Source: Exophiala sp. HKRS030 (lineage: Eukaryota > Ascomycota > Eurotiomycetes > Chaetothyriales > Herpotrichiellaceae). From it: a stretch of 64,000 nt of DNA. The notes under the pieces are model-generated. The model ran no database searches and was not told the DNA's origin. It saw only the letters and a list, made by a program, of their open reading frames with translations. The stretch is from NCBI GenBank assembly GCA_023897205.1, contig JAHWDD010000010.1:1178001-1242000 (forward strand), read 5' to 3'. Position 1 is the stretch's first letter, and each line of letters starts with the position of its first letter. Position numbers and translations under genes: made by a program. Of the stretch, positions 1 through 64,000 are shown in pieces.

Positions 1-60
1 CGTGACCGCGACCGCGATTCTGACGTACTGAACGCCAAGTACACACTTGCACAGTCCTAG
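1..60 (+). CDS. C-terminal end of an RD-rich protein (partial, enters from the left)
   Basis: Reading frame 1 is open from the first base to a TAG at 58-60. It encodes a short tail beginning with Arg-Asp dipeptide repeats (RDRDRDSD) and ending in LAQS. RD/RS-type repeats are common at the ends of splicing and other RNA-binding proteins, but only 19 residues are visible, so no family can be named. The frame would converge on cwf18, which lies on the minus strand. It could also be a chance open frame of 20 codons. Confidence 0.35.
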   Translation, partial: RDRDRDSDVLNAKYTLAQS

Positions 61-246
61 GATGTGGTTTGTAAGGTGAAAGTGGCTTCCGTGGTCTGGC
101 CTTCCTCCTGTGCCTGCGAAGTGTGCGATAAAACGTTGAGCTCAGCGATGATGGCGATATGCGGTCCGAGCCAGAACTCGGCTAACAAGGTTGCCTGTCA
201 ATTCTATTGTCGCCGGCGGGCTTGCTTTGAATGGCGGGGCTCTGGC
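61..246. other. Convergent 3' flanks
   Basis: This stretch lies between the possible gene end at 60 and the cwf18 stop at 247. It should carry the two 3' UTRs and terminators. I see no further gene in it. Confidence 0.4.
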
Positions 247-879
247 TCAAGAGATGTCGTCCTCTTCTTCTTCGAGGGCAGCCTCTTTCTCCTCTTCTTG
301 CTCGCGCAGGTGGATACCTTCGACCAAGGTGTTGCCCTCGATGCCGACCTCTTCTCCTTGATAGCCATTTTCTGCCTCCGCCGGTGCCTTGCCTTTGTCC
401 AGGGCCTCCTTCTTCGCGCCTTCGATTCTCTGTCTGACCAGTCTTGCAATCGCATTTTGTGTCTGGACGTCCAGGATCTTCATTTTCTCTGCCAAGTCCC
501 TCTTCAAATCCCAATTCGGCTTCTTCGGCTGTAGTTTGAACAGGTCGATGCCTTTCTCTGCCTCTGCCTCGTCCTGCGCGGCTTGCTCGGCCGTCGCGGC
601 CGCAATGCGATCGGCCTGCTGTTCCAACGTCTCGACATTCGCTATGGGAACATTCTCGAAACCGAGCTTGGCATTTTTCGAGGCTATATCGTAATTCCTG
701 CCAGAGAGATATTTATCTGTGGACGTCGATGTCGACTGATCATTCTCTTGCTTTTCATCTGGCGTAGCGTTTCCCGTGGATCCAGAGTCGGGTTGCTTGC
801 GCTTGAGCGAAGCGAGTTTGGCGAGTCTAGCCTTTCGATCGACTGCCGCAGCATCTAGACTAGTATGAGTTGCGGACAT
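247..879 (-). CDS. cwf18: Pre-mRNA-splicing factor Cwf18 (CCDC12 family)
   Basis: This is a 210-residue intronless protein of the Cwf18/CCDC12 family, a small component of the NineTeen-complex/Cdc5 spliceosome. The N-terminal basic segment (RKARLAKLASLKRK) is followed by a low-complexity Ser/Thr/Gln stretch and the NYD motif. The conserved family core comes next, with the diagnostic block DLFKLQPKKPNWDLKRDL and then a helical QNAIARLVRQRIEG segment. The tail is a Glu-rich acidic stretch. I chose the ATG at 877-879 because it begins directly before the conserved RKARLAKL helix; the frame extends upstream to 954 but gives no recognisable sequence there. It is divergently arranged with the PPR-like gene, with 224 bp between the two start codons. 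The match to the family core is strong. Confidence 0.9.
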   Translation of the reverse strand: MSATHTSLDAAAVDRKARLAKLASLKRKQPDSGSTGNATPDEKQENDQSTSTSTDKYLSGRNYDIASKNAKLGFENVPIANVETLEQQADRIAAATAEQAAQDEAEAEKGIDLFKLQPKKPNWDLKRDLAEKMKILDVQTQNAIARLVRQRIEGAKKEALDKGKAPAEAENGYQGEEVGIEGNTLVEGIHLREQEEEKEAALEEEEDDIS

Positions 880-1103
880 GGTTTGGGTAAAGTAGACGTT
901 CGCATCGACGGTGTGGTAGAGAAATTTGAAAAAGGTACTCCGTAAATGGTGCATCAGAAAGAATACTCGCGGGCCATGAGAGTATGGTAGAACTTCGGGT
1001 ATTTGTGCCTGCTCTCAAAACTTCATGGGCGATGGTCCTCTTTTGAATCTCACTGCGTTCATTACATCCCTTAAGGGCTTCAAAGTCTCGTTCAAACACC
1101 TGA
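880..1103. promoter_or_regulatory. Bidirectional promoter between cwf18 and the PPR-like gene
   Basis: These 224 bp separate two divergent start codons, so promoters for both genes must lie here or overlap the neighbouring gene. The recurring 9-mer TACTCCGTA lies at 936-944. I did not recognise a convincing TATA box. Confidence 0.5.
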
Positions 1104-3152
1104 ATGCCAGTCAGGTCACTAGGCTCCTTCTTTCAATGCTACCGCTTTAGGAAACCGAAGTGCCCGTCTCGCCCGGCCATCGCCTGCCGATATTTGACAG
1201 GGTTTCCGACCAGCCATGGGAGCAGGCATGAGACTTCCTCGCCGCAATCATCTCTAAACACAACGTCACCTCCTTCACTCGCCCCTCGATCTTCGCAAAC
1301 TGTCGCTTTTCGTCCCATAAATGCGCAGCCGCAAGATAGTCTTGGCCCGCAACATTGGAAGTCTCAAGATATCGAGGGCTTTAGTGGTCGCGGAGTACCG
1401 CAGGATGGACGAGGGGCAGATGAAGCTATTTTCTGGGGACCTGGTTGCTTCTGGCATGAAGGTACACATGTCAGAAGACCCAAGCCAAAGAAATTCGAGG
1501 GCACATGGCGAAAGCTGTACAAACGCTTGGTCCTCTCATTCAACAATGACCTCGAGAGAGCACGACGGAGTGTAGAACGCCACCGACAGACCGCTATATC
1601 CTTTGTGCGTTATGACGACGTCGAGAAGTTGCGTGTCGCTTGGCTGGACATGCCTAGAGTCTCCAGGCGTAAGATGTTGCCATGTGTCTTAATTGGTTCG
1701 CTCGTCGACTCTGCACGGAAGACTCTTCTGATGCTGACAATGCTGCCTGTGCTTCCGCGAGACTGGCGAATGCGCTGCGAATGCCTGGCTTACCTTGATA
1801 TGGTCCATCGGGAAGAGATCGATGCAAACCCGGATTTGCAAGCCTTATTCTCGAAACAGATCGACCGCATTTCCCGAGCCGAGACGTGGCCAAAATTGGC
1901 CGAAATGCCTCTTCCCTTCCTTACTCTTCTCCTCCGTCATAATACCACGCGTCGCTGCGAAGACATTATCGATGGCGTTTTTGCAGCAACGAAATCCGTC
2001 ACGGTGCCGACTCTCCTGGGTATGGTTGATCACTACATACGAACAGGAAATGCGGAGCAGGCAGTCGAACTGCTCTTTCTGATCCCAGTTGAGCAACATG
2101 AAGAATATCAGCAGAGAATCCTCGATCGCGTCGCAAAGGTAATCCTGATCGACACGATAGTAGAAACAGAAGGAGTGCACAACTTCCAATGGATCCCGAA
2201 ACTCATGCAACTTGGTATCACAATAAACGCCAAGGTTCATAACTTCATAATCGAGAGAGCCATCGCGCTCGGCCGACCAAATGTTGCTTGGGAATTGTAT
2301 CGCTTCATGGAGCGTGAGAAGATTGACGTTGATGCACGACGACATTTGGTTCTGCTACGGGATGGATTCGAAAACAACGAACGTGATAAGATCGACACAA
2401 TCATGTCGGCAATCCACGAGCGGCCGGACTTGTTTGACGACCCGTACTTGGTATCGTATATGATGCACATCATCAGGGTCATTTGTCGCGGCGAACGCAA
2501 ACTGTCCACGGAGAGCTCGATAAATCACGTCCTCGCAGTCTACAATAGGGCCTACAGCCGAGAGTCCTTGGTCGGGCTTGGGCTCGTTGAAGCTGTTCAA
2601 GAACTCCACGTCTCAGACCGGCAACTTCTCCAGCCAAAACCGGGGTTATTGGCCTTTGCCATATGGGCAATCACGCTTTGTCAAACTGACGAGCGGCAAG
2701 TCTCGCGATTGTGGCACTGGATCTTGCATATGATCAAGCAGGGCGATGCGCTTCTTCTTGAAGCAGCCAAGCATGACGTCTTGTACAATGGTTTCGTCCA
2801 CTTTTACTGTGCTCATCCGTCCACTCTCAGCAATGCCTTTGGTGTAGTGCACGAGATGGTTAACCTTGGGCACTGTTCCCCTTCCCAACGCACCTGGAGT
2901 GAGCTTCTGTACGGCACTCTCCGCTATGGCCAAGAAGACATGGCTCGACATATCTGGCGCGATATGCTAACAGATGATATGCGCTCTAACAAGCTTTCTT
3001 GGGAATTTCTGCTTACCAGATTCGAGCAATCCGCGTTCGTGCAGGAGATGATCCAAGATACGATCGAGGACAGTGATGGGGCGTATATAGGGTCCAGCCA
3101 TGGTCTGATAAAAAAGGATGACTTGTTCACGCCTAGATCTGGTAGCACCTGA
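1104..3152 (+). CDS. Mitochondrial PPR-like helical-repeat protein
   Basis: This is a 682-residue single-exon protein. The first 45 or so residues are rich in Arg, Ser and aromatics with almost no acids (RSLGSFFQCYRFRKPK), as in a mitochondrial presequence. The rest is predicted to be all-helical, with pairs resembling pentatricopeptide repeats, for example GNAEQAVELLFLIP near residue 315 and GRPNVAWELYRFMEREKID near residue 390. Fungal PPR proteins usually bind organellar transcripts and help their processing, stability or translation. The repeats here are too diverged to assign to a named factor. The ATG at 1104 is the first in frame and gives the presequence-like start. The mitochondrial RNA role is inference from the architecture. 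Confidence 0.65.
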   Translation: MPVRSLGSFFQCYRFRKPKCPSRPAIACRYLTGFPTSHGSRHETSSPQSSLNTTSPPSLAPRSSQTVAFRPINAQPQDSLGPQHWKSQDIEGFSGRGVPQDGRGADEAIFWGPGCFWHEGTHVRRPKPKKFEGTWRKLYKRLVLSFNNDLERARRSVERHRQTAISFVRYDDVEKLRVAWLDMPRVSRRKMLPCVLIGSLVDSARKTLLMLTMLPVLPRDWRMRCECLAYLDMVHREEIDANPDLQALFSKQIDRISRAETWPKLAEMPLPFLTLLLRHNTTRRCEDIIDGVFAATKSVTVPTLLGMVDHYIRTGNAEQAVELLFLIPVEQHEEYQQRILDRVAKVILIDTIVETEGVHNFQWIPKLMQLGITINAKVHNFIIERAIALGRPNVAWELYRFMEREKIDVDARRHLVLLRDGFENNERDKIDTIMSAIHERPDLFDDPYLVSYMMHIIRVICRGERKLSTESSINHVLAVYNRAYSRESLVGLGLVEAVQELHVSDRQLLQPKPGLLAFAIWAITLCQTDERQVSRLWHWILHMIKQGDALLLEAAKHDVLYNGFVHFYCAHPSTLSNAFGVVHEMVNLGHCSPSQRTWSELLYGTLRYGQEDMARHIWRDMLTDDMRSNKLSWEFLLTRFEQSAFVQEMIQDTIEDSDGAYIGSSHGLIKKDDLFTPRSGST

Positions 3153-4924
3153 CTTTGGAGTTATCGGACATAGTGGAATGGACTGCATGATGGATTGGTT
3201 GCTAGATGCATCCATTAGCGGCCACTTTCTAGGTGCTGAGATCTATGTATAGTATTCCTTTGTTTCGGATGGAGGTTCATGTTAGAGTAATGACGGACCA
3301 AAGCTCTTATTGAGTTCTCCTTCACCTCGTTTCTGAATCTTTCGACTCTTGTCCAGGAATGGCGCACATGGCTCGACAGAACCTCTGTATCTGGACTGTA
3401 TACCCCGGAGTATCACATCTTCGTCCTCCTCGTGTGACCTCCTCGTGTCCTTACGAGGTGCCACCTCCGGAGATCTGAAGTACGGATAAACCGCCCAGAC
3501 TTACATAATGTTGGCGGCTAGAATCCGTCATCCCCAACCAATTACATCGAAGTACGGAGGACATGGCTGGGCATCACCGTAACAAACCTGGTCGCCCCCA
3601 CCATCCCCCGTCGCTACTTCTTCTGCTATTAATCTTATTAATTCTGGAGTTCTCGACCGCTCGTGCCACCACCATCATCATCACCACAGCGTTCATATGT
3701 TGTGCCTTTTTTGCCCATAATTATACACTCGCATTTCGTCTTGTCCACCCACTGATACACTGCGATTCTCTGTGTAACTGTCGTTTTGTACCTTTTCGCC
3801 GCAAAACATCCACTCTCTGAGGTGTGTTTTGACGTGTTTATTCCGCGAGGCTGAGAAAGAGAGAGAGAGAGAGGGTGTGTGTGTGTGTGTCGCTCTTTCC
3901 CACCACAATCATTTCGTTCCTTCTTTCTCGTTGGCCCCCAGCAACCAACCTACCAAGCACGACCGGATACAGCAGAGTACAGTTAAAAGGCCCAATCCGC
4001 CTGGTAGCAGCAACAAGAGAACTCTGCAGTCAAATCATCCCATCGTGACACCGCGCGTCGGATCTCGAGGGGGGTGGATTCGAGCTGAGATGGGGCCTTA
4101 TCACGGTGTGTCTGAGTTTTACAAGACGTTCCCATGAGAGTCTGGTCGGGAGTCGGCATGTGAGTTCTTTTCCCTTGTCCTTCTTTGTTTTGTTCCGTCT
4201 TTCTTCAATGATGAGTCTATGGTAAAAGGTCTGATTGGAAGTGGCCTTTGTCCATCTCTCTTGTGATTGCTGCGTTCAAGGTTGCCCTTTTGTCGGAAGG
4301 AAAACTGGTGGCTCACAGATGGCTTCATCGTCGTGTACCGCCACCACTTTGTCAGCTTCCTCCGGTACAGCAGTGTTCAGGAATGGCAGGGCACTCACAG
4401 TATTCCGCTCCTGCCTCGTCTGATACTCTGTGCACATCGAACCCTTGCTCTCAACACCACAAAAATGGGGCTGGCCTTCTGGTCTTTATGACTGCTCAAG
4501 CCAATGGCAGTGGTGTACATTCTGGAACTCGTTCCATTCACCATGGAGGCCTGGTATTGTTGGTTGGTCGGCGGCGCAAAGTGTGAATGTGCCTCTGTGG
4601 CTACTATGGGCTCTTTGTCTGTATTTAGGACTTGCCTCGGCGCTGTGGCAGCCCAAGCGAGCCAAAGTGAAGACCTGAAGAACTGAAAAGACCTGATGAA
4701 GAAACAGACTTGTTTTTCGTTGCATGTCCAAGTTTGTGCATTGTTGACGCTAACGCAAGTGCTCCTGCAGATGCGTCCGCTTCGACTCTCTGTTCGCCCC
4801 TTCTCCGCTCACCAGATTGCCCGGACTCGACGCCAATCTTGTATGTCCTAATGAACGTCTTCAAGTTCCCAATCAACTGGACCGATTCGCAAGGCTATCT
4901 TGATCCCGATAGCTTGCGAATCCA
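3153..4924. other. Intergenic region and probable long 5' leader of the zinc-finger gene
   Basis: About 1.8 kb separates the PPR-like stop from the next start. No conserved protein was recognised. From about 3560 the plus strand becomes pyrimidine-rich with several short ATG-initiated frames (85 codons at 3563, for example), and a GA/GT simple repeat lies at 3857-3890. This looks like a promoter plus a leader with upstream ORFs rather than a gene. An upstream non-coding exon is possible. Confidence 0.45.
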
Positions 4925-7900
4925 ATGCTTAATCGACGCACGGTCCCTGATGGGCAGGCCGCGCCTTCAAGCGAAAATCATGGCATATCTGCTGTCTCTT
5001 CTCACAACGCACCGCATTCTATCGCGCATGTCATAATCCTTCCACCACTGAGAAGATCTTCTGGCAATAGCTATACACCCGCCCTAGAAACATTCCAAGC
5101 CCCTCACGTGACCGACCACGTACCCAGAAATGAAGATGAGCGTCATAACGAAAATGCGAAGGTCCAGACTGCGGGTGCTGGTTTACCACACCACAGCGAC
5201 GTTGCATCGTCTTTTCCTCCGACGAACCCCGATTACGCAATGCCCACCCTCCGTTCATCTCATTCATCATCGCCGCCAGCCTTTACCTCTCGACTCCCCA
5301 GGAGTCCTCCCTTCAGCCCCCCTCTTGCTACCAATTGCGATGAGGACGGATCTGAGCATTCTATGTCCTCGAACCAGCCTGTTCAAGAGCCGGCCAACCA
5401 CATTGCCCGCAAGGGCATTCTCTCCGTGCCAGATGGAGGAGTGACACGCTCCTACATGACAGAGACAGCCTCGTCCACTTCGACAACGTCTCGTACTCAA
5501 GATGTGTGTCGAGGTTGTCGGAAATCTGGCAATCAGCTTTTGCCACTAATACCATGCAGCAAATGTCGTCGGGGTTTCCACAAAGGATGCGGAAACCCCA
5601 AACCCTCTCAAAGGTCAGTCAATTCAATGATGTTTGACTTCTCATCTGATCGCTGTCATAGCACAAATTTTGAAACCTTCGTATGTGGAAATTGTCTAAA
5701 GAGGGATCTTAAAGCTGTGGCTAGTGAGAATTCCACGATCCAAATTCCGACTCCTAGGGCCTCTACTGAAGCTTATCAACCCACCACTTTGGCCAATGCT
5801 GCCACCTCTTCCAGTCAGACAGCTGCTTCCAGCGTCAATAAGGTGCCACCTGGCAATGGAATTCCCACTGGACCTCGAGGTCACTTGAAAGATGCACCGA
5901 ACGGTTCGAAGGATGTGATTCCTATGATCCAGAGCGATCGGTACAAACGTATTACATGTCCTTGGTGGCAAGATAACGATTGTGCCTTTGCTGAACGTCA
6001 TTGTGAATTTGCACATACAGACACTGGCAAATACGCCCCGAAGTTGCCCAATTTTCCACCTATACCTGCCAAAGACTTCACTTGTCATCTTTGGCTTGAC
6101 GGACAGTGTTGCCGGGACGGGAGAGATTGTTGTTACGCTCACAATGATACTGGCTTATACTTCAGCAGCAATGAAAGAGCAACTAGGAAACACGTTACAT
6201 GCTACTACTGGCATACATCGCACTGCGAACTGGCTGAGGAGGCGTGCTCTTACGCACATAAGGAGACTGGCAGAATCCAATGGCAACCAGCCGAGGACGC
6301 TCAAAGTCATCCAGGACCCTACTCTCTGCAGTCGTACGCGTGTCCGTGGTTGGCAAAACACCAGCCATGCAGATTTCAGAAGGATGGAAAATGCCCGTAT
6401 TCTCATGCCCTGGGTGGCATGTCCTCTCTTGGAGTCGAGGCAATTTCCCATCTCAACCAGACTTTATCGTCTACGAGCACTTCTCGTTCACCATCCCCTG
6501 GCCAGCCTTCACCGCTTTTGTATGCCAGAAGTGCCCGACAGATTCCAGTGAACGTCCGCCTCGCCAGCCTTCCGAGTGACGGCGCGCCAAGACATCCTCC
6601 AAACAACCGGGATAGCCTTGGCCAAGAGCCATCAAGCGACTCCCCAAGCAAGCCTCTAAGGTCTTCAATTCAGACCTCAAATTTGAATGCTAATGTGCAG
6701 ATACCTGTAAAAACCTCCCCAAAGAGGCACATGGCCAGAAGGTCGAGTCCTCTTGACCCAAGCCGGCGAAATATAGCCATCGTCGTGCCGCAGCAAGCTT
6801 CCAATACTCCAGCAGCCCAGCAAGTCATGGGCAGCAACACAGAAAATCTGCCCCCAATAACCACCTTGCCATTCTTAAACGAGCAACATTCCCCAGAGAT
6901 GTTGGAGGGATTTCTACCACTGAACGGTGCTCCGACGCCCCGCGAGATGATCCTTCAGCAAGCTCTCGTTGCTAACAAGTTGAAACGACGAGGATCCGGT
7001 GGTTCATCAACTGTATACAAGAGACCTCGACTAATGGCAACACCACCAGAGCATCCCCAGGTGAGAGGCGATGTCACTGGCTTGAGGCTCCCCGTTCATG
7101 AGAGCGCAGTCCTCGATGAAAGACCATCTTTGACAGGCATGGCCCAGCTGGCTATTTCTGACTGGGAACAAGCGGATATGACTCGGGCACACAGGCTTGA
7201 TGCCATGGTAGAGGAGTTGCTACCAGATACGCACACGCCTCAGCTAGCGTCATCTGAAAGGCTCTCAGATTGTCAAAACTCAATATCAGCCATCTCCACG
7301 TTAACCTCCATGACAAGAGGTGACAGCAACCCCACATCCGATCAGAATGAACTGGCTGCAAGCGAGACTGGTGATACAGGCAGCATTTATCAACCAGAAA
7401 CTCGTCCATCTTCTTCGGATAGTTCTCGCCAATCCAATCAGGGTCAACCGCTCATGGCGGTGAATGGGGAGACATCTTTCCAGGCTCCCACGACTGGGTC
7501 CTTGAGTACAGATCTAGTGTGGCCAACTGGCCTGTCTAGACGATGTTATAGATGCGCGGAGCAGGGACACCACAGGCGATGTCTGCATGGTGTGAACGGC
7601 CTTTTGGAACCCAGAAAATGTTTAAAGTTCATCCGCGATCATCGAATGCGGTATCCAGGACGCAAGAGACTCACACGTCAAGAATGGGACGCGGTTGTCG
7701 CGATGGCGAAAGCTTCGTTCCCATCCGACTCTGACATACAAGCGTTAGATGGGCCTGAAGACGAAGCTGTCGATATTGACGAAGCTCCAGGACCCATAGA
7801 GGGCGACGATCTGCGTACGAGCGCTCCTTCCTCTGCACAGGATCCGATGCGGGCCGAAAGTGCTGCACCAGCAATTCAAGTCAACGAAACAGCTTCGGGG

Positions 7901-8578
7901 GCTTTATCCAGCCTAGATCTGAACCACGACCCCCAGCCCGTAAGAACGGCAGTTCAGCCACGTGATCGGCCCGGCGCTGACGGCGAAACGGCAATCCAGA
8001 AACTACAAGCTCGTGGTGTTCAGTTTGAGTCAGATACGGACGGGGATGAGGACGGCGAGGTAGTAGACGATCCGCCCCCGCGGCGGATCGAAGCCCTTTG
8101 GCAACCTCGGTCCTCCAAGCACTTGTTTGAGCTTGACCGACGTTGGGACAGCCAATTCGAAGACCGCGCCTATGCAAGCTCGATTTCTCGACCCCCCAAA
8201 AAGGAGATTGTCGGAAACTTGCTCAAGCACCAATGCTCCGACCGCAAGCGCAAGTTCGGAAATCCTCATCAGGAAGTCCGCCGGGGCGTACGCCAAGTCG
8301 AGGTTCGAGCGTTGGTGCAGATGGATCGGAGCACGGATCCCCAAGAGATGCCGCAGCTGGTCGAGGAGGAGAAGACGATGACGTTCGGCGAATTCATGGG
8401 CATGCCAAAGGCGCCCGTCATCGCACCGACCAGGCACAAGGACGAGCTGGACTACATGGACCAACAGCCCGAACTCGACCGAGGCACCCAACACGGTGGT
8501 GGCATCGCCGCCCACAGGGCACGACGCATCAGAGAAGACGACAGGTTTCCCTTTGTGTACACTAGTAGTCGGTCATGA
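4925..8578 (+). CDS. PHD-like and tandem CCCH zinc-finger protein
   Basis: The open frame encodes 1217 residues, or 1201 if the likely intron at 5614-5661 is removed. Residue numbers here are unspliced. A PHD-like Cys4-His-Cys3 cluster starts at C195/C198 and runs through CSKCRRGFHKGC to a final C-x2-C (VCGNC). Four Cys3His-type fingers lie between about 345 and 495 (CPWWQDNDC..CEFAH, CHLW..CCYAH, CYYW..CSYAH, CPWL..CPYSH). The middle is long, disordered and Ser/Pro-rich. Near residue 870 is another compact Cys/His cluster (CYRCAEQGHHRRCLHG), and the tail has an acidic patch. CCCH arrays commonly bind RNA and PHD fingers read histone tails, so a chromatin-RNA link is possible but inferred. 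I do not recognise a named orthologue. The start is the first in-frame ATG. Confidence 0.75.
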   Translation: MLNRRTVPDGQAAPSSENHGISAVSSHNAPHSIAHVIILPPLRRSSGNSYTPALETFQAPHVTDHVPRNEDERHNENAKVQTAGAGLPHHSDVASSFPPTNPDYAMPTLRSSHSSSPPAFTSRLPRSPPFSPPLATNCDEDGSEHSMSSNQPVQEPANHIARKGILSVPDGGVTRSYMTETASSTSTTSRTQDVCRGCRKSGNQLLPLIPCSKCRRGFHKGCGNPKPSQRSVNSMMFDFSSDRCHSTNFETFVCGNCLKRDLKAVASENSTIQIPTPRASTEAYQPTTLANAATSSSQTAASSVNKVPPGNGIPTGPRGHLKDAPNGSKDVIPMIQSDRYKRITCPWWQDNDCAFAERHCEFAHTDTGKYAPKLPNFPPIPAKDFTCHLWLDGQCCRDGRDCCYAHNDTGLYFSSNERATRKHVTCYYWHTSHCELAEEACSYAHKETGRIQWQPAEDAQSHPGPYSLQSYACPWLAKHQPCRFQKDGKCPYSHALGGMSSLGVEAISHLNQTLSSTSTSRSPSPGQPSPLLYARSARQIPVNVRLASLPSDGAPRHPPNNRDSLGQEPSSDSPSKPLRSSIQTSNLNANVQIPVKTSPKRHMARRSSPLDPSRRNIAIVVPQQASNTPAAQQVMGSNTENLPPITTLPFLNEQHSPEMLEGFLPLNGAPTPREMILQQALVANKLKRRGSGGSSTVYKRPRLMATPPEHPQVRGDVTGLRLPVHESAVLDERPSLTGMAQLAISDWEQADMTRAHRLDAMVEELLPDTHTPQLASSERLSDCQNSISAISTLTSMTRGDSNPTSDQNELAASETGDTGSIYQPETRPSSSDSSRQSNQGQPLMAVNGETSFQAPTTGSLSTDLVWPTGLSRRCYRCAEQGHHRRCLHGVNGLLEPRKCLKFIRDHRMRYPGRKRLTRQEWDAVVAMAKASFPSDSDIQALDGPEDEAVDIDEAPGPIEGDDLRTSAPSSAQDPMRAESAAPAIQVNETASGALSSLDLNHDPQPVRTAVQPRDRPGADGETAIQKLQARGVQFESDTDGDEDGEVVDDPPPRRIEALWQPRSSKHLFELDRRWDSQFEDRAYASSISRPPKKEIVGNLLKHQCSDRKRKFGNPHQEVRRGVRQVEVRALVQMDRSTDPQEMPQLVEEEKTMTFGEFMGMPKAPVIAPTRHKDELDYMDQQPELDRGTQHGGGIAAHRARRIREDDRFPFVYTSSRS
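5614..5661 (+). other. Probable 48-nt in-frame intron inside the PHD-like finger
   Basis: The segment starts with GTCAGT and ends with CTGTCATAG. It is 48 nt long, typical of fungal introns, has no stop codon and keeps frame when retained. Removing it joins a Cys/His cluster to VCGNC with a linker more like normal PHD fingers. Retention would add 16 residues between the His-x2-Cys and the final Cys pair. Confidence 0.65.
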
Positions 8579-8859
8579 CACGAGATTAAATTTGCTCGTC
8601 GGGCGACGGGGGTGGGGTTCTGGGGTAATGGATGGGGAATGAGATCCCATCAAATGTTCTGGTATGATGATGGTGAAGACACGGTGAAAACTTGGCCCGG
8701 CTATTTTTGTGAACCGGGCAAAGTTGGGACGACGCATGGTACGTGATGGACTGGACGGCGTTAATTTGAAGCGTTCAACATGAATTTGGCTTGTGCGTGT
8801 GATGTTGTTTTTCTTTTTCCCTTTTAGTACTCTAAAACTCCTGTTGTGTGTGAGAGAGA

Positions 8860-8891
8860 GGGGGGAAGGGGGGAGGGGGGAGGAGGGGGGG
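8860..8891 (+). repeat. Canonical G-quadruplex motif
   Basis: Four runs of six or seven guanines (8860-8865, 8868-8873, 8875-8880, 8885-8891) are separated by loops of 1-4 nt. This greatly exceeds the usual G3+/N1-7 definition. It lies about 280 bp after the stop of the zinc-finger gene on the coding strand, so it may be in the 3' UTR RNA. A GA run precedes it directly. Confidence 0.85.
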
Positions 8892-9599
8892 TGGTCACTA
8901 TCATTTTTTTGCACTGGATAAGTGCTACCTACAGCAAGCAGTATTTTACCTTTCCCCAAAAGGCAGAATGGCATGATGGAGAGGAACGTTCACAAGGGTC
9001 ATCTACATACAACAGTCACCAACGTGCTTCTTATTGTACAAAGTAGTGTTGGGTACTCGATTCTTTGATTATTTCGAGACAATGGGGACGCTAATTCTCT
9101 GAGAACACGTCACACTATCTTATGGGATCAAGGAAAAGTGCTCAGCCACAGGTAACGAAGTAAGTTGTCTCTCTTGCTTGCATACTGATGTGTATAAGAG
9201 TAAAAATTGCTCTCTCGCCCGGGTCCACTTTTGCTGCACTTTTTTGTCTGTGGGAGGGACACCTTGTTCGTAGCGAAGAGAATTCGACTTCGACTGTATT
9301 TTTCCCCCTCGTTGAGAGTCGTCTCAAAGATCTGTGGCAAGGATTAAAACAGTGGAACGAAAATCCGTCTCAATGACCTGTGAAGGAGTGGGTGTTGTGA
9401 TCATCGTCAGAGACAAAAGTTTGTTCCTCGATACTCCTTTTTATTCCCGTGGGTATGTGTCGGCGCAGGAGTACTGCGTAGTACTGGGGAAACCCTTTCG
9501 TCATGACTTTTGCCCTTTCGGTTGGTAGCAGAGAAACCGGGTTGGTTGGCCCGTGTCTCGGTAACCAATTTGATACTCTTGCAACTTTGTGCAGCACAA

Positions 9600-9602
<3 letters not shown>

Positions 9603-9650
<48 letters not shown>
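9603..9650. repeat. (GT)24 microsatellite
   Basis: A perfect run of 24 GT dinucleotides in intergenic DNA. Alternating purine-pyrimidine tracts of this length can adopt Z-DNA and are usually polymorphic between strains. Confidence 0.95.
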
Positions 9651-9652
<2 letters not shown>

Positions 9653-10973
9653 CGAGGTGAGTGACGTGTCCGTAGTGGGCGTTGTCCTTTATGACAAGTG
9701 TCTGTGTAGGGTACATAAAGAAAAGAACGGTGTCGAAAAATAAAAACCATTTTCTTCTTTTACTACAGATATCCCATCACGATAGAACCCTGTCTCGTGA
9801 GATGTTGTGTCAGTTGGGCTTCTTTTTCTTCATGTGTGTGGAGTATCTCGGGAGGGAAGAGGGTGGAGACCATCCCCCCCCAAAGGGAGGTGGGTTTGGG
9901 AAGTAAGACGACAGACAACAGGAGGAGGGAGGGGAGCTAATATAATAAACTTACAGCCATTGCAACACAGAATATACTGACATATGGTGATAATCTTTCA
10001 CCTATCCGTGCACATTTCCAGAATATACCCATGACTCTAATATTTGTGTCAATGACACACGCACTTGTTGGAGCTGGTATGCCAAACTCACCCATCTTTG
10101 TTCCTGTCCAGGACACTGGGAAACATGGAGTGCACGTATGTCGAGGTACAGATGATCAATAGTATGACAAGGAGGAGTGATTGAAAATTGAATATCGCCG
10201 TCTGTGGGGGGACTTTAGAATGGTGGTGGCCGCGTGTGTGTTCTGTGTGTGAAGCTGAAATTGAGGATATGACAACACGTCACTGAGATATATGAAAGGG
10301 CAGTGAAAGAATGGGGGCTTGATGTAAATTACCATTGTGATGTTTTTCAAAAGGGTTTATGAAAAGGGACCTTTGCGGTATGTTGGTCCTAATGAGGTCT
10401 CAAGATACCTTCCGAATCCAGAAACAAGCAAAGTTGGGCGAGGTGTTGTCGTGTTCGTCTGGCGAGAGAGAAAAGTGTTGGATGTTGAAATGTGGTTTGA
10501 AAGATGATGATACGAGGCTGAAATCAAGTGCTTTGGACGTTAGAACATCTGGCCTCGATGCATGGTTTTCTTGGCGCGTCTAGATTGGGTCGTCGATCTG
10601 CGCTGCTTTTACCAGGTTGTTTGTTGCTGCTCTGTTACCAAATACAATTATTTGTCAGACTTTGATCTGTATCGACCGTCAAGCGCACGTTCTGTCGAAG
10701 ATGTTTACGTCAGACGGCCAGCATTTTTAACTACTACGAGGAGGAATACTCCGTATCACTTCCCTGTCGTCCGAGGTGGACTGGATATATATCGCATCGA
10801 GCGCCCATGTCATTTTACCAACACCTTGGATATGTTCATATTGAATAGAATCGATAACATCTTTGCCCATATTTTGAGACCATTCCACGCAAATGCACTT
10901 CAATTGGGATGACAAGCCTATGATTTGAGGCCTGCATTTCTACTTGCTATATGATACCGAGTATCCTGGGATC

Positions 10974-11968
10974 ATGGGCGAGGAATCCGCGATTGTGATT
11001 CCCTCGTTCATCGACAAAGTCATTTCTTTTGACGATGGTGTGTCGTACGAGCTGCTGAGGCCGTTGACCACTTATCGACAATGTCACGATGGCACACCGC
11101 CTGAATCACGAATGGTTTTCATTTGCAAACAGATAGACCCAGACGACAACAGCTCAGAGGAATACATCATGAAGATCAAGATCAGGTAGGGCTCTCTCCA
11201 TCATGTGAAAGGGAAAAAAAAAAGAGGCACAACACCCAGTACCAAGATTTATGAGGCTGAGCTTAAAGCGTCAGGGTTCCTCATCGGGGACAAGAAGACA
11301 ACACCATTGAAGGAGCCGAAGTCGAGTCGAGCAACACTACGAGGGCTGAAGTGAGAGCCCTGACGAAATTTCTCGAAGCCGACACCTCTTTTGCTCCACA
11401 GCTCGTCAACTACAAAAAGGCCGTACAGGGTCCTGATGGTCCACTACCAGATGGATATGTGACATTCACGGTCATGACGAAAATGCCCGGTGACTCACTA
11501 CACAACCTGTATTTCTGGGGCATGCCAGAGGAAGAGAGACAAAAGATCACGCAGGCCTTCCTGGTCGCTCTGAGGTAAGGCAAATACCTAGCATGGCAGG
11601 CCAACTTGACGTACATGCGAGGAGAAGTTCCTGGTCCGGACAATTGTCGCCCAACTGATTATTTCTTTTACAGGTCGGTATATGCCCTGGGAATAGAACC
11701 GGTAGATTGTGCCCTACGGAATGTTTTGTGGGAGCGAGAGACTGGGAGATGGTAAGCCTGTTGTTTTTTCTTTTCTTGTTCTGTAAAGAATTTTGACTTG
11801 GTTGCTGATATTGGCGTTCGGGTGGTCAGCACCATCATTGATTTTGAGATCTGGAGAGAGACAGACGGCAGTATCGACAACGAGATCAAAGAATTACAAC
11901 GATGGGGTTTGGCTCGAAGACCTGCCGCGAAGAATCACTGGGAGGCTTGGAATGAACAGTGGAGGTAG
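10974..11968 (+). CDS. Fungal kinase-fold (protein kinase/APH-like) protein, four exons
   Basis: Joining 10974-11185, 11275-11574, 11674-11751 and 11830-11968 gives a 242-residue protein. Each intron has GT...AG ends (GTAGGG, GTAAGG and GTAAGC donors) and the joins keep frame. Landmarks are a beta-strand lysine region (YIMKIKIR), a catalytic-loop equivalent GIEPVDCALRNVLW with the Asp and Asn spaced as in kinases, and a metal-binding loop equivalent TIIDFEIW where DFE replaces DFG. The His of the usual HRD motif is absent. Fungi encode many such uncharacterised kinase-like proteins, and neither substrate nor activity is known. The frame runs upstream of the ATG to 10944 without another ATG. 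It is short for a full kinase and lacks an obvious C-lobe beyond the DFE region. Confidence 0.75.
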
Positions 11969-12395
11969 ATCTGTAGCATGTTTGAGCCGGCGCGGACCTC
12001 AGAAACGCGCGTAATTATAAACACTCTAGAGTACACACTTCTAGCATGGCCACTACTATTGGACTGTCCTGTACATGTTTTAAAATGTTCAAGGAGGACG
12101 GATTGATAGGAAGGTGACTCTTTAATTATCCGCAGCCTTGTCTCTACCGGAAAATATATCCGGAGGTACGCTTTTTCAGCCTTCCCTTTTGCGTGGATGT
12201 GACTTCACCTCTCGATCGATACATTTCTCGTTCGACTTTCGCAACCAACTCACTCCTCTGGGCAAATGCAGCCTTTTGAGATATGATCCATCCGTTTTCA
12301 ATATCTGGTTTCTAAGAAGGCGATCAGGTTACGCCCTAGACTTTCCGCACCTCAAACCAACCTCTCAGTATATCACCCCGTTCCCATCATCCCAA
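11969..12395. promoter_or_regulatory. Flank between the kinase-like gene and taf13
   Basis: These 427 bp should hold the 3' end of the kinase-like gene and the taf13 promoter. The taf13 frame is open upstream from 12138, but no ATG occurs in frame before 12396. No other gene is seen. Confidence 0.45.
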
Positions 12396-13082
12396 ATGGA
12401 ACCACGCGCTCGTGCTGGTCGGCACAAGAGCAACCTCAACTTCGGCCCTGAACTGTCTGCTCTCCTTTATGCCTACGGCGCACCTACCCACCCGGACATC
12501 GTGTCGCCTCTCGGCGGCGGCGGCGGTGGTGGTCCTTCTTCCTCGTCCTCGTCCTCCACATACCTGTCCTCCCTGCCTACGCCCAACACCACCAGCGCAC
12601 CCACACCCTTCAACCAGCCCTTCCCCGAGACCGTGAGGGTGCTCGACGAGATCCTCACCGACTTCATCATCGAGACGTGCCACAACGCCGTCAGCGTCGC
12701 CGCGTACTCGGGCCGGGCCAAACTCAAGCTGAGCGACTTCGAGTTCGTCCTGCGCAAGGACAGCATCAAGCTGGGCCGCGTGCAGGAGATGTTCAAGAAG
12801 AAGCGCGACATCGACAACAAGAAGAAGCTGTTCGACACCAACGAGGGCCGCGAGGGGACCAAGCTGGGCGTCGGGGATCTGATGAACCTGGGCGAGGTCG
12901 TCGGCGAGGAAGGCACCGGCAAGGGCAAAGGTCGAGGACGCGGACGCCGTAAGAAGCGCGACCGCGAGGAAGACGCGGCTGGGCCGGGAGCAGGAGGAGG
13001 AGTAGGGACAGGATTGGACGGGACTCTGGAAGATGACGCCGAAGAGCCTGCGAGTAAGAGAGCCAGGAGCGAAATTGGTTGA
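12396..13082 (+). CDS. taf13: TFIID subunit TAF13
   Basis: This is a 228-residue intronless protein of the TAF13 histone-fold family, which pairs with TAF11 in the general transcription factor TFIID. The first fold helix is FGPELSALLYAYGA (residues about 16-29). The rest of the fold follows from about residue 75 (FPETVRVLDEILTDFI, then the HNAVSVAAYSGRAKLK helix) and ends in the diagnostic FEFVLRKDSIKLGRVQEMF. A Gly/Ser/Pro-rich insert of about 45 residues separates helix 1 from helix 2; the compact yeast protein lacks it. The C-terminal third is basic and Gly/Arg-rich (GKGKGRGRGRRKKR), then acidic. I chose the ATG at 12396, just before the conserved helix. Confidence 0.9.
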   Translation: MEPRARAGRHKSNLNFGPELSALLYAYGAPTHPDIVSPLGGGGGGGPSSSSSSSTYLSSLPTPNTTSAPTPFNQPFPETVRVLDEILTDFIIETCHNAVSVAAYSGRAKLKLSDFEFVLRKDSIKLGRVQEMFKKKRDIDNKKKLFDTNEGREGTKLGVGDLMNLGEVVGEEGTGKGKGRGRGRRKKRDREEDAAGPGAGGGVGTGLDGTLEDDAEEPASKRARSEIG

Positions 13083-13659
13083 ACGCAGCGCTTGCTGGCT
13101 AAACATTTTGAATTTATCACGACGATTACGAGAATATACTGACCCTCACCACACACAAAACGGTCTGTCGAGACTCTGGAAGAGTCCATGTATTGGCAGA
13201 CATCAAATATCGACCAGAACATCTCTCGACTACCGCAGCGTCTGATGCACGCTGGTGTATACCTCTACTCTGACGGCGGGTTGCACCATTTCTCTGGACG
13301 GCACATGGAAATACGAGGCCAACGCTGCAATAATGGTATTTCTTTTAGAAGCCAGTAGCCGGCTCGTCTACCTACAACATCCCAGATCGTGCGACCATCA
13401 AAATCATCAATTGCCGAGTCACAGCATAGCAAGACTACTACTCGTGAGCCTGCTTCCTCAACTCGCAAACACCCCGGGCCCTCACTTCAGGACGAGTGGC
13501 TATTCAGATACACTTCCAATGGCTCCAGACGCCGCTTGTTCGTGGCTTAAGACCGTAAAGTCATGGCAACATTGCCGGAGCCACAAGTATGCTTTTTTGC
13601 ATCATACTTTTTTCTGTAATAAAAAAATAGAGAAATCAAGCATAATCATTCATCCTCTT
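13083..13659. other. Convergent 3' flanks of taf13 and eif3f
   Basis: These 577 bp lie between two convergent stop codons. The 172-codon frame at 13255-13773 overlaps the eif3f coding end and has no recognisable domain. I see no gene. Confidence 0.5.
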
Positions 13660-14743
13660 TCACATGTTCGACACCGTCACACTTTCCGCGCGATTCTGTC
13701 TAGGTTGGCCTCCTTGTCTGTTCTGTCTCTGTCCTTTCTCCTGCGTGCCTGCTTCACCGCCGCCCATCGTTAATTGCGCCGTTGCCAATCTGTTGGACAG
13801 ATCCATTTGAGTGCGGATCATGTTGGCAAGGTATGACACTGTCAGAACATCCTGGATGTGGTTGTTGAAGTCCTTTTCGATGTCCGCAGGATCAACCTTT
13901 GGTGCAAGAGCCAGAGTGTTGAGCAAGAATTGACCCAGTGCCGTTGAAGGTTCCTCCTCTTCCTCGATCACATTCTCCACGTATTTCCCAACGCGGTCCA
14001 GCATGCCGAGGGTGTCTTCCAGCGAGCGTTCCAGGTTCTCAATATCTGTCAAAACCCCTGCCGTCCTCGTCTCTGAGTTCTTGGCCAGCCCAAGTGCTTC
14101 CACACCCGCACGATCGGCTTCGGTGTAGTTGACCGCGTACGGAACCGGGATGAAAGCGGCAGAGTCGGCCGCCCTCTCTGGACTGACGCCGACCGGGGAT
14201 GAGATGTACGTTCTCACTTCGGTATCCTGGCCAGGTTGGCACGACACGGTGATGTGGACTGCAGGGTACGGATATGTGCCTTCGCCTTGGCTGCTGTAGT
14301 GGTTCTGGATCAAGGCGGAAAATGTGTTCAACTCCGAGCTGGTCGCGTACCAGCCCACCAGCACCTCTTTGGGGTTTGCTCGTAGATGCAGTGCAAGCAT
14401 GGCTTTTTGGTACTCCATGTCGACTTCGACTTGGTCCGTGGTTTCGGTGTGACTGACTGCAAAGGAAGAATGGACGACAACTTGGGATTCGTCGGCATCC
14501 GAGCGAGTTCCCAGAAGGGTGCCGATGACTCGTTGTTGGTCAGGTGGGCGGCGAGTGCAGTGGTCGAGGATGGAGAAGAGAGCCTGGGCGTGTCAGTCAC
14601 CTTGATGGTGGCCTTCTCCATGCAAAAGGTTCACTTACTTGTGGTTGTATCACGACTCGAAGGGGAGCAGTCGTAGGTTGTGCGCCGACAGCAGCGGGAC
14701 CCAAGGGCCTGGCGAGATGGAGGAATGAGTCCTGTTCAGCCAT
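13660..14743 (-). CDS. eif3f: Translation initiation factor eIF3 subunit F
   Basis: Two exons (14743-14639 and 14583-13660) join across a 55-nt intron with a GTAAGT donor and give 342 residues, the usual fungal length. eIF3f is an MPN-domain scaffold subunit of the eIF3 complex that organises the 43S preinitiation complex. Exon 1 encodes 35 residues ([15 protein letters not shown]). Exon 2 opens with [12 protein letters not shown] and GTLLGTRSD, the start of the MPN fold, and continues through VLVGWYAT and YPAVHITV. The JAMM metal ligands of active deubiquitinases are not evident, as expected for this subunit. The C-terminal half is helical ([19 protein letters not shown], then [19 protein letters not shown]), and the last 40 residues are Gln/Gly/Arg-rich. 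It is divergent from the ankyrin-BTB gene, 412 bp away. Confidence 0.93.
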
Positions 14744-15155
14744 ATTGGACAGTCTAAGACAATTGAAACGTTTGTGGACGAAGGGAAGGATGTAGGAGGC
14801 TCTCTTCTTCTTGCCAGAGAGGTGGTTACCGGTGAACCAAACTGCGATCGGGGCCTTTCTCTCTCACAGTGGGCCAGCCTCGTCCAACTGCGAAATTTCA
14901 AAGTGTGGGCTGCGAATGCGACGATTTGTGGCGGCGAGAAAACCACGTTCACGTGACACGAAACTAGATCTTATCTAATCTGAGATCCGGCCATTGGTCG
15001 TACTCGTTTACCTCCATCTTTATATCCGATCTCGACATGACGAGGTGCTCGACTCTACATTCATCCACTGCTCGATCTCTGTTTTTTTGTATAAAAATTA
15101 TTCCTCAGTCTTCCTCTGCGCCGACATAGATATCTTGTTTACGTCTTCAAAGACC
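14744..15155. promoter_or_regulatory. Bidirectional promoter between eif3f and the ankyrin-BTB gene
   Basis: These 412 bp separate divergent start codons. A pyrimidine-rich segment precedes the plus-strand ATG. No gene is seen. Confidence 0.45.
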
Positions 15156-17328
15156 ATGAGTGCCAATGGATTGCTTCGTAAAGATCAACTCGAAAGGAGC
15201 CTACATGACGAGAAGAAGTTGATCGAAGAGGGAATCTTGAAGGAAGATAATCCCCTTGACTTCAGCGAGAACTTTCAGAAACTATGCAGCGCCTGCAGGA
15301 GAGGCGACCTCAAAGTCTGCCAGGAGATGATACAAGAGGGTACCAACATCAACGCCAAAGATCATTATGATTATACGCCTCTTATTTTGGTAAGTTGACG
15401 AAATTTTTGAGGGAACGATATCGCCACCGCCTCGTCTCCCTGGAATGGACAACAGACTGATCCTGGGCAAAGGCCAGTTTATGCGGACACTATGAAGTTG
15501 TACAGTTATTATTAGAATCTGGGGCTCTCTGTGAGCGAGACACATTTCAAGGAGAGAGGTATGTCCTTTTGCAAAGCCCGATCATGCCGCCTGTCATCCT
15601 GACCATGTATATCCGCACAGATGTTTATATAACGCCCTGAACGACCGAATACGAAATCTTCTACTCTCATACGACTACTCCAAATCAACCGATCCCTTAC
15701 AACCACTAGCGTCACACTTGATCTCGTTGCTTACCAGAGAACAACCAAAGACCTCCGACATCTCAGTTGTAACGGCACTCGAATCCTTTCACCTACATAA
15801 ATTCATCCTCTCGGCACGATCCCCTTACTTCAGGAGCAAGCTCTCCGCCGCCCCAGACACGACATCATGGAAACTTCCATCGACCATCCCCCCTCAATCC
15901 CTCGGCATCGCCCTCAAACACCTGTACCTGGGTGAAATGCCCCGAGAACTCGGCGGTGGGCCAGGCACAGGTTTCACCGATTCCGAAGTCCTCGCCGGAG
16001 TCGATCGGATCAGCAAACACCTCGAGATTCAAAACTTATCACAACTCATTCTGGACAGTAACGACAGACGACTGGCGCGGCAAAGACGCCAAGACGAAGT
16101 CGAAAAGGGCCGTGACCAGCTCGAACAGTGGTTCCGCGAGAACGTTCTCAAGCACGCCATACGGACCGACACGTCCCGAGCTGACAGCATCAAATGGGAT
16201 CGCGACAATGGCATCTTCGCCGACGTCCTCCTCCGTGCGGACGAGGACGAACCCCAAAATGACGATGACCTTTTTAGTGTTGTTGACAACTCAAACCGAC
16301 CACGCACCACCACGTCCACCAACGCGCTGGGCATCCCCTTGGACGAACCGGCCTCCCGAAACTCCCGCGCTCCTTCGCCCTCTCGGCGACCCCGCCGTTG
16401 CAGGATCTACCCTTGCCACAAGGCCATGCTCATTCGGTCCGAGTTCTTCATGACCATGTTCGAGTCGCCGTTCCGCGAGGCCCAACACACGCCGCACCTC
16501 CAGGTCGTGCCGATAGACTGCTCGCCTCAGGTGCTCGAGGTCATCCTGACCTTCTTGTACACGGAGCAGACGAATTTCGGCCTCGACGTCGCGGTCGACG
16601 TCCTCTTCGCCGCGGACATGCTGTTTCTGGAAAAGGTCAAGGCCAAGGCCGCCCTCGTCGTCTCGACCCTGGGCAACGGCACGGCCACGGCCATGGCCCC
16701 CGAGGACGGGCCGACGCGCGAGGACGAGGACATCGACGTCTACGAGATCCTCCGCGCCGCCTGGCTGACGCGCGTCCAGCGACTCGAGGAGTTCGCCGCC
16801 CGGTACATGGCGTACCGGCTGGAGGCGTTCATCGACGACCCGGAGTTCGCGGAGCTGGTCAAGGAGTCGGCCGGCCGCATCAGCGCCCGGCAGGAGACGG
16901 ACTCGATCGAGCTGCTCGACGACATACGGTACTACCTGTCCGAGAGGTTCAGGTTGCGGTTCGAAGACTCGGGCCTGGAGGACGTCATGGACGAAGAGGC
17001 CGCCGTGGCCAATGCCCTCGCCGACGCCGGCGCCGGTGCATCTTTTGCACAAGTGGATGGAAGCCTCGTCCCCGCGACCGGCACGGCTGCCGCCGCAGGG
17101 CTTCCCAAGGAGCACGTCGACGACGAGGGTGTGGACATGAGCGGCAGCGGCCCGCCCGAGAACGTCCTGGGTGCAGAAGCCACGGCAGAGTCACTCCTAC
17201 AGTCAGGCGCCGTCAGGACCTTGGACGGGGAACTGGCGGGGGACGAGTTCGCCGCCGACGCTGTCAACTACCAGATCCTGCTGGGCAAGATCGACTCGCT
17301 GCTGGAACGGTTGAAGTTGGATGCCTAA
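15156..17328 (+). CDS. Ankyrin-repeat protein with two BTB/POZ domains
   Basis: Exons 15156-15389, 15473-15558 and 15621-17328 join in frame to 675 residues. The introns have GTAAGT and GTATGT donors. Ankyrin repeats lie at about residues 40-107 (FQKLCSACRRGDLKVCQEMI, then TPLILASLCGHYEVVQLLLESGA). A first BTB fold follows at about 147-225 (FHLHKFILSARSPYFRSKLS). A second lies at about 305-470, interrupted by a disordered loop (ADVLLRADED, then YPCHKAMLIRSEFFMTMFES). The C-terminal 130 residues are Ala/Glu/Asp-rich. The order ANK-BTB-BTB matches the fission-yeast Btb and animal ABTB families, which act as substrate adaptors of cullin-3 ubiquitin ligases. A Cul3 role is inferred from architecture, and the substrate is unknown. 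Exon 3 is markedly GC-rich at third codon positions. Confidence 0.85.
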
Positions 17329-17925
17329 AAAATCCCGACCCGGTTTTCGTCGGCGACAGGCAGATCCTGATTCGCATACCTTTTGGTATAATCCAGTGCA
17401 GAAGGATTGCTCACTCAATCCCAGGCAAGCAGGCCCAAAGGATGTAGGTGTATATATCTATGCATAGCCATATATAGATAGCTTCATGAGTACGGATGTA
17501 TAAGAATAGATTTTGACCATGTTCAGAGTAGTATCTCGGGCGTCATTCTCTCCATGTTCCCATCATCGCTTTAGGCATCTGCATCTTCAGCCTCCACATA
17601 CAAATCACCTTTGCCTTGTGTGAAATGGGAATACTCAACACACAACTACCTCGTTATGAAAAGTCGACAGCTTCGGAACTTTATAGAACTGGCGCAGGAG
17701 ACAATTGTATCAGCATCTATCATTTGCCACATTCATTGCTATGAAGAGCATCGTGTTACATTGAGTACATTGGTAACCATGAAAGCTTTTTGAATGTCGA
17801 AACACCAACACTCTAAAGCTCCAATTTTCAATTTCCCCGGGATCCCATCACAGCCTAGCCCAATACCCCCCCATTATTGTCACACTCGATGAATCTCTAC
17901 GAAGAGACATCATGGGGCGTATTGC
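17329..17925. other. Convergent 3' flanks of the ankyrin-BTB gene and sub2
   Basis: These 597 bp lie between two convergent stops. The sequence is AT-richer, with a short imperfect TATATA repeat around 17450-17480. No gene is seen. Confidence 0.5.
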
Positions 17926-19900
17926 TCAAGACGCCATGTAGGTGCTGGAGTCGACACCACCCTCAGGATAGGGAGGAACCTTGGCCTGGAAGCGCTCTTC
18001 GATTTGCTGTAGCACCTTCTCGTCTTCCTCGCTGGCCACGAAAGAGATACTGAGACCCTTGGTACCGAATCGACCGGCACGACCCACACGATGCAGATAG
18101 GAATCAGCATCCGGAGGCAAGTCGTAGTTGATTGCCAAGTTGATACGCTCGATATCGATACCACGACCAAACACATCGGTTGCAACGCAGATTCGTTTGT
18201 TGAACTCTTTGAATTCCTTGTATCGCTTGATACTAAGATTTGGTCAGCAGCTGCATCGAATCCGTCGTAATAAATGAAACTTACCGCTCCTCTTGGCTGA
18301 CTCCAGAGTGGACTGCAATACTGGGGAAGTTGCATTCGCGAAGCAACTTGTCAAGTTCAGTGGCTCGAATGGTGCTCCTGACGAAGATGATGACTTGATT
18401 GAACTCAAGGCTGTCGAGAAGGTCATTGAGCTTCCTGTTCTTTTCGCCTTCGCTGAGACGGATGGAGTATTGTTGGAGACCGTGCAGAGTAAGTTTGGTT
18501 TCGTCGTCCACAAAGACCTCAAGAGGATTTCTCATGAACTTGCGGCAGATTGGTCGGATATCCTTGGGAAGGGTGGCGCTGAACATCATGACTTGTTTCT
18601 CGGTTGGGGTCGATCGGAAGATTTCCTGGACGTCACGGCGCATATCTGCCGTTGGGGGTTAGTGACATACTCAAGATAATCGTACAGGGAATACGTACCA
18701 ATCTGGTCTAGCATCTTGTCGCATTCGTCGAGAACGAAGCACTTGACACTCCGCAAAGACAAGACCTTGTCGCGGACAAGAGCATTCAATCGTCCGGGGG
18801 TACCAACAATGATGTTGGGGAACGACTCCTTGTTCTTCAGAAGCTCGATGTCCTTTTGAATGGGAGTACCACCATAGAAGACCGCAGTCTTCACGTCTGG
18901 AAGGTACTTGCTGAATCGTGCGTATTCATTCTTGATTTGATAGGCCAGTTCTCGAGTGTGGCACATGACCAGGACTGAACACTCTCCTGGGACTGGCTCA
19001 AGCTGATGCAAGGTTGTCAAAACGAAGACAGCCGTCTTACCAAGACCTGACTTGGCTTGACACAAAATGTCAACGCTCAATAGAGCTTGAGGGATACACT
19101 TTTGTTGGACTGCAGTATCGATGATGTTAGATTTGTTTGAGAAATAAACGTGCGTAGAACGACGAAACAGTATCGCAATCGGTCCATCCATCTCCTCAGT
19201 CGTAGCATAGTCTAATCCTCGATCCCCTATTCAAACCAGAAATTATGGCTTCCTCAAAAATTCACCAGCAATCCAGCCTCAAGAGCACTAGGCTAATCGA
19301 GTATTACCTCGAAAGAACAACCGCACTCTGAAGTATACGCTTTAGGATTGACAGCATTCTCAGCATGTCAATCTTGCCGCGAAAGCAAATCTTGCGACTT
19401 GCTAAATCCTCGCTGCTCTCGCAGCTCGGTGTGGGATTGCCTTTGTTGACATCGCAACGTAGTGGACGCGAACAAGGTCGCAATAAAACCATTGGTCCTG
19501 TTCGCCAGCCTGGGGTACCGACAATCGTACCGGAATAAAACAATTTTTAAACGAGTATATCTTCTTTGGACTCATGCTTTCTTGATCTTGGAGATGGACG
19601 GACTCTCGCGCAGGAAGAACGTGGAGGGGTATTTCTTGCAGGAATGGATGACTAACCCTCCGAAGGATGTTCGAAACCGCAGTCGGTGATGGCTCGCAGC
19701 AGTTCGCCCTTGAGCAGGAAGTCGCGGAAACCGGTTGAATGGATGCCAACATAGCTGCCTTTGCCCTTGTCTCCTGCTTTTCCGCCACTGACACTCAAGT
19801 CGCCTTTCTTTGCGGCTCCGTTCGTCGCACCAGCGGCTGGCGCTTCGGTGGCCTGAAGCTCCTCGTCGGAGTAGTCGATGAGATCTTCTTCGGCAGACAT
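17926..19900 (-). CDS. sub2: DEAD-box (DECD) RNA helicase Sub2/UAP56
   Basis: Four exons (19900-19657, 19109-18699, 18645-18285, 18232-17926) give 440 residues, the exact family length. Sub2/UAP56 is the ATPase that loads onto pre-mRNA during splicing (branch-site/U2 step) and, with TREX, couples transcription to nuclear mRNA export. Visible motifs are the Q-motif region ([14 protein letters not shown], then [15 protein letters not shown]), Walker A AKSGLGKT (100-107), TPGRL, DECD (209-212), SAT, and the C-lobe [20 protein letters not shown] and [10 protein letters not shown]. The tail is SSTYMAS. The three introns interrupt codons cleanly. Introns 2 and 3 are 53 and 52 nt, but intron 1 is 547 nt. 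It is divergent from rpr2. Confidence 0.95.
19110..19656 (-). other. Unusually long first intron of sub2 (547 nt)
   Basis: The donor is GTTAGT at 19656 and the acceptor CTGCAG ends at 19110. Splicing joins ...FEHPSE directly to VQQKCIPQ, which is continuous in this family. The intron is about ten times longer than the other two in the gene. It contains several in-frame stops and no recognisable conserved exon. Confidence 0.85.
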
Positions 19901-20405
19901 TGTCGATGAAAAAGGATGGGCGAGGGGCAAGTTTGGTTAGGCGCAAAAAGCTGTGTAAGATTGAGGGTCGGATGAAAACTTCGATGCCAAAAACGAGGTC
20001 GAGAAGGACAAAGGTCAGAGATCAGTGACAGAACCAACAAAGGCCTGCGAGGTAATTCAAGATGTGAATAGATGAAGGCGCAAGTTGATTGAAGGGAACA
20101 CGGCTGAGACTGACAGTGATGCCTGCGAACACCTTTGTTATTGATGAAAGGTGAATTGTTTGCGGCAGGGGCGAGACACTTGGCACGTGATATATCTAAC
20201 CCGTAGAAGTTTAGTGCATTCATGCCTTTTTGCAGCCTTATGACTCAGCCTTGTTATTCGTCCTACGAAGGTGAAACGAAAAAGTCCTAACCACATATAT
20301 TTTCAATGTTAGGGAAATAAGGCTATGATGGTGGCGTATCACTTCTCAGGTCTACCAGACAATTGGTGTCATGAATCAGAATAAGATCGTTTGGACATAA
20401 TTACT
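19901..20405. promoter_or_regulatory. Bidirectional promoter between sub2 and rpr2
   Basis: These 505 bp separate divergent start codons. No other gene is seen. Confidence 0.5.
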
Positions 20406-20888
20406 ATGGCCAAAGCACAAGCGTCAAAGAAGGATGGCTCTAACGTGCCACAAAAACATCTTTACTCGAGACTATCTTTCCTGCATCAAGCTGCGACACT
20501 GCTCACAACAGCAGAAGGATACTCGGTGCCTGCTCAATCTGGACAATCAGATTTGAGCAATGCTTCCCCAAAAGAAACACGGACTGCCAGTCAAGGCAGC
20601 CCAGAATCCACCAGACTCTTGGGTCATCTCCGTGGAGTTTCCCGAAAGTCACAGATTCGTATCGCTCCAGAGCTAAAACACACCGTATGCAAACGCTGCG
20701 ACTGTCTTCTCATTCCTGGAAGGACAAGTACAGAGACCATCAGGAACGATAGCCGGAATAAAAACAAACCTTGGGCAGATGTTCTCGAGGTGCGATGCAA
20801 CAGATGTGGAACTATCAAGCGTTTCCCAGTCGGCGAAATACACCAAGGGGGACCACCTACGGACGTCAATAAGGACGAAGACAATTGA
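20406..20888 (+). CDS. rpr2: RNase P subunit Rpr2 (Rpp21/Snm1 family)
   Basis: This is a 160-residue intronless protein of the Rpr2/Rpp21 family, a zinc-binding protein subunit of nuclear RNase P, which removes tRNA 5' leaders. The N-terminal helix KHLYSRLSFLHQAATLL is characteristic. The zinc ribbon is formed by two Cys pairs, CKRC at about 96-99 followed by DCLLIPGRTST, and CNRC at about 132-135 followed by GTIKRFP. A Ser-rich linker at 45-80 separates helix and ribbon. The frame is open upstream to 20391, but the first true ATG is at 20406. Confidence 0.88.
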   Translation: MAKAQASKKDGSNVPQKHLYSRLSFLHQAATLLTTAEGYSVPAQSGQSDLSNASPKETRTASQGSPESTRLLGHLRGVSRKSQIRIAPELKHTVCKRCDCLLIPGRTSTETIRNDSRNKNKPWADVLEVRCNRCGTIKRFPVGEIHQGGPPTDVNKDEDN

Positions 20889-20976
20889 CCCGTATAAGTA
20901 ATAGATCATATTCCAAGGAGAGATGAATTCAGCCTTTTGAAAAAATAGTACACCAGATCTCAATATTTCCCGGCCG

Positions 20977-21147
20977 TCAGGGTCTCTGTTTTGTGGCGTG
21001 AGCCTGAACACTTCTAAGCACATGTTCACCAACAAAGCAGCACAGCTCAACATAGATGCTTAGCCATGAAGACAATAGTTCATAGCGCCATCCAACGCCG
21101 AAGTCAAAAGCGATTCCACCAAGGTTGCGAGCGATAGCTCCAGACAT
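20977..21147 (-). CDS. Possible 56-residue small protein
   Basis: An ATG-initiated minus-strand frame encodes 56 residues beginning MSGAIARNLGGIAFDFGVGW, followed by a hydrophobic, Cys-containing helix (WLSIYVELCCFVG) and a basic end. The balanced codon use, the start and a likely amphipathic or membrane segment make it plausible as a small organellar membrane protein. No family is recognised. It could be a chance frame or one exon of a longer gene. It lies between the 3' ends of rpr2 and the coiled-coil gene. Confidence 0.25.
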   Translation of the reverse strand: MSGAIARNLGGIAFDFGVGWRYELLSSWLSIYVELCCFVGEHVLRSVQAHATKQRP

Positions 21148-21383
21148 GATTTGCTAGGAATAGTCGTACAATCATCAGACGTGTCTCGTCAATCAATCAC
21201 CAGCCGTGAGGCTTCCGACTCTGTAGTTCGCCGCGAAAATAGACTTGCAAGACAACCGGAAGCGCCGACCTGAGCACCATAAAGCTGCCACAGGTCACGC
21301 TTGCGGAATGATGGGTAGGGATGGGTTGAAACCGGGAGGTGTTTATACATCCTCGTCATCTTCTGTCCCATTTGGACAAAATA

Positions 21384-21989
21384 TCAGCGCCGGGCGCGAG
21401 TTCCAGCCGTGATATGGCCAGTAGCGCGACTGCGATCGATTCGGGCGTCCATTTCGTCGACTTGCGTCCTCAACTGCTTGACTCGATCCCGTATTCGTTT
21501 CATCCTCTCGAATTCTGCTTCGCAACGATCGATCTCGGCTATTATTCTCTGCATTTTGACCATATTCGAATTGACGTTTGAGACGAGACCATTTGATCGA
21601 TTTCTCGAAGCGGCAATCGATTGTGCGGTGGCTTCCTCAAGCTAAAAAAAAAGCTGTCAGCGTACCATCCACGGTACAAGGAAAATGCGGAAATTACATA
21701 CTCGCTCGATGTGCTGTTGGATAGCACGCATCACTCTCTCAAGGTGTATGTATAGATTGTTGAGAGTGTCGTGATCCAGAACAATCCTCCCTGGCACACT
21801 CTGACTACTCGCCGCACTGACTGCACGAGAACTGGGTTGGGACTGCCTGCTCGTGCCTCGGCCTCGATCGGCCATTGCGCCGCCCGAGGGTGGGTTCTGG
21901 GTGACGACCTGATAATGATGACGGAGCAGAACAATTTCAGATTGAGTTAAACCCAAGGCCGTGTCAGATACCGAGTGAGGTGCGGACAT
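21384..21989 (-). CDS. Small coiled-coil protein of unknown function
   Basis: Exons 21989-21702 and 21641-21384 join across a 60-nt intron (GTATGT...TTTTTTTTTAG) to 181 residues. Residues 1-28 are ordered (ALGLTQSEIVLLRHHYQVV). Residues 30-65 are Ser/Gln-rich and disordered. From about 70 to 165 a continuous amphipathic helix is expected (LDHDTLNNLYIHLERVMRAI, then MVKMQRIIAEIDRCEAEFER and KQLRTQVDEMDARIDR). The tail is basic. Small helical subunits of vesicle-tethering (BLOC-1-like) or kinetochore complexes look like this, but I cannot assign one. The join is supported by the uninterrupted helix across the splice. The frame upstream of the chosen ATG has no ATG. Confidence 0.72.
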
Positions 21990-23683
21990 GGACGTCCAGA
22001 TCGGACGGTGCACTGAGGTCGGACCAATCTATGGGAAGAAGCAGATGAGTGTGGACAGAGGTAGCCGTGGTGATTAGACACAACATAGCAATTCTGGGAG
22101 CTGATAGGTGTGCGAGGAGCCGTCAAGAGTCGTGCAAGAGACACCAGACAGCGATCTGGCTGCGAGATATGGCAATGCGGGTGAGGCTGGTCATTGTAGC
22201 TTGACGTATCAATGGCCGCGACTAGCCACAAAACACAGAGCCGCAGGTTTTGCGAGGCGCCTCGATTGTTTCTTCCTCAAACACACACAACCTCCTCTTT
22301 GGGTCCCTCTGGCCTCGTTCCCCTCTGGGCGGGCGCCTGTGGATCGGAAAGGGAGTGTAACCGGGATCAAGATGTCACCTCAGGGTAAGAAACGGAGTAG
22401 GACGAGCGGCGATGCAGGAGTCAGGACAAAGTACGAAGAGGGTGTAGGGTGTGTATGTGTGTGTACTCAAGACAAAAGCGGTAGCTGTGGAGCGGGGACT
22501 GAGATGGTCAAGGACTGTTTCATCGCCCGCAACGATGACTAGAGAAATGAGATGGAGGCAGACCCAGCCCGGCGGCAGGATATAGGAGAAATGAAAAATA
22601 AAAACGGAGTAAGAGACAGCGCGTGTTGATTTGCAACGGGCGGCTGTAGAAGAGGGAAATGCAAAAGAGTTCAAGATCAAGAGACCAAAGAGGTTCTAAA
22701 GTAAGTCAGCTGCAGGCCTTCGTCCTTGGTCCCTGGCTATTCTTCCTTCGTCGCCATCCACCTGGCGAATCTAGAGAGAGAGCCACGAACGGAAGATGGC
22801 AAAGTGTGGGCAGAACGTGACAAGAGGGCAAGGGTCGTAGACTTGGGGTGGCTGCAACCAGCAGTAAGATTGATCGAGTCGATTGGTGAGCCCCGAGGCA
22901 TTTCGTGGGGCTTGTAGAGGGAGCAGGGCAAGTAGAGGTGGACGTGGGCTTCCAGGAGGGTGTGTTGCCTCAGACGATATCCCATCACACCTGCATCGTC
23001 TTGACTAGGTACTAATTTATCTCATGTCGCAATGAATTGCCGCCATCCCATTGTGCAGATCAACTACATTCGGATCGCTCAGTAGGCTCCGAGCTCACCT
23101 GTACTCTATTTCGTGGGAGAGGAAACGCATGAAACCCATCACCACTGGCCTCTCGCGAGAGCCACAGAGCCAGACCCTTCGCAAGGCGCCCATGACATGC
23201 TCAATCCGGGTTACACCTCCAGACCTGATCACAACTTTGCAACAGCCAGGTAATTGTCTTCTGGCCTGAAAGTGGTTCACGCTCATCTGCACGCCCGTTC
23301 ATGCAGGAGTTGCCTCCAAACAAGAGTGAAGCCAAAGCCCCCAGCCTGCAGCTGCATCTGCAGGCTACTGCAACTCTCACGTCGTCCCATCCTCTCTCCT
23401 GCAGCCGCCGTCGTCGGTATTCTCTCTGCGGTTCGTCTTTTTCGAAACCGGTGAGGCCCAAGGAGTGAGGCGCGCTGCGGGTTCGAACTACCAACGAAGG
23501 CCGCTGTTCCATTGACTGATTGACTGGCTCTCCGTGGGGAAGGCCCGACGCCGGGCACCAATCGTTCTGATCTGCGTAGGCCGTCTTTTTGCGCGCCGGT
23601 TTGACGTCTGACTTCATCCTCGTGCTGCAGGCTTTCGACCAAATTCGCCCATCGCTTGCGCCGGCCCCATCCCCTCCCACGTC
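21990..23683. promoter_or_regulatory. Divergent intergenic region upstream of the coiled-coil and WBP11-like genes
   Basis: About 1.7 kb between divergent start codons. Frames on both strands are short and without domain signals, including a 183-codon minus-strand frame that overlaps the start of the WBP11-like gene. Probably two promoters with 5' UTRs; nothing else is supported. Confidence 0.45.
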
Positions 23684-24643
23684 ATGGCACGAGACAAAGA
23701 GCGGTCGGTAAACCCTGCGCAACAGCAGCGCAAGCTGGAAAAGGCAAAACAATTGAAAAAGAGTCGGGCAGAACTACAGGCCAAAAGAAATGAAAAACTA
23801 GCGCGACGGAACCCCGACCGCATCCAGAGACAGATCGATGACCTAAAGGCCCTCGAGGCGTCTGGAGAAATCAAGCCTCGCGAAAAAGCCATCCTCGACG
23901 ACCTGGAAAGAGACCTCAAGGCCGTCCGCAAAGCAAGAGAGGCCCTCGGGCAGAAAGCACCACAATACGCAAGCCACCCCAGGAGAAGAGACGAAGACGG
24001 CGGTAACGTTTTGGGCAAGCGGCGGCACGATGGGGAACGCAAACATTTTCAGTCTCGAAGAGATTCTTCCGGCAGTGACACCGACGACTCCGTAAGACGA
24101 ATACCGATGCCAGAGGACACGCCGCCGCCGATTCCACGCGAATTCCGGCGCAACTTCAGAAAGGAAGAAGCGGCGCCAGACACCCGACTACCACCAAAGC
24201 CCGCGCCCGCCCCGAGGACCACCTACGAGAGCGCACCGCAGATCCGGGACCTCAAGAAAGAGGCCGTGAAACGTTTCGTGCCGGACGTCGTGAGAAAGAA
24301 GCAAGAAGCGGCCAGAGGAGGGCCAACAGGACACCTGGTAGAACCCGAGGAGATGGATCGGCTAGAGGCCGAAGGGTACCTACGAACCAGCTCTGACAGG
24401 GCGCAGGCAGGGACTCAAGACGGTCAGGCAAGAGGGACCAGTAACGCGACGAACCTGGCAGAGGAAGAGGAGAGGTTTCTTAGAGAACTAGAGATGCAGG
24501 ATGCAGATGCAGGTCAGGGCACAGGAGCAGAGCAGGTCACAACAACACAAAAAGTGCAAGAGGTAGAGGGCCGACCGGTCGGCGAACCGCTCCAACCACG
24601 CAGGCATGTAGAGATTGAAGAAGTCGAGGATGAGGATGCCTGA
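23684..24643 (+). CDS. WW-domain-binding protein 11-like splicing factor
   Basis: This is a 319-residue intronless protein. The N-terminal 90 residues form the highly charged WBP11 signature (RSVNPAQQQRKLEKAKQLKK, then RNPDRIQRQIDDLKALEASG and ILDDLERDLKAVRKAREALG), predicted as a long basic helix. A Pro-rich patch (PEDTPPPIPREFRR, about residue 150) is the type of site bound by WW domains. The middle holds KRFVPDVVRKKQEAA, conserved in the family, and the end is acidic (EIEEVEDEDA). In animals WBP11 is a nuclear pre-mRNA splicing protein that binds PQBP1. That role here is inferred by homology. The ATG at 23684 directly precedes the conserved block. Confidence 0.82.
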   Translation: MARDKERSVNPAQQQRKLEKAKQLKKSRAELQAKRNEKLARRNPDRIQRQIDDLKALEASGEIKPREKAILDDLERDLKAVRKAREALGQKAPQYASHPRRRDEDGGNVLGKRRHDGERKHFQSRRDSSGSDTDDSVRRIPMPEDTPPPIPREFRRNFRKEEAAPDTRLPPKPAPAPRTTYESAPQIRDLKKEAVKRFVPDVVRKKQEAARGGPTGHLVEPEEMDRLEAEGYLRTSSDRAQAGTQDGQARGTSNATNLAEEEERFLRELEMQDADAGQGTGAEQVTTTQKVQEVEGRPVGEPLQPRRHVEIEEVEDEDA

Positions 24644-25971
24644 TAAAACAGACTTTTGTCTTATTGACAAGGCATGGTCATACTTGTGGCCATATTCACG
24701 ATCCTTGTTCGGGGGTTTATCAAGTAAAGTAATACCTCCTAGAGTATCAGCATACCTTACCCAAGGTACGGAGTATGTCAAGCATTTACCCTTGACAAGG
24801 TAGACTTCAAAGACAAGACGCCTTCGACCAGACTGCTCGAGGGTCTCTGCTTGCCGAAAGTGCTCTCACAAGATACAAAATCCAATCTCTTCAACCTCTT
24901 CTCTTCTGCTCTCTTCTCTTCTCTTCTGTTTTCTTTTCTTCTTTTTCTGGGTCATTCTTTCGGCCCACCTGCCTGACTTCGTAGATATCATACCTCGATC
25001 GATCACGAAGTAAATCGGTAATGAAAGAGGGTGTAAGGGACTCGAAGAGACAAGGTCCCCAAGAAGATACCCAAACTGGTGCGTTTCCCATCAGCCAGAT
25101 TGGAATTCGACACCATGACTTCTCATCTTTCCCTTCTAATTAGGATGCTATTGAGGGGGGAAAGGGCAGACAAAGATTTCATTTCAGGGTCGCTTGATGG
25201 TGGTGGTCAACACGAGGTTTTGTGTCGAAGAAGACGGAGCGAGTACAGTAATATATGAACTATCCGTCTACCGGTTTGTCTCCCCCTTTTTGTACACCAA
25301 GAAAACAACTACAGTACATCACATTTACTAACCTTTTCAATGCAAATCACCATAAAATCTGCAAAACTCAGCAATCGCTCCGTATCCAGAGGAACAAAAT
25401 CATTAAGTACAGATGGGGGGCTTTCTGCTTCGAGAGCTAATCATCATTTCTTGTTTTCGTAGTTTGGTCTACTGTACACACATACACACGTCTCCATCGT
25501 CACCTGGGTCGCCCTTCTTCACCTCTCCTCTTCTCTCATCTAAAGCTTCTTTCGTGATTTAGCTCGAGGTCAGATCCTCTAAAATCGACCATCAGGGAAA
25601 AAGAAAAGGCCAATCCAGCATTTGATACCAAAAAAAGACCCCCGGTAACACCTTCACCCCAAATACTGCTCGAATTGAGAACCAAAAGATAGTCATGTCA
25701 AGCACAAACACCGCAAGTCCGGCACTGCTGGTAATGACATACATGCTTCCAATTGCAGCCAAGTTTTGGTCGAGGACGAAAAGAAAATCGTCCAAAAGAA
25801 AATCGTTTGGCCCTTTTCCCACTGTTTGTGTCACATTACATATCGCGCATAAGGAGACCGAATCTTCCATGATACCTGGGAAGATTTTGGTTTTTCCAGA
25901 AGGTGCTGTAACAACAACACGTAATCTCATGTCATCGTTTCAGAGTGTGCTGTTCACAACCACCCCGTGAT
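24644..25971. other. Convergent 3' flanks of the WBP11-like gene and nimA
   Basis: About 1.3 kb between convergent stops. It contains a TACGGAGTA copy (24767-24775) and a polypyrimidine TCTTC-rich tract (about 24890-24950). The small frame at 25695-25970 lies next to the nimA stop and has no family features. No gene is supported. Confidence 0.5.
24890..24950. repeat. Polypyrimidine tract
   Basis: About 60 nt of nearly pure C/T composed of CTCTTCT-like units on the plus strand. Long homopurine-homopyrimidine tracts can form triplex (H-DNA) structure. No function is evident. Confidence 0.7.
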
Positions 25972-28338
25972 TCATCGCATCATACGAACGTTTCTCACAT
26001 CGCGTTTGAGGAAGGGACTGGGCATCTCATCACCCAAGACCTCAGGATCCCAGATAGGCGGGACTTCAGGCAGATCTTTGTCAACAAGTTTCCGTTCAGA
26101 ATAAAGGTTGCTTGATAAATCGGCACTCATTGGGCGACCCCCAGCTCGGGCTTGAGCAAGTTCAACGAGGGTGCGTCCACCAACGCCATTACCGATAGCT
26201 GGCTGCTTGGACGCGGCAAGCTTGCTCACCAACTTGCCTCCAGTTGTGGCTGCACGTCTCAATGGGCTTGTGCTGCCGTTCTCACACGTAACTTGTTCTC
26301 TGAGATCCGTCCTGCTTGGGATTTTGCTGAGACGTCTATTCGGGCTGGCCGGTCGGACGCCAACAGCTCTAATGTCTCCATCGCTGACGGCTTTACCGCT
26401 CGCTATGTTTGAGGAAGTGATGCCGGCTCTCACTTGAGCTGCTGCACCACTGGAAGGAAAAAGTGTCGGCTTAGTCGTCAGCTTCTGTACAACTGCCGTG
26501 GTATTATGCCTTACGAGACCAGGCTTAGTCCGCAGGCGTGAAGGCTGAGGGTTCTTAAATGGGTCAGTGCTCGCAACGGTTGCCTTCAGTCGAGTTGGAC
26601 TGGCTAATTCCGGAAATCCATCATCGTCCGAATCATCCTCAAAATCATGGTTCTCCTCATCAGACGAATAAGCGAGTTGAGGCTCCCATTTGGCCTTTTG
26701 TCGTGCAGCTTGTGCGAAGATATTCCTAGCACTTGCAGCAGTCACCGTAGAATTGGCCGTGAGTTGCGCAGCCGCAGTTCTTCGTGGTGACAGCGCAAGA
26801 CCAGAGATAGAGATTGGCGAAGGTTCAGACATCTGTACATCTGCTGGGGAGTCAAGATTGGTCTTCGATCTGGCAAACGGCGTCTTTGCCTTCTTCGGTG
26901 GTGCCGCTTGTCCTCTCGAGGTGTCCGGAGAGTTCAGAGAGAGGTCAGAAAGGTCGGTAAGGTCGGTCGTGGAAGGAAAGTCCTCCTCACTAGAAGTATT
27001 CACCGATGAAGCAGGGTTGTGGTTCTCTTTGTTAAAGCCTGGTGGGTTCTGAATGTCTCTTAATGATCTGGTAGTATGAGTCTGTTTAGTGAGGACCTCG
27101 GCCACGCGGGCTTGAACTTCGCTGTCAAATTGCTTGCGCAAACTCTCTATCTCGATCTGGATTTGTCGCTCAATTTCAAGCCGAGCCTTCAGTTCCCATT
27201 CGCGTCGAAGCTGATCGTTAATCGCCGCCTTCATCGCAGCTCGGTCTGCTTCAAGCGCTGATAATCTTTCCTCTGCCTGCTTCAGTTTGTGTTCGGCTAT
27301 CTCTTCTCGGGTCTTTAGGGCTTTTCCAATGTTGACCATCTCTTGTTGCCGTCTGGCTATCCATACATAAGGTACAGTTAACAATGAAACCGTGTCCGGA
27401 CGGTGTGTAGGATTCGTCTTCAGACAGTTTGCGATGACATTGGCAAGGTCTTTTGAGTAAATGGAAGGGATAGGTTTGAAGTCGCCTTTTCTGATTCGTT
27501 GCACTAGTTGCAGGTGCGAATTGGCGTTGAACGGTGGCTCTTTGGTGCAAAGTTCGTACATAATGCAGCCTAATGACCAGATGTCCGAATGAAGAGTGTA
27601 CCGCTCGGCAGCACAGATCTCTGGAGACATATAGAAGGGTGTGCCAACGTAGGTGGAGGCAAAGTCGTGTGACTGCATTAGTTTCGACAGCCCAAAGTCT
27701 CCCAGTTTCACCGACTGGTCTTCTCCTAGAAAGATGTTCTCTGGCTTGAGATCTCGATGGAGAATCATCTTGCCAGCCACTGGAGGCCGGACCTTCTGCC
27801 GTGAGAGATCGTTTCCAGGTTCTGGTGGGTCGACACCATAGTGACAGCGGTAGAGAGCAGTAACAATCTGGCTGAAAATCCTCCAAACAAAGTCTTCTTT
27901 CGCGTACTCATTCTTCCTCTTGAGCTCTTTGATGACCGACCCGAGGTCGCCGCCGCCACAATACTCCATGTAAAGATAAAGTTCCTGCGTCTGCTTGAGG
28001 TGTTCGCGGTGGAAGTAGCCCACAATGTTTGGATGTTTCAACGAGGAGAGGATCGAGAATTCGGCATGTAATTGATCGCGTTCTTTTTGTGACATTTTGA
28101 GGTAGTTTATTTCTTTACGGCACAAGATCTGCATCCGGTCAGCAAACTATCTCGATGGGAGCAGCTCAGAAGACACGTACATGGCCATCTTGTTTTCGAC
28201 GAACTTTTCTGATTATGCCAAAGGCACCTCGCCCTGTGCATGCTCATCAGCGCGCAAGATCAATTGCAATGTCAATAATGCCGTACCTATAATCTCCTTG
28301 ACTTCATACTTCTCGTTGTCTGCCAGTTCGAGCGCCAT
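25972..28338 (-). CDS. nimA: G2/mitosis-specific protein kinase NIMA
   Basis: Exons 28338-28287, 28233-28181 and 28128-25972 join in frame to 753 residues. The two introns are 53 and 52 nt with GTACGG and GTACGT donors. NIMA is the founding Nek-family Ser/Thr kinase needed for mitotic entry. Exons 1-2 supply the P-loop region (GRGAFGIIRKV), and exon 3 starts ILCRKEIN, which places the ATP-binding lysine at K40. Further motifs are YMEYCGGGDLGSVI, HRDLKPEN, DFGLSKLM, the T-loop STYVGTPFYMSPE, and SDIWSLGCIMYEL. A coiled coil follows (residues about 310-400), then a long Ser/Pro-rich regulatory tail with an acidic patch (SDEENHDFEDDSDDDG). The length is close to the Aspergillus protein. It heads away from the 8.4 kb gene-free stretch. 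Confidence 0.96.
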
Positions 28339-31300
28339 CTTGGCTGCGTTGGCAAAAGGCGGAACCGAAAGGAAAGGCAGGCGCGATCTAATAACGGTCT
28401 GCGGAGGCTACAGAAGCATCGCCTGAAAGTAAGAGACAATACCTTCTGGAATACCTACAAATCTGAGTGAGATCTTCCAAAGATGATAAAGTTCCCAGTA
28501 GGATAGAATCGTCATGGACCACGTCCGAACTGTGAGCACCCGGAATGTGCAGCCATTACGAGTAGCCATAGAAGCACGTTTGTTGACCTGCGTTGCGTAG
28601 CAACGAGTAGTTTCACGAACACGTGATGTGTCTTGGTACACATTGTGTTCCTGACATTCAACCTCTTTCACTGCCTCACCTGTGTTGCAGACATCATCTC
28701 CATTGTCAGAGAACACTTCTTGATGATCCTATGTCTGTATTTACACTGTCAACAAGAAGCGTATGCACACCAAGCTGTTGTAGCTCTTGTTGCGTGCTCG
28801 TGCCTAATATGACCAGTATGAGCCTAATGCGGGGTTCGGGAAAACTCATATCCCGCGGTCGGAACGATCACAACATTTCCCATCTCTTGTTTCGTAGACC
28901 TGCCTGTTCATGCTCAGTTGGTTCAAGGACTTATCATCAGTGGAAAAAAGGGTGAGAAGTGTCACGGTGGCACAGAGGCGATGGCAGAAATGCTTGACGG
29001 CGAACTGTGTGTCGTTCTTGTCAAGCTTTCATCATTGTTTTTCTTTGTCAGCTTTCGACGCATGTTTTCAAGCCGCCATACTTAAGCATCTGTAGCGCAA
29101 GAGTTGATGAAAGGTAAAGTGGTAGTTTTCAACAGAGTATTGGATTGGCACCTATGCACTTCACTAAGCATACCTGCGTTCTTCCGTCGAAAGACCACGA
29201 GAAATATTGCTGCTATCCTACTTTGTTCATTGGAGCATCAAAAGCGATCAGGAGAGACAGGGCAACTCTAGGATACAGTCCTCCGAGTTCATCTACTTGG
29301 CAGCATATCCTAGTTCGGTCCGGAATTGCTACTACAAAAAGGCACCTTACATAGCGATCATCGATCTCTGTGAACGCAAGAGCCCAGGGGCTCCTCACAA
29401 TTCACGTGCAACTTCAAACATCAACAGATGATCCTAGTCAACGGCAGTTGTTGTTCTTCTGGTATTGCTGGGGATCCCTTGTAATAGGGCAACAACAAGG
29501 ACTCCATGTGGTGCCATATCCTGCATGGCTAGTCTTTCTGGTCGTAAGATAATTGTACAAGCGAAATAAGGGATGCAGCTTGCAGCTGGCCTGGTGTGTG
29601 TAGGGTGACATGCTGCAAGTAAGTGCTCTAGACCCTGTAAACAGGTCCATCATGGGACAGTGTACGAATAGTGTCGGGTGAAGCATGCAACGCCTCGATG
29701 TGGGTCATGACTGATAAATATGCCTCCCAGGATCCTGGCTGCTTGACGAAGTGCTCCCAAGCGACAGAAAGCAGGAGAAGGACGGGTTGGAAAATGGGTG
29801 CCACGCAAAGGGCGCTTCCAGACTCAGAATGCTACTTACAAAAGTGCAAGAAGAATAGTAGGTCTAGCCTCGCCTCGGAGCGGTGACTCTGCTGTGAGCC
29901 AACGAGATGGTTAGACGCCGAAGTAGTCTCATGCGTAGGCTAGAAATGTACGTGAAAATTGCTGGGGAGGCCCATCGGCATACCGGGGGTTTTCGCTGAT
30001 CGGTGTATTTCGAAACGGTCCGGGTGGAAATACCCAAGCGCTGCTGATGGGAACCTTGTCACCACCCTGGCAAGGTCTCACAAGACTCGCGATAAATGGT
30101 GCTTGTGAGTCTGACTATCCGAACGAGCGACGCCAAAGTCATTCGGCGCGAATAGTGAGCGCATATTTACGGTTTTGACGCAAGCCACGTGGACACAGTT
30201 GGGCGATGGTGTCGAAAGGATGAAAGTTTTTCTTTCACTGTTCAGCCCGTAGGAGGCACAACCACCTACTCGTATCCTGTATGTACTCCGGAACTTGCCA
30301 ACGGTTGATGCACCCAGGTAGATCATTATTGAGCCCATTGGCAATTGGAAGGTTCAGTAAGCCTTCGGTTGGAAGGTCTGGCCGAGCACACGCCATCTCT
30401 CACAATTGCCTGACCACCCGTGAACTCCCTGAGCGGGTGGCAGCAAAATAGTCCAGTGGGCCTGCTGACCTCTGTGGCTCCTGTGCAAAGATGAATCGAG
30501 ATGCCGTTAGCGACGGCTCAAGAGCGCAGAGGAAACGTGGGACGGGCTGCCAATCTGAGGGAGTGGATATGGTGAGGCCAGAAGCCAAGCGGATGGACTC
30601 TCCAGGGGCGTCGGGATGTGCAGGGATGGCTGCCACGTGGAAACAGGTCGGTGGGGAGACAGATCCGACAACCTGCAGGTCTTGTTACGGAGTAGCAAAA
30701 TTTGACACACGTCAACCAGAATTGTACTTGTAACCAAGAGCCGTGGGCCCGAGGGCTTCCGTAGAAGGCAGCTCCTACAGGGTAGGGCCACTCTTGCTGC
30801 GGGCGCACAGGCAGCGTCAATTAAGCGAAGGTCTGTGCCATTTAGGAGCGGCGGAAATAGAGAGCAACCGACCACGGGGTGGATAGGCGAATACGAGCTC
30901 GGGATGCAGGTATTATTTTTTCCCCCTGCCGCGTTCAATAGTAAAATAACAACTGCGTCATGAGAATACTATCATGTTTTGCGGCGTGGGTAATTTGCAG
31001 CAACAGGCTTGCAAGCTGATTGTGCTGTGTGTTTCGGGGCTGCCATGCCCTCAGTTGGTGACGCCGCCGAAGCGATCTGATTGACAGCCGGACGGCTAGA
31101 GAGGATCACACCGTTGAGTCAGGCCCAGACGCCCAACAACGGCCGAGTTTGACAACGACGGGCTCCATCGGGCCCTGCTTTAGGATACACACTTGCTTCG
31201 TAGTGGCGTTGCAATGACTTCAATCGAAGTGCGAGGACATGCACCATCGAAACAATGGCTGTGCCGGACCGGTCAGAGGTGGAAGGAAGGCCATGGCGGA

Positions 31301-34300
31301 GAGCTCTAGGGCGATTGTGTACCAAGTCTTCTTTCTAGAAGGAATCATAACTCCTGTTAGGCTGGCCAACTAGGCCTAAACGAAGTTGGTTGTGTGGGTG
31401 AGAGAAGTGCCCCCAGAACAGTGTCAACTCTTACCGAGGCCACGCTTGCTAAGCCATGCACCATGATGCAAGGATCTCATCCACATGAAACCTGACGCGA
31501 AGAACTGAAACCTCATCCCTGGCGATCCCAGCCATCACAATTTCGTTCGCGACTTTGTGCTTTGGATCTAGGGAAAGTGACCAGTGAGAGTGGTCGAATT
31601 TCCTACGAAATACCGAAAAGAGGATGAGATATTTTCACCGAACCATCGCCCATCCGCCGAGAGCCAGGTTCGCCACAGACACTCACCCAGAAGGCACTGT
31701 TGAAGTGAACTCTGTTCTGAGAATTCTCGCAAGACACTCAGTGTGCTTTCTGAGCAAACCTAAAAGAGAGACAAATTAGGACGGCATATGCAAGTTTGGA
31801 TCATTCTTTAGGACGATAGAGGAAAGGTTACGTGGGTTGACAGGCCAGCGATCGGCTGGGTGGCGTTGTGCCTGTCCACAGTCAAAGTCAAGATCCTCGC
31901 ACGGTGTACCTAGTGATGCCTTGAGGGTTTTCCACTGACGACTCCCACGTGGTCCTTGCAGGAATGGGTAATTCCACACTGCACGAAAGCACCCCTTTCG
32001 GGTGTTGCTGACAGACTAGGTGCGGACATACTTCCCTTTACTACGTAGAACTGGGCGTCTCTCAAGTCAAAGCAGTGTGAAGAGGCTGAGGCCAATGCTC
32101 CGGAGAGGGGCGCTGCAACCTGTCCACCATTTCTTTCCGGTATGGCTTTTTACTGACGACAAAACAACAAGGGTTGTTATGCACATGCTACCTGCAGCTG
32201 ACCCCTGCTACCATTTCGTTGCAATGCACCTAGAGAATGCCAATCCGGTGGTGGCTGAACACATTGACCCTCCGGAGGGATGGTTCCTTTCCCTTGGGTC
32301 GAGGCAGTGGAATAAAGCTATGTCGGATTGAGCAATAACAATTCGGTTGCCAGTTTTATCCGTCTAGCCATTCCGAGGCCGTTATGGGAGGGTAAACTAG
32401 TTGGCCCGCCTGTAGGAAACCAAAGGTGTCTTGTTCGCATACCGGCCGTCGGAGCCCGACCACGAGAAGTAGAGGGGGCATCGGGAGTGTGCTTCATTTC
32501 CACGCACACACCTTGGTCGCAAAGACTGGCATTATTACCCGAAGAGGGACAGTAGCGCTGCAGGGCGATGAGAACCATGATGTACGATGTACATACACCG
32601 TCATGAAAGCTCTGAAAGCGTGCACATCTCGGGAATGCGAGGCGAGTGCGAGAGCAAGTGCCAAAATTTCCATCGTGGCGGCAGCTCCGGTGCTCATATC
32701 GAGACAAGCTCTGACACCTTCCAGGGCTTCAAACCACGGTCTCATGGACGGAGGACAGGGCGTGAGCCTGTTCATCTCGCTTTTGAACTCGTGACACGTC
32801 TACAATCAGCAGAAGCATGGCAATGGCGTGGCATGGAGACATGGAGCGTATGGAGAAATGGTGACTCCTCGTCAATCCAAGGGGGCGATAAAAGAAAAAT
32901 GATTGCGGGCAACCTGAATTGAGGAAGTTTCGCGACAAGGCCGCCGTATGGGAAATCACGAGGGAGCACGCTTGGGGGACGATCAAACGCACCATGTGCA
33001 ACACGATCGACGCGCGTGGCTGGAGACGGGGGATCTTGACAAAAAAAAATACGACCCTAACCGGGGTTCAGGTGGTTGATCGTGGCAGCAGGGGGTGTGT
33101 TGTTGGTCAAGATTGGGATGGGATGGGAGGGGTGGAGTTGGGCACTCGCACGGCCGACTTTTATTTGGGTGTTTGGTGGCAGAGATGACTGCATCAGCGC
33201 CGGACCAAATTAAGAGATTATGGTCCAAGGAATGAGCTTGGCACATACAAGAATAGAGTGCTCGTATTATTGTGCTCGTACACTGTCACCACTTCGACAG
33301 AGAAGCAGTACGAGTAGTACGGAGTACATGTTGAGAAAAGGAAACAAGGGACAGGGATTACTCCTCCACGATCTGTGATATCGACGTCAGGGAAGACGAA
33401 GGAGGTGAAATAATAAATACGAGTACTGGACGGTCAAGATGTGCAAGCAGTGCTGGTATTCCTTACTGTATGAACACGAGAAAACAATGAAATACGGGTT
33501 ACGCAGTTGCCTACGCAGATCGACGAGGATCCCTCGGTAGCAATAATAATAATACTTCTGGAAGTTACAATTTGATGATGTGCTTCACTCGGCAGCTTCT
33601 TCCCTTTTCCTTCCTGAGCGAGTTACGGCACCGCCTAGTCGTTATGTCATGCGCATAATCTCCGACGTCTGCTTATTGGAGTGATGGGCGGGCCAGGGTT
33701 TAAGCGAGCCTGATCGGTCGCTGCTAGGGGCAATGCTAAGGGCTGATTGATGCTCACTTGATCCGAGCTTCAAATGTCGCTAATAATGTCCAGGCTCTGT
33801 TGTCGTCTGCTTCGGTGTCGCGGTGATGGTTCTGGTCGCTTGCAGTCGACTTTGTCAGGAACAGCAACTTAATAGCTGACAGCAATAGGGATGCTCTACT
33901 CCGTAAGGCTGCTTGTATCCAGCTGTACGGAAGACAGACTCTGTAGAATACGAGAAACAGTGGGCCAGGGTAAGTTCTCTAGGAGCAGCACGAGACATGC
34001 AGCGGTCATGGTTAGGGAAAGGAGGCGTTGGGATAGGCCGAGATCTTTGTGGCTCCTGATCGGTGTAGCCGGGATCAGACAGGTTGCTCATTCTCCTTAG
34101 GGGCATTGGATTGCATATTGTATGACACCAACATCAGGTTGAGACAGGTGTCGAAACTTACTACAGGGCAGATCTCCAGGCTCACCCGGGCCAGGCCAGC
34201 AGAGGCTCGTATACTAATGTTCTTAACAACTCCTCAGAACGGGGATGATATGCCGTGTCACTCTTCCGTACTGAATCCGTATTGTTTGCATGAATAATAA

Positions 34301-36789
34301 ACAACACCAATCGGCTACTTGTACCAGCTACTCCTCAGTAGGCGTTGCAAGTGCAATAAACGAGACCATGCCTTGCCCTCCCTCTCGTACCCTGATCCTG
34401 GCCTAGCGAGACTCTCGAGTTTGCTCTGGGAAAGTGAAGCTTAACCGGTCCATTTACGCACAGCTTGGGGCAGGCCTAGCTGTGCCCAAGTGGAGGGCGC
34501 GATTCCCCCAAGGGCCCCCAAGGCCTTTTAACCAACAGCGATTGCCGCACTGATCGCTGTTCGTGCTTCGGCAGTCCGGTTGAATTTCAGCGTCTAGTCC
34601 AGACGCAGCTAGCAGGCCACTTTTCAGCTTCCTCGCGGTTGCCATTACTGTCCTTCTACGCAGTATTGACCGCAAGCTGACCTCAAAGCCATAATACCAC
34701 CACCATATACTCCGTACATACCACCTGAACTCCGTAATGTACCTCGTACCTGGCTTGTTGTCAGCCGTCGCTTGAAGCCTCGTTTTCGCTTATTTGCCTT
34801 TGATGATACACTGGCTATGGCCACGCCTGCGCCCTGCTCCTTGCTCCCTGCGTCCTGCTCCTTGTCACGCCTTACTGCAATTAGTAGCAGGAAATCCCAC
34901 CCTCCAGGAGAAACTCGCAACTCGCAACTGGATACTGCCTGGTGACGGTTGTTAGAACATGGCAGGACTACTCGAGTGAGCGCTTCTACCGACCCAGGTA
35001 CGGAGCACAACGAATGGACCAGATCACGAAAACTAACTCAGCGCTAGATACTCTTCGTCCTGCCCTCTTTGATCTCTGCTCGTGGAGTCAGTTGGCCTGT
35101 CAAGTCTTGTCCGTTGCTCTCCTCTCCTTCAGCAGACTGTCGCTTGTATCTCGCATGTCCACCGCCCGTAGTCAACCATCCCACCCAACATCGTCACTGG
35201 TGGGCCGTGGATTTACAAGCCCAAACCCTGCTCACCATCTATTACTCCTACTACCATTTTTTATTGTTTATTATTGTTTTTTGTTGCTGGATCCCACCCA
35301 AATCATCTTGCTGTCGACCGGCCAAAGACCTGCTGCGACCCTCCCCTGGCATTCGCAAACGGACCGAGCATACCCGAGCCATCTTTTCCTCCTCGTCCTA
35401 CTCCTTTCTCTTCCTCATTCTCTCCTCCAGATTCAGCCTGTGCAGACTAATACACTCCCTGTTGTCGTCCAGACGCTGTCAAAGGTGTCGTTTATTCCTT
35501 CGTACGTACAGTTGAAAATCTGGCCCGGATCGTCGGGAAGGCGAAAATCATCACGACCCTCCGGCACACCTCCAAACCCGCCCTCTCCTATGGTCTGATG
35601 GTGCTTGGACAGTAAAATTACCAAGTGTACGGAACTACCTCGACTGTTCTCCAGATCTCGGTCCATCAGACGCAAGCCTGATTTTGCCATCGTGGGCCCC
35701 TCCATAGCCTTGCCGTGTTAGCTCCTACACGCACGCACCACGCGCGCACGCAGCTGCACCATCAGCAGCACCACCAACACCCACCACCACAAACTAAAAC
35801 CGTCCGGCAGCAAAAGTGGCCTGGTCATCCAGATGAGCTCCTCTGGACACTAGAGCCGGGTGTCGACATCTACTAAAAGCCACCCCTGGCCTCGGCGGCG
35901 TATGTACGTTATTCCCAGGGTCTCCATTCCTGCGTGGCACACTCTCTCTCTGCCAACGGCCGGACGGCGGCGTCTTTAAACTCACCCCTCGCCCACTTTT
36001 GATCTTCCACCAAGCCTGCACATCTCACGCCTGCATCGACGCGCTCTCGTATCAACAGGGCCTGCCGCTGAACGAACAAAAATTACCCTTTAGGCCAGCA
36101 TGCTCAAGCACTAGCTCCGACTCCGTTCTTTGCCGGATCCGCACCACAGGCCACGACCACCAGCAAACACCACCCGCGGCCCCGCTCAAGCACTTGGTTT
36201 CTCTTCATCTTTCCTTCTGACGATCCTTCACCTCTCGAACCTTCGCTTCGGAGGCACTTGGTTCAATTGGTGGCCCTCCTCCGACCAAACTTCCCTTTCA
36301 TCCAACGGCCTTTCACTCCTCAAGCGACTCGTCAAGCCGGCTGTCATCCAGAGCCTGCTTTGCCATATCGGGCCCTGCTCCTGGACAACGTCACAACTGT
36401 CAATCCCACTCAGCGGGACTTTCCAGACCATCTTCACACACTCACTGCCCTTCTCCTCTTCTTAAACTTCCCCGTTGTCACTTACCCGCTAAGACTCCTA
36501 TCCTCTCGTGAGTCTCGGATCATCTCGACGACCACGGCGGACCCACGTCGAGTCAGTCCCAGGAAACAAATATTAGACCATATCGCAATCTCCCCTCTTT
36601 CCGCCATAGCGGACTTCACAAAAAGTTGCCTCTGCCGACCCAAAGCATTTTCACGACCATACCAACGTCGATACATCTTTATATCTTCGTCAGTCACTGG
36701 GTTGTCGGCTGAGACTCGCGCCTTCTAGCCTGCTGTAGTCTAATACCCTGTCGCCGCAGCATTGCATTGTTGCGTCGACTACATATGAT
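28339..36789. other. 8.4 kb gene-free stretch between nimA and the flbC-like gene
   Basis: I find no supported protein gene in 8451 bp. Frames are short and without domains. No transposase, reverse transcriptase, terminal repeats or tRNA is recognised. TACGGAGTA/TACTCCGTA copies lie at 30686, 33318, 33897 and 34708, four of the nine in the window. An imperfect CTGCTCCTTG duplication lies near 34830-34865. The right third (about 35,050-36,789) is strongly pyrimidine-rich with many short upstream ATGs and probably belongs to the transcript leader of the regulator downstream. The composition is not AT-rich, so heavy RIP mutation is not evident. Confidence 0.5.
35050..36789 (+). promoter_or_regulatory. 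Probable long pyrimidine-rich leader of the flbC-like gene
   Basis: About 1.7 kb upstream of the ATG is C/T-rich on the coding strand (CTCTCC, TTCCTCC and CATCTTTCC-type runs) with several upstream ATG frames of 60-150 codons. Long leaders with upstream ORFs are known for fungal developmental regulators. The transcription start cannot be fixed from sequence. Confidence 0.4.
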
Positions 36790-37815
36790 ATGGCCTTAGT
36801 GTTACCACCAAGTCATCATCCGAGTCGAAACTTACATAGCCCTCTCCCGTCTCCTGCGTCCCTCCTTGCCCACACAGCGATGGGAGAAGCGAGGAAAGAC
36901 GGGCCCGTCCTCCCTTCCATCGCCAGCCTCATTGAGGCCGTATCGGCGGGGAACGAGAAGGGTGAGTCTGCCACTGAACGCGATCGTTACATGAGACTGA
37001 CAGACCCAGGAAAAGACAAATTGCCCTCGCCGATATTTGACCATCCTCCTCGCAGAGTTTCCAGTAGTTCTCAAGGCTATAACACAAGCCCCGAGAGACA
37101 AGCCATTTCCGAAAGCCCTCGTCGTCCTCCCCTTCCCACGCCAGAGCTGCCTCCGGCGTCCAGTTTCGACTTTTCTCGCCCGTCGCCTATGAGTTATTCG
37201 CCAAAAGATGCGCCAGGACGAAACCACCACTACTCCTCTGGCCCTGCAAGCACAAATCCCGAGCTTTACACCCAAAGGCCGCCTCATTATCCTCCCATGG
37301 CGGTCGATACACATCCTCCACCATACCCTCCTATAGCCGAAGGAAACCAGTGGACATCTTCTACGAGGCCGCCGCCGCACGATCCTATGCATCTTGATGG
37401 ACACGCTCGAGCCCCGGCACCGACAGCATTCCGCGATCCTGCGACTGAAGCAGCCTTATACAATAATCATCCACAGCAGATGCCACTACCAACCAATTTT
37501 CCACCACCTGTACCTGTACCAGGGCCCAGCTTGCCTCCACTCGATGCTCAAATGGGACCGGTCTGGCGACATCACCATTACTACCCACCTGGAAATCCAC
37601 CCCCATTTCCGCCTCAGCCCCAAGAACGCTACATATGCCCTACGTGCAGCAAGCCGTTCTCGAGACCTAGCTCTCTGAAGATCCATACGCACTCCCATAC
37701 CGGGGAGAAACCGTACACATGCACCTATGCGGGTTGCGGCAAAAGCTTCAGCGTGCGGAGTAATATGAAACGACATGAAAAAGGCCACCGAACACCAGAG
37801 CATACGCCGTTCTAA
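36790..37815 (+). CDS. flbC: C2H2 zinc-finger transcription factor, FlbC-like
   Basis: This is a 341-residue intronless protein. The N-terminal 270 residues are Pro/Ser/His-rich and disordered and include the short motif LPSIASLIEAV (about 39-49). Two C2H2 fingers close the protein. The first is CPTCSKPFSRPSSLKIHTHSH (Cys-x2-Cys), the second the CTYAGCGKSFSVRSN type (Cys-x4-Cys), followed by MKRHEKGH. The linker TGEKPY between them is canonical. Two terminal fingers of this exact spacing, behind a long Pro-rich arm, match Aspergillus FlbC, a regulator that balances vegetative growth, conidiation and sexual development. Orthology rests on the finger region only, since the arm is not conserved enough to judge. 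A start at the internal ATG at 36880 is also possible. Confidence 0.75.
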   Translation: MALVLPPSHHPSRNLHSPLPSPASLLAHTAMGEARKDGPVLPSIASLIEAVSAGNEKGESATERDRYMRLTDPGKDKLPSPIFDHPPRRVSSSSQGYNTSPERQAISESPRRPPLPTPELPPASSFDFSRPSPMSYSPKDAPGRNHHYSSGPASTNPELYTQRPPHYPPMAVDTHPPPYPPIAEGNQWTSSTRPPPHDPMHLDGHARAPAPTAFRDPATEAALYNNHPQQMPLPTNFPPPVPVPGPSLPPLDAQMGPVWRHHHYYPPGNPPPFPPQPQERYICPTCSKPFSRPSSLKIHTHSHTGEKPYTCTYAGCGKSFSVRSNMKRHEKGHRTPEHTPF

Positions 37816-40800
37816 GTGAACCGGAATACTGGGCAGTGTCTGGGTCCGAGAGACCCCGAGAAATGCAGAGATGCTACTCTACACGGCTTGCGGTTCCGCA
37901 AACAGGATCGTTTAATCCGGCCAGGAAAAAAATTACGGTTTAGGAGTGAGGTGTGGCTAAAACCCCTGTGTAGGATGGTAGTATGTGTGCCAGGCTCCTC
38001 TGGTCAAAGGCCATGTTTAGGTGCACACAGTCGAAAGCACTTCTAAGTGATGAAAAGACGGAGAAATGGTGCGGCACAAGCAGCACCGTCATGTTACGAG
38101 TCTCATTCTGCATTGATTTTTCCGCCCGTCATCTGCGTTCAAGCGGCATAGCGACTGTCAAAGGGACAGGAACCACAGGGAAACGCGTGAGGATGGGCAT
38201 GGGCGCGCCGGTTTACTGCATCGTATGACTATGGCAGTGGCGTTTTGTGTTGCTAGCATTCTTGGACATACTACAAAAGGACATTTACAACGGACGGACG
38301 TGCTTCTTCATGAGCAGCGGTATGGGATTCACGATGGATACTGACGGCCTGGCTTCCCAGCAGCTAGACCAGCTACATCTACAACCACCAGAAGAAATGC
38401 TGCCGGTCCCTCCAGATCAGGGAACCGAAAATGTACATTATTTGACGCCGAGACACGGAAGACGCCCCAAATAGATTGTACCATACGTTTACGAACCCGA
38501 ATTGGGTCGCTTGTCTTTCGTATTGAGCTATGGCACTCAGGTCGAGGAGCTAAAGCATCGAACTACTGTAGGTTGCCACGAGGCAATTTTGGAGAAGGGA
38601 AACCACGCGAGCACCACGGCCCACCAAGTCGGAAAGCGACGGGCATCCACTGAGTTACCAGTCTATTGGGACAAGGACGCGGGTTCTGGTCTTGAGCGCA
38701 GGCTGCACATCATCCGGCATGTATTTCTTGGTCCCAAAGCGGAAAGGCCGTGGCTAATGCCAAGGGTCATGAGTGCGGTTTCTGGTGGAGATTGGGTCTT
38801 TCTGCAACTACTGTAGAGATGGGCTTGCGAAGTAGGATTTTTTGTTTTTGACGTCTGTCACTGACCGCGGAAGCACCTTATGGGTGTCATTATTGTTCCA
38901 AACCAACACGGGCAAGTACAGAAACTGTTTCTTGTCATTATTTGGTACTTTTTTAGCACCTCTCCTTCCCCCCTACCGACCCTGGCAAAGCCCCCCTCCA
39001 TACCGTACAAGTAGGAAGGAGGTTTGTATGTGTGTACGTCTTGACAGGTTGTGGATTGTGGTGTGATTCAACTCTCTCCCCTGGTCCATCGACCTGCTAG
39101 GCAACACGTGGGAGAAACCTACCTAGCGATAGATAGACATGGGGAAAACCCGCCAAACCGCCAAAAGCTTGGGAACATTGTAACCGATTTTGTCGCGATC
39201 CCTCGTATTATTTCTCGATTTGCTGCCGGGCTGGATGGTCGGGTTTCGTCGATTCGATCCCCTCCATTTTCCTCGATTGCTCGGGCTGGCTCGATTTTCA
39301 AGAACCCGCGCCCGCATGGGCGGCAGACTTCGGAGTCAAAAAGGGACACGGGTACCACTTGGGCGGAACCCCCCCTTCCCCCCCTAAGGCACAACCCTGG
39401 GCAAAACCCTACCATCCTACAATCCCGCTACCACCTGCATGGGAACATGCAGCTCTCGATGGGGTCGAAAATTTTCCACGTGGCATTTTACGGAGCGCTA
39501 GCGATTGTAGACACAAAATATCATTTCGGGCTGGCCGATCATGGATCTCCCTCGTCCCAAAACTCTGAACCGCCCCGACCGACTGCCGCCGTTTGGGCTC
39601 TCGTCCGGAGTCTCTTTTCGTCTCTCCGGGTCGTTCGTTGGTGTGCCTCTTTTGCATTCCTAGCTGCCAGACTAATCGACAAGCTACTGCATAATTATCA
39701 CCATTTTACTTATGTATGCCCTGCGTGGGACGGTCCATCAGTCCAGGCCGAGCGGTCGTCGCCATCCGACACTCCGTTCTTGACATCAACACCTTCCCAA
39801 CCATTGCGCCATGCACCATCCACCATGCACTAAGGGCCTTCGCGGGCGTTGGGTGCCCAGGTGTAGTTACTCCGTGCGTCTATCTTACTTGTAGGTATCC
39901 AGGTTACAGGGGTCTGCATTAAATTTATTGCCCATTTCAAGTCCCTGCACGCCCATCCATCCATCCATCCATCCATGAATCCATCAATCCACCACACACG
40001 GCAACTCACATGTTGAAACAAGGTGGGAGAAAAAACATACTCCATACACCACACACAGAGAGAGAGAAACAAAGAAAAGCCATGCCGTCACCTTCATCTC
40101 CCCCTTCTTCCACACCCCCCTGCACCTGCAATGCTACCTACAACTGGATAAAAATCCTTCTGACAGCTCTCGGCCCCTCTTCCCATTCTGTGTGTGCACC
40201 ACCCATTACCTTTCTTGTGTGGGAATAACCCTGACGTCGCCAGCACGTACTCCTTACCTATAGGGATCGTTATGCTCTTTTCGGGCAATCGAGAATAGCG
40301 TGTGTGTTTTGTTTGTTGCCCTTTTCTTATTTCTCTCGACAACTGAAGATCCTCCGCCATCTTCCCCCGTTTGGGATGGTGATGTAACATGTGATGATTT
40401 ACTCCGTACAAAATTGGGGGGGGAGGGGGGGCACAACAATTTTTTTCTTCACACTCTAATAAGCGAAGGCGAGAGCCCTGGAACTGTAATTCCCAACTTT
40501 CCACGCACACACGGCTTCGCTGTCCAAGAGCAGTTCTTTCGCGGAGATGGCCGTTGCCCAGTGGGCTGTGTAACTACCAACACTGCATTGCATGTTATGA
40601 CGAAGCCAGACTTCTCAGAGGTAAAAAAAAAGAGTCTTTTGACGGCGCCATCCAGAAGGGAAGAGGCCCGTTAAGGTTTGTTCCTAGTAGACTGAGACAA
40701 ACACCATCCCCTCCCCTCCAAGTTCCCGAACCTGGAGTGTTTTTCTAGGTGCTTCCTTTTAGCAGGCTGGGTGCTCATTAGGTGCTCGGGACTAGTACAG

Positions 40801-42618
40801 TAGACCGACTTCACGGGCAACTGGTACCCAAGAAGGCCGGATTCGGCGGCCTTACTCGGTCGGGCCTTGACGTGAAGTTTACATCTCACAAAGGAGCTTT
40901 TGTCTCTTTCCGAACATCGGGTTCCTACCCCCAAAGAAAAAGACTTTCTCGATGGACGATGCCCTCTCAAAATCCAAGCGAGGTACACCAAGTACGAAAA
41001 CGGAAACGGAAAAGACGAAGACGATAAATCGCCGGTAACGCGGCCGACAACTGGCAAAAGGCATCGTTGTCGACTTCTAGACAAGTCTGACCTCCCCCGG
41101 AGGGTCGCTACTTGCTGGGCGCATCGTTTGGCACCCGTTCAGTTTTCTGGCACAGAATTAATTGATTTCCACCATTTATTGTTGTTGCACCTGTCTTGTC
41201 GTCTCCTGTACTGTATCTTTTGGGCACTTGCTCAATCCCTTGGCAACAAACGTCTAAGGTTTCTCGGGAGGGAGGGGGGAAACGCAATTCCACTTCCCTT
41301 CCCCAGCCCTCGGTATCGGAGGAGACGCAGTGTGTGTGTGTGTGTGTGTTCGTAATAAACGGCGATCATTCATTCTCTGCTCGCCCCCGTTGAACGATCG
41401 GAAAAGGGATCTTTTGGAGGTGCTGCCGATGCGATGCAAACTCGCTCGCTCTGGGGTTTCCATCGTCGCCAGGTAGGTAACTCATCTGATCAGACAAATC
41501 GACGAGTCGTCGAGCTTGGAAATTCGTCCCGAAAACTCACGAACCGAGTTTGCCGGAAGCTCTCCAAGCGAGCTGCGAGCGTCGTGCCGTCGGTAGCAAG
41601 GTTCGTTTCTACGACTTTTTTTGGACCTTTGACCATGCGCCGGTAAGTAGACAATGACGCTTCCCAATCGAAAGACGGAGACGCTGCCCTTGCTGGACGG
41701 GAAAATGGTAACTGCGTCATTCCCCGATCGACATCCTTCAACGCACACGGGATATTCTTGTGATACCGCCGGAGGGGTCTTGCATGATGAATCCATTCTC
41801 TTGCTGGGACCAGGCCGAATTGCAGAGACGAGGCCATGCAAGGTTGATTCTTCGCTATCCTTCCCAGTCGGTTGGCATTTTTGAAACGCTCAGGACAACA
41901 TCAGGAACCTTAGCGTTCCATGAATACCTGACTTGATAGGTAGGGAGCTGCTCGACATGAATGAGGTGTCCATTGGATCGAATGAGTAGTCAGCCAGCCG
42001 GCGAGTCAGTCAGCTAGCTATTGTCGTTGGTGTCATGGCTTGACAATAGCAAAGGCCCTTTTTGCTGGCTCGGGGATACAAAAGCGAGTATTCTGTCCAT
42101 GACTGTCACCTGTGCCCACGGCCTTTTGCATTGTTCGAACGCTCCTTCATGTATCCTTTTTGTCTCTTTTTTTTCCCTATTGATGTCTCTATGAATGCTT
42201 CACGAAACAGCTTGTCACCATGAATAGCGAGACAACCCCCCGCGAGCGAGCGCCGAGAGAGTGAGGCATTCAATAAGCCCGCCGAACGAGGTTAGCACTG
42301 CTTGCAGGCAGCGCTTCTTCCACACAATGTCTTCATTTTCACTCTTTTTGGCTTTTGGCAATCTTGAGAGAGACTCACGAAACTTCACGAGAGAGCCAAA
42401 GATCAAGAATCGAGTGTGTTTTGTTGTCTCACAGCCCGGAAATCAGTCAAGGAGGTCCTTGTGGTGTCAATCAATTCGACAGTCACGCCTCAGAAACGGC
42501 CCTGGTTGTCTCAAAGATTTCCCTTGATTTTTCACACACTTTTCACACCTCTCAAACAAACAAACCTCTCGACTTTTCTTCTCCTTTCCCTCGGACAACC
42601 GTCGACAACCGAGACAAA
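37816..42618. other. 4.8 kb intergenic region with simple repeats
   Basis: No supported gene. The longest frame (39051-39833, 260 codons) lacks an ATG start and any domain. Notable items are a (CCAT)n run at 39953-39976, a TACTCCGTA copy at 40400-40408, two G7-8 runs at 40416-40431, and a GT run at 41330-41349. The last 200 bp before 42619 are pyrimidine-rich, like a promoter and leader for Myb-like gene A. Confidence 0.5.
39953..39976. repeat. (CCAT)n tetranucleotide repeat
   Basis: Six consecutive CCAT units, continuing imperfectly as CCATGAATCCATCAATCC. Simple intergenic microsatellite. Confidence 0.9.
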
Positions 42619-43248
42619 ATGGGTAGTCAAAAGAAGAAGACCGAGTCAAAGAAGGGCAAAGGCAAGGGCAATGACTCCACCGGGCCTCTCACCCCCCGCG
42701 AAGTCGAACTCTTGAGGCGCATCATGGCCTCTACCAATGCCTCTTCGTCTTCTCCAGCGGTCGTCCCCCTGGACTATGCCGAGCTCGGCAAGTCTTACCC
42801 TGGCGTGAATGCCAGAACCCTGTGAGTATCAGTCTTCTCCTTTGTGTGTGTGTGTGTGTGTGTGTTTGCAAAGCAGCGCATGTGTTCTGTGTCACTAATA
42901 GAGGTACTCCCCAAAAAATCTAGTCACCAACAAGTCCGGCGTTTGAGAAAGAAGACCCAAAGAATGGGCATCGATTTTAAGGGCGTTGGTAGGGGTAAAG
43001 GCACTCGCAGGGGCAAGAAGGCCCAGCAGAAGAAGAATGAGAAGGAAGAGGAGGAGGAGGATGATGATGATGAGACCGACGACGACGACGATGTTGGGTC
43101 GGCGGACCCGGGTTGCAAAACCAAGCAGCCCAAAGGTGATGATGATGATGATGATGACGACAATGGCCCAACCGGCAAAAAGGGTGGTGGCAGTGGTGGT
43201 GATGGTGGTTGTGCGCTCGCGATGCCAGTGGTTGTTGCCACAGCATGA
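42619..43248 (+). CDS. Myb/SANT-like acidic nuclear protein A (tandem array)
   Basis: Exons 42619-42821 and 42924-43248 give 175 residues. The N-terminus is Lys-rich (GSQKKKTESKKGKGKG). A three-helix Myb-like domain covers about residues 25-90: helix 1 REVELLRRIMAST, a Ser-rich insert, helix 2 LDYAELGKSYPGVNA, and helix 3 LHQQVRRLRKKTQRMGI. The intron falls after the second base of a codon between helices 2 and 3. The rest is basic (RGKGTRRGKKAQQKKN), then Glu/Asp runs, and ends in a Gly-rich hydrophobic tail unlike its neighbours. The domain resembles the fungal-specific Myb_DNA-bind_8 family. DNA binding is inferred, and no partner is known. It is the most diverged of the five in its tail and lacks the SUMO-type motif seen in B-E. 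Confidence 0.75.
42844..42865. repeat. (GT)11 microsatellite in the intron of gene A
   Basis: A run of 11 GT units lies just inside the 102-nt intron of gene A, about 20 nt after the donor. It lengthens this intron relative to those of the paralogues. Confidence 0.9.
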
Positions 43249-44407
43249 GACAGGGGGCCAAAGGGCCAATGGCCAATGTTGTTTGATGATGACCTTTGGG
43301 GGTCTTTTTACATGTAGGAGAATGATATGATATCAACATGGCCATCGTCATTTACAAACGTCTCATCTCATTCCAGAAAACAGGTTCATGTTGATGATGC
43401 TGACCGTACAGACAAAGAGGATTGATCGGCGGTGACGAGCGTGTCGACGTTGGGTTCAACGATGCTGACAATTGTAAATGGTATACAGGTCGACCGCACT
43501 CATAACGAGGCCACTGATTGCTATGTGTACTAACCATGTTGTACATGAGACGTTCATCATGATGTCAGTCGTTGTCAAAACCTCACAGCTTGGAAGACAC
43601 CACTTTCAACAAGGGCAATCAACGAGGACGACCATGACGACATTTCACGGGCCAACAACAGCTTCACAGAGAAGACCAGGTCAGCAGAAACTAAGTCTCA
43701 TTCGGATGAGGGTGATATTGACAGTGAACGGTCTTTGTTACAGTTCAGGCCGATAACATTTCAAAATGAGGTCGGTAATGGTCGACATCTGACGGACCGA
43801 CGATACTCACATCAGAGAGATCATTGCCGATATCAAAAAGGTCGACGAACATTTATACGACGATCCTACGGCTGGACGAAGACAAGATTTGCGAGCTACA
43901 GTATGAATACACGAAGAAACAGACCAGTGATATACATTCTACACCATCCCATTGTCTGCTACCAAGTGTGGCCGTTGTCATTCGACATATGAAAACTCGT
44001 TCAGCCTTGTTCTTTGAAACCACTGAATCCATGATCAGAATGCTGTTACTTCATCCTCATCTGAACGTGCACGACCCTGAACATGTTTCTTCACTTATCG
44101 CGTCACCAATAGGTGGATTGCACTCAGTTTTCGCGAGTACGTGAATACAAATACCACATGGGCTCACAAAACTTCCGGTTCACTCACATTATCTCTTTTC
44201 TCTTTCTCTCCCTCCACCATCTTCTATCTCGATCGAACCTCTACGACACTCTTCCAGCATCGAACATTTCCTATTCCTGTCAACACTCCATCAATCGTCA
44301 AACAACAACAGTAAGTCTGTCGCTCTGTCTTTTCGAGTTTCAGCATCTCCAGAGAGCCTCAAATTGACATGTCGCGCAGAATTCTTGAACCAGTCATCTC
44401 GTTCACA
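43249..44407. other. Spacer between Myb-like genes A and B
   Basis: About 1.16 kb. Scattered short open stretches (for example around 43820-44140) read in changing frames and do not match the Myb-like domain or any family I recognise. It could hold a decayed gene, but I cannot support one. The last 200 bp are pyrimidine-rich, as upstream of the other members. Confidence 0.4.
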
Positions 44408-45024
44408 ATGGCACCTCAAGGTTCGAAAACCGGCCCAAAGTCCACAATGGACAACGACGCCTTTCTCGCCAGGTGCATCAAGCACTCCAAGGAGAAGATC
44501 AACGTCGACTGGGAAGCATTCTCGAGGGACACCGGCATGAGTGTCGGAGGTGCTCGGTAAGTTTTACATTCAAACACACTGGTATTTCCTCGGCTTTGTG
44601 GCTCTTTGACACTCATTAAGGTTTTTTTTTCTGTCCGGCGCGTAAACTGACAAACCAAAAAAAAAATTCATTTAGCAACAAGTTCCGTGCAATCATGAAA
44701 CAACTCGAGGAGGCTGGTGCGGCTTGGTGTGCCAGGGACGCCGATGGAAATCCCATCACCACCTTCACCACCAGCCCCAGAAAGACCGCAACCGCCGGTG
44801 GCACCAAACGCAAAGCTGATTCAGAGACCAAGACCACCGCGAAGAAGATCAAGGCCGAGGACGACGGTGCGACTGCCGCCACAACCGCCGATGCTGATGA
44901 CGAAGGAGAACCGCCAAAGAAGAAGCGTACTCGTGTCATACGAGAGCCCAAGGTCGCACACGTTCTCACTCCTGAGGAGCTAGCCAAGTTCTGTCCAGGC
45001 GCAATAAGACCCTTGACTCAGTAA
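44408..45024 (+). CDS. Myb/SANT-like acidic nuclear protein B (tandem array)
   Basis: Exons 44408-44556 and 44676-45024 join to 165 residues. The Myb-like domain lies at about 15-70: helix 1 DAFLARCIKHSKEK, the conserved linker INVDWEAFSRDTGMSVGGA, helix 3 NKFRAIMKQLEEAG. The spliced codon is CG|C, the same phase as in the other members. A short AWCARDADGNPITTF segment follows, then KRKADSETKTTAKKIKAED. The latter holds a SUMO-type motif (IKAE) next to a lysine cluster. A second basic patch is PPKKKRTR. The C-terminus (VLTPEELAKFCPGAIRPL) is not acidic, unlike the rest of the array. An in-frame ATG at 44369 would add 13 residues; I preferred 44408 because its MAP start matches gene C. Confidence 0.82.
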
Positions 45025-45750
45025 AGGCTCCATGTCCATGTTTTGAGAGAAACAACAGTCAGTCAGTCAGTCCGACACAGAGACGAAGGAGAAGAACACA
45101 ACAACAGAAGAATGATACACCATGGAGTTGGGCTGGGCCGGTTCTGAAGGATTCAAGTCTTCAACGGGAAGACTGAAGTTCTCTCGCAAAGTTAGGATTC
45201 GCTGTGCTGTGCTTTTCCTTTGTGCTGATCATGCACTGCTCCCTTGAGAAGAGAGGCCGCCATGATGATGATGATGATGATGATGACAATGATGATGGTG
45301 ATGGAGGTAGTTTGTTAAACTACACAATCAATCCCCAAATGAAAGAATCGAACCAGTGAAAACAATCAAAGTGAAACTTGTTTTCATGTAATTGAAGTTG
45401 TTGCCTTGCCCTTACTTTTCGCCTTCTTTACAGTACGTTTTACACCAAAATCTTTAGGATCAAGTGAAGAGCTTTTGAACCGAGATTCAGGTTCGAGGAT
45501 GATGATGCTCATCACATGTAAAAACTTTCTCGATCTTGATCTTTCTTCCACTCATCGAGAAACTATTTAAGATCCTCCTGCTTCTTCCAATCTTTTTCCT
45601 CTTCTTCTCTTCTACTCATCCTTCCTTCCGAACCTCCAACCATTTCGAACAAGACAGATCGAATTCGTTTTTTCTTCTTCATCACACCAACAACCAACAC
45701 ACAAAAACAACATCTTACGCCCACAAGACGAAAGAACAAACGGAACAATC
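45025..45750. other. Spacer between Myb-like genes B and C
   Basis: 726 bp with a (ATG)n/(GAT)n trinucleotide run at 45262-45286 and a CT-rich leader before gene C. No gene is seen. Confidence 0.5.
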
Positions 45751-46318
45751 ATGGCACCGGCAAAGGAACCAAACGAAGAACTCAAGTTCGTCATGATGTG
45801 TATCAAGTACTCGGAGAGTGAATTGAAGCCAAACTTCGAAGAGGTTGCTCGTGAGACTGGAGCGAAGAGTGCAAGCGCATGGTGAGTTGCTGACTTTTAC
45901 TACCACTCACACGACTCTCGCCGGGTTCCACCTTTACTGACCTTTGGATGTCTCTAGCTACCATCGTTTGTGGACCATCAAGAAGAAGCTAGGACTCACT
46001 GGTTCCGGTCACAAGAAGGGTATCACTGCCTCTTGTTATGCTCCTTCCACCGTTGCTGGCGGTGGTGGTGGAACTCGCAAACGCAAGACTACAACTGCTT
46101 CAAAGGTCAAGGATGAGGATGAGGACGGTGTCGATGATGACGAGCAAGCCGCTGCACCACCCACCAAGAAGAAGCGTACCACCAAGAAGGTAGCTGCCGT
46201 CAAGCCAGAACCGGAATCTGATGGTGATGATGCTGGAAATGGAGATGATGGAGATGAGTCTGCTACTGTTGCTGATGATGATGATGATGACGACGACGAC
46301 GACGAAGAAGAAGCTTGA
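45751..46318 (+). CDS. Myb/SANT-like acidic nuclear protein C (tandem array)
   Basis: Exons 45751-45881 and 45958-46318 give 163 residues. The domain starts almost at the N-terminus: helix 1 ELKFVMMCIKYSESE, then LKPNFEEVARETGAKSASA, and helix 3 CYHRLWTIKKKLGLTG. The intron interrupts a TG|C codon at the shared site. A Gly-rich hinge is followed by RKRKTTTASKVKDEDED and a nuclear-localisation-like KKKRTTKK. Two SUMO-type motifs are visible (VKDE and VKPE). The tail is almost pure Asp/Glu and ends DDDEEEA. It closely resembles B and E in order of parts, which indicates a shared ancestor. Nuclear location and DNA binding are inferred. Confidence 0.85.
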
Positions 46319-46720
46319 GCTTGAGATGGTGCAGCTGATGAATTCAAGGAATGATGAATGACGAGTCTTCAGATCAGAACTACTACTGAGCTGCTACTAC
46401 TGCTACAGTGGCTAGCCAGTTTAGCTGTATTCCTACTTTGGCAGCTCGAGTGTCTTGCGAAAACAAGAACATGACACACACACACACACACACAAAAAAT
46501 ACAGAATTGCATTGCAAACCGATAAAATACAGACAGCAATTCAAATCAATACTTGAAACAATGACTCCATAAAGATCCTTGTCTGTAGATTCGTTATTCT
46601 TTTAGTACTGTATAAAGGTAACTGACACTCTTTGGTCCTTTGATAAAGCCTGGACACTGGGGAACTAGTAACTCGGTCAGTTTTGTCCGGGGTGATACAA
46701 CTGTGCTGATTCACACTTGG

Positions 46721-46862
46721 TGTAGGTAATGTTCTTCTGGACATGTGTCATACAGACACCATGGGATACTCACAATCAGGTAGGTACTCTCTGTAGGTCT
46801 TGTTTTTGTGGCCATTCGTCATGCAGACACCATGTGTCACTGGTGCTGTGGTACTCTCTGGT
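46721..46862. repeat. Diverged tandem repeat, about 71-bp unit
   Basis: TGTAGGT at 46721 and GTCATACAGACACCATG at 46747-46763 recur 71 bp later as TGTAGGT at 46792 and GTCATGCAGACACCATG at 46818-46834 (16 of 17 identical in the longer block). Weaker third and fourth units may follow near 46870 and 46970. Confidence 0.7.
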
Positions 46863-47246
46863 AAAGACTCTGGGTAGAAACTATTTTTCTGGGGGTGTTC
46901 ATCGTGAAAGCACCCTGTCCTGCTCTGTGTGTGTGTTTGTGGCCTCGCCGACACTGGTGGAAAAGCCTGTAGGTTGTGTTCTTGTCGTGTACTGTCCGAA
47001 CCTAGCCACGATGCTCTCATGAGTTGCTCTGTAGGCATACAAATCCTTTCCGAATGATCGCTACCTGACCAGGAATTCCCGATGGCCCTTGTGCATTTAG
47101 GCCTTGTCAGGCATTTGCATTGGATAAGGTACCGTGCTTCAGGGTGTCCGCTTGGTAGACATGGAAAAAGTGTCACAGGTGATCACGAAACGTGGGGATA
47201 TGGAGGATGAGTTGGAGAATGCTGTGTGCTAGTGTCATCCTTCCCG

Positions 47247-47450
47247 TGAAAACAGGCACGATACTCCAGGGCGTTCGTCTTGTAGGTAGCTGGCGGTATT
47301 GGATGTGATCGCGACCGTAGAGACAATGAGGACGAGCCAAGGATGTTGCCCTATTGTCGTGTTCTGGTTGAAAATAGGCACGATGGATACAGATATCATG
47401 CTATACACATTCATGACCATTGAGGACAATCGCGACCGCAATAACAATGA
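47247..47450. repeat. Diverged tandem duplication, about 121-bp unit
   Basis: TGAAAACAGGCACGAT (47247-47262) recurs as TGAAAATAGGCACGAT (47369-47384). The block 47308-47329 (ATCGCGACCG...ACAATGA) recurs at 47429-47450. Both pairs are offset by 121-122 bp, so they mark one duplicated unit. Confidence 0.75.
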
Positions 47451-47680
47451 CTGTCACTCCTGTTGTGTCCATCGTTGTCGCACACCCGTCGTCAAAAACG
47501 ATGCCGATTAGTCATCAGTTGTGCCAAGACACCACCCGTTTTCCGCAACGCCCACTGACGTCAACGTTATATCAAAACCGTCCACCGCTCACAACGACCT
47601 CACAACCTCGTCACGTGCACTCCAGCCTCGCCCGAGCCCCCTGTTTGTTCAAGCCTCGTACAACAGCGACAACCACAACA

Positions 47681-48255
47681 ATGCCGGCTGGACAACGCCT
47701 CGACGCCGAGGGGGTCATCAAGGCCCTCTGCGAGATGATGGCAACGGCGACCGAGTTCCAGGTCGACGTCGCGGCGATGCAGGCGCATTTTGGCGTCCAG
47801 GTGGACCGAACAATGTGAGTACCATTTCTCTATAAGGAATGCTTCTATAACGACCTATACCCTCTATATGTTTCTACGAGATTCAAGCTAACCACGACAA
47901 ACCTAGCCACCGAAAAATCGACAACTTGATAGAGCCATACGGCTACCGCTTCCGCCGCGGCCAGGTCGAGAAGGTGCCTGAGCCAGTTGAGGACGAGGAC
48001 GACGATGATGATGACGATGATGACAACGACGACGACGGCGATGAAGATGAAGACATGGAGGACGACGATGACGAAGATGATGATGATGACGACGATGATG
48101 GTGATGTGGCCGAGGCCCAGGGAGGGGTCGAAGAACAGGCCGGTGGAGGTGCCACCAACGAGGACGTCGATGAGGACATGGGAGGAGCCAGTGATGATGC
48201 TGCCGCTGCCGCTGAGGAAGAGACTGGCGCTGTCTCTATCAAGATCGAAGAGTAG
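47681..48255 (+). CDS. Myb/SANT-like extremely acidic protein D (tandem array)
   Basis: Exons 47681-47814 and 47907-48255 join (AT|C) to 160 residues. The helical domain spans about 8-62: EGVIKALCEMMATATEF, then QVDVAAMQAHFGVQVDRT, and helix 3 IHRKIDNLIEPYGYRFRRG. After a few residues (VEKVPEPV) comes an Asp/Glu tract of about 40 residues, broken only by occasional Asn, Gly or Met. An Ala/Gly linker and a SUMO-type C-terminus (SIKIEE, with IKIE) follow. It lacks the Lys/Arg patches of B, C and E, so its overall charge is strongly negative. Tails of this kind occur in histone chaperones and some HMG-type proteins. That comparison is suggestive only. Confidence 0.8.
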
Positions 48256-48654
48256 AGAAGCTGTTTTCTTTTTTTCGCTTGTTCTACAGCAGCATGCATA
48301 CCTTCGAGGTATGATAGGGCTTCGAGCCAGAGTGGGGCCTTGAGCCTCAATAGCAATGAGCAAATTGTGTTGAGATTCAGAATTCAGAGAGGGACGAGTG
48401 AGGACATAAGCTTCAAGTTTCACTTTACTTTCCCTCGCGTAATAGAGAGTAGCAAGATCCACCTGACTGGTTGGAAGCTTCCCCGGAGGGGTAATGAATT
48501 TGTCGTTCCGCTGATGCATCTCTGTTCATTTTTGACTCTCACCCCAACCCACCCACACCTCTTTGGATCGACAGCTCGATCTATCCTCAATCAACTCTTC
48601 CACTACAGCTTCATCTTAATCATTCTCCATCATCCATCTACTGCTTATTTCATC
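48256..48654. promoter_or_regulatory. Spacer between genes D and E
   Basis: 399 bp holding the 3' UTR of D and a C/T-rich leader and promoter for E. No gene is seen. Confidence 0.5.
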
Positions 48655-49128
48655 ATGCCTCCAAAGTCTGTTCCAGCAGCCGGTGCGATGCCCGATCCTC
48701 AGTTGCAGTTCCTCTTCTCCGCTCTCAAGCACTCGGAGAGTCTGAAGATCAACTGGGACGAAGTTGCAAAAGAGAATGGTATCGGTTATGCTCGCAATGC
48801 GTAAGTACACACCTTGAGATTTGTTCTATCATCGACGCTTTTACTGACCCTATGATCTCAATACAGTGCCACCAAATTCAAGAATTTCGTCGCGAAGCAA
48901 GGATTCAAGTACGAAAACAACTCGATCAGCCCTGCCGATGGCACCGCGGTCAAAACTCCCAAGACTACACCTTCCCGCAAGCGCAAGGTCAAGGATGAGA
49001 ACGATGGCCAGGAAAAGACTCCCAGCAAGGCACCGAAGAAAAAGGTTGCAAGTGCAGTCAAGAACGAGCCCGTCGACGACGACCTCACCGAAGACGATGA
49101 CCTGGCAGACGTCGAGGATGACGAGTAG
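48655..49128 (+). CDS. Myb/SANT-like acidic nuclear protein E (tandem array)
   Basis: Exons 48655-48800 and 48867-49128 give 135 residues, the shortest member. The domain is closest to B and C: helix 1 LQFLFSALKHSES, LKINWDEVAKENGIGYARN, and helix 3 ATKFKNFVAKQGFKYEN. The shared intron splits a GC|T codon. The tail holds SRKRKVKDEND (basic patch plus SUMO-type VKDE), APKKKVASAVKNEP (second basic patch plus VKNE), and ends in a modest acidic stretch. It lies 482 bp before utp25 on the same strand and ends the array. Confidence 0.84.
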
Positions 49129-49609
49129 AGTAGTTCAAGGCCTCTGAATTATGCTTTTCCGATCGTGAACTGCAATTCATTGGCATCTGACCACGCATAG
49201 ACTTGTGTTCTATGGTGGTGGTGGACCTGAAGGTCTATTAGCTGGGGGCCCCGATTCGTGGGTTCGGATGGAAGAGAATTATGCAACCAAAGCCCAGCGA
49301 GATCAAAGAACAACCAATCAATCAATCATTCAAAGCAGTCTTTTCTTGTTGTTTTCCTTCTATCTTCTCCCATCCTCAATGTGATACTATAGACTACCAT
49401 GCATTCACAGGCCTTCTACATGTCCTGATAGGGGCTCGGAAGGCCCCGACTTGGCAGGGAAGCGAAATAGAACCCACACCAGCCTCGGCGCGGATCGCCC
49501 GCTAAACATCTTAAGCTCAAGGCCCAAACTTTTTGGAGGCAAAGAAGAATTTCTCCGCATGCGAAAAAGAAACACAAAATTCTACATCTCTGTTCGACTC
49601 TAATTAGAA
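49129..49609. promoter_or_regulatory. Spacer between gene E and utp25
   Basis: 481 bp containing the 3' UTR of E and the utp25 promoter. No gene is seen. Confidence 0.5.
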
Positions 49610-51925
49610 ATGCCTGTATTCAGAGGCGGGAGAGGTGGCAGAGGTCGCCAATCTGGCGGAAGAGGTCGTGGTGGGGCAAGAAGACCCGCAACTCAATTGC
49701 GAGACACTTTCCAAACCTCACGACTGGGGCAGACAGAGTACGTTGTGCTGGCATTCGTTCAGACTTCATGAACGCCTTTACTGATGCGAACCAGGGATGT
49801 TGCCTCTCAGGGGCTTTCATCGGCCGAGTCTATAGATGGCGACATCAACGAGAGCGAGGGCCCATCAGAAGAAGTTGGAGCAAGCCAATCCGGAAGCGAA
49901 GACGAAAGCCCCTCTACGAATTCCTATGCCACACTTTTGCATTCATTGAGCACGGGGAGACAGAACAGCGAGCCTGCTAAGAAAAAGAGAAAGATCGAAG
50001 ATGGAACCAAACAAGAATCGTCTATTGCCGATGATCATCTGGACGGCACTGCTTCAACTCCAAAGACTGAGGAAGTTTCTGCTACTGAGGTGCTGGACGA
50101 AGAGGTCGAAGCAGACGAAGAAGGCGACGATCCAGCCACCAATGCCGACTCTGATGACGAGGACAGCCTTCTAAAGGATCCCTTTGAGAGACATTACAGT
50201 GCCGTGGTCGAGCAAGATCTGAAGGATGCAGCGCAGCGGGTTGAACAGAAGGATTGGCAGTCGCAGGCTGTGCTGATAGGGGATGATGTTCGAAAGACCA
50301 CAACCTCGCTCAAAGACCGGCCGATACCAGCGACCAAGTTCAGAGGCTTCAAAGATCTCCGTTTGAAGCGACGACTTCTCGAGACTGGGACCATGCTTGC
50401 TTCTTCGTTATCCTCGGACGAGAAAGACCTGGCCAACGCCATGTTCAACTATACCGACATTGTCGACGGCAACCGCACACTCAAAAACTCGTCCCGGCTT
50501 CGTGAGATATCCGCCCTGCATGCTCTCAACCATGTCTTCAAGACTCGCGATCGTATTCTCAAGAACAATGCCAAAATCAGCTCCAGCAGCGAGACTCTCG
50601 ATCTGCGCGACCAAGGCTTCACCCGCCCGAAGGTCCTGATCATCGTCCCGACAAAGCAAGCTTGTGTACGTCTCGTAGACAGCGTCGTCAAGTTCTGCGA
50701 GCCGGATCAACAGGAGAACAAGTCTCGCTTCCTCGAGACCTACTCCCACGAGGACGGCGACGAGTGGGCCGACAAGCCCGACGACTTTCGGGCCCTGTTT
50801 GGCGGGAACCACGAAGAAGATTTCCGCATCGGCCTCAAGTTCACCCGCAAGACGATCAAGTACTTTTCCGGTTTCTACAACTCGGACATCATCGTCGGCT
50901 CGCCCCTGGGGCTGATGCGGACCATCACCACGGGCGGCGGCGGCGGCGGGGGACCCAACAAGGACGGCAACAAGAAAAAGGCGCACGACGCAGACTTTCT
51001 GTCCTCGATCGAGGTGGTGGTCGTGGACCACGCCAACGCGCTGCAGATGCAGAACTGGCAGCACGTCGATTACGTCTTTTCGCAGCTCAACCTGCTCCCC
51101 AAGGAGTCGCACGGCTGTGACTTTTCGCGCGTCCGCCACTGGTACCTCGACGGCCAGGCCAAGTATCTCCGCCAGACCGTCATCCTGTCCGACTTTTTGA
51201 CGCCCGAGGTCAACTCGCTCGCGACGTCCCATTTGTTCAACGTGGCGGGCCGGGTGAAATACCTCCCCACGTACCCTGGGGCCATGCTGGGAGTCAACTC
51301 GATTCTGCCCGTCAGCGTCCCTCAGACGTTCTTGCGCGTCGACTCGCCCAACCCACTCGCCGACGCGGACGGTCGGTTCAAGTTCTTCACGACGACCATC
51401 CTGCCGCCGCTGGTGCGCAACGCAAAAGCCCAAAAGGGGACCCTGTTGTACACGACGAGCTACGCCGACTTCGTGAGGTTGAGGAACCACCTCGCCACGA
51501 GCCCCGACGCCGCCAACCTCTCTTTCGGCAGCGTGAGCGAGTACTCCCCGGTCAAGGAGGTGCTGCGAGCCCGTTCGCATTTCTTGTCGGGCCGCCACGC
51601 GCTGTTGCTGTACTCGGAGCGAGCCCATCACCACTTTCGCTACCGGATCAAGGGCGTCCGCCGCGTCATTTTCTACAACGTCCCCGAGAACCCGGTCTTT
51701 TGGACAGATGTCGTGGGTCTGCTGGGTATCACCATGGATGCAGATACAAAGGGCGGCGGCGGCGGCGGCAGAGGGACATCCGGTAACAGTACCACCAGGA
51801 CCAAAGGCGCGGTTCGTGCCTTGTTCTCCAAATGGGACGCCATGAAACTCGAAAGGATTGTCGGCACCGAGAGGGTCGGGAGATTGATTCATGACCGAGG
51901 AGGTGACACTTTTGACTTTGTCTGA
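49610..51925 (+). CDS. utp25: Ribosome biogenesis factor Utp25
   Basis: Exons 49610-49737 and 49795-51925 join across a 57-nt intron (GTACGT donor) to 752 residues. Utp25 is a nucleolar U3-snoRNP-associated protein of the small-subunit processome, shaped like a DEAD-box helicase but without working ATPase motifs. Exon 1 encodes an RGG-type arm (FRGGRGGRGRQSGGRGRGG), typical of nucleolar proteins. An acidic, basic-patched linker runs to about residue 170. Family blocks follow: NYTDIVDGNRTLKNSSRLRE, RPKVLIIVPTKQACVRLVDS, FYNSDIIVGSPLGLMRTI, IEVVVVDHANALQMQNWQHV, and LTPEVNSLATSHLFNVAGRV. VDHA replaces the DEAD box. Two species-specific poly-Gly loops lie near residues 389 and 700. Confidence 0.93.
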
Positions 51926-52224
51926 GGAGAAATTGTCCCGCGGAGTACCTGGTATCTAGAATCTCGTATCTATCACCTAGGTACGGACGTATAGTTGACT
52001 GTGTTCCTCTACTCCGTATCCGAACAAGCCAATGTTGGCGGCCGTACTGGTCCCCATACTGGTCCTTTTCGAATAGCAAGTGAATTACGGTACTGGCAGT
52101 AATGGAATGAGAGAAAAAAAAACAATTCGAGTCATGCAAATCATTATCATTATACAAGGTGAATATATATCGTCTCGGCCACAATTACAACATGTCGTAC
52201 GTGCCAGCACACACAAACATGGTC
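51926..52224. other. Convergent 3' flanks of utp25 and kin17
   Basis: 299 bp between convergent stops, including TACTCCGTA at 52010-52018. No gene is seen. Confidence 0.5.
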
Positions 52225-53448
52225 TTACGAAACACGTTGTTTCTTAAAGACGTTTGAGCCTGGCTTAACCCCACCACCACCGGCTTCACGTTGGCGCTTT
52301 CGCTCCATCTCTTCCTTCATTATCCGTTCTGCTTCACTCATGGGTCTTGATGGGGCCAGTGTCGTGGCCTTCTTAGGACCAGCCAAAGCATTCTTTTTTG
52401 ACGCAGCTGCGAAAACATTCTTTGGTCGAGTCGCTGATGAGCCAAAGGATAGCGAGACCGGTTGCTTCGCTGCCGTTGGCATGTTGCCATCTTTGTTCCC
52501 GGAGCCAGTAGGCCCTTCCGAAGCAGGAGGGTGTCGTTCGGCAGCGGCTGATAAATCTGAGGCAGTGTCTACTACCGCCGTTGCCTTTTTTTTGTCGGAT
52601 GTGGTGGCATCGTCCTTGTCCGAGAGAGGAGGGGTAGGAGGTTGCTGTTCTTCCACCGCCGGAGGTGACTTCTTCGAACCAAAATTCAAGACGATCTTCT
52701 CTCCATCCTTGCGTTTGATTCCTTCCCCCTCTCCTGCATGTTCCGCATCCTCGGTCTCCGCGCCCTCTTCATTGTCTTCTTCTTCTTCGCTGCCATGTCT
52801 TTTCTCTTGACGCTTCGCTTTTCGGATCTGCTCCTGTATCATCCTCTGTTCTCGCTCCTCGTCGCCCCGATCTTGTCGCTCTCTCTTCTTAAGAGCCTCT
52901 TGCCGCCGCAGCGCTTCTGGGCTGTTGTCAATCCAGCTGATGGTCAGAGCACTGGCGCCAATCTTGGTTTCATTCTTCTCATCTTCATCCACTCTGCAGA
53001 TGCCTTCCCTACCCAGATATTTCGCAAATTCCGTCAAACTAGGCCATTTGGTGGCGTTCATGTGTATGTGGCTTTTGTTGGAGATGTATTCTTGGTAGAA
53101 GTGATTGATGTTGACCTTCTTCTCTCCATGGCCGGTCCGTAGTAACTGTATAAAGTCTCGGAGAAATTGCCGTGAATAGTCATTGATTGCTTTCTTGGGG
53201 TCTTCGCCGATGATTTGCATTTGTCGGATGTGCGATTCGGAGGCGACATGGCATTTGAAACCTACAAAAAGAGAAGACCGGGTTAGTTACGTGAATGAAG
53301 GCAAAGCCAAGGTTTGAAGTCATGACTGACCGTTCTCATCGCGCATCTGTCTTTGACATGCTTGACAGTACCATCGCAACCGTTGAAGTCCTTTCGACTT
53401 CATCTGGTTGGCGATGTACTTTGTCGATCCAACTTCGGCTCGAGGCAT
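52225..53448 (-). CDS. kin17: DNA/RNA-binding zinc-finger protein Kin17 (Rts2 family)
   Basis: Exons 53448-53331 and 53261-52225 join across a 69-nt intron (GTCAGT...TTGTAG) to 384 residues. Kin17 is a conserved nuclear protein that binds curved DNA and RNA and is tied to DNA repair, replication and the spliceosome. The N-terminus (GSTKYIANQMKSKGLQRLRW) leads into a C2H2 finger with C28, C31, H44 and H50; the intron sits between C31 and H44. The Kin17 winged-helix domain follows (QFLRDFIQLLRTGHGEKKVN, HFYQEYISNKSHIHMNATKW, FAKYLGREGICRVDEDEK). A long charged coiled-coil linker and a Lys/Ser/Ala-rich tail with FGSSATRPKNVF complete it. The C-terminal SH3-like/KOW domains of the human protein are not recognisable. 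Confidence 0.93.
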
Positions 53449-56400
53449 CTTTGCGTTGGTCTGGAAGATTATTGAAAAGAAAAGAGAGAGAGAGAGAGAG
53501 AAAGTGAAGTCGTAGCGAAGCGCGCAAACAATTCTTTCGTAGAATGAATCGTTGGGTTGTTACTCGGTATAGAAGTTGAAATACTCGATGTTTGCGACCA
53601 TCGCAGGCAACTTGTACTTACTCGTAGAAAGTCGCTGGGGTGGCAATTGCCAAGATCTGCAAGGCTGTATCACGTGATGCACAGCCTCGTTGGTTGATCT
53701 TAGGCGCGTCTTTCGCTTATCTCCAACTTCCCTCAACATTGTACTCTTCGCCACGCCCTGATGGCTTTACAGAAAAGTGTCTAACAGCAAGTAACATAGT
53801 CCTCTGAGGAGTACTCGCTACATTGATCAGATAGTCAATGCGTACACCAACAAAGAAAAGGTATTATCGTCCATTGGAGTCACTAGCTCGCCGACCCGCG
53901 AAACACCGACTGTGGTTTTTGTTATCACCAGGCGTTGAAAGGCATTCTGCCCCCTCAAATCTTGTATACCAAGATATCATCTTAGTGGAAAGTCTCCCAG
54001 ACACTTGCCCTATTTATCAAGAGCCACGAGAAAGGATTTGATTGTAAGAGCAAGCTCATCCAGACTCGTTCTGGCGTTTACAACATAGCTCTGATGGACT
54101 GTGAATGATTTGAGCAGCATCTCAAGGGATACTTCTGATGACAAAGTTAAGAAGCCCCTGACTGCCTTTTTATATCATCCAACTGAAGGGAGTTCCCGGT
54201 TCTGACGAACTACCGTCGAGGCGTGCCAAACTATCTGAGGAATTGCAGACTTTAAAGAATTTCAGGTCGACACGTACGGCAGTGCTCAGCCCTCCAAGAT
54301 TAAAACCTCTACTGAATCCATCACGATTGCAGGCCACCCAATGTCAAGGACTTGAAGATTCGCGTTGTATTATATTCGGCTCCTCTGCTCAAATATGACC
54401 CTGAGAGACATATGCCTATCATCTCGTGGACGATCCCGACGTCAGCCTGCCGGTTACCCACAGAAAATTCTAGGAATAAACACTCTTGCTCCTGGCTTTA
54501 GACGCTCTACATTTGAATTGCCAATTGTGCCGAAGATGGTCCCGGCCGCCATGACAATGACGAGGAGAAGTAAGCAAAATGACATATTGGTTACATCTGC
54601 GGACCCTATTACTTAACCAGTGATACTTCTGACCAAAACCCATTTATGAAAAGAGCATGTTGCACTGATTTGAAAAGTTTGCAAGTACAGTCAACTAGGG
54701 GCTTATTGTGGGCAGGAAATGGGTCACTGACATGACAATGGAGATCACATGTTAAACACTGTTCCAGCAAGTGGCACTGCTACGCAATGGCTATAATTAA
54801 TTTTTTGTGCTCATGTCTCAAAAATTTGTGCTCACCAAGGGCTGAGCGTTATCTACGGCGTTGCAGCTTCACCCCTGCAGTGTAACAGCCTCTTTAAGCC
54901 GACGATCACTGCCAGTACGCGTTCCTTGGTGGGGAGAGTACGATCAACTCCCTGTTCTAGTGGCCGGGTCATGCTGCCATAGAACCAGGCTCAAATACAG
55001 GAGATGTGAGTAACTTGGGTCTTATCCTAGCTGAAAGTGCTCTCAAAACGTAAAGACTGTTAATGCCAGCCTTGGAAATGCAATCATATTACGGGATGTC
55101 ATGGCCAAGGCTTGTTCATTTTTATCGGATTGTTTTCATCACATAGATTCTCAATTGCCTTCCTTCGGCTTGGGTGTGTCCGTGTCCACATGAGATCTCA
55201 AACAAAACCGGTGTCAAGGTCAGACACCTCTCAACTGCGGAAGGGAGCGGGTGTCAAATCCAGAGTGTTGGATATCAAAGTGGATCGGCGGCCCGTTGTG
55301 ATCAGAGCTGTCAGTTTGTTTGCTGAGTGAACTTGTTATCCGAAGAAACATGATAAGCAGGGGTACGAGCCGCGTTCCGTTGGATTAGTGGGCGCCATGC
55401 ACCTGGGATGCAGGCACTTTTGGCGAATGTGGCTGTTGGAGGCGTCGAAGCGTGATGGGAACTTCTCTGGGCCCTTGTTTTGTTGGTAACTGGATCTGAA
55501 AGCTCTTCTGCGAGTATCCATACCCGTTACAGGTGGTTCGGTGTGTCGGCGAGGACCAGGACATGGGTTGTTGGTTGTTGGTTGTTGGGGGCCATACGAG
55601 TACGAATAGCGATGTCCACCAGCTGAGGTTGACATCCACCCCTTTCGTTTAGTACTGTACAGCAACGAGCCTAATTCTAGCGAGCCTTGACCGGTGCTTG
55701 TTGTTCCATACGGGCTACGGATACAACATCTAGCGATATCCGTTCATCGTGCTGTCAGGGATCGGGCATCCCTCCTCGTTCAGCACTGTGCACGTATCTT
55801 TCCGTACAATTCTCCGGGCGCTTGATGTTTGCTCCGGGTTGATCTTGGCGTCGCTACCAAGTTTGTTCCAACGTCCCACCATTCTCTCTCTTCTCACCAA
55901 CGGCATCCCTGCCTTTTGACCAACTGCCTGCATGCCTGTCACTTCCAGCAAAACAAATCTCACGCCTTGCGATACGAGTATACACTCTCCAATCTCTAGC
56001 AGGCGACCCCCTTACCCTGCAGGAACCGCTTCGCTCCTGCATGCATCGAAGCTGAATCCCTGGGCGAAATTTTCCCACAGCCTCAATGGACATCCACTCG
56101 CTCGCCACAAGTCATCCGATGGCTTTGGCGATCACATATGCCGTCGTTACTTTGTTGAGCCCAATCACTAATCAGCGTACTCTTGCGATTCGATCACAAC
56201 CCGTATTCGCTAATCGCTGCACTGTTCTGCAACAACATGTGCTTGTGGTGCCGACAAACAACTTGTGGTCAACGTAATTAACGTGTCAGATTTTGTCTAT
56301 ATACCCAATATGTGTGGTTTGATGGAGTAATCATGGCTACCAGAAAACATCGCTTGACAGGGAGTTGGGCAGCAATCTCATCGGGGCCATCCTTTTGTGC

Positions 56401-57377
56401 ACAGTGACGACTATGTGCTAAAGAGTTCCATGGCCACGTTTACGAATTTTGGGAGGTCCAGTTTTCTATGCAAGTTTTAGCTTTTCACGGTCCAGTCCCT
56501 CGATCACCATTGGGGGATTGCGATATGACCCATGCTTCTGGTGTATCCTTTGATCGCCCTCCATCACCCCTGTTCGCAGCAAACCGCCGAGATAACGAGA
56601 CCCAGAAAGAGGGTGGTGTGCCAAATTTGCATATGCTCAGCCTTGTGGCACTCCTCACTGGCCTCAGTCTAACCATCCAACTCAATCAGTTCTTCGTGTT
56701 TGGGCCGGTATGCCGTTGCAACAGGGTGGTCTCCTTTGCTAGATGATTCTCCGCTCCCAACATATCGTCTTGTATTTTTCTGCCTTGCGGGACGAATCCT
56801 TGCTATACCTCTGTCTTGGATACGATTGATCATGCCTGCTGCGAAGGTGGGTGGGCAATCCATGTGACGCCTTCCAAATCAAGAGAATCTATCTCCTGTG
56901 GCGTTCGTATACGAGCTGTGCCCAGCAGTGTCGATTCTCCTATCGAATAACCACAGATGGAACTCGCCGTCATGCATAAGCCTCACCGTCCTTGCAAGCA
57001 ATATGCAGCCTACGGCTTATCATGTCTCATCTGCCACTCCACCTGCATGGAATAGTGTGATGAGCGTTGCGCCTTTGAGGGTCTCGAAGTCATGGCCTCC
57101 ACGAAGAGCGACTGTGCTCGTCCCAGCCAACCCAGCTTTTCGTGGGCGGAGTTGATGTGATGCAGACGAAGAGGTAGGCCACCCCCGGATCACGCAGGCC
57201 TGGGATAGTACTCGTTTCCCTTCGAGTTCCTGATGCTCTTCTCTTTATCTCATTTTCTACATCCCTAGCTTGCGTCGTAAACCCTCATTGTCTTCCATTG
57301 CCCTCGGGGCTGCTCACATTCGTTTCACTACCTCACTCGCTCTCCATAGGTCCTTCGTTATTCTTCTTGTCTTCGCA
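53449..57377. promoter_or_regulatory. 3.9 kb upstream region shared by kin17 and ags1
   Basis: No gene is supported. A (GA)n run at 53484-53500 lies in the kin17 leader. A frame at 54365-54616 and nearby open stretches change frame repeatedly and match no family I know. The last 250 bp before 57378 are C/T-rich, as expected for a leader. Alpha-1,3-glucan synthase genes are strongly regulated, so control sites are likely here, but none is identified. Confidence 0.45.
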
Positions 57378-60300
57378 ATGACAGCTAGAGGTGGGAGTTT
57401 GAGCATCTTTTTCTTTCTTTTCTTTACAACATGTTTTGGTTACAGATATGACCCGAACTATTCGCAATGGAATCTCAATCAGAACCAGACTGCCGTTGAC
57501 CCCCTCGACTACTGGGGAGAGTGGTCGGGGCACGAGTATACTCCCTCGCCGACTAACTGGAGGTTTCCTTTCTACACCCTTTTCCTGGACCGATTCGTTA
57601 ACGGAGATCCCTCTAACGATAACATCAACGGGACTGCTTACGAACATGACACCAATTCCAACCAAATGCGCCATGGAGGTGACCTCCAGGGCCTGGTTGA
57701 CACACTGGACTATCTGCGAGGCATGGGAATCAAAGTACGCATTAACCAACATAATGTATCAGACCTATACTGACAGTCGCAGGGCATCTATATTGCCGGT
57801 TCGCCATTCATCAACACACCCTGGGGCTACGATCAGTACTCACCCCTCGACTTGTCCATCCTCGATCAACACTTTGGTGACATTGAAATGTGGCGCACTG
57901 CTATCAATGAAATACACGAGAGGGGAATGTACGTTCTTCTGGACAACACCTTTGCCACTATGGGTGACCTCATTGGGTTTGACGGCTACCTCAATACCAC
58001 CACACCGTTCTCTCTCGCTGAACATCAAGTCCAGTTCAAGAGCGATCGTCACTACTATGATTTCAGCTTCGGCAACAACTACAACCAGACTTGCAACTAT
58101 CCAAAGTTCTGGTTAGAAACTGGTTATCCTGCTGGCGAGGATGTTACCAATAATCTAAAGGGATGTTACGACAGCGATTTCGATCAATACGGCGATACCG
58201 AAGCCTTTGGTGTTTTCCCAGATTGGCGACGTCAATTGTCGAAGTTCGCCTCGGTCCAAGATCGTCTACGGGAGTGGCATGAGCCTGTCCGCCATAAGTT
58301 GGAGAACTTCTACTGTATTCTCATTGCGTCTTTAGACGTCGACGGCTTTCGATACGACAAAGCTACTCAAAGCACCATCGACGCCATGGGTTTCATGAAT
58401 GAAGCTATGCGTACTTGCGCCAAAAGATTCGGCAAAGAGAATTTCTTCACCCCTGGTGAAATCACTGGTGGGAATGTCTTTGGTTCGTTGTATCTGGGCC
58501 GTGGAAGACAACCGGATATGCTTCCAGACAACCTTACAGCAGCGGTCACAATGACTAACAACTCAGCCGACAAGTATTTTCTTAGGGCTCCTGAGCACGG
58601 AGCTCTTGATGCTGCCGCGTTCCACTATACTGTGTATCGAACTTTGACACGCTTTCTTGGAATGGATGGCAATCTCGAAGCTGGCTATGACGCTCCACCA
58701 AATTGGGTCGACATGTGGAATAATTTCCTTCTCACTAACGACTTTGTGAACCCAAACACAGGTCTCTTCGACCCCAGACATCTCATGGGCACGACCAACC
58801 AAGACGTCTTCCGATGGCCTGCCATTACTAATGGTGTGCATCGTCAGCTGCTTGGGCACTTCATAACTACGATCGAAATGCCAGGAGCACCATTATTGTT
58901 GTGGGGTGAAGAGCAAGCCTTCTATGTCCTTGATAATACTGCCTCCAACTATATATTTGGCCGTCAAGCCATGTCCTCTGCCACTGCCTGGTATACTCAT
59001 GGTTGTTACCACCTGAATTCAACTCAATTCTTCAAGATGCCCCTCAACGCCTCTCGTCATGGTTGTAAAGACATTACTGTCAGTTACGATCACAGAGACC
59101 CTTCTCACCCTGTTCGAAACATCATCCATCACATGAATCAATTACGCGAACAGTTCCCTGTACTTCAGGACGGATTCTTCCTACAACAGCTATCCAACCA
59201 GACCGAGCAAATCCAATATCCTGGCTCCGGGAAAGTGACTACCGAAACTGGGATGTGGTCGGTGATGCGATCGGGATTTCCAGGGGTGCAAGATCTAGGT
59301 ACCACTGGAGCTGGCAACCTTCCTATCTGGCTGCTATATTCGAATGCCAACTCCTCCACCACATACAACTTCGACTGCAACGATAATGCTACTGCGCTCA
59401 ATACCACAAGTTTAATTGCACCTTATGATGCGGGAACAACCGTGAAGAATTTATTTTATCCCTATGACGAGCATACCTTGGAAGACAGTGTCCACCAGCT
59501 CGGCATTAATGGCTCGACGTCTGCAAATGGTTGTTTACGCAGCTTGGACATGGCCGCGTACGATTTCCGCGCTTATGTCCCCATCGATGACTGGGTTGGT
59601 CCACAGCCCATGATCACGAAATTCAACCCAGGACATGATATTCGCCTTCGATCTACTGTGAACTCTACGGGCACTGAGACTGTCGACATCGCATTGGAAT
59701 TTTCCGTGGAGATGGACTGTGACAGTGTTACCAATAGCATCCTTTTCAACTCCACAACGGAACTAGGTACAGTTCCTACGATAGATCGGGACAGCGTCAA
59801 GTGCACCCTTATGAACAATCCGGAGACGCCGCCATATGTTGGCGCAATCTCCTCCGTATGGTCGTGGTCAGCATCGATTGAAGATGTCGCAAACGGTATT
59901 CATGCCATCACAGTTCGCAATGCATCTGCCCAGGGTGGAGGACAAACAGACGCTGTCGACCGTTTCTTGTTCAGGATTGGTCAAACTGATAATCCTATGG
60001 TTTTCACCACGAGCGCCAACTATTCTTCTTCTCTACTCAGCAGGAGCGACAATGGGTCCCTAATGGTATCACATTCCGCCGCTGGAGCCGATAAATGGCG
60101 ATACTCCACGAACTGGGGTTCTACCTTCTCCTCATGGATGCCTTACAAGGGTGGCAAGGCTGAAATTGAGGAACAGCCTTGGTCTGGGACCAAATTGCAG
60201 TCCTGGAAAGGCACCCATGTGCGGGTAGAGTACTTCAGTCGACTAGCTGGAAGCAGTGACCATATTCAGCAAGGCGACTTGGGTTATCACACATCTCGAC

Positions 60301-63300
60301 GGTTCCCACATCTCTTCCTAAATGGCCCGTATAACCAATACGGATATGATGCTGGGCTGGACAATGAAATGACCTTGTCTGAAAACAGTACTTGGCACCA
60401 TCATTTCATGACGGAATGGAGTCCGAGTCCGTCTGGTGTACTTGCACAAATCAATGTCTGGGGCGTCAATCCGGACGGCAAACCTGATCAAACCATAGTT
60501 ATGGGTGATGCAGATGGAGACTCAATCCTGGACCGACTTCCTCCGTCTTCGTTATCCTCGGTTATCCTGAATATAACGGATGCTCCCCCCAAGCCCTACC
60601 TCGGATGGCGCGTCGTGATCAATGATGGCACGCTTCGCTTTGAGATCGTGCCCTCAGGCAGCATGTGGAATCAGCTTATTCTATACATACTCTTATGGGT
60701 TGTTCCTATCATCACGGCTGCTTTTGGGGTTTGGTCATTCATGCAGAGCTTCTATCAGGTCAAATTCAATGAGATCGGGATATCGGAAAAGGCTGGAATG
60801 ATTCCTGCCGCCATCAAGAAGCAGTTCAAGAAACTCAAAGATGAGGAGAGCTCGCCTGGATTCTTGTCCAAAATCAACCGGAAGCCAAAGTTCTTGCAGC
60901 AGTCGGATACTGTCATCGACCAGCAACGTCGCCGGACAGTCTTGATAGCAACTATGGAGTATGACATCGAAGACTGGGAGATCAAGATCAAGATCGGTGG
61001 ACTCGGTGTCATGGCACAACTAATGGGTAAGAATCTGGGTCACCAGGATCTGATCTGGTGTGTACCTTGCGTTGGCGGAGTCGAGGTAAGTGACCCCCAA
61101 TCTCTAGGTGGTGCTCGTGAAGATGGAGTATCTCTAACGTGCTCACAACTAGTACCCTGAGGACACGAAAGCGGACCCAATGACGGTTGTCGTACTCGGA
61201 AAACCGTATGAAGTCCAGGTTCAGTATCACGTTCTGCGCAACATCACATACGTTCTTCTCGATGCTCCTGTCTTTCGCCAACAGACAAAATCCGAGCCGT
61301 ATCCGCCCAGGATGGACGACCTTTCCTCTGCAATCTACTATTCTGCATGGAACCAATGCATCGCCCAGGCCATCAACCGTTTTCCCGTTGACCTGTACCA
61401 TATCAATGATTACCACGGCTCAGTTGCTCCGCTCTACTTGCTCCCCAGGACCATCCCTGCGTGCCTTTCACTCCATAACGCTGAATTCCAGGGGCTATGG
61501 CCCATGCGGACAAAGCAGGAGCGTGAGGAAGTCTGCTCCGTCTTCAACCTCTCAACCGAATTGGTCCAACGTTACGTTCAGTTCGGTGAAGTCTTCAACT
61601 TGCTGCATGCTGGCGCTTCCTACTTGAGACTCCATCAACATGGCTTTGGCGCTGTCGGCGTATCGAAGAAATATGGCAAACGCTCCTACGCCAGATATCC
61701 TATCTTCTGGGGTCTGAAGAAGGTCGGAAAGCTTCCAAACCCGGACCCTTCTGACACTGGTGAATGGGACAAGAAGCTTCCCAAGGAATCCGATATCCGT
61801 ATTGATCCCACATTCGAAGCTGGACGCCCTGAACTAAAGCGTCAAGCTCAAGAATGGGCAGGCTTAGAGCAAAACCCGCAGGCCGAATTATTTGTCTTTG
61901 TTGGTCGATGGTCGATGCAAAAGGGGATTGACCTGATCGCTGATGTCTTCCCGTCAATACTGGAGTCGAATCCGAATGTGCAGCTCATCACTGTTGGTCC
62001 AGTCATTGATCTTTACGGCAAATTTGCAGCCCTCAAGCTGGATCGCATGATGAAGCTGTACCCTGGCAGGGTGTTTTCAAAGCCAGTGTTCACTGCCCTT
62101 CCTCCTTTCATCTTCTCAGGTGCAGAGTTCGCCCTCATTCCCTCCCGGGACGAACCCTTTGGACTAGTCGCAGTGGAGTTCGGCCGTAAAGGAGCTCTTG
62201 GTGTCGGTGCTCGCGTTGGTGGTCTTGGTCAGATGGTGAGTTCACATCCCTCTCGCTCTACTGTGTTTTTCCCAGGTCGTAGTCTTGGTGTTCATCCGCT
62301 TACATGATTTTATAGCCTGGTTGGTGGTACACAGTCGAGTCAATGACAACCTCGCATCTACTCCATCAGTTCAAACAAGCCATCGATGAGGCTCTGCACT
62401 CAAAGACGGAAATCCGAGCACTCATGAGAGCTCGTTCGGCTAAGCAGCGGTTCCCCGTGGCCCAATGGGTTGAAGATCTTGAAATCCTTCAATCCACCGC
62501 CATCCAGTTACACGACAAGGTCGAGGCAAGCAAACGTCATGCTGCCGCAGGCGAGATTATATGGGGACACTCTGGCTGGAGCACTCCAGGAGGCTCTGGC
62601 GCAGTCACTCCGGGATTGGCAAATTCGAGGGTCTCGTCGAGTTCAGCTCTGAACTCACTAACTTCCCGACTCCGAGGTCTTGCACACAGTCGTGAGCAAA
62701 GCCATGACGTCTCCACGCGGTCAGGGTCCACCCTGGCCCGATCAGCTTCTCTTGGTTCACACCAAGGCCCAGGCCACATCAATGCGCACGATGCTCATGA
62801 TGGAGAGGTTACTTATGCACCAAATACGCTTGCCACAGTACCCGACGTGGAAGGTAACGACGCGACTGGACTGGGAACCCCAAATACACCCAATTTTCCA
62901 GAAGACGACGATGATTCTAGTGATAGCGATTATGATGCTGACGACGCTATCACGATGCCTACTCGAACTCGGGGACGATACGAACGTGTTCCTGTGCACG
63001 AAGACTTTCCTTTCACGCCACATCATCTTGACAATCTGACTTCTCCAAGAAGCCCCGGACTGGAGATGGCTTCCATGCAAAGCCAATTGGCCATGCCTCA
63101 TGGTAGCTCTCCGGTACCACCGTCGCCTCCAGCTGAATCTGGCTTCCTTATTCCGCCACCACCTGTGAGGGCAGAGACCAACAACCGGATATCTGCCAGC
63201 CCTTCCATGCTGTCTGTGAACTCGATCGTCGGTGAAAAAACAGACTTCAAACTTCAAAAGGTTGACCCATTCTTCACCGACAGCAACGGGGAGTTTGCAA

Positions 63301-64000
63301 AGACGTTCGAGAAGAAACTCGAAAACCTCAACGGGAGTACCTCCGAGTCGTCTGCGTGCATCGAAGAGTTCCTGGTCAAGTCTGAGAAGCAATGGTTTGA
63401 CACGTTCCGCAATGTCAAACTTGGCAGATACAACGCACTATCTCCAAGGCCAAGCTTTCAAGCTACTCGCGAGTCTCGTCCGCCTTCGAGCTACGCAGGC
63501 GACAGTGAGCATAGCTCTGGAGGACACGACTCCAACAACCTGGGCAACGAGTTCCTGCTAGGTGATGACTACAAGCCGCCAACCGGGCTCAGGAAATGGA
63601 TGCAACTTCGCGTTGGCGACTGGCCCGTTTATGCGTTCTTTATGGGCTTCGGTCAAATCATTGCCGCCAACTCGTACCAGATTACGCTGTTGACTGGTGA
63701 AGTTGGTCAAACTGCAGACAAGCTCTACAGCATCGCAAGCATCTACCTGGTGACGTCAATATGTTGGTGGTTCCTCTTCCGACGGTTCAGCTCCATGTTG
63801 TGTCTGTCACTGCCATTCTTCTTCTACGGCCTGGCATTCATCTTGATCGGCACTGCGCACTACGCTTCCACCGCCAGTGGCCGCGGATGGGTCCAAAACG
63901 TTGGCACTGGCATGTACGCCGTGGCCTCTTCTTCGGGCAGCATCTTCTTCGCGTTGAACTTTGGTGACGAGGGAGGCGCTCAAGTCAAAGCCTGGGTATT
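57378..64000 (+). CDS. ags1: Alpha-1,3-glucan synthase (C-terminus beyond the window)
   Basis: Exons 57378-57734, 57783-61085, 61153-62235 and 62316-64000 (open) give 2142 residues of an expected 2400 or so. The enzyme makes cell-wall alpha-1,3-glucan. A signal peptide ([15 protein letters not shown]) leads to an extracellular GH13 amylase-like domain with candidate catalytic residues D311 (DGFRYDKA), E345 (FTPGEITG) and D460 (TTNQDVFRW). Many N-glycosylation sites lie in the ectodomain. A transmembrane helix at about 1083-1105 ([17 protein letters not shown]) precedes the cytosolic GT5 glycogen-synthase-like domain, which begins [15 protein letters not shown] and has the E-x7-E motif at E1554/E1562 ([11 protein letters not shown]). 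A Ser-rich linker then leads to the start of the multi-span exporter-like region ([20 protein letters not shown]). The introns are 48, 67 and 80 nt. Confidence 0.97.

Follow-up and report, generated by a model that had tools for sequence, protein, structure and literature searches.

A tandem array of five small genes in Exophiala sp. HKRS030 contains an order-conserved set of Myb_DNA-bind_8 genes and tails rich in a SUMO consensus

Results and discussion

Five same-strand genes share one plan

We analysed a window of 64,000 nucleotides of Exophiala sp. HKRS030 (the whole stretch of DNA, to which all window positions refer). Positions 42619-49128 are filled by five forward-strand genes, A to E, which follow one common plan. 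The earlier note had described them in this way, and our five gene models agree with it: as judged from the coordinates, each gene has a single phase-2 intron inside its N-terminal three-helix domain (Table 1). The array is followed by UTP25, presumably a ribosome-biogenesis gene. The tails behind the domains carry [VIL]KxE motifs, which we take to be the SUMO consensus, and basic stretches, of which EPPKKKRTRV in gene B resembles a nuclear localisation signal (NLS). Upstream of the genes we found no shared promoter element, as no 8-mer was present in at least four of the eight 400-base stretches compared (random control mean 0.27). The intergenic stretch between C and D contains a 50-base direct repeat (window 46721-46841, 78% identical).

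Table 1. Genes and tail features of the array and its downstream neighbour (window positions)
Feature	Position	Strand	Remarks
Gene A	42619..43248	+	175 aa; phase-2 intron 42822-42923; diverged member; tail mixed K-rich/acidic
Gene B	44408..45024	+	165 aa; phase-2 intron 44557-44675; Myb_DNA-bind_8 domain residues 15-61
SUMO consensus IKAE, B tail	44848..44859	+	sequence; motif statistics
Basic NLS-like stretch EPPKKKRTRV, B	44908..44937	+	sequence
Gene C	45751..46318	+	163 aa; phase-2 intron 45882-45957; Myb_DNA-bind_8 domain residues 8-56; acidic C-terminus
SUMO consensus VKDE, C tail	46106..46117	+	sequence; a second one, VKPE, further downstream
Gene D	47681..48255	+	160 aa; phase-2 intron 47815-47906; long Asp-rich tail
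C-terminal IKIEE of D	48238..48252	+	sole SUMO consensus of this tail, which is otherwise poor in Lys
Gene E	48655..49128	+	135 aa; phase-2 intron 48801-48866; Myb_DNA-bind_8 domain residues 13-56; predicted hairpin 62-71
RKRKVKDE, E	48976..48999	+	NLS-like basic patch that runs into a SUMO consensus
UTP25, neighbour	49610..51925	+	outside the array; marks the array on its downstream side in each collinear segment; Utp25_C matches in both

B, C and E match the Myb_DNA-bind_8 profile

In a Pfam profile search, B, C and E scored 41.0, 46.1 and 43.9 bits against Myb_DNA-bind_8 (PF22980), over the curated cut-off of 27, whereas A and D were unmatched at E up to 1, so that the family proposed for all five genes was recovered for three of them. 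A comparison of A and D with the family alignment by hhalign was likewise unsupported, and the top Pfam row of A was Trans_reg_C below threshold (E 0.0091). We call A and D array paralogues on the basis of intron, order and, for D, the structural model only. What the array has in common with PF22980 is an N-terminal domain followed by a long, disordered-looking tail. It differs from it in that the predicted hairpin falls outside the 50-position model, the SUMO-consensus-rich tails are absent from the model, and A and D are unmatched.

A six-frame search of the assembly for Myb_DNA-bind_8 gave nine matches, seven of them over the cut-off: three in the window array, three in an array of a second segment (C5) and a strong one on C6, in a frame of 575 residues. 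The two below the cut-off were on C4 (just below) and C16. The genes at C6:248067 and C4:4111751 have the same domain as the array but are single genes, with no array seen and with far longer tails. The domain of the C6 gene lies within one open frame; the C4 gene contains two [VIL]KxE motifs and a phase-2 intron before helix 3, which means that the intron probably predates the array. The C4 gene is paired with one at C16:466071; both are single Myb_DNA-bind_8-like genes, and each lies close to a chaperonin-family match.

A protein search with a six-sequence alignment returned 19 matches (scored among the 7995 candidates sharing most words), and a search with the C5 copy of B returned five matches; all of these carry PF22980 in the search tool's own annotation. 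The more distant matches are from Monascus and Hortaea, and the other named ones are Chaetothyriales. Alignment A4 consists of 20 proteins, E itself and 19 relatives (without P0016 and P0017; P0023-P0025 are not included). PF22980 matched all 20 of its rows at E up to 1, while PF00249, the canonical Myb/SANT profile, and LexA_DNA_bind each matched two weakly (best E 0.028 and 0.007, respectively). In the literature searched we found no paper naming PF22980, IPR054505 or Myb_DNA-bind_8. In Exophiala dermatitidis, Myb-like/SANT proteins were reported in brain isolates only, according to passages of one paper (PMC7179667), and those passages contain nothing that connects these proteins with the array.

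Models of E and D add a hairpin to the three helices

AlphaFold models of E (with relatives) and of D (alone), both modest, have the same order helix-helix-helix-hairpin. In both proteins the three predicted helices come with an extra element: helix 3 is followed by a beta-hairpin, an arrangement that resembles a winged helix more than a plain Myb domain. Fold searches with the E model gave LexA as the top row in both programs, and PurR was the top row for the D model in the second program; all matches were weak. The Myb domains of Reb1 and ARR1 were also among the rows for E. In helix order and C-terminal hairpin the models resemble winged helix-turn-helix domains (LexA N-terminal domain, MntR, PurR, GntR, CRP). 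Canonical Myb/SANT differs in this hairpin, and PF00249 matched none of the five array proteins at E up to 1. The label Myb/SANT is doubtful as a description of the fold, since a hairpin is added in both models and the best of the weak fold matches are winged-helix proteins. The models make a wing after helix 3, beyond the family model, probable.

B, C and E as an old set with distinct recognition helices

The order B-C-E followed by UTP25 is repeated in the second segment: the window with 10 kb flanks is collinear with C5:3814001-3914000, where matched frames are about 30-92% identical, and the window copy of UTP25 is 61% identical to that at C5:3872665-3874722. Comparison of the window and C5 arrays by blastn yielded four pieces, each of which lay either in UTP25 or upstream of the array; none lay inside it. 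E- and C-type proteins are found under near-adjacent locus tags in Exophiala spinifera (PV08_03829/03831) and adjacent ones in Capronia coronata (A1O1_07439/07440). The local duplication proposed in the earlier note is supported. Members of the same group (B, C or E) have a helix 3 identity of 0.65-0.76, members of different groups one of 0.16-0.25, and because B-, C- and E-types are present in other genera and helix 3 is grouped in this way, the expansion is old. Judged from these sequence comparisons, B-C-E is an old set and not a recent expansion, and the claim of a family expanded in place is not supported as it was worded; a recent in-place expansion was ruled out by the types in other genera and by the order recurring in the second segment. 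Gene E is 100% identical to P0001.

A domain tree is a weak witness for the age of the array. The B group was starred (95/98), the C and E groups were drawn open, and three of the 25 inner branches were starred. Gene C grouped with PV08_03831 of E. spinifera (support 92/92), A and D were on very long branches, and D and the C6 gene fell inside the E fork.

The net charge of helix 3 was +2 to +4 in all 20 B, C and E rows examined, +6 in A and 0 in D. That helix 3 is conserved within the groups and different between them suggests distinct DNA specificities. This argues against a chromatin-architecture role, which the earlier note had raised and in which the proteins, like linker histone or HMG, would bind DNA without sequence preference through a small winged-helix-like domain and charged tails. 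Linker histone chains were indeed among the weak Foldseek rows for E (6la9_S, E 1.2; 8yti_V, E 2.4), the C5 copy of E has a KTPKTPKTPK run, and the tails of C and D are acidic; but the linker-histone rows were no better than many bacterial regulators. We do not favour this role, and regard it as possible but quite improbable.

A and D have few relatives

With tails masked, A and D gave three matches among 165 candidates, the named ones from the same species group. The splice of A is the same in Knufia peltigerae H2204_006435 and that of D in Exophiala oligosperma LTS17_011542. The domain parts of A and D are 99% and 100% identical between strains, and the length changes are confined to the Asp tracts: D of E. 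oligosperma LTS17 has an Asp-rich tract 10 residues shorter, and A of H2204 has one Asp fewer in addition to two substitutions. The Asp tracts (window 43048-43165 and 47980-48110) are runs of GAY codons that vary in length between strains, and these differences illustrate how tails evolve by repeat slippage. Genes that are nearly identical and belong to one array stand under two species names, P0001 and P0024 as Knufia peltigerae H2204 and P0023 as Exophiala oligosperma LTS17; probably one record is misnamed or mixed.

A separate question is whether A and D are decaying or neutral derivatives, so that function would be confined to B, C and E. Besides the small number of relatives, no other copy of A or D was found elsewhere in the assembly, none was seen in the C5 segment with whole open frames at E 1e-6 (short diverged exons would escape such a search), and helix 3 of D is uncharged. 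Against this, the frames and introns of both genes are intact in the window and, for either gene, in one further record, their domains are nearly invariant between strains with length changes in the Asp tracts, and D retains the model topology and the C-terminal IKIEE. We consider loss of function in A and D unlikely.

The tails diverge rapidly and are enriched in the SUMO consensus

As the earlier note had claimed, the tails evolve faster than the domain, which was borne out in between-species pairs: compared with E. spinifera, identity was 83% in the domain and 46% in the tail for E and 85% and 36% for C, and B and its C5 counterpart were 63% and 21% identical. Two tail features are retained: behind the linker, a basic KRK patch whose columns are nearly invariant in A4, and the motif [VIL]KxE, which is present in the tails of B, C, D and E, not A. 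The five window tails contain six [VIL]KxE motifs (0.4 expected from 5000 composition-preserving shuffles, maximum 5), the three C5 tails six (0.3 expected, maximum 4) and 16 proteins of other fungi 28 (2.7 expected, maximum 10), an enrichment of tenfold or more in each pooled set. From the last count eight rows were left out, namely the window-gene copies P0001, P0023 and P0024, the C6 gene and the near-copies P0002, P0006, P0013 and P0015; P0006, P0013 and P0024 among them contain no motif. The fragments P0017 and P0025 are outside all motif counts. At least one motif was found in 26 of 31 rows and none in five.

These counts bear on whether the five genes simply encode ordinary sequence-specific Myb_DNA-bind_8 transcription factors, the tail motifs being a by-product of Lys/Glu-rich disorder with no special SUMO role. 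The PF22980 matches, the basic helix 3, the Myb domains of Reb1 and ARR1 that appeared in the fold search with E and the weak PF00249 matches in two of the 20 A4 rows (best E 0.028) would fit such factors. However, the shuffles fall short of the observed count, and so does the reversed motif, with 1, 1 and 2 occurrences in the window, C5 and other-fungi tails; [VIL]RxE was absent from all three sets. Moreover, other stop-to-stop frames (at least 200 residues) of the same regions were not enriched, with 7 motifs against 6.0 expected in 26 frames and 3 against 7.4 in 33 frames. We find it unlikely that the genes encode such ordinary factors with no special SUMO role.

In 13 of 26 rows a [VIL]KxE lies at most 15 residues from the C-terminal end, where uniform placement would give 6.1 rows (p 0.0014), a bias that is only a lead because the 15-residue limit was picked after the ends had been seen. 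The set for C-terminal position was without P0024, P0023, P0002, P0006, P0013 and P0015, and with the C4 gene added.

A candidate group of SUMO-regulated DNA-binding proteins

We propose, at roughly even chances, that the products of the array are small DNA-binding proteins of the nucleus that are regulated by SUMO, and that every paralogue has a recognition helix of its own; DNA binding and SUMO conjugation are both inferred. Helix 3, which is basic and type-specific in B, C and E, would read DNA, probably with the beta-hairpin as a wing in E and D, and as helix 3 differs among B, C and E, these three would recognise different sites. The KRK patches would provide nuclear entry, and the lysines of [VIL]KxE in the flexible tail would receive SUMO, which would switch partner recruitment, most likely towards repression, while the acidic runs may weaken or tune the DNA contact. 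B, C and E would have been born by old tandem duplication and their functions held apart in black yeasts. D, which is closest to E, and A, whose best but weak resemblance is to B or C, would be later derivatives of fast divergence, D having few tail lysines and yet a SUMO consensus at its end, and acidic-run length would shift through gain or loss of GAY codons.

A wider idea, which we hold to be speculative and rather improbable, is that Myb_DNA-bind_8 is a fungal winged-helix family that carries SUMO to chosen DNA sites, with helix 3 as the address reader and, joined to it, a tail that accepts SUMO at several sites and often has [VIL]KxE at its end; in black yeasts the array would then supply a set of tags for silencing or anchoring that depend on SUMO.

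Myb_DNA-bind_8 was already known as a curated family. New are the old, order-conserved three-gene set, and the probable wing and the SUMO-consensus tail outside the family model; the hairpin in the E and D models and the motif enrichment are additions beyond the earlier note. The tail hallmark leads to a direct and cheap hypothesis of SUMO regulation and, if this is true, opens a way to test what a group of fungal proteins now called 'hypothetical' does.

The assembly looks largely doubled

The collinear C5 segment is not the only sign of doubling, and the assembly looks largely doubled. We took 19 loci (all 11 MCM matches, and eight of 24 chaperonin matches that were picked for their pair-like look), and 18 of them formed nine pairs of 75-94% identity, six of these pairs on the same contig. 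UTP25 is present in two copies, as is just one of three RNA-polymerase second-subunit types. This may reflect a single genome that is duplicated or hybrid, or else an assembly in which two species were joined. COX1 and 5.8S rRNA had no match in the assembly, and scoring by codon usage did not sort the loci. GC3 was higher in the window copy in all five gene pairs.
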